A program made the position numbers and the translations under genes. 38,737 bases of DNA, taken from the IMG/VR virus record IMGVR_UViG_3300021599_001462, positions 1 to 38,737 of that record. One strand, given 5' to 3'. Under the pieces are notes generated by a model, which had not been told where the DNA came from, did not search any database, and was given only the letters and a program-made list of their open reading frames with translations. This DNA is from a virus. This document shows, piece by piece, positions 1-38,737 of the stretch; positions within the stretch are counted from its first letter, which is position 1; each line of letters starts with the position of its first letter.

Positions 1-1
1 A

Positions 2-790
2 TTAGAACCCATCAAACATTTAATTGAATATATTGACAATCCATATGTTGAAAGTAAAGGTGTATGTTGGGCTAGAAATTTAATTCAACAAAAATATAAC
101 GGTGAAGAATATACACTTCAATTGGATTCACATCATAGATTTATCCAAAATTGGGATGAACAATTGATTGAAATGTATAATCAATGTAAAGAAATGGGAA
201 GTGATAAACCATTGATCACTGGTTATTTGCCACATTATGATCCGGATAAAGAAGAATTTTTACAAGAAGTTTGGAAAATGAATTTGGAAAAATTCATGGA
301 TGAAGGTCCAATGTTTTTTATTCCTGAACCATTAACCGAAACATATGATAATCCAATACCGTCAAGATTTTACAGCGGACATTTTGCTTTTACAGACGGT
401 GAATTTAGTAGATTAGTGCAACATGATTCCAATTATTATTTTTATGGTGAAGAAACTAATATTGGTGTAAGAGCGTATACACATGGATATGATTTATATC
501 ATCCAAATAAAATTATTGCATGGCATTATTATACAAGAGAAAAAAGACCAAAACATTGGGATGATCATATTATAGAAGGAAGTGATTGGAGTAAATTAGA
601 TAATGATTCTACAAATAGACATAAGAAATTATTTGGTATGGATGGTTTTGACAAATTGATTGATTCAATTTATAATTTTGGAAATGTAAGAACGATTGAA
701 GATTACGAAACATATGCTGGTATACGATTTAAAGATCGTTATATAAGTGAATATACACAAAATAATTTTTTGCCACCCAATCCAATTTAA
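2..790 (+). CDS. Glycosyltransferase, GlcNAc-transferase-like (5' truncated)
   Basis: The frame is open from base 2, so the gene starts before the window; a TTG at 122 is internal, not the start. The N-terminal part reads GVCWARNLIQQKY followed by LQLDSHHRF. This resembles the metal-binding D-x-H region of the UDP-GlcNAc-transferase-like family (Glycosyltransferase_GlcNAc, Pfam PF11397), where a CxAR motif comes shortly before the DSH motif. Later features are SGHFAFTDG and a FYGEETNIGVRAYTHGYDLYHP stretch, typical of the acceptor side of this fold. The family transfers a sugar from a nucleotide donor. A role in glycosylating phage structural proteins, DNA or host surface is only inferred. 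It ends 132 bases before hsp20 and may be the last gene of an upstream operon. The family call is fairly firm; the substrate is unknown. Confidence 0.75.
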   Translation, partial: LEPIKHLIEYIDNPYVESKGVCWARNLIQQKYNGEEYTLQLDSHHRFIQNWDEQLIEMYNQCKEMGSDKPLITGYLPHYDPDKEEFLQEVWKMNLEKFMDEGPMFFIPEPLTETYDNPIPSRFYSGHFAFTDGEFSRLVQHDSNYYFYGEETNIGVRAYTHGYDLYHPNKIIAWHYYTREKRPKHWDDHIIEGSDWSKLDNDSTNRHKKLFGMDGFDKLIDSIYNFGNVRTIEDYETYAGIRFKDRYISEYTQNNFLPPNPI

Positions 791-885
791 TAATTTTTTT
801 GAATTTTTCTTAAAAAGTTAATATATATAAGTTAGATGACTAAAACAGTTATCCTTGTATGTCCCAAAAAGAATACATGAAAATG

Positions 886-913
886 GGTCTATAATAGACC
901 ATTTAAGAAAGGA
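886..913 (+). promoter_or_regulatory. hsp20 leader: small hairpin and Shine-Dalgarno
   Basis: The 132-base gap ahead of hsp20 holds a perfect 6-bp hairpin, GGTCTA (886-891), loop TAA, TAGACC (895-900). Right after it comes an SD-like AAAGGA (908-913), nine bases before the ATG at 923. An upstream TCCTT (852-856) is complementary to the SD core AAGGA (909-913), so the ribosome site could be masked. A clear SD is unusual in this window; the only other strong one, with the same AAAGGA and nine-base spacing, is at the tail sheath gene. Confidence 0.5.
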
Positions 914-922
914 AAAATATAT

Positions 923-1405
923 ATGTCAGTAGTAAAATATCAAAATAATCCGTTATTTCGTGCAGTTCATCGTGATGAGTTTTTAACTCCATTTGATCAA
1001 ATTTTTGATGAATTTTTCAAAGCAAATGCCCCTAATTTTAGTCAAGATTTTGGCGCAGACTTTTTTGAAAAAGGTTCATATCCAAGAGTAGATGTCGTTG
1101 ATTACAGTGATAAAGTAGTTATAGAAGCTGAAGTTCCAGGTTTAAGTAAACAAGATGTAAATGTTGAAGTGGAACAAAATGTACTTACTGTAAGTGGTGG
1201 AAAAAGTAAAAATGTTACAGATTCACAAGGTGGAAAATATATTAGAAGAGAATTAAAGCGTTCTAGTTTTCGTAGATCATTTACTTTAGGAGATAATATT
1301 GAAAAAGATACAGTATCTGCTACATTTGAAAACGGTATTCTTTTAATTACATTAAATAAAGTAAAACCTGCGGTTCCAGAAGTAAGAAAAGTTACGATTA
1401 AATAA
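923..1405 (+). CDS. hsp20: Small heat shock protein, Hsp20 family
   Basis: This 160-residue protein has the usual small heat shock layout: a short N-terminal arm with FDQIFDEFF, an alpha-crystallin domain from about residue 51 to 150 (PRVDVVDYSDKVVIEAEVPG, then VNVEVEQNVLTVSG), the signature GILLITL near residue 138, and a short C-terminal tail. The length matches bacterial IbpA-type proteins and the Hsp20 genes known from T4-like cyanophages. Small heat shock proteins are ATP-independent holdases that keep unfolding proteins soluble; in a phage, protection of assembly intermediates is an inference. The start is chosen because AAAGGA lies nine bases upstream. It has its own leader and a strong terminator, so it looks like an independently and highly expressed unit. 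Confidence 0.93.
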   Translation: MSVVKYQNNPLFRAVHRDEFLTPFDQIFDEFFKANAPNFSQDFGADFFEKGSYPRVDVVDYSDKVVIEAEVPGLSKQDVNVEVEQNVLTVSGGKSKNVTDSQGGKYIRRELKRSSFRRSFTLGDNIEKDTVSATFENGILLITLNKVKPAVPEVRKVTIK

Positions 1406-1426
1406 TTAGTTATATATTTATTATAT

Positions 1427-1467
1427 ACCCTCTATTGTTATAAACGGTAGAGGGTTTTTTCTTTTTT
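1427..1467 (+). terminator. Rho-independent terminator after hsp20
   Basis: ACCCTCTATTGTT (1427-1439) pairs along all 13 positions with AACGGTAGAGGGT (1443-1455), counting two U-G wobbles, around a 3-base loop. A run of T broken by one C follows (1455-1467). It lies 22 bases after the hsp20 stop and 16 before the next start. Confidence 0.92.
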
Positions 1468-1482
1468 GACTATATATACAGT

Positions 1483-2514
1483 ATGAAAACACAATTCACT
1501 TTTGAAAGAATCGTAGGCTTATCTTCGTTATTTATAGCGAGTTGTGCTGCATTTTTTAGTATAATTGGTATTGGTATGTTGTTTAGTGGATCTGCTATAG
1601 CATCAATGATTATGGCTAGTTCACTTGAAATTGGTAAATTAGTAGCTACTACATTTTTATATAGATACTGGAAAAGATCACAATTGTTATTGAAAACATA
1701 TCTTATTTTAGCAGTTGTAGCATTGATGTTCATTACATCACTTGGTATTTTTGGTTATTTGACATCTGCATATCAACAATCTGCGATTGAAAATAAATTG
1801 AGTGAAGAAAAGATTGTTTACATACAAGATCAGAAAAAAATGTATAGTGATAAGATAAGTGATGCTAAGAAAAGAATAGAAAACATTACTAAATTAAGAG
1901 TAAGTCAAGAAAATAGATTAAATGAAAGTATAACCAATGTTATCATAAGTCGTAATCCAATTCAATTGGCACAAATACAACAATCTACAAAAGAATTTAT
2001 TGATAAGAGTGAAAAAGATATAGATGTAGAAAATAATAAAATTCAATCTACCGTTGACGAAATACAAAAATTAGACAAACAAATATCAGACATCAAGATA
2101 AAAAGTGGTGGTCAAAAGGATTTACAAACATTTAAATTCGTAGCAGATGAATTTGGTGTGGATATTAATAAAGTAGTAAAGTGGTTTATTATTTGTCTTA
2201 TATCAGTATTTGACCCACTTGCAATTTGTTTATTATTGGCTTATAATACAACATTAGGAGATGCAATTTATGTTAAACCTATTGTTAAAACAGAAGAAAC
2301 TCCAGAAAAAGAACCAACTTTAGAAGAAATAGTTGAACAAGCAAAAGAAGAAGCTACACAAGAAGTTAAAGATGGACAGATAATAAAAGAAATTATCAGA
2401 GAAGTTCCTGTACATATTGAAAAAGAAGTGATTAGAGAAGTACCTATTGAAAAAGAAGTAATAAAAGAAGTAGTAGTTGATAATAGTTATAAACCAAATC
2501 ATTTCAGTTTTTAA
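1483..2514 (+). CDS. Membrane protein with long coiled coil, unknown function
   Basis: A 343-residue protein. Hydrophobic segments appear at about residues 12-32, 34-55, 70-94 and 228-252. Between the third and fourth lies a long charged, coiled-coil-like stretch (about 100-210, rich in E, K, I, Q). The soluble C-terminus holds near-repeats of IREVP and EKEVI (about residues 305-335), ending KPNHFSF. This looks like a membrane-anchored protein with a rod-like loop on one side and a repetitive tail on the other. I do not recognise a family. The start lies 4 bases after TATATATA (1471-1478), directly behind the hsp20 terminator, so a new transcription unit probably begins here. A host-envelope or membrane-scaffold role is possible but unproven. 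Confidence 0.8.
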   Translation: MKTQFTFERIVGLSSLFIASCAAFFSIIGIGMLFSGSAIASMIMASSLEIGKLVATTFLYRYWKRSQLLLKTYLILAVVALMFITSLGIFGYLTSAYQQSAIENKLSEEKIVYIQDQKKMYSDKISDAKKRIENITKLRVSQENRLNESITNVIISRNPIQLAQIQQSTKEFIDKSEKDIDVENNKIQSTVDEIQKLDKQISDIKIKSGGQKDLQTFKFVADEFGVDINKVVKWFIICLISVFDPLAICLLLAYNTTLGDAIYVKPIVKTEETPEKEPTLEEIVEQAKEEATQEVKDGQIIKEIIREVPVHIEKEVIREVPIEKEVIKEVVVDNSYKPNHFSF

Positions 2515-2598
2515 ATTAAAATTAATTAAATAGTAATAATTATTTGATTTTAGAAATTTTTACGATATATTTAATTATCAGTTTACTATTAAAATATT

Positions 2599-2736
2599 AT
2601 GGATGAATTTGATATAAAAGAAGTATTGGATATTCTCAAAGAAGCAGAAAAAACCCAAGATTGGGATTTAGTGAATGAAGCAATATCATTTATGGAAGAA
2701 TATCTTGATAATGGTGACGGTTCGGATTATGATTGA
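2599..2736 (+). CDS. Small acidic protein, 45 residues, unknown
   Basis: ATG at 2599 opens a 45-codon frame ending TGA at 2734-2736, filling the gap between two longer genes. The product starts MDEFDIKEVLDILKEAEK and ends DNGDGSDYD. It is strongly acidic with two probable helices. The stop is followed after three bases by the next ATG, the spacing seen throughout this window. No family is recognised; the case rests on position, codon use like its neighbours and gap filling. Confidence 0.6.
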   Translation: MDEFDIKEVLDILKEAEKTQDWDLVNEAISFMEEYLDNGDGSDYD

Positions 2737-2739
2737 TTT

Positions 2740-3006
2740 ATGTTAACACTAATAATAATACTCACAGTAGTATTGACGGTTTCAATATGCGCAAACATTT
2801 ATTTTTTTATTAAAATGAATGATTTATTGGATGTAATCGAAACAATGCAACAATGGAATGTTCAATACAAAAATTTGGTTGAAAATACATATCGTAAATT
2901 AAAAGAAATTGACGATAAACAAATTTTTGAAAAAGATGACGATGTTGGTTTTGTTTTTTCGGAGATAGTAAAATTGATTGAACTTGTCAAAGAAAAATCT
3001 AAATGA
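2740..3006 (+). CDS. Small membrane-anchored protein, unknown
   Basis: This 88-residue protein has one N-terminal hydrophobic segment (about residues 2-24, MLTLIIILTVVLTVSICANI) and a polar, helical remainder with many K, E and D. This suggests a single-pass protein with a short soluble coiled coil. Its stop overlaps the start of the following probable sigma factor by four bases (ATGA at 3003-3006), so the two are probably translationally coupled. It could be a spanin-like or regulatory small membrane protein, but no lipobox or other specific signature is visible. Confidence 0.7.
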   Translation: MLTLIIILTVVLTVSICANIYFFIKMNDLLDVIETMQQWNVQYKNLVENTYRKLKEIDDKQIFEKDDDVGFVFSEIVKLIELVKEKSK

Positions 3007-3923
3007 AAAAATCCAAGAAAAAAATAAAGGTTTTAAAAAAAAGAGATGTTAAGAAAAAAGTTGTAAAAAGTCTTAATAAAAAAATCTCAGTAAAGTCAAC
3101 TAAACAAAAAAAGAAAATGGTTATAAACAAAGTTAAAAAACAGAAAAAAGTTATTCCTGTTAAAAAGGAAAAAAATATTAGGAAACAAACACCTAAAATT
3201 ATCATTGAAGAACCTTATGTAGAACCAGAATCTCCTAAGAAGAAATCTACGGAAAAGATGTACTTTACTAAAGATACAGAAATGTATATTATTAAATACA
3301 ATAGAGAAGAAGATCAAAATATTAGGAATCATATTTACGAAACTCATATTAAGAATGCATTTGAAAAGTTGGTAGAAAATGTATTCAACACATTCAAATT
3401 TACATATTTTGATAATAGTCCAATTGAAATTCAAAAAGAAACTGTTGCGCATTTAGTTTCTAACATGAATAAATTTGAAGAAGGTAAAGGAAAAGCATTC
3501 AGTTATTTTAGTATAGTTGCTAAAAACTATCTCATTTTTCATAATAACGGTAATTATAAAAAATACAATCAACATGTAAACATTGCAGATACTCCAAGTG
3601 AATCTTCAGTGTGTTTACAGACAGTTGATGCACATCATAAAGATGTAGAAACCAATGAATTTCTTAAGTTGATGGTTGATTATTGGGAAAGAAATGTTGG
3701 TCGTATTTTTACTAAACAAAGAGATTTAAATATTGCTAATGCAGTAATAGAATTGTTTAGAAACTGTGATAGAATTGATGCATTTAATAAAAAAGCATTG
3801 TATCTCTATATTAGAGAAATTTCGTCATGTAAGACACAACAAATTACCAAAGTAATAAATAAAATGAAGAGTTACCAAAAAGTAATTGCTCAATCTTATT
3901 TAGATAGAGGTAAATTAAATTGA
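3003..3923 (+). CDS. Probable late-transcription sigma factor (gp55-like)
   Basis: A 306-residue protein. Residues 1 to about 60 are an extremely Lys-rich extension. The rest resembles T4-type late sigma factors: NKFEEGKGKAFSYFSIVAKN (near residues 150-170) fits the sigma region 2 pattern also seen in T4 gp55 ([20 protein letters not shown]). In T4, gp55 joins host RNA polymerase and recognises late promoters of the form TATAAATA; gp55 also binds the sliding clamp through its C-terminus. T4 gp55 is 185 residues, so this protein is longer, mainly because of the basic N-terminus. It overlaps the preceding gene by four bases. The assignment rests on a short motif and family resemblance; a different helical DNA-binding protein cannot be ruled out. 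Confidence 0.6.
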   Translation: MKKSKKKIKVLKKRDVKKKVVKSLNKKISVKSTKQKKKMVINKVKKQKKVIPVKKEKNIRKQTPKIIIEEPYVEPESPKKKSTEKMYFTKDTEMYIIKYNREEDQNIRNHIYETHIKNAFEKLVENVFNTFKFTYFDNSPIEIQKETVAHLVSNMNKFEEGKGKAFSYFSIVAKNYLIFHNNGNYKKYNQHVNIADTPSESSVCLQTVDAHHKDVETNEFLKLMVDYWERNVGRIFTKQRDLNIANAVIELFRNCDRIDAFNKKALYLYIREISSCKTQQITKVINKMKSYQKVIAQSYLDRGKLN

Positions 3924-3948
3924 TAGTGTAATTATTCAAATCCATATC

Positions 3949-3956
3949 TATTTATA
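3949..3956 (+). promoter_or_regulatory. TATTTATA box before gene at 3960
   Basis: Exact TATTTATA lying only three bases (GGT) upstream of the ATG at 3960. No SD sequence is present. It is one of seven such boxes in intergenic gaps of this window, so a promoter element is plausible but not shown. Confidence 0.35.
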
Positions 3957-3959
3957 GGT

Positions 3960-4322
3960 ATGGATTTAGATTTTGAATTGTATAAAGGTAAGAAATATTC
4001 AAACTTACTTAAGGATGTAGTAATCAATTCTGAACAGAAAAAAGACCAAATTGATATTTTGGTATCTGATCTCAGAAGTATGATTAAAACACCAAATGAT
4101 GCTATTGTCATCGTTCCTCTTATAAAAGATTACTTGGATGTAAGTGTGAGAAACGATGAACAATTAGTTAAATTAGCTGCAATAGTACAAAGATTGGTAA
4201 GTAACGATAATAAAGGTGCAGAAGAAGTAGGTGGATTATCAGAAGAAGAAAGACAACAATTAATGGCTGAAGTAGGAAAGATTACAGAAACGATGAATAC
4301 ACCAATTGAAATAAAGAAATAA
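3960..4322 (+). CDS. Hypothetical protein at head of baseplate cluster
   Basis: A 120-residue, mainly helical, hydrophilic protein beginning MDLDFELYKGKKYSNLLKD, with a run SEEERQQLMAEVGKITETMN near its end. No transmembrane segment, cysteine pair or known motif is visible. It sits one base before the spike-like gene (TAATATG), so the two should be co-transcribed. Location suggests a baseplate or assembly accessory protein, but I cannot name a family. Confidence 0.7.
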   Translation: MDLDFELYKGKKYSNLLKDVVINSEQKKDQIDILVSDLRSMIKTPNDAIVIVPLIKDYLDVSVRNDEQLVKLAAIVQRLVSNDNKGAEEVGGLSEEERQQLMAEVGKITETMNTPIEIKK

Positions 4323-4323
4323 T

Positions 4324-5985
4324 ATGCCATATTTTAATATAAAATCTTCTCCTATTAGTTTTGGACAGTTAAATAACATTGGTTTGTCGGTTGGAAATCA
4401 AACAACTACAACCTCTGCGAATGAATTTTATGAATTGGAACCAGCAATTGTGTTGGATGTAATTTTGGATGAAACACATTCCGAAATAGTAAATAAAAGA
4501 CATTTGGTGGATATTAGAAATATACCAGCAAACTATAAAAATGAATTGCCTAATCAAAAAGATATAGATTACAGTTATATAGGTGCTTGTAGAGTAAGAT
4601 TATGTTTTTCACAACAAGGATTGGAAAAAGAAAAGTTGTCATGGGCATTTCCAATGGAATCTACTGGTATAGTAGAATATCCATTATTAAATGAAGTAGT
4701 AATTGTTGTAAAGTATTTGGATAAATTATTTTATACGAGAAAATTAAATTTAAATGGATTTATTAATCAAGAATCTAATTTTCGACTTGAAAAATTTTAT
4801 GGTAATAATGATGGAAATAAAGATTTAGTATCAGAAGACGGATTAAAAACCGAATCTGTCGAGGGTCCATTATCATTGAATTCATTTAAGAAAATTTCAA
4901 ACAATCAAGTAAAAGGAGTACTTGGTTCATATTTCTTAGCAAATTCAAAAATTAGAAAATTGAGAAGATACGAAGGAGATACTGTTCTTGAAAGTCGTCA
5001 TGGACAATCAATTCGTTTTTCTGCATATGATGATATAAGAGATAATGATAAAGGTTTTTATTCTGATTATAAAGGCGATCCCACTGTAAATAAATCAAAT
5101 GAAGGTTGTGGTAACCCAATGGTTTTAATTAGAAATAGACAGAGAAAATTATCATTGGATAAACCTATATCTGATAGTTCAAAACTGCCGCCAATTCCTG
5201 CAATTATAGATTCGCAAAAAAATGTTGGTGGTTTAATTGATGAAGATATTAATCACGATGGTAGTTCTATTCACATTACATCTGGATTGACTAAATCTAA
5301 ATGGAGAACAACTTGTTATAAATCTATATTTCAACAGGGAAAAGAAGAACAACCACTATTTTCACCAAAAGGTTCTACTGCATATAACTTTGATATAGAA
5401 AATTTAAAAGGCGATCAAATTGTAATTAATACAGATAGATTGATTCTAAGCAGTAGATTTGGTGAAACATTACACTTTTCAAAAGAAAGATATGGAATCG
5501 TAACTGATAGTGAATATACAGTTGATGCACATGATCAAATTGTAATGACTACCAATAATAAAACAGTATTTAATAGTCCTGCAATTTATTTGGGACAATA
5601 TGGTCAAACAAATGAACCAGTATTATTAGGACAAACTACAGTAGATTGGTTATATGATTTATGTAATTGGTTACTAAATCACGTTCATTGGTATAATCAT
5701 ACACATCCAAAAACTGGTAATGCAAATCCAAATAAAACTCAAGAATCGGTTCAAGATAAACAATTAAAGTTTTTAAGAGACAATCTTGACAAGTTAATGA
5801 GTAGAAGAGTATTCGTTACTGGTGGTGGTTATGCGCCAGGCGCAGATGGTATAATGCCAGAAGGATTTAAAAATGCAACTGCACCAGTATCTGTAAATAT
5901 AGTATCAGGTCAAGGATTGCCGGGAACATTTAAAGGAAAAGTAAGACGAGAAGGTCCAGTAGAAATTCAATATGAAGAAATTTAA
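4324..5985 (+). CDS. Baseplate central spike/hub protein, gp5-like
   Basis: A 553-residue protein. The N-terminal third (about residues 30-145) resembles an OB-fold region (YSYIGACRVRL, then WAFPMESTGIVEYPLLNEVV). The middle contains GDTVLESRHGQSIRF. Residues about 365-435 form short beta repeats (DQIVINTDRLILSSRFGE, DQIVMTTNNKTVFNSPAIYL) like the stem of gp5/VgrG-type spikes. The region after that, WLLNHVHWYNHTHPKTG, is typical of phage baseplate spike proteins. No lysozyme domain such as the one inside T4 gp5 is evident. Such proteins form the trimeric needle at the base of the tail tube. The neighbours gp25 and gp6 support the assignment. The general role is well supported; the exact T4 counterpart is less certain. 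Confidence 0.72.
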   Translation: MPYFNIKSSPISFGQLNNIGLSVGNQTTTTSANEFYELEPAIVLDVILDETHSEIVNKRHLVDIRNIPANYKNELPNQKDIDYSYIGACRVRLCFSQQGLEKEKLSWAFPMESTGIVEYPLLNEVVIVVKYLDKLFYTRKLNLNGFINQESNFRLEKFYGNNDGNKDLVSEDGLKTESVEGPLSLNSFKKISNNQVKGVLGSYFLANSKIRKLRRYEGDTVLESRHGQSIRFSAYDDIRDNDKGFYSDYKGDPTVNKSNEGCGNPMVLIRNRQRKLSLDKPISDSSKLPPIPAIIDSQKNVGGLIDEDINHDGSSIHITSGLTKSKWRTTCYKSIFQQGKEEQPLFSPKGSTAYNFDIENLKGDQIVINTDRLILSSRFGETLHFSKERYGIVTDSEYTVDAHDQIVMTTNNKTVFNSPAIYLGQYGQTNEPVLLGQTTVDWLYDLCNWLLNHVHWYNHTHPKTGNANPNKTQESVQDKQLKFLRDNLDKLMSRRVFVTGGGYAPGADGIMPEGFKNATAPVSVNIVSGQGLPGTFKGKVRREGPVEIQYEEI

Positions 5986-5987
5986 TT

Positions 5988-6944
5988 ATGATTAATAAAT
6001 TAAAATCATTTGTTGACATTGATCCTGCTTTATCTGGTGCTCCAACCGAAGGATCTAATGGATTGAAGTTTGTTACTGCGTTAAAATCCGATGTTTCCAG
6101 TAAAGTAGGTGGATCAATAGATAAATTTGCATCAAAAACACAACTTTCGATTGGTGATACTGCCGGTAATTTTGTTGGGGGTGCTATTGGCGGAGTAAGT
6201 AATTTTACGAAAGATGTTTTGAGTGGAGTTGATACGGGCATTTTAGGAAATGCAGCATCTAAAGTTTATGATGTTGCAGGTAATGTAGTATCAAAAGTTG
6301 ATAGTGTTACGGGGGGTGTTATAGGTAAAACAACTGATATTGCAGGTAACATTTTAAATAAAGCGGAAAATATTACAGGAGGAGTAACATCAAAAGTTGG
6401 TATGGTTTCTAATACAATTACGGAAAAGACGGATGGATTAGTAAATGTATCAGATTATAGTCCTTATAATTTTGATGCCAATAATTTAAAAGATAAAAGT
6501 ATAGATCGTTTTACAGGAAAAGCGACAGACAAAGTTACATCAGTTATAGGATCAACTCCGTTAGATGTAGTTGGAAAAGTAGAAAGTAAATCAATAACAG
6601 TAAACGAAAAAGTAGGAAGTGTGATTAACACCGTGTTAGATAGTAGTGTTGGTGAAAAAGTAGGTGGTTATGTAGGATCAAAAGTTGGAGAATCGGTTGG
6701 TTCTAAATTGGGAACTGCTATTGGTGGATATTTACCTACAAATAAAATTGCAAATACTATAGGATCAAACTTAGGAAGTGTTGGTTCAAGTGTTGGTAAA
6801 TATGTAGGGAAAACGGCAGGAATTGAAACTCAATCTAAACTTAGACAAACAATAGGAAAACGTGTAAAAGTCGTAAAAATACCAAAGTTACCTGACCCAG
6901 CTTCAATAAATAACAAAATAAATAATACAATAGGTAATATTTAA
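5988..6944 (+). CDS. Gly/Ser/Val-rich repetitive protein in baseplate cluster
   Basis: A 318-residue protein, low in aromatic residues and without cysteine, made of degenerate repeats such as VYDVAGNVVSKVDSVTGGVI, TTDIAGNILNKAENITGGV and VGGYVGSKVGESVGSKLG. The C-terminus is basic (RQTIGKRVKVVKIPKLPD). The Gly-zipper-like spacing (GxxVG, GSKVGES) suggests amphipathic helices or a flexible membrane-active segment. It starts two bases after the spike gene and precedes gp25, so a hub or tail-tip role is plausible. It is too short and too Gly-rich for a typical tape measure. No family is recognised. Confidence 0.75.
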   Translation: MINKLKSFVDIDPALSGAPTEGSNGLKFVTALKSDVSSKVGGSIDKFASKTQLSIGDTAGNFVGGAIGGVSNFTKDVLSGVDTGILGNAASKVYDVAGNVVSKVDSVTGGVIGKTTDIAGNILNKAENITGGVTSKVGMVSNTITEKTDGLVNVSDYSPYNFDANNLKDKSIDRFTGKATDKVTSVIGSTPLDVVGKVESKSITVNEKVGSVINTVLDSSVGEKVGGYVGSKVGESVGSKLGTAIGGYLPTNKIANTIGSNLGSVGSSVGKYVGKTAGIETQSKLRQTIGKRVKVVKIPKLPDPASINNKINNTIGNI

Positions 6945-6961
6945 TGATAATTATATAGAGT

Positions 6962-7444
6962 ATGAAAAGTAATGAATTAAAAGAACTAATTAGATCTGTG
7001 ATTAAAGAAGAGTTGAATAAAACATTACCTACTTTAATTCCAAAAGTATTAACGGAAATATTGGCAGGCAATCAATCCAATGTAATTCAATCTAATGAAC
7101 AGACAATTTTAACTAAAACTGTAGTAAAAGAATCGGTTCAAAAGCCAAAAGAAATTAAAAAGTATTCAAGTAACCCAATTTTAAATGATATTTTGAATCA
7201 AACAGTAGTTAAAATACCAAGTGAAGGTTCAATGGCTGGCCTTGATTCTTCATTTAAATCACAAACATTTGCTGGTATGCAAATGAATGAATCCGTAGAA
7301 ACACCACAACCAGCTGCTCCTGTAACAGAAGAACAAGGTAAAGTGATGAATGTTCTTAATAGGGATTTTAGAAGTTTAATGAAAGCAGTAGATAAAAAGA
7401 AACAATCCGGAAGTGTAGGTTCTGGAATGGTATCAATGGGATAA
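6962..7444 (+). CDS. Hypothetical protein, baseplate cluster
   Basis: A 160-residue protein starting MKSNELKELIRSVIKEEL. An ELKxLIRxVIKEE leader of this kind is one I have seen at the N-terminus of many T4-like phage proteins, in some cases as a head- or assembly-targeting leader. The rest is Gln/Ser/Thr-rich with SNPILNDILNQT, and a C-terminus with NRDFRSLMKAVDKKKQSG. No enzyme motif is visible. It ends one base before the gp25 start (TAATATG). Role unknown; position suggests a minor virion or assembly component. Confidence 0.7.
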   Translation: MKSNELKELIRSVIKEELNKTLPTLIPKVLTEILAGNQSNVIQSNEQTILTKTVVKESVQKPKEIKKYSSNPILNDILNQTVVKIPSEGSMAGLDSSFKSQTFAGMQMNESVETPQPAAPVTEEQGKVMNVLNRDFRSLMKAVDKKKQSGSVGSGMVSMG

Positions 7445-7445
7445 T

Positions 7446-7841
7446 ATGAATCCAATAGGACTAACATTACCTCTTCAAATTGGTAAAAATGGATATTTTC
7501 AACAGAGTTATGATACATTAACTCAAGTAAAATCCAACATTACTAATTTTTTAAGAACCAAAAAAGGTGAACGTAGAATGAATCCAAACTTTGGTTCTGG
7601 ATTGCAAGAGTATTTATTTGAACAAAATATAGAAGAATCTCCTGATATAATAAAACAGATTATAACGGACGAAGTTAAAAATTATGTACCAGGCGTAATA
7701 GTAAATAAAGTTGATATTAACATAGCAAATCAAGAAAAAAATAAACTTACAGATAGTTATATATTATATATAAAAATACAATTTACGATTAATAATCAAA
7801 CGGATACACTTAGTTTGAGAATTAGTCAAAATAATATATAA
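7446..7841 (+). CDS. 25: Baseplate wedge protein gp25 (GPW/gp25 family)
   Basis: At 131 residues it matches T4 gp25 (132). The family signature is clear: SNITNFLRTKKGERRMNPNF, then GSGLQEYLFEQN, where a short acidic turn follows the conserved R-x-x-x-P-x-F-G stretch. The C-terminal half is a beta-rich domain with LYIKIQFTINNQTD. Gp25-type proteins sit at the inner baseplate wedge and start sheath polymerisation in contractile tails. The adjacent gp6 gene two bases downstream is the order expected for this module. High confidence. Confidence 0.92.
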   Translation: MNPIGLTLPLQIGKNGYFQQSYDTLTQVKSNITNFLRTKKGERRMNPNFGSGLQEYLFEQNIEESPDIIKQIITDEVKNYVPGVIVNKVDINIANQEKNKLTDSYILYIKIQFTINNQTDTLSLRISQNNI

Positions 7842-7843
7842 TT

Positions 7844-9826
7844 ATGGCAGACATCATACAAAAGTCTTTTAATAGTTCCCGTAGAGAAATTAAGTATCTT
7901 AATAGAGACTTTTCTTCTTTTAAAACATCTTTAATTGAATATTCAAAAACATACTTTCCAAGAACATATAAAGATTTTAGTGAAGCATCTCCTGGTATGA
8001 TGTTTATTGAAATGGCATCATATATTGGAGATGTTCTTTCATATTATACAGATTATCAATTTAAAGAAAGTTTAATGCCATTTGCAGAAGAAAGAAAAAA
8101 TGTTCTCGCATTAGCAAATTATCTTGGTTACAAAACAAAACCAACTAAATCTTCTACTACAAATATTGATTTATATCAATTAATTCCATCTATTAAGGAT
8201 TCGAATAATAATTATATTCCGGATAATAACTACGCTCTCAAAATAAGAGAGTATATGGAAGTTTCTAATGAAAGTGGAGTAAGTTTTATTACAACCGATC
8301 CTATTGATTTTTCTCTTGATAGCAAGTTTTCTCCCAGAGAAGTTACTGTTTATTCAAGAGACAATTATGGTGTACCACAATTTTTTTTATTAAAGAAATC
8401 TGCAAAAGTTATTGCAGGTAAGATTACAACCAAATCATTTACTGTTGGAGTTTCTGTGCCATTTTATAAAATATCATTGTCTGAACTTAATGTTGTAGAC
8501 ATAATTGATGTAAGAGATGGTGATAATAATAAATGGTATGAAGTTGATTATTTGGCACAAGATCTGATTTTTACTGAAACAGAAAATACTGATTTTACTA
8601 ATAACACATATGTTCAATATTCATCTGAAGTTCCAAAATTAATTAAAAGTTTAAAAACATCAAGAAAGTTTGTTGTAAATGTTACTGCGAATAATGTAAC
8701 ATATCTTGAATTTGGTGCTGGTACAGATGCGACTTCTGATGAAGTAATTTATCCAAATTCCGAATTGGTTGGTGTAGGATTACAAAATATCAATAATTTG
8801 AATTTAAATTATGATACTAGTAAACTATTAAATTCCGAAACATTGGGTCAAGCGCCATCAAATACAGTGTTAACTGTACAATATTTGGTTGGGGGTGGAT
8901 TGTTATCAAATTCACCATCGGATACAATCAAAAATATATCTTCAGTTACATATTTGAATGATACCACTGGTTTAACACCGTCACAAAATTCATTATTAAC
9001 TACAGTTAAAAATTCATTAAGAATATCCAATCCTAATCCTGCGATTGGTGGACAAAATGAAGAAAGTGTAGAAGAAATAAGACAAAATGCTTTGGCTAAT
9101 TTTGGTTCTCAAAATAGAACAGTTACTGTTGACGATTATGTTTCTAGAATATATTCAATACCACCAAGATTTGGTTCAATTGCAAAAGTAATGGTAATAC
9201 CAAATTCAGATTTATCAATTTCTACAAATCAAACACTATTAAACGGATTTGTAAATAATGAAAATCAAACAACATTGATCAATAATAGTTTAGAAAATAA
9301 CTTTAGAAAAGTAAATTTTGATGTTTCTAATCCATTTAGTTTAAATTTATATGTTTTGAGTTACAATTCAAATAAAAACTTGACACAAACAAATGAAGCA
9401 TTAGTTTACAATATCAGACAATATTTACAAAAATACAAAATTATTTCGGATAGTGTTAATATTATTGATGGATATATCATTAATATAGGAATAGATTTTA
9501 AGATAGTAGTATATAATAATTTCAATAAAAAAGAAGTTTTGGACCAATGTCTTCAAAAAGCAAAAGATTTCTTTAATATTGACAAATGGTATTTTAATCA
9601 ACCAATTAATACTAATCAATTTGAATTAGAATTAGCTAAAGTTGAAGGCGTACAGTCAATTGCGGAAGTAAAATTTAAAAATCTTACTCAAAATGATGGG
9701 GATTATTCTCCACATGAATACAACTTATCAGAAGCAACTCATAATAAGATTATATATCCATCATTAGATCCATCGGTATTTGAAGTCAAATATCCAGATA
9801 ATGATATTAGAGGTGCAGTAATTTAA
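7844..9826 (+). CDS. 6: Baseplate wedge protein gp6 (baseplate J-like)
   Basis: A 660-residue protein, the same length as T4 gp6. The N-terminus has the typical REIKYLNRDFSSFKTSLIEY, then FSEASPGMMFIEMASYIGDV and YYTDYQFKESLMPFAEERKN, which place it in the gp6/baseplate J family. Later motifs are GGQNEESVEEIRQNALANF (about residue 400) and TVDDYVSRIYSIPPRFGSIAK, both family hallmarks. Gp6 forms the continuous inner ring of the baseplate and joins the wedges. It lies directly after gp25. High confidence. Confidence 0.93.
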   Translation: MADIIQKSFNSSRREIKYLNRDFSSFKTSLIEYSKTYFPRTYKDFSEASPGMMFIEMASYIGDVLSYYTDYQFKESLMPFAEERKNVLALANYLGYKTKPTKSSTTNIDLYQLIPSIKDSNNNYIPDNNYALKIREYMEVSNESGVSFITTDPIDFSLDSKFSPREVTVYSRDNYGVPQFFLLKKSAKVIAGKITTKSFTVGVSVPFYKISLSELNVVDIIDVRDGDNNKWYEVDYLAQDLIFTETENTDFTNNTYVQYSSEVPKLIKSLKTSRKFVVNVTANNVTYLEFGAGTDATSDEVIYPNSELVGVGLQNINNLNLNYDTSKLLNSETLGQAPSNTVLTVQYLVGGGLLSNSPSDTIKNISSVTYLNDTTGLTPSQNSLLTTVKNSLRISNPNPAIGGQNEESVEEIRQNALANFGSQNRTVTVDDYVSRIYSIPPRFGSIAKVMVIPNSDLSISTNQTLLNGFVNNENQTTLINNSLENNFRKVNFDVSNPFSLNLYVLSYNSNKNLTQTNEALVYNIRQYLQKYKIISDSVNIIDGYIINIGIDFKIVVYNNFNKKEVLDQCLQKAKDFFNIDKWYFNQPINTNQFELELAKVEGVQSIAEVKFKNLTQNDGDYSPHEYNLSEATHNKIIYPSLDPSVFEVKYPDNDIRGAVI

Positions 9827-9864
9827 TAAATTTATCATTAAAAGTCTTATAAATTTCATACTTA

Positions 9865-9872
9865 TATTTATA
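9865..9872 (+). promoter_or_regulatory. TATTTATA box before gene at 9882
   Basis: Exact TATTTATA nine bases upstream of the ATG at 9882, in the 55-base gap after gp6. No SD sequence is present. Candidate promoter element by repeated placement. Confidence 0.35.
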
Positions 9873-9881
9873 TAATAGAGT

Positions 9882-11507
9882 ATGCACACATTTATATTTC
9901 CAAAACAAGACACATTCATAACTAACGAAACTGGTTATGCCGATAAAAATTTTGGAATTGACGAAATTTTAGAATTAAAAGCACAAAATCAATTAGTAAC
10001 CAATGTAACTTTTTACAGTTCTGCAAGTCTTTCTGGTAGTTATTCTACATTTGATGTATTAAACTATTCAGGAAATATTTCTGGAAGTTACCTATCAGGT
10101 TCTACGGAATCATCAAATATATACATTAGTGGATCATCTCAATTTACTTCAACAAATTATAATGGATATGTATCAGGAACATATGGTGCTGGAATTCCGA
10201 TTACATCGAGTTTAACTAATTATAACGGTTCAGTTACTGGTAGTATAAGTGGTAGTATAATAGGATCTTTTACTGGTTCAATTTTTGCTGCTAGTGGATC
10301 GTTAGTTAATTTCGATGGATGTATAAATGGAACTTTACAAGGAACACAGAGTGTTTACAATCCTACTACAACATTTACTAATGATCCAGAATTTAGCAGA
10401 ATTTTGATTCAATTTGATTTAACTGCAATTTCAAGTTCCCTTTTGACGGGAGATATAAATAATGGATCTAAATTTTTCTTAAAATTAAAGGCATCTTCTA
10501 CAAGTGAAGTACCATTAGATTATAAAATTTATGCGTATCCAATTAGCAAAAGTTGGGATATGGGTATAGGAAGATATGACACTGAAGGACTAGGTAGTTT
10601 TGGTGCTAGTTGGTATTATAATACTACACAAAATACTTCTAGTTTGTGGTATTCACCTACGTCATCTACAGAAACTTATGATTTCAGTGATTATCTTTTA
10701 ACATCAAGTTTAGGATCTGCATCATTCCAAAATGGAGGAGCTACATGGTTGTATAATGTACCATCAACTTATTTACAACCAACTTCTAGCACATCATCAT
10801 CATTTTATAATATTTCTAGCGGATCAAAGTATATATCATCATTTTGTTCATCTTCATTGAGCGGCAGTTCATTAATATGTTCACAATCATATTCTTATAG
10901 TACATCCGATATTTACATGGATGTTACTCCAATAGTTAAAGGTTGGATTTGTGGATGTATTCCTAACAATGGATTCATTTTAATAAGTTCACTTGAATTA
11001 ATTCAATCAAATGATGTTAATTCTAGTATAAGATTCTTCAGTAAAGAAACTAATACTATTTATCAACCATATTTAGATGTTCAATGGGATGACAGCACAT
11101 ATTCTACAGGTAGTTTAATACCATTAACAGGATTTAATCCATATACAGTAGTTATTAAGAATGTGGGTAGAGAATACAAATTTGGAAGTGTACCTCGTAT
11201 AAACATATTTGCGAGAGAAAAATCACCATTAAAGAATTTTGTTAAAGGATATCAACAAAGTCAATATTTAAGTTCAAGTTTATTACCTTCTGATTCTTAT
11301 TATGCGATTAAAGACAATGAAAGTGAAAATTTTGTAATTGATTTTGATGATTATACAAAATTAAGTTGTGATGGTGCAATTCATTATTTCAGACTAGATA
11401 CAACTGGTTTACCTGTTGAAAGATATTATAGAATTTTAATAAAAACAGAAATTAACGGTGAAATCGTAATATTTGATAACGGAAACATATTTAAAGTATC
11501 AAGATGA
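9882..11507 (+). CDS. Virion structural protein with DNRLRE-like domain
   Basis: A 541-residue protein. The N-terminus (FIFPKQDTFITNETGYADKN, FGIDEILELKA) and the later blocks ILIQFDLTAIS (about residue 170), VTPIVKGWICGCIPNNGFIL (about 350) and FFSKETN...YQPYLDVQWDD fit the DNRLRE-type beta-sandwich domain. That domain otherwise occurs in secreted, surface and carbohydrate-associated proteins. A Ser/Gly/Tyr/Thr-rich insert with repeated SGS units (about residues 40-150) interrupts it. The C-terminal 130 residues are a separate beta-rich region with VPRINIFAREKSPLKNF. It probably forms a peripheral baseplate or fibre-attachment component. It overlaps the next gene by four bases. Confidence 0.7.
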   Translation: MHTFIFPKQDTFITNETGYADKNFGIDEILELKAQNQLVTNVTFYSSASLSGSYSTFDVLNYSGNISGSYLSGSTESSNIYISGSSQFTSTNYNGYVSGTYGAGIPITSSLTNYNGSVTGSISGSIIGSFTGSIFAASGSLVNFDGCINGTLQGTQSVYNPTTTFTNDPEFSRILIQFDLTAISSSLLTGDINNGSKFFLKLKASSTSEVPLDYKIYAYPISKSWDMGIGRYDTEGLGSFGASWYYNTTQNTSSLWYSPTSSTETYDFSDYLLTSSLGSASFQNGGATWLYNVPSTYLQPTSSTSSSFYNISSGSKYISSFCSSSLSGSSLICSQSYSYSTSDIYMDVTPIVKGWICGCIPNNGFILISSLELIQSNDVNSSIRFFSKETNTIYQPYLDVQWDDSTYSTGSLIPLTGFNPYTVVIKNVGREYKFGSVPRINIFAREKSPLKNFVKGYQQSQYLSSSLLPSDSYYAIKDNESENFVIDFDDYTKLSCDGAIHYFRLDTTGLPVERYYRILIKTEINGEIVIFDNGNIFKVSR

Positions 11508-11956
11508 GTATAAAATCACAAATCAATGACTTTTTATTAACAGGCCAATTCACTAATAACATTGATGAATTTGGTAATGTAAATTTATATATTAGTTCAA
11601 GTGAAGCAAATGAACAATATATTGCATTTGAATTGATAAATTTTAATTATAAAAAAGATGAAATTGAAAATTTATATGATGTAGGTATTACTGAAATACA
11701 AACAGAACCTATAATTCAAAAACAAGTATTTGATCAAACTTTCTTAACTGAATATAATAAAGTATTATATGAAAATCAAGACTTGAAAGAAAAATTAAAT
11801 CAATTGGTTGACGAAGTACAGTCCGATTCATCCAAGTCGCAATTAAGTGCAGCAAGAGATTTAATCATAGAATTAAGAATTAAATTAAAGCAAGGAAATA
11901 AACCTGAAGATTTTTCTAACGAATTTCCTTTTAATTTAAAATCTGAAAATGAATAA
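11504..11956 (+). CDS. Hypothetical coiled-coil protein
   Basis: A 150-residue protein. The first half is beta-like (FGNVNLYISSSEANEQYIAF). The second half is a coiled coil of about 50 residues (YNKVLYENQDLKEKLNQLVD and AARDLIIELRIKLKQ), with an acidic tail. Its ATG overlaps the preceding stop (ATGA), and it ends three bases before the 1408-residue protein. It is probably a small connector or chaperone of the large structural proteins around it, by position only. Confidence 0.7.
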   Translation: MSIKSQINDFLLTGQFTNNIDEFGNVNLYISSSEANEQYIAFELINFNYKKDEIENLYDVGITEIQTEPIIQKQVFDQTFLTEYNKVLYENQDLKEKLNQLVDEVQSDSSKSQLSAARDLIIELRIKLKQGNKPEDFSNEFPFNLKSENE

Positions 11957-11959
11957 TTT

Positions 11960-14900
11960 ATGGCATTTCCATTTCCAACAATATCATCTAACAGTGGATC
12001 ATTAAATAGTGGTTCTTACTTTTTACAAAATGATTTGGATACATTTAACGATGTACCATTTCAAGAATACTATTTTGGTAATTCGGAACAAGATATTATT
12101 GAATTTAGTGTGTATGACATCGAAGGTAATATTAACGTATGGAAATATTTACCTGTTTCTGTCACATATACTGTATTAAATAAAACTTATAAAGACGTTG
12201 ATAATAATACTTTAAATTACAGTTATAAACAATACAATAGCAGTTATACGATTGCATTTAATAAAAATATATTATTAAGTACACTTCAAGATTTTTCCGG
12301 TTCAAATATTAATTCAGGTAACCATGTTGCAAGCTATAATTTCATTAGAAATGTCGCCGGTAATCCTGATTATCAACTTTATATTAAAGAAATTTCTCCA
12401 AGTAGAAGAGAAGTAAAATTAACACCTTCATTTAAATTAGATTTAACAAAAGAAGAAAACATACTTGTAAATCTTCAATATCAAGCATTTGCTAGAAAAG
12501 CAGTATTAGTCAGAGACACCATTCCACTGTTCAATTACTTTTTAGATTCATATCAAATCTATAAAAATAGTGATACATTAATTAACAACAATAAAGCAAT
12601 TTTTACACTATTAAGAACTAATTTTGGATTCAAATCAGATGCAGATATACTTGCATTTTTAGACGATACATACAATGGTTTTAATCGTCCATTTGTTAAT
12701 TCTCAAAACGGACAATTGATAGAAAATAGTTTTGAAGGTGCTAAAAATTATATTAAAGATTGGTTGTATACATATTACAAGTCAATTTATTCATTTGAAC
12801 AGATTAAAACACAATTTAAATATATTGTTCAAAAGTCAATATCAATTAGATTGAGTCAACTAAATTCATATTATACAAGTAATATTGAATTGACAACACA
12901 AGTTGAAAATTTCATCAATGATTTGTTTTTTACAAATTTTATATCAAATGTTGTTGATACAGTTCAAGTTTATCACGATAAAAAATTGTATGCATATTTG
13001 AAGAATGCATTGAATTTTGGCAATGATACATTTTATACAATATTAAATTATACATTCGTAGAAGAAGATGGTAATACAAATATTATTGTAAAATTGTTCA
13101 ATGAATTACCATTAGATGTTTCATTAAGAGACAGATGTTGGATTTCAAATATATCATTGATACCAACAATTCAAAAATTTGTAATTAATGTTCCAGTTGT
13201 TAAAAGAAGTTTTAAAATATCTGGACCAAATTTTAAAGTGCCTATTGATTCTTATAAGAGTTCACCTGTAAATTATCAAAATTCTAATGATTTAAAGTTA
13301 GATAATACTACAAAGAATGATGTAGAATTTTATAAGAAATTAAACAATCTTAACGTAGATTATTCAAATTTTTCTAACTTTATAGTATTCAGTTCTGCAG
13401 AATTAAGAACTAAGTTATTTTTAAATAAAGTAACATCGATTAATCAACTTAATACATCAATTAATTCTATATTGACTACATTATCTGCTTCTGCTGCAAA
13501 TAGTGCGTCATCATATACATTATTAACTTCCTATCCATTCATTAGCGCATCATATGCAGAAGAAGTAAATGGATATCAATCACAATTAAATACAATTTTC
13601 AATTCATTTGACGGATATGATTCATATTTGTATCAAAATATCACTTTAGTAAGTGGTAGTACAACATCATTTGTCAATGGTGCATATGTACAAAATTACA
13701 ATTATCCAGACTATATTGAAAATGCAATTGAATTTGATAAAAATAACAGAGATAGTCTTGTAAATAATACACCAGAATATATTTTATTGGATGATAATAA
13801 TACCGATTATTTGATATTCTTGTCAATGATTGGACATCATTTTGATAACATTTACTTGTATATTAAGAATTTTCCAACACAACAATATGTTCAAAATAAT
13901 CTATCATCAAGTTATGTAAGTACCGTTGCCAATACTTTATTACAACAATTTGGATGGAATCCAATTAGTTCATTTGATAATTCATCTATTGAAGCTAATT
14001 ACTTGACGGGTTCAAATGCTTATTCTGATTATGATAAATTAAAGATAATTTGGAATAGAATTCTAAAGACACTTCCATTGATTTACAAGACTAAGGGAAC
14101 AGAAGAATGTATTAGAACAATATCTAACATTTATGGAATTCCTCGTAGTTTATTAAATGTTAAAGAATATGGTGGTAATAAGATTTCTGATGAAGATAAT
14201 TCATCCTACACATATCAAAGTAAATATTACTTTACAAAATATACCAGAAATGGTGATGCAATAATAATACCTGTATTTGGCACATCAAGTTATGTCAATT
14301 CAATAGAATTTAAATTTAGAATTGATTCGGATTATATCTATCCACAAAATACCAAAGTTTATTTGTTAAAAACAACTAATTGGGATGTATCAATCAAAAA
14401 GGAAGTTAAAGATACATTTGGAAAATTAAAATTTGATATGTCTCCATCTGGAGCACCAACTGACTATCTTGAAACAGATTCATTGCCATTGTTTAATGGA
14501 AATGTATTCAATGTATTAATTAAACAAATCAATTTATCTGCAAGTTATGATTCGGGATCTGGCGGCCAATTACCATATCAATATTCATTAAGAGTTACAT
14601 CTGTTGACAATGATGAAATTGTATTTGATGATAATAAATCAATTATTAGTGGTACCGAAGGAATCAATGAATCATTCAATAGTTTCGGTTTGCTTTATGT
14701 AGGAAACTATACGGGTGGTGGAAATTTATTCCAAGGAAATATAGACAAAATAAATCTATGGAAACATGAATTAGACGATGAATCTTTTATAGAACATTGT
14801 AAGAATTTTGATTCTTATAGAACAAATAATGACAGTACGACATATGATAATTTGTATTTTAGATACAGTTATGATTATCCAGTTAATATGTACACTAGTT

Positions 14901-16186
14901 CATTCTTTGTTGTAAGAAATGCAAATAAATTATATTCACAATATAGTGCTTCTGCATATAACTTTGCACAAAATACAACTACACAATCAAATTGTTTAAC
15001 CGTATCTGCATCTTTGTATCCATATCAATTTGATGAAATTGAAATCAATCAAAACATTAAATTGGGACAATATGGACCTAATAAATTCAAGAATGTAAAG
15101 ATTAATAAAGCAACACAAAATGTTGAAGCTAGATTGATGCCTAATGAAACCAGTGTTGTAAATAATTTAGTAACCACCGATTCAAATTTATTAGCTGTAT
15201 ATATTTCTCCGTTTAAAGTAAGAGACGATGACATTTTAAATTTCTTGGGTGAATATGATATTATGGATTTAATCGGAAATCCATCCAATATTTTCGTTGA
15301 CAATTATGAAAGTTTACAAACACTAAGAAACAATTATAACAAATATAATTTATCCGAACAAGTCTTATATCAAGAGTTCATGACTCTATATAAGAATTAT
15401 TTTGACGGATCTTTCTTTGAAACAGTTACACAATTGCTTCCAGCAAGAAGTAAAGTAATTGACGGTATATTGATTGAACCAAGTCTATTGGAAAGAAATA
15501 AATATCAAAACCGACCAATAGATAGTGCTATTGCTTACGATTTAAGTAGTTCATATCAACCACTTAGAAATTTTTCTGCTTCTTTTGAAAGAAATTATAA
15601 AAGCACAAGTCAAGTTAATTTAAGTAAAAATGGACTAAACTTTCCATTAACATCTTCTACGTATGGTTCATTGACATCATCAATGCATCCATCATCATAT
15701 ACATCTAATAACTTCACAACATTCCAGTTCTCTAGTTTGAATTATGATAAGAGATTAAGCACATTTTCTGTTAGTGGATCGTTTTTTGATAAATTTGAAA
15801 GTAATTATATTTACAGAAATAATAAGAATGTATATTTGTTTGGTATCGATCCAAATACCAGTTTAGAAAATTCTAGCAGTAAATTTGTAAATATATATTC
15901 TTATGTAAATGTCAATTCCGCATCTTTATTTGCTACATATGACAATAATTCTTCTATTTTTGATACCGAATCATATCCTATAGGACATTATTCGATGAAA
16001 AGAAGAATTTCAAGATTTTCAACAAATCAATATTTCGTCAATTCACCAACAGGCTCATTTTATAAAAAATCTAGCCAAACTATATATACGACTGTAGATG
16101 ATGAAGGAAATAGTGATAATTCATCACCAATTGAAAGAACTCAAATAAATTTACAAGTTTCTGAAAATTCATTGATTAGTTCATAA
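11960..16186 (+). CDS. Giant virion structural protein with LamG-like domain
   Basis: The largest gene in the window, 1408 residues. A middle segment (about residues 690-735, LKIIWNRILKTLPLIYKTKG then IRTISNIYGIPRSLLNVKEYGG) resembles the phage tail protein I/wedge pattern. Residues about 780-955 look like a concanavalin/laminin-G sandwich: IEFKFRIDSDYIYP, FNSFGLLYVGNYTG, and FQGNIDKINLWKHELDDESF, the usual final strand of LamG modules. The N-terminal half has no clear family. Position after gp25 and gp6 makes it a candidate for the gp7 wedge role (T4 gp7 has 1032 residues), extended by a sugar-binding module. The gp7 equivalence is inference; the structural role and LamG-like fold are reasonably supported. 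Confidence 0.75.
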   Translation: MAFPFPTISSNSGSLNSGSYFLQNDLDTFNDVPFQEYYFGNSEQDIIEFSVYDIEGNINVWKYLPVSVTYTVLNKTYKDVDNNTLNYSYKQYNSSYTIAFNKNILLSTLQDFSGSNINSGNHVASYNFIRNVAGNPDYQLYIKEISPSRREVKLTPSFKLDLTKEENILVNLQYQAFARKAVLVRDTIPLFNYFLDSYQIYKNSDTLINNNKAIFTLLRTNFGFKSDADILAFLDDTYNGFNRPFVNSQNGQLIENSFEGAKNYIKDWLYTYYKSIYSFEQIKTQFKYIVQKSISIRLSQLNSYYTSNIELTTQVENFINDLFFTNFISNVVDTVQVYHDKKLYAYLKNALNFGNDTFYTILNYTFVEEDGNTNIIVKLFNELPLDVSLRDRCWISNISLIPTIQKFVINVPVVKRSFKISGPNFKVPIDSYKSSPVNYQNSNDLKLDNTTKNDVEFYKKLNNLNVDYSNFSNFIVFSSAELRTKLFLNKVTSINQLNTSINSILTTLSASAANSASSYTLLTSYPFISASYAEEVNGYQSQLNTIFNSFDGYDSYLYQNITLVSGSTTSFVNGAYVQNYNYPDYIENAIEFDKNNRDSLVNNTPEYILLDDNNTDYLIFLSMIGHHFDNIYLYIKNFPTQQYVQNNLSSSYVSTVANTLLQQFGWNPISSFDNSSIEANYLTGSNAYSDYDKLKIIWNRILKTLPLIYKTKGTEECIRTISNIYGIPRSLLNVKEYGGNKISDEDNSSYTYQSKYYFTKYTRNGDAIIIPVFGTSSYVNSIEFKFRIDSDYIYPQNTKVYLLKTTNWDVSIKKEVKDTFGKLKFDMSPSGAPTDYLETDSLPLFNGNVFNVLIKQINLSASYDSGSGGQLPYQYSLRVTSVDNDEIVFDDNKSIISGTEGINESFNSFGLLYVGNYTGGGNLFQGNIDKINLWKHELDDESFIEHCKNFDSYRTNNDSTTYDNLYFRYSYDYPVNMYTSSFFVVRNANKLYSQYSASAYNFAQNTTTQSNCLTVSASLYPYQFDEIEINQNIKLGQYGPNKFKNVKINKATQNVEARLMPNETSVVNNLVTTDSNLLAVYISPFKVRDDDILNFLGEYDIMDLIGNPSNIFVDNYESLQTLRNNYNKYNLSEQVLYQEFMTLYKNYFDGSFFETVTQLLPARSKVIDGILIEPSLLERNKYQNRPIDSAIAYDLSSSYQPLRNFSASFERNYKSTSQVNLSKNGLNFPLTSSTYGSLTSSMHPSSYTSNNFTTFQFSSLNYDKRLSTFSVSGSFFDKFESNYIYRNNKNVYLFGIDPNTSLENSSSKFVNIYSYVNVNSASLFATYDNNSSIFDTESYPIGHYSMKRRISRFSTNQYFVNSPTGSFYKKSSQTIYTTVDDEGNSDNSSPIERTQINLQVSENSLISS

Positions 16187-16203
16187 GAAAAATTTAATGA
16201 ATA

Positions 16204-16221
16204 ATATTTATTGATAAATAT
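16204..16221. repeat. Perfect inverted repeat, 8+8 bp
   Basis: ATATTTAT (16204-16211), two bases, ATAAATAT (16214-16221). It contains the core of the TATTTATA box and its complement, and lies 12 to 29 bases before the ATG at 16233. It could be a promoter or operator; as a hairpin it is all A-T and weak. Confidence 0.5.
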
Positions 16222-16232
16222 ACTTATATTAT

Positions 16233-16862
16233 ATGGCATATCTAGATAACAAAACTATAACAGTTGATGCGATTTTAACCCAAAAAGGTAGACAATTGTT
16301 GGCAAAGAATGGTTCTTTGAACATTACATCATTTGCTCTTGCGGATGATGAAATTGACTATAACTTATACAATTCAACACATCCACTAGGCAGTGCTTTT
16401 TATGATATTGCTATAAGAAATACACCAGTATTGGAACCATTTAGTGATGAAACACAAGTAATGAAGTACAAGTTGGTAACATTGCCATCTGGAGTAACCG
16501 CAATTCCAGTAATTTCTATCGCACAAACAAGTATTATAACCAATAGATTGAATACTAGTGAATTTATAATTTCTCCAAGTACCAATCCAACATATAATAC
16601 AACACTAGGATATACTGCTATATTGGGTAATAAGAATGCCGGAACATTATTAGTAACAGAAACAAATAGTATTAATTCTACAAGTGCTACTGTTCCAAGT
16701 TTTGCTGGTGATGCAGTTACTGCTGCTTCTCAAGTAGTAGTTGGTAATAAGTTTAAATTTGTACCAAATAACGCTTTGATATCTACCATAACTACAACAT
16801 TGACTATCATTGGTAATGAAAGCGGTGGTAGTTTAACAATTCCAGTTACCATAACAGTTTAA
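16233..16862 (+). CDS. Virion structural protein (tail/baseplate accessory)
   Basis: A 209-residue protein beginning MAYLDNKTITVDAILTQKGR, followed by NITSFALADDEIDYNLYN. Proteins with this opening recur in large myovirus genomes close to baseplate genes; I recognise the family by its N-terminus but know of no assigned function. The C-terminal half is beta-rich and Thr/Ser-rich (TLTIIGNESGGSLTIPVTIT), like a small immunoglobulin-type or fibre domain. It starts 46 bases after the 1408-residue gene, behind an AT-rich inverted repeat. A structural role is likely; the position in the particle is unknown. Confidence 0.7.
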   Translation: MAYLDNKTITVDAILTQKGRQLLAKNGSLNITSFALADDEIDYNLYNSTHPLGSAFYDIAIRNTPVLEPFSDETQVMKYKLVTLPSGVTAIPVISIAQTSIITNRLNTSEFIISPSTNPTYNTTLGYTAILGNKNAGTLLVTETNSINSTSATVPSFAGDAVTAASQVVVGNKFKFVPNNALISTITTTLTIIGNESGGSLTIPVTITV

Positions 16863-16876
16863 CCGCTTAATAAAAT

Positions 16877-17983
16877 ATGATTTTTAAAAACTTTGAATCT
16901 ACAGACATAGTAGCAGGAAGAATCAATACAGTTTCTTCTGGATTTTGGGTTGACGGCAATTATGCAGTAACACAATCAACTTTTACAACATCATCCACTC
17001 AAGTGGTATTGACTGGTTCAAACCAATATGATGTTCAAAATGGATTGTATTATTACAATGTATATTACCAAAACCAACCACATTTTTCAATAACATATGG
17101 TGATTATTATGGTTCTGGTTCATCTATTACCGATGCAACATCATTATATATTCGTCCAACACAAGCAATTTACAATCAATATAAGAATGTATTGTTGACA
17201 CCGGACGATACATTTTTTAATTTTAAATCAGGTAATTACACTGTAGCTACAGCCACCGATTCAACTACATCTGTTACAGGATCTGGTATAGTAGTATTGA
17301 ATTTCTCCGCTGATAAATATAAAGATCGTGTAGATGAAGGACAAATTGAATTTAGTATTAGTGGTGCCAATGGTCAATTTACATTTATCGATGATTCTTC
17401 TGTAGTTAAGAAACAATTTGACGTTTATAATATCATTAGCGGTAGTGTAAATGACGGTGTTCCATCTGCATATTCAAGTGGTGGAGTAATTACATATAAT
17501 TCCATTGGATTATTTTATCCAAAAACAGGTACAGTTGTATTAAATGCAGGTGCAATTAGTTCTTCTGTTGGTGTATCTTTGACTGGATCATTCGCAAGTG
17601 TTGCTGATCAAACCAATACATACGCATTGAATCAAAGAACTATGTTCCAAGCAATTACTAAATGCACAACAAAGACATTTAAAGTAAGAAAATCCGAATA
17701 TTTACCATCTGCTCAATATTTCGTAAGAGTAAAGAATCAAGATTTTAATTATACAAACAATCCAACATTTATTGCAAATGGTACTACTGATAGTTTAAAT
17801 GGTACAGTATTAGCAAGAGGTGCGATCAAGATTAGTGATTTCGTAAATAATCCTACGACTTATATTACTACTGTTGGTTTATATGATAGTGATAATGAAC
17901 TTGTAGCAGTTGCAAAATTGAGTCAACCAACACAAAAAACTTTTGATAGTGAATTGTTGATTAGAGTAAGACTTGATTTTTAA
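16877..17983 (+). CDS. Virion structural protein with shared C-terminal tail domain
   Basis: A 368-residue protein. The N-terminus (MIFKNFESTDIVAGRINTVS, then FWVDGNYAVTQSTFTTSS) leads into a beta-rich body with FSITYGDYYGSGSS and TQAIYNQYKNVLL. The last 90 residues contain FNYTNNPTF and YITTVGLYDSDNELVAVAKL, ending IRVRLDF. That last block recurs, with an insert, at the end of the protein coded at 18616-20931, so the two share a module. It is probably a tail or baseplate-peripheral protein. Two structural genes of the same style follow. Confidence 0.7.
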   Translation: MIFKNFESTDIVAGRINTVSSGFWVDGNYAVTQSTFTTSSTQVVLTGSNQYDVQNGLYYYNVYYQNQPHFSITYGDYYGSGSSITDATSLYIRPTQAIYNQYKNVLLTPDDTFFNFKSGNYTVATATDSTTSVTGSGIVVLNFSADKYKDRVDEGQIEFSISGANGQFTFIDDSSVVKKQFDVYNIISGSVNDGVPSAYSSGGVITYNSIGLFYPKTGTVVLNAGAISSSVGVSLTGSFASVADQTNTYALNQRTMFQAITKCTTKTFKVRKSEYLPSAQYFVRVKNQDFNYTNNPTFIANGTTDSLNGTVLARGAIKISDFVNNPTTYITTVGLYDSDNELVAVAKLSQPTQKTFDSELLIRVRLDF

Positions 17984-17995
17984 ACTAATGGATAC

Positions 17996-18619
17996 ATGAT
18001 TAAAAGTCTAAATAGAGATGATGTCCAAGTTACCCCATTTGTTGCTAAGAAACTCTGGAATCCTACAAATATTGAAGCTACGGATTTGATATTATGGATG
18101 TCTGGATCATTAAGTGGATCGATATCTCATATTTATATTGATTATGGTGACGGTACAAGTTTGCCTACAACAAATAGTTATTGTAATTTAGCGTTACAAC
18201 AACAAAGTGATGATTTTGTTCAATATCATCGTGGTTTAAACATTACAGGCACATTTTTCCCGGTAGGAAATCAATATTATAATTCGGCATCCAATCCAAC
18301 TAATACTGATGGTACTTATATGCGAATGGTATATAATACCAATAAACAATTATTTTACAACACATATAATAATCCAACTCAATTATGGGGTGTAGAAAAT
18401 TTCAATTTGGATACTACATATAGACTCTTGACAGATGTAATGGATGTATTCACAATTCCAACAATTAATTTCGGAGAAAAAATTTCTCCATATAGTGTAA
18501 CAATAATTGACGATCAAGATGATGCCAATTATGTAATTGTAGATGATGGAAATGAAAATTTAATACTTAGTGGAAGTTATTTTTCTACTTATCAAGAAAT
18601 AGAATTCACTGATATATGA
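17996..18619 (+). CDS. Virion structural protein, unknown
   Basis: A 207-residue protein beginning MIKSLNRDDVQVTPFVAKKL. It is aromatic- and Asn-rich (GLNITGTFFPVGNQYYN, GTYMRMVYNTNKQLFYNTYN), compatible with a beta-rich virion protein. Its stop overlaps the following ATG by four bases (18616-18619), which couples it to the propeller protein. No known domain is recognised. Its placement in an unbroken run of structural genes argues for a tail accessory role. Confidence 0.7.
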   Translation: MIKSLNRDDVQVTPFVAKKLWNPTNIEATDLILWMSGSLSGSISHIYIDYGDGTSLPTTNSYCNLALQQQSDDFVQYHRGLNITGTFFPVGNQYYNSASNPTNTDGTYMRMVYNTNKQLFYNTYNNPTQLWGVENFNLDTTYRLLTDVMDVFTIPTINFGEKISPYSVTIIDDQDDANYVIVDDGNENLILSGSYFSTYQEIEFTDI

Positions 18620-20931
18620 CCGATCCAATTTATAAATTAAAAACAGGATATTCAATTGCTGCTGACGGTGATTATGTAGCAGTTGGAAATCCTACATCTT
18701 TTTTATCCGGATCATTCGTATTAAATAATAAAGGATCGGTTGAAGTATTTAAATATTCTAAAACAACAGATGTATACGATCCCAATTTTATATTTTATAA
18801 ATACATAAATCCGGATGATTTTCCAGGATATTTGTCTGCGGATACCAGTAGTGTAGACACTACATATATTAATGCAGATACATCATCTGTTCCTATTTTA
18901 GGATTGAACATAGAAATTGATTTAGGTGGATGGAATCCTGTTATTTATGATGATTCTTATGGCTTATCTGTAGATGTATCCGGATCAATAGTAGTAATTG
19001 GAAATCCATATTATAGATTTTCATTGATTAACGGTTCTATAGTTTATACAGGTTCTTGTGTTGATATATACGATTTATCTGATTATTCAAGTAGTTATGT
19101 ATCTGGAACGGTTTATTATCCAAAATATAGTATTACAAATTCATTTGACAATCTAGAATATTCTACATTTGGTGAATCGGTTTCAATTTTTGAAAACAAA
19201 TTAGTAGTTGGATCAAGTAAAAATAATGCGGCTTATATATATACACAATCTCTTGGTGTATGGAACCATTATCAAACATTATCTCCTGGTGGATTACCTG
19301 CGGATTATTATTATGGTAGTGTAGTTAAGATTGATCCGAGTGGATCAAATAGAATAGTAGTTGGTAATAAATCAACAGGCAGTGCAGTTTTTGTATACGA
19401 ATTAAATACATCTACAAATCAATGGGTGGAAAATGATAGATTGGATCAAGACAGAAATATTACCGGTTCATTAAATTTCATTGATACCAAACCATATTTT
19501 CCTGGCAGTCAACCAAGCGGAAGTAATTATGGTAATTCGGTATCAATCTATGGAGATACAATTATGGTAGGTTCTCCAAATGACATGTATTATTATGAAT
19601 GGAGTGGTTCTACAGTTCTACGAAATAGAGGTGCAGTTTATTTTTGGAAAAAGTGTTCGGATGCAACTGATTGGTTTTTATTAGAAAAATCATTTGGAGA
19701 TGATAATATTTTAGAATCAAATAATTTAGGATATTCCGTTGACATTTACAAAGGCAATGCGATTGCTACCAGTACAAAAGATATTAGTCAATTTAGTTCT
19801 AGTTATATTAAAAATACAATTAATAAAAGATTTGATTGCAACCCAAATGACAATGTAATTGATACTTTAGGACAAATTGTTTACTATACATCATCACTAT
19901 CTACTTCACTATGGGAAGTAAAATCTGTAGTTACTAAAAAGAAAAAATATGGTTATCCATACACAACATTTGGATATAGTACTGCAATTACAGATAATAT
20001 AATATCAATTGGTTCCCCATTATTCTTGGTAAACCCAAATGAAATGACATCTTCCGTATATGATACCATAAATGGTTATTCATATATTTATAATTTTAAT
20101 GATCTAGTCACCAATTATCATATTGGAAATGTATTTTATAGAGATGGTAAGATTATTTTGTCAAATAGTGGTTCTATTTTTGATAATTTATTAAAAGATC
20201 GTTCTAATCCATTACAATCTAAATATGACATTGAATATAAGAGCAATGTTAAACTATATGAAAAACAAGTATTATGTAGAATTGAATCTGGAGAATTTAA
20301 CTATAGTACAAATCCTACATCATTAGTTCCAAATACATTTGATTTTGATATTGATGGTAATAAATATTTTGATTTTACCGACCTAGATTTGATATTAAAA
20401 TATATTAACTATCAAGTAAATGGTTCATATAATTGGTGGGATTATATGACATTTACAAATGAAGAACAATCACTATTTAATCTTTATTCTGTAGAATATA
20501 ACATTTCATCTAGTTATACAACCAATTATACTTCATTATTGTCATCAAACTATTATGATTTTGATATTGATGGTAATAATAAAGTTAATTTGAATGATAT
20601 GTACATACTGTGGAAGTATTTCAATGATAATTTGAATCAAACCGATATATTCAAGTATATAGAACCGAAGTCTATTAGAAAAACTGTACAAGAAATTGTA
20701 AGTTATATTGAACAAAAAACTGGTAAATTTGGTGGTAAGAGTATAAAAGAAGAATTTTTTGGATTTAATTATAGTTCTTCAATTGACCCAACTGGTTCTT
20801 ATTTAGCTCCATATATAACAACAGTAGGGCTTTATAGTGGTGCAGATTTGGTTGCGGTTGCTAAATTGGGTATGCCAATTAAAAATACTGGTGAATTACC
20901 ACTAAATATTTTTGTAAAATGGGATATTTAA
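18616..20931 (+). CDS. Beta-propeller adhesin-like tail protein with dockerin-like pair
   Basis: A 771-residue protein. About seven blade-like repeats of the FG-GAP/integrin-alpha kind are visible, near residues 11, 115, 185, 232, 305, 371 and 452: GYSIAADGDYVAVGNP, YGLSVDVSGSIVVIGNP, FGESVSIFENKLVVGS, YGNSVSIYGDTIMVGSP, FGYSTAITDNIISIGSP and weaker copies. Residues 576-591 and 648-663 carry two EF-hand-like calcium loops with dockerin spacing (DIDGNKYFDFTD and DIDGNNKVNLND), each followed by a helix LILKYI or ILWKYF. The C-terminus (YITTVGLYSGADLVAVAKLG) repeats the end of the 16877 gene product. It looks like a surface-exposed adhesion or assembly protein; the ligand is unknown. Confidence 0.72.
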   Translation: MTDPIYKLKTGYSIAADGDYVAVGNPTSFLSGSFVLNNKGSVEVFKYSKTTDVYDPNFIFYKYINPDDFPGYLSADTSSVDTTYINADTSSVPILGLNIEIDLGGWNPVIYDDSYGLSVDVSGSIVVIGNPYYRFSLINGSIVYTGSCVDIYDLSDYSSSYVSGTVYYPKYSITNSFDNLEYSTFGESVSIFENKLVVGSSKNNAAYIYTQSLGVWNHYQTLSPGGLPADYYYGSVVKIDPSGSNRIVVGNKSTGSAVFVYELNTSTNQWVENDRLDQDRNITGSLNFIDTKPYFPGSQPSGSNYGNSVSIYGDTIMVGSPNDMYYYEWSGSTVLRNRGAVYFWKKCSDATDWFLLEKSFGDDNILESNNLGYSVDIYKGNAIATSTKDISQFSSSYIKNTINKRFDCNPNDNVIDTLGQIVYYTSSLSTSLWEVKSVVTKKKKYGYPYTTFGYSTAITDNIISIGSPLFLVNPNEMTSSVYDTINGYSYIYNFNDLVTNYHIGNVFYRDGKIILSNSGSIFDNLLKDRSNPLQSKYDIEYKSNVKLYEKQVLCRIESGEFNYSTNPTSLVPNTFDFDIDGNKYFDFTDLDLILKYINYQVNGSYNWWDYMTFTNEEQSLFNLYSVEYNISSSYTTNYTSLLSSNYYDFDIDGNNKVNLNDMYILWKYFNDNLNQTDIFKYIEPKSIRKTVQEIVSYIEQKTGKFGGKSIKEEFFGFNYSSSIDPTGSYLAPYITTVGLYSGADLVAVAKLGMPIKNTGELPLNIFVKWDI
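20341..20625 (+). other. Dockerin type I-like duplicated calcium-binding module
   Basis: Within the propeller protein. Loop 1 begins at 20341 and loop 2 at 20557, 72 codons apart. Both begin with the residues DFDIDGN and keep Asp/Asn at loop positions 1, 3, 5, 9 and 12, as in cellulosome dockerins. It interrupts the C-terminal module shared with the 16877 product. Confidence 0.6.
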
Positions 20932-20934
20932 ACA

Positions 20935-20942
20935 TATTTATA
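20935..20942 (+). promoter_or_regulatory. TATTTATA box before gene at 20960
   Basis: Exact TATTTATA in the 28-base gap after the propeller gene, 17 bases before the ATG at 20960. The purine run AAAAGAAAG between them could serve as a weak ribosome site. Confidence 0.35.
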
Positions 20943-20959
20943 AAAAGAAAGTATAATAT

Positions 20960-21256
20960 ATGCCAACACCAGTAAACAGAGAATCTTTAAACAAGAGTCT
21001 AGAACAAAGATATCAATCTCAAAGTTCAGGAGGTGCATTTAATGCTAAAGATATCAATACCAAACCAGATTCTATAACAACTGGTCCAAATCCTTCTGCA
21101 AAGGGTCAACAATTTACAATTGATAAAGGTGGATTTAGAGTAAAACAACCAATTGGATTGTCAGATTTAGCGGATGTTCCAGATAGAAAAAATAGTACAT
21201 CTAAAGAATTATCATCATTGGTAAAGGGTTTTAATAATAAAAAATATAAAGGATAA
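20960..21256 (+). CDS. Small hydrophilic protein, unknown
   Basis: A 98-residue protein, polar and probably poorly folded: MPTPVNRESLNKSLEQRYQS, then GGAFNAKDINTKPDSITTGP, and a C-terminus SLVKGFNNKKYKG. It has no cysteine and no hydrophobic core. It stands between the adhesin block and the DNA-metabolism island. Similar small proteins in phage structural clusters may be head or tail decoration or scaffolding parts, but nothing here proves it. Confidence 0.65.
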   Translation: MPTPVNRESLNKSLEQRYQSQSSGGAFNAKDINTKPDSITTGPNPSAKGQQFTIDKGGFRVKQPIGLSDLADVPDRKNSTSKELSSLVKGFNNKKYKG

Positions 21257-21279
21257 TAACATATACTATATATTAGTAT

Positions 21280-21846
21280 ATGGTTATATTAGGTTTAGAT
21301 TCATCCACATCAGTTACAGGTTGGGCATTTAGTAAAGACGGAAAAGTCTTAGATGCCGGTTATATTGATACCAAAAAATTTGAAACAACAAAAGAGAAAA
21401 CTTTTTTTGTTATATCCGAATTGGAAAAGAATCTGTTAATTAAAGATGTTACCGTCATTAATTTAGAAGCCGCTTTAAGTGGATTTGCTGGTGGATTCAC
21501 ATCACAACAAGTTATAATTACATTGGCTCGTCATAACGCAGTCTTTGCTTATATTATTGAAGAACACTTTAAAGTCAAGGTAAATCTGTTATCGGTTAAT
21601 ACTATGCGTAAACAATTATTTGGTAAGTGTAGAATTAAAGGCGTTAAATCAAAAGAATTTGTAAAATGTGAATTGGAATCACTTTGTCCTGATGTAGTTA
21701 AATTTACTGTTCTTAACAAAAAGGGTAATTGGGATGAACGAAATGGTGATATGTATGATGGTATAGTCTGCGCATTATACAAAGATGAACCGCAACAAAA
21801 TAATAGAGTTAGCAAAAAAGATAAAAGCATTAGCCGAAAAGGGTAA
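21280..21846 (+). CDS. RuvC-like Holliday junction resolvase
   Basis: A 188-residue RNase H-fold nuclease. The first acidic motif is in VILGLDSSTSVTGWA (D7), the second in VTVINLEAAL (about E66), and the last in NGDMYDGIVCALY (about residues 150-162). This is the RuvC arrangement of D, E and D-x-x-D. The length is close to bacterial RuvC (about 170). Resolvases of this type cut branched DNA, in phages before packaging or during recombination; T4 uses the unrelated endonuclease VII for this job. It opens a run of DNA genes. Its last 62 bases overlap the next gene in another frame. Confidence 0.82.
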   Translation: MVILGLDSSTSVTGWAFSKDGKVLDAGYIDTKKFETTKEKTFFVISELEKNLLIKDVTVINLEAALSGFAGGFTSQQVIITLARHNAVFAYIIEEHFKVKVNLLSVNTMRKQLFGKCRIKGVKSKEFVKCELESLCPDVVKFTVLNKKGNWDERNGDMYDGIVCALYKDEPQQNNRVSKKDKSISRKG

Positions 21847-22447
21847 GGGCGGAGAAAGAAATGCGGCTAAAGAAAAGTTAGAACGGATATGTCAAAAATA
21901 TAATATATCCAAAAGTGAATTATCTACATCGGAAGAAGCTAAAAATTATTACATTGTAATAAATGATTCAAATGAAAGAGAATTGCTTATTAATGTATGT
22001 TGTATGATATTGGATGTTCCTGGATTCAAATGGAAAGAAAAAAATAATTGTATTTGTATTCATATTACTCAACCAGAATATGAAAATATTAATAGTGCAT
22101 TTGAATATTATAGAGACATGTACAATGACTATAAAAGATATTTGATGCAAGGAATAATTTCTAGACATGCAATTGGATATATCCCAAAACATCAAACATA
22201 TACTCAAGAAAATATTCAACAAGATATTCCACCCACTCCATCCGAAGATATTAAAGACGAAGAAAAAGAACAAAAAACCGAAGGAAATGATGATGAAACA
22301 TCAAGTGAAAGTAAAAATTCCGAAGATAAATCTGAAGATGTTGAAAAAGAAAAACCGATTGATCCAATCAAGTTGATGAAAATTGCAGTTGCATTGGATA
22401 AGAAACCGTGGGTGAAAAATGATCCAAATAAAAAGTTGATAGAATAA
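21785..22447 (+). CDS. DUF2786-like protein
   Basis: A 220-residue protein. Its first 50 residues (KIIELAKKIKALAEKGKGGE, NAAKEKLERICQKYNISKSE) match the N-terminal helical pattern of DUF2786, a domain found in phage and bacterial proteins of unknown function. The middle is mixed alpha/beta with ITQPEYENINSAFEYYRDMY. Residues about 140-195 are a low-complexity Glu/Asp/Lys/Ser linker, and the C-terminus (DPIKLMKIAVALDKKPWVKN) is again ordered-looking. The ATG lies 62 bases inside the resolvase gene; this start is kept because the domain begins right at it. Possible role in DNA metabolism by neighbourhood only. Confidence 0.75.
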   Translation: MNRNKIIELAKKIKALAEKGKGGERNAAKEKLERICQKYNISKSELSTSEEAKNYYIVINDSNERELLINVCCMILDVPGFKWKEKNNCICIHITQPEYENINSAFEYYRDMYNDYKRYLMQGIISRHAIGYIPKHQTYTQENIQQDIPPTPSEDIKDEEKEQKTEGNDDETSSESKNSEDKSEDVEKEKPIDPIKLMKIAVALDKKPWVKNDPNKKLIE

Positions 22448-22471
22448 GACTTTTATTGTAAAGTATAGTTA

Positions 22472-23422
22472 ATGTTGTTATATCAAGAGACAATTGTATC
22501 CGTTTTAAATAAACTGTTACATCAAGTTCCTAAGATTCGTAAGGGAACTGATGCAGTTTATCATTGTCCATCTTGCAAACATTACAAAAGAAAACTAGAA
22601 ATTAATTTACATACAGGTAAGTATAATTGTTGGGTATGTGGATTTAGTGGAACAAGTTTCAAGACTTTATTTAAGAAATTAAATGCTCCAGCAGAATATT
22701 ATACAACAATTGGATTAAGTCAAAAATCTTTTTCTAAGAAACTAACCACAGAATTTTCTATTTCTTTTGAAGATGAACCAGAAGAACTAAAATTGGTTAA
22801 GTTGCCTAAAGAATTTAAACCAATCAATGAACCCGTGAATGAACTGGAATATAAACATGCATTAAAATATCTAAAGTCTAGAAATATAACTAAGAATGAT
22901 ATTATTAGATACAACATTGGATATTGTACTGAAGGTGATTTGAAAAACAGAGTGGTAATACCATCATATGACAACAATGGCATATTAAATTTTTATACAG
23001 CTAGAAGTTTTTTTGAAACTAAAGGATTGAAATATGTTAGTTGTTCATCATCAAAGAATATTATTGGATTTGAATTATTTATTAACTTTGAACAACCAAT
23101 AACATTAGTGGAAGGTCCATTTGATGCTATTGCAGTAAAAAATAATTGTATACCATTGTTTGGTAAGACAATGAGTAAGCAATTAAAATTAAAATTATTA
23201 GAACACGATGTACCGATGGTACATATTTTATTAGACAATGATGCGATAAAAGATTCCATCAAAATCTGTGAATTTCTAATCAAGAATAGTATTCCAACTA
23301 AATTAATAATGTTGGACGGTAAAGATCCAAGCGTAATAGGTTTTGAAAAAACTTGGCAACTGATAGATAGTTGTGATACGATGGACTTTGAAAAGTTATT
23401 TAAGTTAAAACTAAGAATATAA
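22472..23422 (+). CDS. DNA primase, zinc-finger and Toprim type (gp61-like)
   Basis: A 316-residue protein. A CHC2/T4-type zinc ribbon is visible with C32 and C35 (CPSC), then C53 and C56 (CWVC). The Toprim domain follows: ITLVEGPFDAIAV (catalytic Glu, about residue 214) and VHILLDNDAIKD (Asp pair, about 252-254). Length and layout fit T4 gp61, which works with the replicative helicase to make lagging-strand RNA primers. It is followed one base later (TAATATG) by the Mre11-Rad50 gene, so replication and recombination functions are grouped. High confidence on primase family. Confidence 0.88.
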   Translation: MLLYQETIVSVLNKLLHQVPKIRKGTDAVYHCPSCKHYKRKLEINLHTGKYNCWVCGFSGTSFKTLFKKLNAPAEYYTTIGLSQKSFSKKLTTEFSISFEDEPEELKLVKLPKEFKPINEPVNELEYKHALKYLKSRNITKNDIIRYNIGYCTEGDLKNRVVIPSYDNNGILNFYTARSFFETKGLKYVSCSSSKNIIGFELFINFEQPITLVEGPFDAIAVKNNCIPLFGKTMSKQLKLKLLEHDVPMVHILLDNDAIKDSIKICEFLIKNSIPTKLIMLDGKDPSVIGFEKTWQLIDSCDTMDFEKLFKLKLRI

Positions 23423-23423
23423 T

Positions 23424-25727
23424 ATGGCAAAATATCTTAAATCAGATATAGAAAAATTCAAGAATGTATTTCACATTGCAGATATTCATTTGCGTCTTAC
23501 AAAGAGACATGATGAATACAATCAAGTATTTGAAAGATTGTATAAAGCAGTAGAAAAGACACCTGCGGAAACTGTAGTTACCGTATTGGGAGATGTTTTG
23601 CATTCAAAGAGCGATCTTTCACCAGAATGTGTAAAGATTACAACTGAATTTCTACAAAACCTAGCAGATAGAAGACCTACAGTATTGATTGCGGGTAATC
23701 ATGATGCTACATTAGCTAATAAAAATAGATTAGATAGTTTGAGTCCAATTGTTGACGCAATTAATCATAAAAACTTATTTTATCTAAAGGATTCTGGACT
23801 TTATATCTTAGGAGATATTCTATTTAATCATTATAGTGTCTTTGACGAACCAGATAAGTATATTAAAGCGAAGGATATTCCCAAGGTTTATTTAAACGAA
23901 ACTCGTTATAAAATTGCTTTATTTCACGGACCAGTAAATAATGCAATTACAGATGTAGGATATAAAGTTGCAAGTAGAACCATCACAAATCAAATCTTTG
24001 ATGGACATGACATTGTATTGTTAGGTGATATTCACAGACATCAAGTTTTAAATCAATCCGAACCAATTATTGTATATGTAGGTTCATTGATTCAACAGAA
24101 TCATGGAGAAGAATTAAAAGGACATGGTTTTGTATTCTGGGATTTGAAGACTAAAGTATTTAAACACTTTGAAATTCCAAATGATTACGGTTTTTATACC
24201 GCAGAAATTAACAAAGGTAAGTTGACTACTGATATATCTGATATGCCTAAGAAGGCAAGATTGAGATTGAAGTGTTTTGAAAGTGTTGCTACTGAAGTTA
24301 AATCTGTATTATCACATATTCGTGAAAAATCTGATGTTACTGAAGTAACTTATGTTCGTGTAGATTCACCTAATACATCATCTAATAATATTATTGACAA
24401 CAGTAATTTTAATTTGACTGATGTATCTGATGTGGATTACCAAAATAAGTTAATCACTGACTATCTTAATAATAAGAATGTAAGTCCTACAAAAGACACA
24501 CTTGAAAAGATTTATAAGATAAATAAAGATTTAAATGCATCTTTGGAAAAAGAATCTATCGTTAGAAATATTAGATGGAAACCTAAGAAGTTTGAATTTG
24601 ACAATATGTTTAGTTATGGTGAAGACAATGTTATTGACTTTACCAAGATGCATAATGTAGTTGGATTATTTGCTAATAATGCTGCGGGTAAATCAAGTGT
24701 ATTATCAGCATTATCTTTTTGTATTTTTGATAAATGTGATAGAGCGTTCAAAGCATCTCACATTCTTAATACACAAAAGATGACATTCCGTTGCAAGTTT
24801 AACTTTGAAGTTAACGGTGTAGATTTCTTCATTGAAAGAAAAGGACATGCGGATAAAAAGGGAAATGTCAAAGTAGATGTAAAGTTCTGGAAAGAAGAAG
24901 GTGGTAAAGTTGTAGAACTTAATGGTGAAGCTCGTAGAAGTACTAATGATATCATTCGTGATTATGTTGGTACATATGACGACTTTATTTTAACTGTCTT
25001 GAGCATCCAAAACAATAAGGTTGGTTCATTCGTAGATATGGGACAAACAGAAAGAAAAGATCTGTTGGCCCAATTCATGGGACTAACTATATTTGACAGT
25101 TTGTATAACGATGCGTCTGATAAGACTAAAGAAATCAATTCGTTGTTAAAGAATTTCAAGAACAATGATTATACTCAGAAGTTGTTGAATTTAAATGCCG
25201 ACATAGAAAACTTTTCTGGTTCACTTAGAAATGAAAATTCTAATTTAGAAAAACTATCTAATCAAAGAGATTCTGAAAATGATAGATTATTAGATGAAAC
25301 CAAAAAACTAATTAATGTTAACGGTAATATTATTGATATTGTTTCTCTTGAATCAAAAAAAGTTTCATTAGAAAATTCTATATCAACACAATCTTCCAGT
25401 TTAAATTCATATAAGTCCCAGTTGTTATCTGTTGAATCAACATATAAGGAATATGATGAAATTATAAAGAATTATGATAATGATGATATTACAACTAAGT
25501 ATGAATCATTTAAAGAACTAGAAACATCTTTAAGTCAAAAAGAACAGTTTATTGAAAAGAAGAAGATTGTTGTAACATCCAAATTACAAAAACTAAAGAA
25601 ATTGGAAGAACATAAGTATGATCCAAATTGTACTTTTTGTACAACCAATGTATTCGTTAAAGATGCAATTAAAACAAGAGAAGAACTTGATAAAAGATCA
25701 TTGGAAAGAATACAACGATATTCATAA
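23424..25727 (+). CDS. Mre11-Rad50 fusion (gp47-gp46), N-terminal part, frameshifted
   Basis: A 767-residue frame. Residues 1 to about 340 are a Mre11/SbcD-type phosphoesterase: VFHIADIHLRL, VLGDVLH, IAGNHDA, LFHGPV, LLGDIHRHQ. From about residue 378 a Rad50/SbcC ATPase begins: WKPKKFEFDNMFSYGEDNVI, Walker A-like FANNAAGKSS (about 415-425), Q-loop LTVLSIQNNKVGSF, a coiled coil, and the zinc hook DPNCTFCTTN (about 733-742). The frame stops at 25727, shortly after the hook. The second coiled coil and Walker B half continue in another frame from about 25696, so the gene is interrupted by a one-base shift. T4 has these two activities in separate genes 47 and 46; they process DNA ends for recombination-dependent replication. 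Confidence 0.88.
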   Translation: MAKYLKSDIEKFKNVFHIADIHLRLTKRHDEYNQVFERLYKAVEKTPAETVVTVLGDVLHSKSDLSPECVKITTEFLQNLADRRPTVLIAGNHDATLANKNRLDSLSPIVDAINHKNLFYLKDSGLYILGDILFNHYSVFDEPDKYIKAKDIPKVYLNETRYKIALFHGPVNNAITDVGYKVASRTITNQIFDGHDIVLLGDIHRHQVLNQSEPIIVYVGSLIQQNHGEELKGHGFVFWDLKTKVFKHFEIPNDYGFYTAEINKGKLTTDISDMPKKARLRLKCFESVATEVKSVLSHIREKSDVTEVTYVRVDSPNTSSNNIIDNSNFNLTDVSDVDYQNKLITDYLNNKNVSPTKDTLEKIYKINKDLNASLEKESIVRNIRWKPKKFEFDNMFSYGEDNVIDFTKMHNVVGLFANNAAGKSSVLSALSFCIFDKCDRAFKASHILNTQKMTFRCKFNFEVNGVDFFIERKGHADKKGNVKVDVKFWKEEGGKVVELNGEARRSTNDIIRDYVGTYDDFILTVLSIQNNKVGSFVDMGQTERKDLLAQFMGLTIFDSLYNDASDKTKEINSLLKNFKNNDYTQKLLNLNADIENFSGSLRNENSNLEKLSNQRDSENDRLLDETKKLINVNGNIIDIVSLESKKVSLENSISTQSSSLNSYKSQLLSVESTYKEYDEIIKNYDNDDITTKYESFKELETSLSQKEQFIEKKKIVVTSKLQKLKKLEEHKYDPNCTFCTTNVFVKDAIKTREELDKRSLERIQRYS

Positions 25728-26532
25728 ATTACATGTTGAAACACAGATTAAAATTAACAAATTAAATACTGAAATCTTAAAGTTATCAAATAATATTAGT
25801 TCCAATCAGAATTCATTAATTAATATTGATAGTCAAATCAAGGAATATTATAATAATAAAGATGCGATTGAATTTAATAAGACTGTTAAAGATACAATTG
25901 ATTCAATTAAATCTAATATTAAAACAATTGACTTGGAAATTAAGAATGTAAATAATAACATCATTAATTATAATACTAAGATTTCTGGATTTGAAGAACA
26001 ACGAAAGACTATTCAAAAGTCAATTGAAGATGTAAAAGTACTTGAAGTTGAATATGAAGCTTATCAATTGTATACAAATGCAATTTCTAGAGATGGTATT
26101 CCATATGAATTGATTAGTCGAGCTTTACCAACTATTGAAAAGGAAGTAAATAACATATTAAACCAAATAGTAGAATTTACTGTAATCTTACAGACCGATG
26201 GTAAAAATGTAACTACACATATTAATTATGAAGATAAACGATGGCCATTAGAGTTGGCGAGTGGTATGGAACGATTTGTTAGTTCATTGGCTATGAGAGT
26301 AGCGTTAATTAACATTAGTAATCTACCAAGACCCAATTTTATAGCTATAGATGAAGGATTTGGATGTGCTGATGCCGATAATTTATCATCTATGGGTGCT
26401 TTATTTGCGTTTTTGAAGACTAACTTTGATTTCGTATGGATTATTAGTCATTTGGATAGTATGAGAGATATGGTTGACAATAGACTTGAAATTAAGAAAG
26501 AAAACGGGTTCTCTAAAGTTAATTATGTATAA
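25618..26532 (+). CDS. Mre11-Rad50 fusion, C-terminal ATPase half (other frame)
   Basis: A 304-codon frame. Its first 26 residues, before 25696, are probably not translated as such, since they are the zinc-hook region read out of frame. From DHWKEYNDIHKLHVETQ onward it is the returning Rad50 coiled coil, then the C-terminal ATPase lobe: signature ELASGMERFVSSLAMRVAL, Walker B FIAIDEGFGCADADN and the H-loop WIISHLD. Dropping one A from the AAAA at 25692-25695 joins it to the previous frame as one 1035-residue protein. It is not a free-standing gene as far as can be seen: no ribosome site, and it lacks its own Walker A. Either the base is an error or expression needs a +1 shift. Confidence 0.85.
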   Translation: MIQIVLFVQPMYSLKMQLKQEKNLIKDHWKEYNDIHKLHVETQIKINKLNTEILKLSNNISSNQNSLINIDSQIKEYYNNKDAIEFNKTVKDTIDSIKSNIKTIDLEIKNVNNNIINYNTKISGFEEQRKTIQKSIEDVKVLEVEYEAYQLYTNAISRDGIPYELISRALPTIEKEVNNILNQIVEFTVILQTDGKNVTTHINYEDKRWPLELASGMERFVSSLAMRVALINISNLPRPNFIAIDEGFGCADADNLSSMGALFAFLKTNFDFVWIISHLDSMRDMVDNRLEIKKENGFSKVNYV

Positions 26533-26546
26533 TTAATGGGTATATA

Positions 26547-26554
26547 TATTTATA
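26547..26554 (+). promoter_or_regulatory. TATTTATA box before gene at 26561
   Basis: Exact TATTTATA six bases (GTATAT) upstream of the ATG at 26561, in the 28-base gap that separates the DNA-metabolism genes from the fibre gene. A new unit starting here would fit the change of function. Confidence 0.4.
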
Positions 26555-26560
26555 GTATAT

Positions 26561-29473
26561 ATGCCCAGCATAAAGACAGGTCAAATTTTAGGTTTATCAA
26601 ACGGTGTACCTCTTTTTATTGAAAAGGCAATAAGTGTTGATCAATTAACAAATAAAAGAATCATTGTACTATCAATTTATGTTTATGAACAAAATTCAGT
26701 TGGTTCTGGAAAAATAATATTAGTTTCAACTACATCAGACAATAAAACAGTAAGATGGACGGCTAATATAAATATAAATGTTAATAAAGTTACTGATTCT
26801 AAAATTAGATTTTACACCCAACCATTAATTGAAGTTGAACCAGTATTATCTTATGCAGTATCATCTTCTGTAGAAAATAATCCAAAAACAGTTACAGGTA
26901 GTTTTATATCAACTCCTGTACAACCTAAGGCGGATTTTGATATTCAAAAGTTTGGATATAGAAAAAATCTTGTAGATTATAGAATAATCGACGGTTCTGC
27001 TAACTTTAGTTCAAGTTTAAAGAATTTCCAAGTACAATTATATGTAAATAAAATTAGAGATTATGCTAGTTTAAATGAAATTAGTATAAATACTACTGCT
27101 TCTTTTTTAATTAAAGATGTATTAAATGTTACTACATTAATTCTAGATACACCATTTACTTATAATAATAAAATAGCAGTGATTACAAGTGGAAATTATA
27201 AAATTGTTTATAATGATATTACTTATAGTCCTAATTTATTTTTGTCATCAAGTTATCTACAAGAATCTTTGGGATTAAGTGGTGCAAAACAATATAAAAA
27301 ATTTTCTTATGCCAAGATAATTTATAAAAATATTAATACTTTTACTGGTAAACCTGCTAAACATAAGGTTTATAGAAAAAGTTTAAGAACTCTTGGTGAT
27401 TTTGAATCAGTAATTGATGAATCGTTTGGTGATACAGAAATATTAAGAGATCCAGTTACACCAAATAAAGCATTTGAAAGATTGGGTGTATTTTTTAGTC
27501 AATTTCATATAAATAACTTTTGGTTTACCAGCTCTAACAATTTAAGTCTTAAATACGACAATCAAACATTTGTTGATGCGTTGAAAATATCTGGTAGTAA
27601 TTTGAATGGTACATATGCAATTGTAAAAGCAAATACATCATTTACAAATAGAAATGTTTCTTATTTACCTTATAATGTAAATGAACAATCTGCACAATCA
27701 GGATCCAACTTTGACAGTAACTTTTTAACTTTTTATAAAGATACAGACTATGTTTTTTCATTCAGAACATCTGTAATAGAAAAAGATTCTTCCGCTACGG
27801 CCAAATTAAAATTTTATATTACAAGTTCATTGCCAAGTGTAAATAAAAATATTAGTTATGATTCAAATAGAGGCGTATTAATTGCAGAATTTGCTTATAG
27901 CGGAAGTACAATCGGAAAATATTTTGATCAAAAACAAAATTTTGAATTTAAATTTCCTGAAGATCTATATGGAACTTTAGTTGTTTATCCCGAAAATGTC
28001 AAACAAATAATTGTTTCTGATTTATCAATAAAAGTTTCTGAATTGTATGGTTATACTGGAAATTCGTATTATGTAAAAGTTCCATTTCCAGTAAATGTTG
28101 CAAATGAAGTATTTGAAATAAAGTCTGAATTATATGATGTCAATTCAAATCTTTCATATACAAATTTAAGAACTGTTCAAGTTTTTGATCCATCTGGTAG
28201 TAGTGCTCCACCAGACATTGGAAGTAGTGCAGTAATAAGCGTAGACGTTTTAAATGTAACAAGTAGTATCAATTGGCAAAGTCCTTGTAGGAGTGATTCA
28301 CCTGCACCATTTAAATATTTCTTAACATGGGATAATGACACTAAACAAGTTTGTGTAATGACATCAAGTGCGGTTGCTTCTGGAAGTATTATATCTGGAA
28401 GTGGAGGTGGTAATATTACCTCTATAATTGGTGGGCCTGGAATAACTATAATAAGTGGATCTGGTCCGATAGTGACTATTAGTGCGAGTGCAGGAGGAAC
28501 AGGAAGTGGATTTCCATTCACAGGAAGTGCGGAAATTACAGGTTCATTAACTGTTACAGGATCAATTTATTCTTATAATATAACATCCAGTTTATATGGT
28601 ACGGCTTCATGGGCAATTAGTGCATCAAGAGCAATTACTGCTAGTTATACCGTTTCGTCAAGTTATTCATTAAGTAGTTCATACGCAAATACATCAAGTT
28701 ATTCTATAAGTTCTAGTTACGCATTGAGCAGTAGTTATTCATTAAGTGCAAGTTATGCGAATAACGGAATACCTACAGGTGGAACTACAAATTATGTATT
28801 AGCAAAAAATAGTCCAACTGATTATGATACTGTTTGGATACCATCACCATCTGGACCTGCTGGACAGGGTGAATTTACATTTACTTCATCATATTTTAGC
28901 GGATCTACATCATCCATTACTTGTTCATCGGATTATTCTTTTTGGCACTTACATACACTTAATAATTTAAATGTACACATTAGTTCATCAGTAGAATCTG
29001 GATCATTTAGTATTAGACTGGTATCATCTGGAAGTACAAATAATACAATTAATTTTTACCCATATGAACAAATACAATGGGGCGGAGTAGCTGGCTTTGA
29101 TGGACCTGGTAGTGGATCTATTGAAGAATCTGGATCTATTACTTTAATGCCGGCTCAAGAAATGGTTTTATCTTTTATTTATTATAATACTACATCGTCA
29201 TTATATCCAGAAAAGAAATATAGTGCATTTGTATCTGATTTAAAAACTCCTGGTTTAGAAAATAAAACAATAATACCAAATCTTTATTTAGTTGGTGAAG
29301 GTGATTATAGTATTGGTGGTGGAGGATTAACAGATCCAAATGCTTATATATTTACAATTAATGGTGGTGGAACAAATCAAGATTTAAGTGGTATTGGAAG
29401 CAAATCATTTTGGGGATGGGCACCTGTATATGTTGAAGGTGCTGGCCGAAGATTTTTCCCTTTATATCAATAA
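26561..29473 (+). CDS. Tail fibre-like structural protein with hexapeptide repeats
   Basis: A 970-residue protein. The N-terminal 550 residues are beta-rich with no clear family (ILGLSNGVPLFIEKAISVDQ at the start). After a Gly/Ser-rich stretch comes a phage-fibre style segment (ITGSLTVTGSIYSYNITSSL), then nine hexapeptide repeats of the type SSSYSL and TASYTV (28601-28762). A VLAKNSPTDYDTVWIPSPSG motif follows, which is common in T4-like tail fibre and bacterial fibre-type proteins. The C-terminal 200 residues look like a globular tip, ending FWGWAPVYVEGAGRRFFPLY. It probably forms a trimeric fibre or fibre-attachment protein for host binding. It is unusual that it sits directly upstream of the sheath gene. 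Confidence 0.75.
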   Translation: MPSIKTGQILGLSNGVPLFIEKAISVDQLTNKRIIVLSIYVYEQNSVGSGKIILVSTTSDNKTVRWTANININVNKVTDSKIRFYTQPLIEVEPVLSYAVSSSVENNPKTVTGSFISTPVQPKADFDIQKFGYRKNLVDYRIIDGSANFSSSLKNFQVQLYVNKIRDYASLNEISINTTASFLIKDVLNVTTLILDTPFTYNNKIAVITSGNYKIVYNDITYSPNLFLSSSYLQESLGLSGAKQYKKFSYAKIIYKNINTFTGKPAKHKVYRKSLRTLGDFESVIDESFGDTEILRDPVTPNKAFERLGVFFSQFHINNFWFTSSNNLSLKYDNQTFVDALKISGSNLNGTYAIVKANTSFTNRNVSYLPYNVNEQSAQSGSNFDSNFLTFYKDTDYVFSFRTSVIEKDSSATAKLKFYITSSLPSVNKNISYDSNRGVLIAEFAYSGSTIGKYFDQKQNFEFKFPEDLYGTLVVYPENVKQIIVSDLSIKVSELYGYTGNSYYVKVPFPVNVANEVFEIKSELYDVNSNLSYTNLRTVQVFDPSGSSAPPDIGSSAVISVDVLNVTSSINWQSPCRSDSPAPFKYFLTWDNDTKQVCVMTSSAVASGSIISGSGGGNITSIIGGPGITIISGSGPIVTISASAGGTGSGFPFTGSAEITGSLTVTGSIYSYNITSSLYGTASWAISASRAITASYTVSSSYSLSSSYANTSSYSISSSYALSSSYSLSASYANNGIPTGGTTNYVLAKNSPTDYDTVWIPSPSGPAGQGEFTFTSSYFSGSTSSITCSSDYSFWHLHTLNNLNVHISSSVESGSFSIRLVSSGSTNNTINFYPYEQIQWGGVAGFDGPGSGSIEESGSITLMPAQEMVLSFIYYNTTSSLYPEKKYSAFVSDLKTPGLENKTIIPNLYLVGEGDYSIGGGGLTDPNAYIFTINGGGTNQDLSGIGSKSFWGWAPVYVEGAGRRFFPLYQ
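28601..28762 (+). repeat. Nine tandem 18-bp (hexapeptide) repeats in fibre gene
   Basis: Period 18 bases, coding TASWAI, SASRAI, TASYTV, SSSYSL, SSSYAN, TSSYSI, SSSYAL, SSSYSL, SASYAN. The copies differ at third positions, so it is an old protein-level repeat rather than a recent DNA expansion. Confidence 0.85.
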
Positions 29474-29486
29474 TTTTAAAATTGTT

Positions 29487-29564
29487 TATAAATATTAACA
29501 TCTTGAATTTTTCGGGAATATTTATATTTAGATTTTTTTATCAAAATTTCTACATTTGAAAGGA
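29487..29564 (+). promoter_or_regulatory. Sheath gene leader: late-promoter-like boxes and SD
   Basis: The 100-base gap before the sheath gene contains TATAAATA (29487-29494), identical to the T4 late promoter core; TATTTATA (29519-29526); and an SD-like AAAGGA (29559-29564), nine bases before the ATG at 29574. The transcript from either box would carry a real 5' leader, unlike most genes here, which fits strong late expression of an abundant protein. Confidence 0.5.
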
Positions 29565-29573
29565 ATTTAACAT

Positions 29574-32561
29574 ATGCCAATAACTGAAGGAGGAAAATTT
29601 AGTCCTGTTGACCGTATAGTCAGCCCAGGAGTATTTACAAGAGAAAACGACCTAAGCGGAGTAGCACAAGGTGTTGCTGAAATTGGAGCAGTAGTACTTG
29701 CTCCATTCCCAAAAGGTCCTGGATTCGCACCAACATTAATCACCAACGCAGCCGATCTTGAAGAAAAGTTCGGTGTTGCTGATGGTGTTTATTATGGCCC
29801 ATACACTGCAAAAGAATACTTAAATGAAAAAGGATTCGTTACCGTTTGTCGTGTAGGTGCATTGACAGGATATAGACAAATCAATCCATTTGTAATCTGG
29901 GCACAACCAGGTACTTGGGCCAGAAGCGGTTCTGCTGGTGCTTTAAATAGTGGTTCATCCTATGTACTATATGATAGTGCCAATATTTCCAGTACATTTA
30001 CTTATGTATCTGCAAGCACAAGTGGATCACTATCATTTATTTCTGGTGCAACATTCACTGCAAAGTTTAATTCTACTGCGGGTGATAACACTACATTAGA
30101 TGTAAATTCACCAAACGGTAGTTTATATAATAGTGGTCAAACTTATAGTTTTACTATAGGTTCAGAATCTTTTGTTGGTGTTTATGTAACATCATCTTAT
30201 CAAGGAAACGGATCTTATACAAATAATGATAAATTATTACAAGCAATTGCAGAATCCACATCAACAACATCATATTTCTCCGCATCACTAAATACAGGCA
30301 GTGTAACAATTACAAATACTGATGGAAATTTGATTGGTACAAATATTACACTTATAAGTGGTAGTATATTTGCTTTAAGATCTTCAACTGGTTGTGGAAC
30401 ACAAGTATATCTTAAGGGTGTAATTAGTGGATCATTTGGTAAAATTACTACTGCATTTTCACCAACTTGGTCAACACCAGCCGATCCATGTAATCCAACC
30501 GCAGTAAATGTTAAACCAAGAGTATTGGCAGTATTATCAAATACTCAATACGGTACATTAGACAGTAGTTTTAATGCTCCTGGTTTTAGTGGTTCTGTAT
30601 TGAATCAAAAACCTGCTACATCTGGGACTTATACTGGTTCTGTAGATCCAACATCATTGAGTAATTTTCAATTAATATTGGCTCAAAACGCATCTTTAAT
30701 TGGATATTATGATTTCTCATTAAATCCAGCAGATTCAAATTATATTACAAACGTATTTGGAAATGATGCAACAGTTGGTAATCAAGACGACCAAGTTTCC
30801 GGTGCCAAGATTGAAGCAGCTTACTTATACAAGACATTCGAAGATTCAATTCAAAAAGTAAATGATGAATTGAATACTGGCGGTTGGAAAGTATATGGTG
30901 CATATCTACCATCTAGTTCATTTGCAACTGGTGAAGTATTGAAGTTCACTGATCAATATTCAACAAACTTGAATGCAGGTGATTCTCAATATGGATTAAC
31001 CAGTGCAGCAACCCCTTGGATTCTTTCACAAGGAATTGCTCCTTGGAGTGGTAATGCAAATCCAGGTTCAGTAACAAAATATCAATTATTCAAAGCACAC
31101 ACTTTGAGTGATGGTACAAATACAAACAAACAATATAAGATTGAAATCAGCAATGTTAAATTGTCTGGTACAGTTGCAGGAAGTGATTGGGGTTCATTCA
31201 CACTCGCAGTAAGATCTTATAGTGATACCGATAAGAAACCAAAGTATTTGGAAATCTTCCAAAACTTGAGCCTAGATCCAAATTCTTCAAACTTTGTTGC
31301 TCGTAGAATCGGTGATAGATACAACTTCATTACATATGCTGGTAAGATCATTGAATTCGGTACTTATACAAACTTAAGTAAGTATATCAGAATTGAAATG
31401 AATACCGTTCCATATCCAGTATCTTCAGTTCCTTATGGAAATGAAGCTTATGTAACTCCACTTGGAGGTACAATTGGAAATTATGTTCCAGTAGTGCAAT
31501 ATAGTAAAGCAAGTATTTATGGATTAGCACCAGGCAAATATGCTTCTGGTACAGTAATCAGTGATATTCCACTAGGTGCTGATAGTGAATTGACTTCTCT
31601 ATATCCAACAAGTTCTACAAATGCAGGTGTAAAGATTGATACAGAACAATATTTTGCTCCTCTACCATTTGGTGCTACTGTAGGATATAATATCGCATTT
31701 GATTTGGAATCAACAAGTTCAAATGTTGGAACTGGTTCATTACTTGCTGCATCATTAAGTGGTAGTATTCCTTCAACATATGATGCAACTAACGAAGCTA
31801 CATATGTCAAGATGCGTAAGTTCGTAGTAGGATTCCAAGGTGGATTTGATGGTCAATCACCAGCAGTTCCAATTAATGTTGGAAGTGACATTATCGCAGG
31901 TAATACACAAGGTTTAAATTGTACAAATATTAACAGTGCGGGTTCAATCGCTTACAAACAATGTGTAGGTGCTCTTGGAAATGCTGATGAATTTGACATC
32001 AACTTGATTGTAACTCCTGGTATTTTCCACGAACAACACAGTTATGTTACTGACTTGGTAACAGATATGTGTGAAGCCCGTGGTGATACATTCTACATCA
32101 TGGATAACGTAGTATTCCCAGCAAGTAACCAAACAGTAGGATTGATTGACGCAGCAGTAAATGATGTGTCTACAATCGACAGTAGTTACGTTTCTACGTA
32201 TTATCCTTGGGTTAAGATTCTAGATACAAACTTGAATAAGATTATAAGTGTACCTCCATCAGTAGTAATGCCAGCAGTTTATGCTGCTAATGACAATGCT
32301 GCTGCTGAATGGTTCGCTCCGGCCGGTCTAAACCGTGGTGGAATCGCACAAGCAGTTCAAGTTCTAGATAGAACAACCCACAGTGAACGTGATACATTGT
32401 ATGAAGGTCGTGTAAATCCAATCGCAGCATTCCCTGGTCAAGGTATCTGTGTATGGGGTCAAAAGACACTTCAAATTCAACAACTAAGACTGCTGAATTC
32501 ATCGTACTTGACTTCAACATTCTCCCAACTGGTGCTACATTCCCAGGAGCCTAATAAGTAA
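29574..32561 (+). CDS. 18: Tail sheath protein gp18, with damaged 3' end
   Basis: A 995-residue frame. The N-terminus (VDRIVSPGVFTRENDLSG, then IGAVVLAPFPKGP and ITNAADLEEKFG) and the C-terminal signature (WFAPAGLNRGGI, then ERDTLYEGRVNPIAAFPGQG, VWGQKTLQ) are classic for T4-like sheaths. A Ser/Gly-rich insertion lies roughly at residues 120-400, making it longer than T4 gp18 (659). After VWGQKTLQ (about residue 967) the frame drifts into an unrelated 28-residue tail. The block normally following, which begins SALDRxNVRRL in related sheaths, is absent, and the true end TAEFIVLDFNILPTGATFPG lies in another frame (32492-32551). The sheath contracts to drive the tube through the envelope. Family certain; the integrity as assembled is doubtful. 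Confidence 0.93.
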   Translation: MPITEGGKFSPVDRIVSPGVFTRENDLSGVAQGVAEIGAVVLAPFPKGPGFAPTLITNAADLEEKFGVADGVYYGPYTAKEYLNEKGFVTVCRVGALTGYRQINPFVIWAQPGTWARSGSAGALNSGSSYVLYDSANISSTFTYVSASTSGSLSFISGATFTAKFNSTAGDNTTLDVNSPNGSLYNSGQTYSFTIGSESFVGVYVTSSYQGNGSYTNNDKLLQAIAESTSTTSYFSASLNTGSVTITNTDGNLIGTNITLISGSIFALRSSTGCGTQVYLKGVISGSFGKITTAFSPTWSTPADPCNPTAVNVKPRVLAVLSNTQYGTLDSSFNAPGFSGSVLNQKPATSGTYTGSVDPTSLSNFQLILAQNASLIGYYDFSLNPADSNYITNVFGNDATVGNQDDQVSGAKIEAAYLYKTFEDSIQKVNDELNTGGWKVYGAYLPSSSFATGEVLKFTDQYSTNLNAGDSQYGLTSAATPWILSQGIAPWSGNANPGSVTKYQLFKAHTLSDGTNTNKQYKIEISNVKLSGTVAGSDWGSFTLAVRSYSDTDKKPKYLEIFQNLSLDPNSSNFVARRIGDRYNFITYAGKIIEFGTYTNLSKYIRIEMNTVPYPVSSVPYGNEAYVTPLGGTIGNYVPVVQYSKASIYGLAPGKYASGTVISDIPLGADSELTSLYPTSSTNAGVKIDTEQYFAPLPFGATVGYNIAFDLESTSSNVGTGSLLAASLSGSIPSTYDATNEATYVKMRKFVVGFQGGFDGQSPAVPINVGSDIIAGNTQGLNCTNINSAGSIAYKQCVGALGNADEFDINLIVTPGIFHEQHSYVTDLVTDMCEARGDTFYIMDNVVFPASNQTVGLIDAAVNDVSTIDSSYVSTYYPWVKILDTNLNKIISVPPSVVMPAVYAANDNAAAEWFAPAGLNRGGIAQAVQVLDRTTHSERDTLYEGRVNPIAAFPGQGICVWGQKTLQIQQLRLLNSSYLTSTFSQLVLHSQEPNK
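32477..32554 (+). pseudogene. Out-of-frame C-terminal remnant of tail sheath
   Basis: Read in the frame of base 32477, this gives STTKTAEFIVLDFNILPTG and then ATFPGA, ended by TAATAA (32552-32557). This is the usual last strand and end of T4-like sheath proteins. It is shifted relative to the sheath frame, so the listed stop at 32561 is probably not the native one. Confidence 0.8.
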
Positions 32562-32570
32562 ACAATTCAT

Positions 32571-32604
32571 AAAACCCCTGCTTAGAAATAAGCGGGGGTT
32601 TTTT
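32571..32604 (+). terminator. Rho-independent terminator after tail sheath
   Basis: AAAACCCCTGCTT (32571-32583) pairs with AAGCGGGGGTTTT (32590-32602), with one G-U pair, around a 6-base loop AGAAAT, and runs into TTTTTT (32599-32604). The G-C core is striking in such AT-rich DNA. Confidence 0.93.
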
Positions 32605-32616
32605 CTTTACTAAATC

Positions 32617-32624
32617 TATTTATA
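32617..32624 (+). promoter_or_regulatory. TATTTATA box before gene at 32632
   Basis: Exact TATTTATA seven bases (TTATAAG) before the ATG at 32632, just behind the sheath terminator. Because transcription should stop at that terminator, a promoter is needed here, which strengthens the case for this box. Confidence 0.5.
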
Positions 32625-32631
32625 TTATAAG

Positions 32632-33414
32632 ATGATCAAGTTAACCGACTTATTATTAGAAACACAATTGCCTTCTAGTGAACAAGATATGGATTTTTAT
32701 GCTAAAAAGTATAAGAAAACAATCGACTATTTAAGAGAAAAAAATAAGGTATTATTGTTGACAACCAGTAATAGATGGTCACAACATAAAGAAGATGTAC
32801 CAAAAAGCAATCAACTAGCTACTAAAATCCAAGATTTATTAGGCAAAGAAAAAGTAACATTGATTGATACAACCAAACTTAATATATTTCCGTGTGAAGG
32901 AAATGTTAGTAGTAATAGAGAATTTGGTGGCAATCATTGTGGAACATCAAATGCTTTATTAAAAGATAAAGAAAAGAATCCAAGTGGATATCATCGTTGT
33001 TGGGCAAGTATAAATGAAAAAAATGACGAATTGTGGAAGGTAAGTAAAGAACTTTTTGAAAGTGATACTGTTCTATTTTTTGCTAGTATTAGATGGGGAC
33101 AAGCTAATGGTTACTATCAAAAATTGATTGAAAGATTGACATGGATAGAAAATAGACACAGTAATTTGGGAGAAAAAAACATTGTAAAAGACATTGACGC
33201 TGGATTTATTGCTACTGGACAAAATTGGAACGGTAAAGATGTCACTCAAACACAAAAAGAAGTACTTCAATTTTTTGGATTCAAAACACCAAATGAATTA
33301 TTTTGGAATTGGCAATTTACCGATAATACTCTTGACGAAACTAATCGTTCATACAACAAAGCAATTACTGTATTTGATAAAACATTTTTAAAACCATATG
33401 ATAAAGCTGAATAA
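32632..33414 (+). CDS. Flavodoxin-fold NAD(P)H-dependent FMN reductase-like protein
   Basis: A 260-residue protein. Core elements fit the FMN reductase/flavodoxin fold: strand 1 VLLLTTSNRWSQ (about residues 40-52), then LIDTTKLNIFPCEGN, HRCWASINEKNDELWKVSKE, and the next strand-loop DTVLFFASIRWGQANGYYQK, where family members have a P-x-x-x-x-S/N flavin loop. GFIATGQNWNG follows. The first ten residues, MIKLTDLLLE, form a short leader ending in an L-x-E motif, like the processed head-targeting leaders of T4 internal proteins; the next gene has a related leader. The redox substrate is unknown. Its last 17 bases overlap the following gene. Why a phage would carry it between sheath and terminase is unexplained. 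Confidence 0.68.
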   Translation: MIKLTDLLLETQLPSSEQDMDFYAKKYKKTIDYLREKNKVLLLTTSNRWSQHKEDVPKSNQLATKIQDLLGKEKVTLIDTTKLNIFPCEGNVSSNREFGGNHCGTSNALLKDKEKNPSGYHRCWASINEKNDELWKVSKELFESDTVLFFASIRWGQANGYYQKLIERLTWIENRHSNLGEKNIVKDIDAGFIATGQNWNGKDVTQTQKEVLQFFGFKTPNELFWNWQFTDNTLDETNRSYNKAITVFDKTFLKPYDKAE

Positions 33415-36370
33415 TTTAGAACATTTTTTGGTATCTAATATATTACTTAACGAAGCTACTCGTATAGACCATGCAGAAGATTTGATATTCTGGGAAGGTT
33501 CTAAAGGAGCAATTCGTTCCATTAAAAGTTTCATTGAATTGGAAAAAGACGGATATAAAAATGTAACGATGAAATGGGACGGTTCTCCAGCAGTTGTGTT
33601 TGGAAGAAACGATGAAGGTAAATTTGTGCTAACCGATAAAAGTGGGTTTGTTGCTAAAGGTTATAACGGTAGACCAACATCACCAGAAGAATTGGAACAA
33701 ATGTTTTTAGGTAGAGGTAAAAGCGTAAAAACAGACGAATATAGATTGTTCGTTCAAAATATGAAAAGTACATTTTCTATATTTGAATCATCAGTTCCAA
33801 CTACATTTAGAGGTTATTTCAAAGGCGATTTACTATATTTTAGTACACCATTAATTGAAAATGGAAGATATGTTTTTAAACCAAATATCGTAACATATAC
33901 AGTAGATGTTAATTCTGAATTGGGAAGAAGAATTGCACAAAGCAAAGCTGCGGTTGTAGTACATAGAGAAGTAGACAACTTTGGAAATGAAACTGCGATT
34001 ACAAATTACAATGTATTTCAAGGTAAACAATTGTTAGTAATACCACCAATATCTGTAAATAATCCACCAGATGTAAATGAAAAACGATTAAAAGATATTG
34101 TACTTTATATTAATAAACATGCTAGAAACATAGATGATTTTATTAATCCATCTAAATTGGCAAGTATGAAGATGACCAATTTCCCAGATATATTATATAA
34201 ATATTTGAATAGTAAAGTTGATACTGGATTGGTAAATATTGGTGATGATTTTCTACAATGGATTAGTCAAAGTAATCTTACAGATGCGATGAAAAAGAAG
34301 ATTACTGATTATGTAAATAGTAATCGTGACGGATTTGATTCTTTATGGAAAGTTGTTGTAGAAATAATGTCGGTAAAAGATGAAATAATTAATCAAATTG
34401 ATAATCAAGGTAGTGAAATTAAATCATATATAGGCAATGAACCAGGAGGTGAAGGTTATGTATTCTCTCACCCAGAAGGTGACATTAAGTATGTTTCTCG
34501 TTCCAAATTCAGCGCAGCAAATAGAGCTGCACATAAACAACCAATTGATGAAGGTGGTTGGTTAAAACCAGAATTGACATCCAAAACAGTTTTGACACCA
34601 GATACAATAGAAAAATCAACTGAAAAGTTTAAAGATTTTTTAGGTGACTTGAATAAATTTTTGATTGACAAATCATTACCGGAAATTAAGGATTATCAAA
34701 TATTAGGTTCTGCTGGATATTACAAACAAGATCAACAAGATAAAAAAGAAGTAACTTACGGTGACATTGATGTAATGGTGGTAATACCAATTGAAAGTGC
34801 GGAAGAAAGTAGTGATAAAAAGAAAGAATACATTAAAAATGTAATTGAATTTATTGAAACAAGTGGTCAAAATTACATTGATATTGAAAGTGCCAAAAGA
34901 TCTGACGGCAAACAAATTGTAATTAAGATTGATGAAGATACTTGGGTACAATTAGATTTATTATATACTACAAAAATATATAAAGATTGGTTTGCAGCCA
35001 GATTTACACCTGAAAGAGGTATAAAAGGATTTACAATGGGTGGAATGTATTCTGCACTAGCAGAAGTTCTTAATATTAGAATTGGTGATACTGGCGTAAG
35101 AGCCAAATTCAAAGACGGTAAAATTGTATCACCAATGTTAAGAAAAGATGTTGTTGATAAGTTGATATCCAACAGTCCTTCCACATTTTTAAGAGATTTA
35201 TCTGACTTTTTAGCTGGTTTGTTTGGAAAGAAAATTACAACAATTGATCCAAACTTATCTGCACATAGTGGTGTAAATCCAAATGATGTAAAATTAAAAG
35301 ATTTAACTACTGGCGTTTTGGGTTTTGCAAAAACACTTGATGCAAATGGTATTCTTACAGATTTAGGATTTGATTACAAATCATTTATCAAAGCAATAAA
35401 AGATAAATATGCAGAAAAAATGATTGAACAGTATGCTAAAAAAGAAAAGAAAGCAACTACACCAGAAACTCAAGCATCTATTGATAAAATCAAAAAACAT
35501 GCTGATTTGGGAAACAAAATCGTCAATGATATATTAAAAGAATTATTGATTACAGAAGGAGGTAATGCAGTTGCTGCCAATAGTGATTTACCTAAAGAAC
35601 ATTTGGAATCTACCATAAATAATGGTTTGAAAATTTGGAATCTTGATAAATTAAAGTACGAAGTAATTGGTAACAAATCCAAACCAGTATTAGGAGATAT
35701 TGATGTTGCTGTATCTACTGATCAAATAAATGAATTATTAGGTATTAATTATGATTATGATAAAAAGACATTTTATGAAAAATTAAAACTGCATGTAGAA
35801 TCAAATGTTCCGTCAAATGTTCCAATACCATCTTTTAAAATAAATACTGGATTAGACCAACTACATTTGAATGTACCTATAATTGATGAAAATGGTAATC
35901 CAGTAAAATCTACTGAAACACCAAATGAAGATGGATATGTACAAATTGATTTGATGATAGGTGATTTAAATTTTATGGTTAAAGCTTTATCTGGAGCACC
36001 AGAATCAAAGTATAAGGCAGCACTAAGAAATATTCTATTAATGAATATTATGTCACATAGTTATGAACCTACCGAAGATCCAAATAAGATGAAGAGATAT
36101 CAAATGAATTGGAAAAAAGGTCTTCAAAGTGCAGATGTAGTAACAAATGAAAAGGGAAAACAAGAAAAACAAAATATAAAAACTGTTTATACCGACATGG
36201 ATGACGTTGCTGAATTTTTATTTGGCAAAAATGTAACATTTAATGATATTAACACTTTAGAAAAACTAATTAAATTAGTGAAAGGTAATACTTTTCGTTA
36301 TAAAAACAAAAGAACTGAAATCTTCGACGATTTCAAAAAGGAATTGGATAGATTAAAAGTAAAGTTATGA
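33398..36370 (+). CDS. Ligase-like and double nucleotidyltransferase multidomain protein
   Basis: A 990-residue protein. Residues about 20-380 look like a covalent nucleotidyltransferase (ligase-type) domain: motif I TMKWDGSPAVVFG (Lys59), motif III-like GYFKGDLLYF (about 139-148), motif IV-like EGYVF (352-356) and a motif V-like Lys in GDIKYVSRSKF (K364). Two pol-beta-type nucleotidyltransferase modules follow. The first has ILGSAGYY and GDIDVMV (455-461) with a partner Asp in VQLDLLY (D520). The second has GDIDVAV (766-772) with VQIDLMIGD (D851). The N-terminus, MIKLNNLEHFLVSNILLNE, resembles a head-targeting leader ending in an L-x-E cleavage motif. Target and nucleotide are unknown. It overlaps neighbours at both ends (17 and 4 bases). 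Confidence 0.72.
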   Translation: MIKLNNLEHFLVSNILLNEATRIDHAEDLIFWEGSKGAIRSIKSFIELEKDGYKNVTMKWDGSPAVVFGRNDEGKFVLTDKSGFVAKGYNGRPTSPEELEQMFLGRGKSVKTDEYRLFVQNMKSTFSIFESSVPTTFRGYFKGDLLYFSTPLIENGRYVFKPNIVTYTVDVNSELGRRIAQSKAAVVVHREVDNFGNETAITNYNVFQGKQLLVIPPISVNNPPDVNEKRLKDIVLYINKHARNIDDFINPSKLASMKMTNFPDILYKYLNSKVDTGLVNIGDDFLQWISQSNLTDAMKKKITDYVNSNRDGFDSLWKVVVEIMSVKDEIINQIDNQGSEIKSYIGNEPGGEGYVFSHPEGDIKYVSRSKFSAANRAAHKQPIDEGGWLKPELTSKTVLTPDTIEKSTEKFKDFLGDLNKFLIDKSLPEIKDYQILGSAGYYKQDQQDKKEVTYGDIDVMVVIPIESAEESSDKKKEYIKNVIEFIETSGQNYIDIESAKRSDGKQIVIKIDEDTWVQLDLLYTTKIYKDWFAARFTPERGIKGFTMGGMYSALAEVLNIRIGDTGVRAKFKDGKIVSPMLRKDVVDKLISNSPSTFLRDLSDFLAGLFGKKITTIDPNLSAHSGVNPNDVKLKDLTTGVLGFAKTLDANGILTDLGFDYKSFIKAIKDKYAEKMIEQYAKKEKKATTPETQASIDKIKKHADLGNKIVNDILKELLITEGGNAVAANSDLPKEHLESTINNGLKIWNLDKLKYEVIGNKSKPVLGDIDVAVSTDQINELLGINYDYDKKTFYEKLKLHVESNVPSNVPIPSFKINTGLDQLHLNVPIIDENGNPVKSTETPNEDGYVQIDLMIGDLNFMVKALSGAPESKYKAALRNILLMNIMSHSYEPTEDPNKMKRYQMNWKKGLQSADVVTNEKGKQEKQNIKTVYTDMDDVAEFLFGKNVTFNDINTLEKLIKLVKGNTFRYKNKRTEIFDDFKKELDRLKVKL

Positions 36371-37026
36371 AAAGAGCAACAGGAAAAAGCAATCTTGACA
36401 TAGTTAAAGATTATGTCGATGGTAACCGTCCATTTATTCAAGTTGGTTATGATCCTAACTTGAATAATAGTAAAAGAAAAGAAGGAGAAGAATGGGAAGA
36501 TGCACAAGGTAATAAATGGATGTGGAAAAACGGAACCAAAAGAAAAGTATCTAAACTTGGACAAATAAAGATTGATCAAAGATGTAGTATCTGTAATGCG
36601 GATATGAAATTTGGTAATTATCTTGATGATAGATTTTTTCCTAAAACAGGTAAATGTTATGATTGCACTATTTCATTCGACAGTAAGTTAAAATCATTAG
36701 GAGTATATGCTGATTATGAACGATATAAAATTTATAATAATATGCTTTCTGAAATGAAGGATTTCAAGAAAAATATTACTGATAGCATTGAATATCTAGA
36801 AAAAAATCCCGAAGAAAAGTTACAATTTTTTAATGATGACGGTAGTCAAGAATTCTGGACCGATGATACTACACAAATACAAAAAGTATTGTCTGATTTG
36901 AAAAATGATTTAAAAGATGTTGACGAAAATATTGCAAAAGCCAATGAAGAATTGCTCAAATTAAATTATAACCCAGAAATTGAGAAAAAAGCAAAACAAT
37001 TGGTGTTGGATAGATTAAATCAATGA
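36367..37026 (+). CDS. Zinc-ribbon and coiled-coil protein upstream of terminase
   Basis: A 219-residue protein. An N-terminal basic part (MKRATGKSNLDIVKDYVDGN) is followed by WEDAQGNKWMWKNGTKRKVS and a four-cysteine zinc ribbon: CSIC (about residues 76-79) and CYDC (about 98-101), 18 residues apart. Residues about 125-215 are helical and coiled-coil-like (VLSDLKNDLKDVDENIAKAN). It overlaps both the preceding and the following gene by four bases, so it is coupled to the large terminase. In T4 the gene at this place is the small terminase gp16. This protein has no evident similarity to it, so a small-terminase-like or packaging accessory role is only positional inference. Confidence 0.7.
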   Translation: MKRATGKSNLDIVKDYVDGNRPFIQVGYDPNLNNSKRKEGEEWEDAQGNKWMWKNGTKRKVSKLGQIKIDQRCSICNADMKFGNYLDDRFFPKTGKCYDCTISFDSKLKSLGVYADYERYKIYNNMLSEMKDFKKNITDSIEYLEKNPEEKLQFFNDDGSQEFWTDDTTQIQKVLSDLKNDLKDVDENIAKANEELLKLNYNPEIEKKAKQLVLDRLNQ

Positions 37027-37727
37027 GTACTCCTAAAACACTTAAAGAAGTAATTAAAGAAGAATACAAGAAATGTCTTGTAGATCCGATTTATTTCATG
37101 AAGAAGTATGTTAAAATTCAACATCCTATTCGTGGAACGGTAAACTTTGATTTGTATGAATTCCAAGAAAAGACTTTAACTGATTTAGTCGATCATGATT
37201 TTAATATTATATTAAAGTCTAGACAGATGGGTATTAGTACATTAACCGCAGCATATAGTTTGTGGTTAATGGTATTTCATAAGGATAAAAATGTTCTTTG
37301 TATTAGTATTAACCAAGAAACATCCAAGGAAATTGTTACCCGTGTTAGATTTGCTAATGATAATCTTCCTTCATGGTTAAAAGTAAAAGAACAAGAAGAT
37401 AATAGGTTAAGTTTAAGATTGACAAATGGTTCGCAGATTAAAGCCGTGTCATCCGCAGGTACATCTGGTCGTTCTTCTGCATTGTCATTGTTGATTATTG
37501 ACGAAGCAGCATTCATTGATAACATTGAAGAAATTTGGTTATCTGCTCAATATACATTAAGTACTGGTGGTAGAGCAATCATGTTAAGTACACCAAACGG
37601 TGTTGGTAATTTCTTTCATCAAACATGGATAAAAGCAGAGGCTAAGGAAAATAAATTCAATACGATTAGACTGCCTTGGCATTTACACCCAGAACGTGAT
37701 CAAACTTGGAGAGATAAACACCAATAG
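37023..37727 (+). CDS. 17: Large terminase gp17, ATPase domain (interrupted)
   Basis: A 234-residue frame with the packaging ATPase of T4-like terminases: the adenine-binding YEFQEKTL region, Walker A-type LKSRQMGISTLTA (about residues 65-77), Walker B LLIIDEAAFID (about 157-167) and the coupling motif MLSTPNGVGNFF (about 189-200). It ends at LPWHLHPERDQTWRDKHQ, where related terminases continue through roughly 40-60 further residues (typically AAQECDCDF) into the nuclease domain. The rest of the gene appears in another frame from 37721. As assembled it codes only the motor half. The family call is certain. Confidence 0.93.
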   Translation: MSTPKTLKEVIKEEYKKCLVDPIYFMKKYVKIQHPIRGTVNFDLYEFQEKTLTDLVDHDFNIILKSRQMGISTLTAAYSLWLMVFHKDKNVLCISINQETSKEIVTRVRFANDNLPSWLKVKEQEDNRLSLRLTNGSQIKAVSSAGTSGRSSALSLLIIDEAAFIDNIEEIWLSAQYTLSTGGRAIMLSTPNGVGNFFHQTWIKAEAKENKFNTIRLPWHLHPERDQTWRDKHQ

Positions 37728-38107
37728 AAATGAGAGGAATGGATCATGGATATTGGATATGGGAATATCCCGATTATAGTAGAAATTATATAGTTAGTGC
37801 GGATGTTGCTAGAGGTGACGGAGCGGATTATAGTGCATTTCAAGTTCTTGATGTAGAATCATTGACACAAGTTGCTGAATATAAAGGACAAATTGGCACT
37901 AAAGATTATGGCAATATGTTGGTAAGTGTAGCTACAGAATATAATAATGCTTTACTTATCGTTGAAAATGCAAATATTGGTTGGGCAGTTTTACAACAAA
38001 TAATAGATAGACAATATCCAAATACGTTCTATAGTAGTGCAGACCTACAATACGTTGATGTTGAAAGACAATTGACTAATAAAGTTAACAGAGATGAAAA
38101 GAATTAA
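37721..38107 (+). CDS. 17: Large terminase gp17, nuclease domain fragment
   Basis: The first ATG is at 37730, but homology begins slightly upstream (PIEMRGMDHGYWIW from 37721), so this is a fragment rather than a gene with its own start. It contains the RNase H-type nuclease start SADVARGDGADYSAFQVLD (first catalytic Asp) and LLIVENANIGW (second acid), then DLQYVDVERQLTNKVNRDE. It stops at 38107, exactly where related proteins continue for about 100 residues to the third catalytic Asp (YNDDLVMS region). That part is missing here. It is in a different frame from the ATPase half. It appears broken at both ends. Confidence 0.9.
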   Translation, partial: PIEMRGMDHGYWIWEYPDYSRNYIVSADVARGDGADYSAFQVLDVESLTQVAEYKGQIGTKDYGNMLVSVATEYNNALLIVENANIGWAVLQQIIDRQYPNTFYSSADLQYVDVERQLTNKVNRDEKN

Positions 38108-38271
38108 GACAACAAAGTATGGATTTAAATAGATCAATGTTGGGTGGGATTACCAGAATTGGAGGATCTCAAAATATTTATAAAGCGCAATCGGTGAGTA
38201 GCCAAGAAGCATGGCAAATGACAACAGGAAAAATTACAGATAAAAAAGAAAACCTAACTTGGTTATTGTAA
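38104..38271 (+). pseudogene. 17: Large terminase gp17, C-terminal tail fragment
   Basis: In a third frame the sequence LRQQSMDLNRSMLGG begins near 38104. An ATG at 38119 would give 50 residues ending KENLTWLL. T4-like terminases typically end with an LRxxGM-type helix followed by a flexible tail finishing in (R/T)WLL or similar, so this is best read as the native C-terminus detached by a second out-of-frame deletion. It is not a free-standing small gene. Confidence 0.75.
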
Positions 38272-38273
38272 CA

Positions 38274-38281
38274 TATTTATA
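38274..38281 (+). promoter_or_regulatory. TATTTATA box before portal gene
   Basis: Exact TATTTATA 11 bases before the ATG at 38293, in the short gap after the terminase tail. No SD sequence is present. Confidence 0.35.
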
Positions 38282-38292
38282 TATATAAAACT

Positions 38293-38737
38293 ATGGCAAA
38301 CGAAGAATTTCAAATTTTAAAACAAAGATCTTTATATTCAAAGTTAAAGAGACTTTTTTCTACCGATGCGGTAATTCGTAATATTGGTGGTAAGAAGTTA
38401 AAGGTGGTAGATACAGATGAAGTAATGTATGCTACAGACCGTAATACACTTAGAGATCGTTTTAATAGAATTAGAACATCTTCATATAATCAATATAGCA
38501 GAGACTTTACATTGAGTTATCAAGCTGCTCGTATTGAATTATTCCGTGATTATGATACAATGGACATGGACCCAATTATTAGTTCTGCATTGGATATTTA
38601 CGCAGATGAAAGTGTAACTAAGAATGAATTGGGTGAAATTCTTATTATTCATTCAAGTAATGATAACATTAAACAGATTCTTTATAATTTGTTTTATGAT
38701 ATTCTTAATATTGAATTTAATATGTGGAGTTGGACTA
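38293..38737 (+). CDS. 20: Portal vertex protein gp20 (3' truncated)
   Basis: The frame is open to the window end, giving the first 148 residues. It starts MANEEFQILKQRSLYSKLKR and contains YDTMDMDPIISSALDIYADE followed by TKNELGEILII. This is the conserved N-terminal wing pattern of T4-like portals (T4: [20 protein letters not shown]). The portal forms the dodecameric channel at one head vertex, through which the terminase pumps DNA. Its place right after the terminase gene supports the call. Confidence 0.9.
   Translation, partial: MANEEFQILKQRSLYSKLKRLFSTDAVIRNIGGKKLKVVDTDEVMYATDRNTLRDRFNRIRTSSYNQYSRDFTLSYQAARIELFRDYDTMDMDPIISSALDIYADESVTKNELGEILIIHSSNDNIKQILYNLFYDILNIEFNMWSWT

Follow-up and report, generated by a model that had tools for sequence, protein, structure and literature searches.

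The 38,737-nucleotide stretch of viral DNA analysed here (the window; IMG/VR record IMGVR_UViG_3300021599_001462) encodes a 771-aa protein in which a predicted seven-bladed propeller precedes a conserved phage module, and this module appears to hold a dockerin-like calcium domain as an insertion. We read the protein as the larger of two chains that together would form a tail host-recognition protein, the propeller being its head and the calcium-stabilised insert clamping its tail-side module, and give this reading a probability of about one half. We consider it more likely that a dockerin-like calcium domain was grafted into a common tail scaffold of phages, with a propeller head and a divided gene alongside, than that the protein carries a dockerin in search of a cohesin; the most likely role of the domain is to reinforce or connect parts of the tail, not to hold on to the host. 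The parts of the locus are as follows.

16877 to 17983, + strand: 368-aa paralog with the same C-terminal module, without insert (identity, alignment).
17996 to 18619, + strand: 207-aa protein, putative N-half of the same ancestral tail protein (profile matches, alignment).
18616 to 20931, + strand: propeller gene, ORF of 771 aa, with the propeller head and the C-terminal tail module carrying the dockerin-like insert.
18616 to 20052, + strand: residues 1–479, predicted seven-bladed FG-GAP/integrin-like propeller at the head socket, 'site A' (Pfam FG-GAP_2, model, fold matches).
20053 to 20319, + strand: residues 480–568, first part of the conserved C-terminal module, GNVFY ... EFNxSTNPT (alignments).
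20320 to 20787, + strand: residues 569–724, predicted dockerin/EF-hand-like helical insert at 'site B' (relatives, Dockerin_1, model).
20347 to 20382, + strand: residues 578–589, putative calcium loop 1, DIDGNKYFDFTD (first Asp in 34 of 38 inserts).
20563 to 20598, + strand: residues 650–661, putative calcium loop 2, DIDGNNKVNLND (Asp at positions 1 and 12 in 38 of 38).
20788 to 20928, + strand: residues 725–771, second part of the conserved C-terminal module, TGSYLAPYITTVGLY ... LVAVAKL (immuto match, alignment).

The open reading frame at 18616–20931 is confirmed as real and encodes 771 aa; its start overlaps the stop of the 207-aa gene as ATGA. A scan for promoters and terminators returned a number of sites not above that in shuffled sequences.

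The original prediction had proposed a seven-blade FG-GAP/integrin-alpha-like propeller, and both profile and predicted fold agree with it. Pfam FG-GAP_2 matches the 771-aa protein above its cut-off (E 5.2e-14, 52.6 bits versus 23), and seven FG-GAP-like repeats can be read by eye in the protein sequence; in a 10-sequence alignment, the motif glycine is invariant in six of these repeats (G116, G186, G234, G306, G372 and G453) and the first repeat is shortened in three relatives (L017–L019). The structure prediction suggested as a check, an AlphaFold2 model built on a 10-sequence alignment with a low mean pLDDT of 51.6 overall, yields a consistent propeller over residues 5–479 at moderate confidence. 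Its top PDB matches in Foldseek are integrin alpha headpieces (8oxz, E 1e-10), and VIA-align pairs residues 7–478 with a WD40 protein at Z 27.7 (288 residues aligned, 2.7 Å). A search for relatives of the propeller on plasmids found none. Two relatives carry further sequence around it: one (L258:2871-7406) has an N-terminal extension of about 400 residues ahead of the propeller, with trypsin-type-protease-like motifs by eye and no Pfam match, and in another (L264:4971-9837), spread over three ORFs, leucine-rich repeats (a Pfam match) and a stretch that looks FN3-like by eye set the propeller apart from the dockerin-bearing module, which there sits in a later ORF than the propeller and retains the insert.

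Residues 480–771 form a C-terminal module common in environmental phages, with 447 distinct ORFs carrying both of its conserved blocks among 355 fetched loci and the window. The calcium pair had been described as embedded in the protein; it is, and its host is this module. In the 771-aa protein, about 150 additional residues with two loops (residues 569–724) separate EFNxxxNPS from PYITTxGLYxxxELVAVxKL, and in alignments the two blocks adjoin closely in the proteins of the phages immuto, Mel-JY01 and RM378. Judging from these comparisons, the calcium domain is an insertion inside a widespread phage module. Site B holds 60 residues or fewer, with no loop, in 400 of the 447 modules and a long insert with at least one calcium loop in 43, every propeller ORF with both module blocks retaining the insert; among 200 modules from a smaller set of loci, 174 were short and 26 long. 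The figures apply to the sampled relatives: of 345, 521 and 597 that were confirmed, each module scan retained the 80 best, so that rarer insert types were possibly missed. The remaining four modules (L355:2362-3534, L311:1565-2716, L344:2632-3567 and L325:2299-3525) have 74–76 residues at site B without calcium loops and share a DxTGSxL motif; they are single ORFs holding both halves and possibly represent an intermediate state.

The C-terminal 46 residues are 51% identical to a hypothetical protein of Flavobacterium phage immuto, proteins of both immuto and Microcystis phage Mel-JY01 can be aligned over the whole module, and Rhodothermus phage RM378 is reached through the 368-aa paralog, itself 56% identical to the 771-aa protein over residues 732–770. 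The module most likely attaches the protein to the tail or baseplate, a role suggested by its position and by a weak match to Phage_tail_fib (PF12571; the N-terminus of the P2 H-type tail-collar fibre) in two of nine module members (best E 0.11) and, below the cut-off, in the paralog (12.6 bits versus 23). Homology to P2 H was set aside as a route to this role, the Pfam lead being weak and the module profile giving no useful match in the PDB. The module parts have low model confidence; in BFVD, pieces resembled LamG-bearing phage proteins, none at E ≤ 0.001. The genes upstream of the propeller gene match baseplate wedge families, which we take to be gp6- and gp25-like; a tail role is therefore supported, in line with the tail-protein context assumed originally.

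Two DxDxN...D loops lie at residues 578–589 and 650–661. At least two such loops occur in 0.045% of 20,000 shuffles of the 771-aa protein, and no loop of this type is present in the other 30 window ORFs tested. In an alignment of 38 inserts (36 of them distinct), no row lacks the Asp residues at positions 1 and 12 of loop 2, W607 and W666 are likewise unchanged throughout, and the first Asp of loop 1 is present in 34; four inserts (L126, L256, L258 and L259) have lost loop 1 by a clean deletion. It is also missing from L139, an ORF cut at its end and not among the 38. Given its absence from 4 of 38 inserts, two bound ions are not essential. The pair had been credited with dockerin spacing. Both loops are indeed present and the spacing within each is dockerin-like, but they start 72 residues apart, and 72–84 apart in relatives retaining both (a range that excludes four rows at 69–70, which lack loop 1), as against 32–36 in solved dockerins (alignments; 36 in 5nrk and 4fl4, 32 in 1daq).

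Type I dockerins have two calcium loops with ligands at positions 1, 3, 5, 9 and 12, each followed by a helix. The insert resembles them (PF00404; 1daq, 2vn6, 8x39/8x3a) in having two loops that carry acidic or amide residues at these positions and in the helix that follows, with loop 1 missing in 4 of 38; it differs in a loop distance of 72–84 rather than about 32–36, in being sited in a phage module, in the dispensability of loop 1 and in that no cohesin was found. Pfam Dockerin_1 matches 37 of the 38 inserts at E ≤ 1 (best 1.5e-7) and none of nine module-only controls. In the window it scores 13.8 bits with the whole protein and 18.8 bits with the insert alone, against a cut-off of 22.9, with a half-match at 20563–20643 over loop 2; when both halves are summed, 6 of 26 records exceed the cut-off. 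A profile of the 38 inserts reaches 26 PDB sequences at E ≤ 1, by name 21 cellulosomal, four EF-hand and one fatty acid synthase subunit. The insert is likewise similar to EF-hand proteins (EF-hand_6, Cdc31, centrin): EF-hand_6 matches 27 of 38 inserts at E ≤ 1 (best 3.8e-5; 11.2 bits for the window insert, cut-off 25), the alignment with Cdc31 spans both loops in one stretch, and in the model a helix precedes loop 2. It is unlike them in that no insert exceeds a curated EF-hand cut-off among the matches listed.

A second AlphaFold model, of residues 480–771 with 31 sequences, is helical and confident over residues 580–699 (10-residue block means of 87–96), with helices at 587–602 and 659–669 as well as the one ahead of loop 2. 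Foldseek returned no match to the insert model at E ≤ 0.001; with VIA, 14 of 70 re-aligned chains score Z 2 or more, and every one of the 10 entries it lists is a dockerin, with a weak best Z of 4.3. From sequence and model taken together we therefore call the insert 'dockerin-like' and not a dockerin. The dockerin-like pair of the original prediction thus becomes a dockerin-like calcium domain that is not canonical in its spacing. A cellular donor of the insert was sought and none was found: a scan of genome contigs gave 55 pattern matches and no relative, and the insert had no match among phage records at E ≤ 5.

By alignment, the 207-aa protein upstream and the propeller gene product appear to derive from the two halves of one ancestral protein. 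A profile of it and its close homologues matched 133 distinct ORFs. Forty are in insert-bearing loci, and none of these contains the C-terminal module; outside such loci, N-half and module form one ORF in 93 of 93 cases. By pattern, the module is C-terminal in 88 of these single ORFs, the other five having a variant module (L107) or a module inside a longer ORF (L057, L058, L061 and L226). The N-half stops shortly past DDGxGNL, the motif that shortly precedes GNVxY in aligned single-ORF relatives. LamG lies mid-ORF in Mel-JY01 and in six of eight further relatives scanned, and from the sequences we place it at the same point as the propeller, site A. The gene would therewith be split exactly at the head socket in this clade, and we infer that the split form is the derived one. 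At one locus (L253:1710-4952), MBG (4.8e-48) and YDG domains are joined to the N-half in a single gene; such domains are common in Bacteroidota adhesins, and the fusion hints at Bacteroidota as the host phylum. In six insert-bearing loci (L133, L262, L264, L268, L275 and L276) the N-half gene occurs twice in the vicinity of the propeller gene, and some copies are extended at the C-terminus.

In the trees of gene 16233 (25 versus 58, support 0.863) and of the primase gene 22472 (27 versus 63, support 0.996), all insert-bearing loci group together as one clade. Split, propeller and insert all follow this clade, so these traits are statistically inseparable, and the association of split with insert may be an accident. 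Gene 17996 is found in 23 of 24 insert-bearing loci versus 2 of 17 others, and gene 20960 in 22 of 24 versus 0 of 17. Such co-occurrence says little because the RuvC-like gene 21280 likewise tracks the insert and the insert-bearing loci are a single clade; on these grounds the two clade-specific neighbours were rejected as docking partners. Gene 20960 (20960–21256), directly downstream of the propeller gene, encodes a 98-aa protein with no Pfam or PHROG match.

Sequence divergence differs along the protein. Compared with L017, L018 and L019, the propeller is 43–65% identical over residues 1–228, 80–92% over 229–365 and 58–65% over 366–479, whereas the insert is 85–91% and the module parts are 91–97% identical. 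Since parts of the propeller diverge while insert and module are conserved, contact with the host is probably made by the propeller, and the dockerin-like domain is probably turned towards the virion, where it would act as a calcium-stabilised clamp. All parts are under purifying selection (pN/pS 0.05–0.22; 10 sequences compared in 45 non-independent pairs); the value is lowest for loop 2 (0.048), 0.221 for loop 1 and 0.163 for the insert, versus 0.078–0.095 for the module parts. The host-recognition device proposed originally thus finds backing in the propeller, in its faster divergence and in the LamG lectins at the same position in relatives, but not in the calcium pair: docking of the pair to a host surface is left without support by an insert that is conserved like the scaffold and does not change along with the head.

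We propose that one ancestral protein would have combined the N-half with a socket for a head (site A) and with the C-terminal module, by which it would most likely be anchored to the tail or baseplate. Within the present clade of uncultured, presumably myovirus-like phages, a seven-bladed propeller would fill the socket, with the gene divided there and the 207-aa protein as the N-half, and a dockerin/EF-hand-like helical domain would have been inserted into a loop at the surface of the module (site B). The propeller would contact the host receptor. Calcium, chiefly at loop 2, would fold and stiffen the insert, which inside the virion would pack onto the module, the N-half chain or an adjacent subunit of the tail and thereby clamp the split, enlarged protein, cohesin binding playing no part. 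The insert may more specifically be a cohesin-free, calcium-dependent staple, derived from a dockerin/EF-hand domain, that joins the split receptor-binding halves or neighbouring tail subunits; we put this forward tentatively, and if it were true, calcium could govern how the tail is assembled or when it is ready to recognise a host.

A functional alternative is that the pair works as a dockerin and binds a cohesin-like domain, on the host surface in adhesion or on another phage tail protein in assembly. The near-universal Dockerin_1 matches, including those above the cut-off with summed halves, the mostly cellulosomal names among the PDB sequences reached and the dockerins listed by VIA would all fit. 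Yet Pfam Cohesin has no match at E ≤ 1 in 41 clade records (26 and 15, contigs of 365 and 279 kb included), which are possibly fragments and in which a diverged cohesin could escape Pfam; control genomes do match Cohesin, and the search therefore works. This leaves the phage cohesin-like partner of the original prediction without a candidate in those records, and canonical cohesin–dockerin pairing was rejected as the main reading on this result, the loop distance and a conservation pattern in which the insert behaves like scaffold and the head varies. With the weak fold match and the loss of loop 1 in a subclade also against it, a working dockerin is improbable.

The insert could instead be a mere spacer, a tolerated helical domain that fills a loop, with calcium as a leftover folding aid and no joining role. 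The varying length of site B in relatives, including the four loop-free ORFs of intermediate length, the dispensable loop 1 and an insert pN/pS slightly above that of the module parts are what such a domain would give; the constancy of loop 2, W607 and W666 in all 38 inserts and the retention of a loop in all 43 long ones are not, and we regard a spacer as rather unlikely. A different objection concerns the head, which might be an enzyme, a depolymerase or sialidase-like tailspike stabilised by the calcium domain, in place of a binding head. Propeller endosialidases do exist in phage tails (PMC4901313), and a changing glycan substrate would also fit the faster divergence of the head. The matches obtained, however, are to FG-GAP/integrin and WD40 propellers, no enzyme family in Pfam matches the 771-aa protein, and the relatives carry lectin-type LamG mid-ORF, which makes an enzyme improbable.

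The two-chain reading can be set beside known systems. The hypothetical tail proteins of immuto and Mel-JY01 share the N-half, the C-terminal module and the gene neighbourhood with the window phage; they differ in being single ORFs without a propeller and in a short site B without calcium loops. The seven-bladed phiKZ gp131C and the five-bladed phi11 RBP are phage tail proteins thought to bind receptors; they have a propeller, as does the window protein, and as described have neither a dockerin-like domain nor a split gene (PMC4901313). The phage lysin LysGH15 has an EF-hand-like calcium site, so that a calcium loop of EF-hand/dockerin type recurs in a phage protein as in the insert; it differs in having a single loop in an enzyme domain and no tail protein insert (PMC4022735). 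LamG domains have been linked to jumbo-phage tail fibres (PMC7824862). In the accessible portions of the open-licence literature searched, which included PMC10743442, PMC4022735, PMC4901313, PMC7824862 and PMC12619734, we found no account of a phage tail protein containing a dockerin.

Our analysis offers a plain map of a widespread, unannotated phage tail protein as a fixed scaffold with two sockets, of which one would take exchangeable heads (LamG or a propeller) and the other would have gained a calcium domain. It also offers a testable explanation for calcium-dependent adsorption in such phages and, if true, would mean that a dockerin-like domain is used outside the cohesin system and that a tail gene has been divided exactly at its head socket.

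Comparison with contigs L002 and L014 shows that, elsewhere in the window, about 76 and 158 bases are absent at 25690 and 26600, with a 911-base block between them; these gaps could be small deletions or an assembly effect.

Follow-up and report, generated by a model that had tools for sequence, protein, structure and literature searches.

The window analysed here, from a T4-like phage, is a 38,737-nucleotide stretch (positions 1 to 38,737) of the IMG/VR virus record IMGVR_UViG_3300021599_001462. An open reading frame at 33398-36370, on the + strand like every other feature given with coordinates below, starts with ATG and encodes 990 residues plus a stop codon. As judged by profiles, its product consists of a leader, a DUF6267 ligase-like domain and two pol-beta-like modules, MNT1 and MNT2. 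The gene is under strong purifying selection, both as a whole (dN/dS 0.094) and in every segment (0.07-0.2). It is placed in the virion-structural region, with a tail sheath gene upstream (PF04984, 2e-11) and a terminase gene downstream (PF03237, 5e-11), each with one small gene intervening. This is the position between sheath and terminase given in the original prediction, whose central claim of three nucleotidyl-transfer-type modules in one protein is also supported by profiles, motifs and AlphaFold/Foldseek comparison.

The ligase-like domain spans residues 20-380 (33455-34537). The PF19782 (DUF6267) profile covers residues 22-378 with an E-value of 1.4e-31 and 110.6 bits, against a gathering cut-off of 27, and AlphaFold2 modelled the domain with a mean pLDDT of 89.7. 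Motif I, KWDG, begins at residue 59 (33572-33583) and is followed by a motif III-like KGDLLY (142-147; 33821-33838) and by motifs IV (EGYVF, 352-356) and V (K364, within IKYV) at 34451-34489. K59, D61, G62, G143, D144, E352, G353, V355 and K364 are invariant across 74 homologues, which bears out the earlier reading of a KxDG domain from KWDG, EGYVF and K364. With a motif I lysine and motifs III, IV and V, the domain carries the conserved motifs that mark the KxDG covalent nucleotidyltransferase (ATP-dependent ligase) superfamily.

None of the ligase profiles, those for RNA ligases (PF09414, Rnl1 and Rnl2) included, gives a match to DUF6267 itself. Foldseek comparison of the domain model with the PDB returned tRNA and DNA ligases as weak matches (best E 0.03, to a tRNA ligase with a poor TM-score), among them DNA ligases I/III and the African swine fever virus ligase. 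Matches in BFVD beyond direct homologues were mostly RNA ligases, the best with probabilities of 0.4-0.85 and low TM-scores. Searches of the PDB with phmmer and hmmsearch gave only weak, off-target matches for DUF6267 (eS8, TLE1) and nothing significant for the full 990-residue protein. A DUF6267 query matched 465 of 50,697 phage records. The uncharacterised cyanophage KWDGxPA relatives mentioned in the original prediction do exist, as the family PF19782 DUF6267/phrog_455, which is common in cyanophages; DUF6267 is not named in any literature text searched.

The remainder of the protein contains MNT1 (about residues 413-580; 34634-35137; dN/dS 0.103) and MNT2 (residues 721-990; 35558-36367). 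MNT1 carries GDIDV at 455-459 (34760-34774), with D456 and D458, and a partner aspartate, D520, within VQLD (34955-34957); these three aspartates are conserved. In MNT2, the GDIDV at 766-770 (35693-35707) is partnered by D851 within VQID (35948-35950), and an alignment of 41 sequences shows no variation at D767, D769 or D851. The two predicted GDIDV modules, each with a partner aspartate, are thus present, and Lys59 and the DID residues named beforehand as catalytic are conserved in homologues. Both modules fit the DNA polymerase beta nucleotidyltransferase superfamily, which is defined by GS...GDxD, a third aspartate and a pol-beta palm.

The MNT model used as evidence was built without any close relative and, in a one-sequence search, scored MNT2 at 51.7 bits (i-E 4e-18) and MNT1 at 15.0 bits (i-E 6.5e-7). 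An earlier model that matched MNT1 at 5e-32 was discarded, as it had probably recruited MNT1 itself. Foldseek matched the MNT1-MNT2 model, itself of only moderate confidence (pLDDT 67.7, pTM 0.43), to pol beta/lambda with a probability of 1.00. Against the PDB, the MNT profile found nothing significant, with only a sub-threshold match to an RNA uridylyltransferase (E 0.11), and neither module matched Pfam RlaP at E up to 1. In tblastn searches of phages with each module alone only insignificant matches were seen, and the wider MNT family was reached only via an intermediate, L054.

Residues 1-19 (MIKLNNLEHFLVSNILLNE; 33398-33454) form a predicted propeptide or capsid targeting sequence, with pLDDT below 50 across most of residues 1-20. 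The predicted prohead-protease site, L17-N18-E19|A20 (33446-33457), follows the gp21 rule: T4 propeptides are 10-19 residues long and gp21 cleaves after L/I-x-E, with targeting determined by residues 4 and 7 and cutting governed by residues 8 and 10 (PMC9026906). At 19 residues the leader is longer than the canonical 10-residue form. N18 and E19 are invariant in 26 relatives, with L or I at P3, and the propeptide site of the major capsid protein of a close relative, L250 (QLLNE60|AT), reads LLNE|AT as in the window. This capsid protein corresponds to gp23 (2.5e-71), and L250 also encodes a gp21-type S77 prohead protease. An S77 protease is encoded in eight of 15 larger records, including five of the seven three-module relatives; the window ends before that region. 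The leader ending in L/I-x-E and the protease in these five of seven larger contigs of the lineage are features expected of a T4-type head-targeted, gp21-processed protein.

Free-standing DUF6267 proteins show the same arrangement. In 77 of 89 of their leaders, [LI]xE lies at most nine residues from the DUF6267 domain, compared with 19 in shuffled sequences (maximum 27) and 23 in the N-termini of other genes (maximum 38). Examples of such starts are MKKFNQYIIE|A, MLSFKNYLAE|A and MHNFKSFITE|S, and T4 IPIII and IPII start MKTYQEFIAE|A. The leader of the 990-residue protein therefore looks real from its sequence, and very probably the protein is packaged in the head and the leader cut off. The head-targeting-like leader ending in L-x-E thus stands, whereas the injection and target modification proposed alongside it remain conjectural.

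Comparable sites occur at both internal module boundaries, and the apparent single protein is for this reason probably a precursor. The first predicted site, I383-D384-E385|GG (34544-34558), lies in the low-pLDDT linker between DUF6267 and MNT1, just beyond the position at which free-standing DUF6267 proteins end, and the surrounding PIDEGGW is identical in 26 of 26 relatives; E385 is predicted as a cleavage site from this position and close-relative conservation only. The second, I718-T719-E720|GG (35549-35563), precedes MNT2 and its I718, T719 and E720 are invariant in 26 relatives. L/I-x-E|[GSA][GK] directly precedes homologous MNT modules in 57 of 65 cases, whatever the preceding stretch, which ranges from 4 to about 830 residues, and three of the 65 modules instead begin M-(x)GG. 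There are four [LI]xE[GSA] sites in the 990-residue protein, three of them at module boundaries within low-pLDDT linkers. A fusion with reversed module order, L216, has TLNE|GG and DLTE|AR at its boundaries. The probable product of the gene is thus a polyprotein that is packaged in the head and cleaved to give three enzymes, although internal cutting is a less secure prediction than removal of the leader, and one we consider somewhat more probable than its absence.

Ligase-like and MNT genes are also paired in other phages. In 49 of 85 loci DUF6267 is immediately preceded by an MNT gene, in most cases with overlapping ATGs, and two further fusions were found. Because similarity to L054, itself followed by DUF6267, was the basis for choosing the loci, this proportion is biased upward. 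In jumbo phages (PA5oct, Atu_ph07, Phosso, L238 and L240) a gene with EK[ILV]DG adjoins or lies near the MNT gene. These partners are related to DUF6267 (hhalign 96%), and three of the five tested have weak, sub-threshold matches to Pfam RNA_ligase or RNA_lig_T4_1 (E 0.001-0.003), with a Pfam RNA-ligase match at E 0.085 in one more. Fusion of DUF6267 to two MNTs was seen in a single lineage of about 46 contigs. Searching for more MNT1 relatives returned nothing beyond this lineage, whose members are at least 79% identical, and the three-module form is therefore not known as widespread. A simple in-order gene fusion was dropped as its origin, given that the free genes run MNT then DUF6267 and the window DUF6267-MNT1-MNT2.

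From motifs, homology, conservation, L/I-x-E sites and gene pairing we infer a sequence of packaging, cleavage, ejection and catalysis, and a substrate. The leader would carry the polyprotein into the prohead core, where the gp21-type (S77) protease would cut after E19, E385 and E720 to release a ligase-like enzyme (20-385), MNT1 (386-720) and MNT2 (721-990). These would be ejected with the DNA, a step we regard as fairly probable, and could start work as soon as they reach the new cell, the MNT restoring lost nucleotides before the KxDG ligase seals the break. The likeliest substrate would be tRNA or rRNA that the host's anti-phage nucleases have cut. RlaP nucleotidyltransferases occur paired with phage RNA ligases (PMC7824862), and RloC excises the wobble nucleotide, so that repair needs re-addition plus ligation (PMC2610378). 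An ejected nucleic-acid end-repair polyprotein is the best explanation overall, held at slightly below even confidence; RNA repair as the task of the modules is possible, at a lower level again. Taken whole, a model in which the leader ships three repair enzymes, the maturation protease separates them, RNA repair precedes phage expression and DUF6267 is the ligase of such kits is doubtful.

An alternative sharing the leader and L/I-x-E site evidence is that the packaged enzymes put NMPs on host proteins or tRNAs (AMPylation or tRNA nucleotidylation) in taking over the cell. Proteins and tRNA ends are common targets of minimal nucleotidyltransferases, and two MNTs of different specificity would fit such a role. 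The precedent is T4 Alt, which is packaged by the same route (PMC9026906), ejected, and modifies host RNA polymerase (PMC5512222). Host modification has no need of a KxDG ligase-like partner, yet the MNT is so accompanied across distant phages; we consider it unlikely, and take end repair to be better supported than an Alt-like function.

A packaged DNA gap-repair system, in which pol-beta-like fill-in and ligase sealing mend the injected phage genome where it is nicked or gapped, is less likely still. Gap repair has been proposed for African swine fever virus PolX and its ligase, pol beta/lambda are the top Foldseek matches of the MNTs, and DNA ligases I/III and the viral ligase are among those of DUF6267. 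Against this stand the predominance of RNA ligases in BFVD, the weak RNA-ligase matches of the paired KxDG genes and the sub-threshold uridylyltransferase match, and no DNA-binding domain was detected. RNA is the likelier repair substrate. An intracellular late enzyme that is never packaged, with coincidental or otherwise used L/I-x-E sites and leader, is improbable: Kyanoviridae DUF6267 proteins lack a leader, begin at the domain and are located among replication genes, and L/I-x-E is short and occurs 11 times in the protein, but the leader excess over shuffles, the MNT junctions, the shared LLNE|AT, the virion-structural location and the annotation of the PA5oct MNT homologue EST35_0231 as 'structural protein, ESI-MS/MS' (only about 30% identical to its L054 homologue, without a leader, and beside a KxDG gene not marked as MS-detected) all argue against it.

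The proposed end-repair polyprotein resembles T4 IPI-IPIII and Alt, which are CTS-targeted, gp21-cut and ejected, in its short leader ending in L/I-x-E, the small residue after the cut and the S77 protease, here found in relatives. It differs in its unrelated enzyme content and in having sites between several folded enzymes, as expected of a polyprotein, and is known here from sequence. Polyvalent proteins are likewise single phage proteins that join several enzymatic domains and probably enter the cell during infection. Those described by Iyer et al. 2017 (PMC5512222) depend on MPTase or MuF/ART-type parts, whereas here the phage's own T4-type prohead protease is predicted to cut and all three parts are of nucleotidyltransferase type. 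In jumbo-phage RlaP-RNA ligase repair pairs, a pol-beta-superfamily nucleotidyltransferase likewise has a KxDG enzyme of RNA ligase type as its genetic partner (PMC7824862); unlike these, the window's protein has no Pfam RlaP match, is missed by RNA ligase profiles at DUF6267, and carries predicted head-targeting and processing signals. Its N-terminal 360 residues belong to PF19782 DUF6267/phrog_455, most members of which are free-standing proteins of about 400 residues rather than fused to two MNTs.

These data offer a testable role for the widespread DUF6267 family. They suggest that enzymes delivered in the virion form a wider set, recognisable by T4-like leaders and prohead-protease sites, and that effector polyproteins too can be processed during head maturation. 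Should the enzymes repair RNA, infecting phages would be pre-armed against tRNA-cutting defences. L/I-x-E before GG or a domain start is a usable search pattern for ejected enzymes in other phages. Of the 31 ORFs in the window, the only other one with such a leader is the 260-residue upstream neighbour (32632-33414), which is flavodoxin-like by eye, gave only insignificant matches in a Pfam search and has the N-terminus MIKLTDLLLE|T; this leader is kept in 24 relatives as MIKLTDLLLE|[AT]Q.

The window, an IMG/VR virus record of 38,737 bases, comes from a T4-like myovirus with a tail sheath (PF04984), baseplate wedge genes and a terminase of the T4 type (PF03237). An ORF on the plus strand (33398-36370) codes for 990 residues, of which residues 22-378 match DUF6267 (1.4e-31), a Pfam family of unknown function; two pol-beta-type nucleotidyltransferase modules, MNT1 and MNT2, follow. 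Relatives of this protein form three sets: three-module proteins, from about 46 contigs at 88% identity or more over the best segment, with which the MNT1 search agrees; free-standing DUF6267 proteins, from hundreds of viral contigs and also phage records, for the most part cyanophages; and free-standing MNT proteins.

Across 74 DUF6267 sequences, motif I (KWDG; K59, D61, G62), motif III-like G143 and D144, motif IV (E352, G353, V355) and K364 of motif V are unchanging. All three MNT2 acids (D767, D769, D851) are invariant and MNT1 retains its own three (D456, D458, D520). Because an MNT-family model made without any close relative detects both modules, their sequences most likely represent divergent members of a single family. 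The dN/dS values of 0.07 (DUF6267), 0.10 (MNT1) and 0.11 (MNT2) indicate that selection maintains all three modules. AlphaFold2 modelled DUF6267 confidently (mean pLDDT 89.7), with residues 1-20 largely disordered. Its Foldseek matches in the PDB are weak, with ligases prominent (fungal tRNA ligase, DNA ligases I and III, ASFV ligase), and in the structure database BFVD RNA ligases predominate once direct homologues are set aside. The two-MNT model, of only moderate quality (pLDDT 67.7, pTM 0.43), matched DNA polymerases beta and lambda with a Foldseek probability of 1.00.

T4 internal-protein propeptides span 10-19 residues and gp21 cleaves after L/I-x-E; in IPIII, residues 4 and 7 serve targeting and residues 8 and 10 processing (PMC9026906). 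Both IPIII and IPII start MKTYQEFIAE↓A (arrow, cut position, predicted outside T4), and exactly this pattern opens many DUF6267 proteins (MKKFNQYIIE↓A, MLSFKNYLAE↓A, MHNFKSFITE↓S). An [LI]xE lies at most nine residues from the domain in 77 of 89 distinct leaders, versus a mean of 19 (maximum 27) for shuffled leaders and 23 (maximum 38) for the N-termini of other genes. The window leader ends LLNE19↓AT, the identical six letters found at the predicted propeptide site (QLLNE60↓AT) of the gp23-type capsid protein of L250, a near relative on a longer contig; T4 gp23 has FLTE65↓AE at the matching position. A gp21-type prohead protease (S77) is encoded on the L250 contig and on four other larger contigs of the three-module lineage.

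A 260-aa protein (32632-33414), flavodoxin/FMN-reductase-like as judged by eye only, carries the leader MIKLTDLLLE↓T, conserved in 24 relatives, and is possibly a further head-packaged protein.

The 990-aa protein contains four [LI]xE[GSA] motifs, three of them at module boundaries (E19↓A, E385↓GG and E720↓GG) within low-confidence linkers. Neither PIDE385↓GGW nor I718-T719-E720 varies among 26 relatives. Outside the three-module lineage, 57 of 65 MNT modules directly follow L/I-x-E, irrespective of whether 4 or some 830 residues precede; one directly follows F-x-E, and three open instead with M-(x)GG, which would leave almost the same mature end as a cut before GG. An independent 1105-aa fusion (contig L216), MNT then DUF6267, has L/I-x-E at both boundaries, and a 625-aa fusion (L056) has one such site, ahead of DUF6267. 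Coincidence accounts poorly for these boundary sites; all of them are explained if the prohead protease processes a polyprotein.

In three other contigs (L181, L182 and L196), MNT forms the C-terminus of long proteins (987-1099 aa) and is again preceded by L/I-x-E↓GG; these proteins also have an N-terminal domain with a DRVNDERN motif, and long Ala/Gln/Asp-rich repeats.

DUF6267 lies directly downstream of MNT, in most cases with its start codon overlapping the MNT stop codon, in 49 of 85 collected MNT loci and is fused to it in two, in a sample biased by having been drawn by similarity to one MNT plus DUF6267 locus. EK[ILV]DG proteins are distant DUF6267 relatives (hhalign 96%), some weakly matching Pfam RNA_ligase or RNA_lig_T4_1; their genes adjoin or lie near MNT in Pseudomonas phage PA5oct, Agrobacterium phage Atu_ph07, Sinorhizobium phage Phosso and two further viral contigs (L238, L240). 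The PA5oct MNT record is annotated as a structural protein detected by ESI-MS/MS; this annotation, the record's note rather than spectra, is the sole experimental hint of the MNT family in virions.

HIGH-type cytidylyltransferase-like proteins adjoin DUF6267 or MNT genes in four contigs (L048 7168-8265, L049 7191-8246, L050 7180-8253, L201 4522-6948) and also carry leaders of the L/I-x-E kind, such as MRFRQFIIE↓A. Several proteins that match DUF6267 in BFVD, about 600-900 aa long and one of them from S-PM2, are named there as cytidyltransferase-like, which suggests fusions. A peptidoglycan-binding/cell-wall hydrolase protein lies between MNT and DUF6267 in another contig (L053 729-1529); it starts MRLKEFVKE, a leader-like end.

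We infer that the leader would package the 990-aa protein into the head, and that cutting in the maturing head would yield three enzymes, to be ejected along with the DNA and immediately active. Nucleic-acid end repair fits a putative ligase acting with template-independent nucleotidyltransferases. Two points favour RNA as the substrate: the paired ligase genes lean to RNA ligases, and jumbo phages are known to carry RNA ligase-NTase pairs (RlaP; PMC7824862). RloC-type nucleases take out a nucleotide (PMC2610378), so sealing alone would be insufficient. Alternatively, the modules may perform DNA gap repair or Alt-like host modification.

Head-packaged, protease-cut, ejected proteins (T4 Alt and the IPs), multi-enzyme phage proteins (PMC5512222) and RNA ligase-NTase pairs are already known. 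The literature searched, that outside subscription journals, yielded no account that combines these features, presents DUF6267 as a ligase-like family with leaders or describes an enzyme polyprotein processed at T4-type sites, and no paper that names DUF6267.

Elsewhere in the window, positions 122-1405 hold genes for a GlcNAc-type glycosyltransferase (PF11397, 3.5e-40) and an Hsp20 chaperone (PF00011, 8e-24). The terminase ORF is broken within 37023-38271 (37023-37727, 37730-38107, 38119 onwards) and is one 531-aa frame in L250; the split reflects indels of this record, real or assembly-made. An SbcD/gp47-like phosphoesterase and an SbcC/gp46-like ATPase share one reading frame (23424-26532), with a frameshift near 25.7 kb in the window copy. 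Since six relatives have the frame intact at 1064 aa, it seems to be a genuine Mre11-Rad50-type single-chain fusion.
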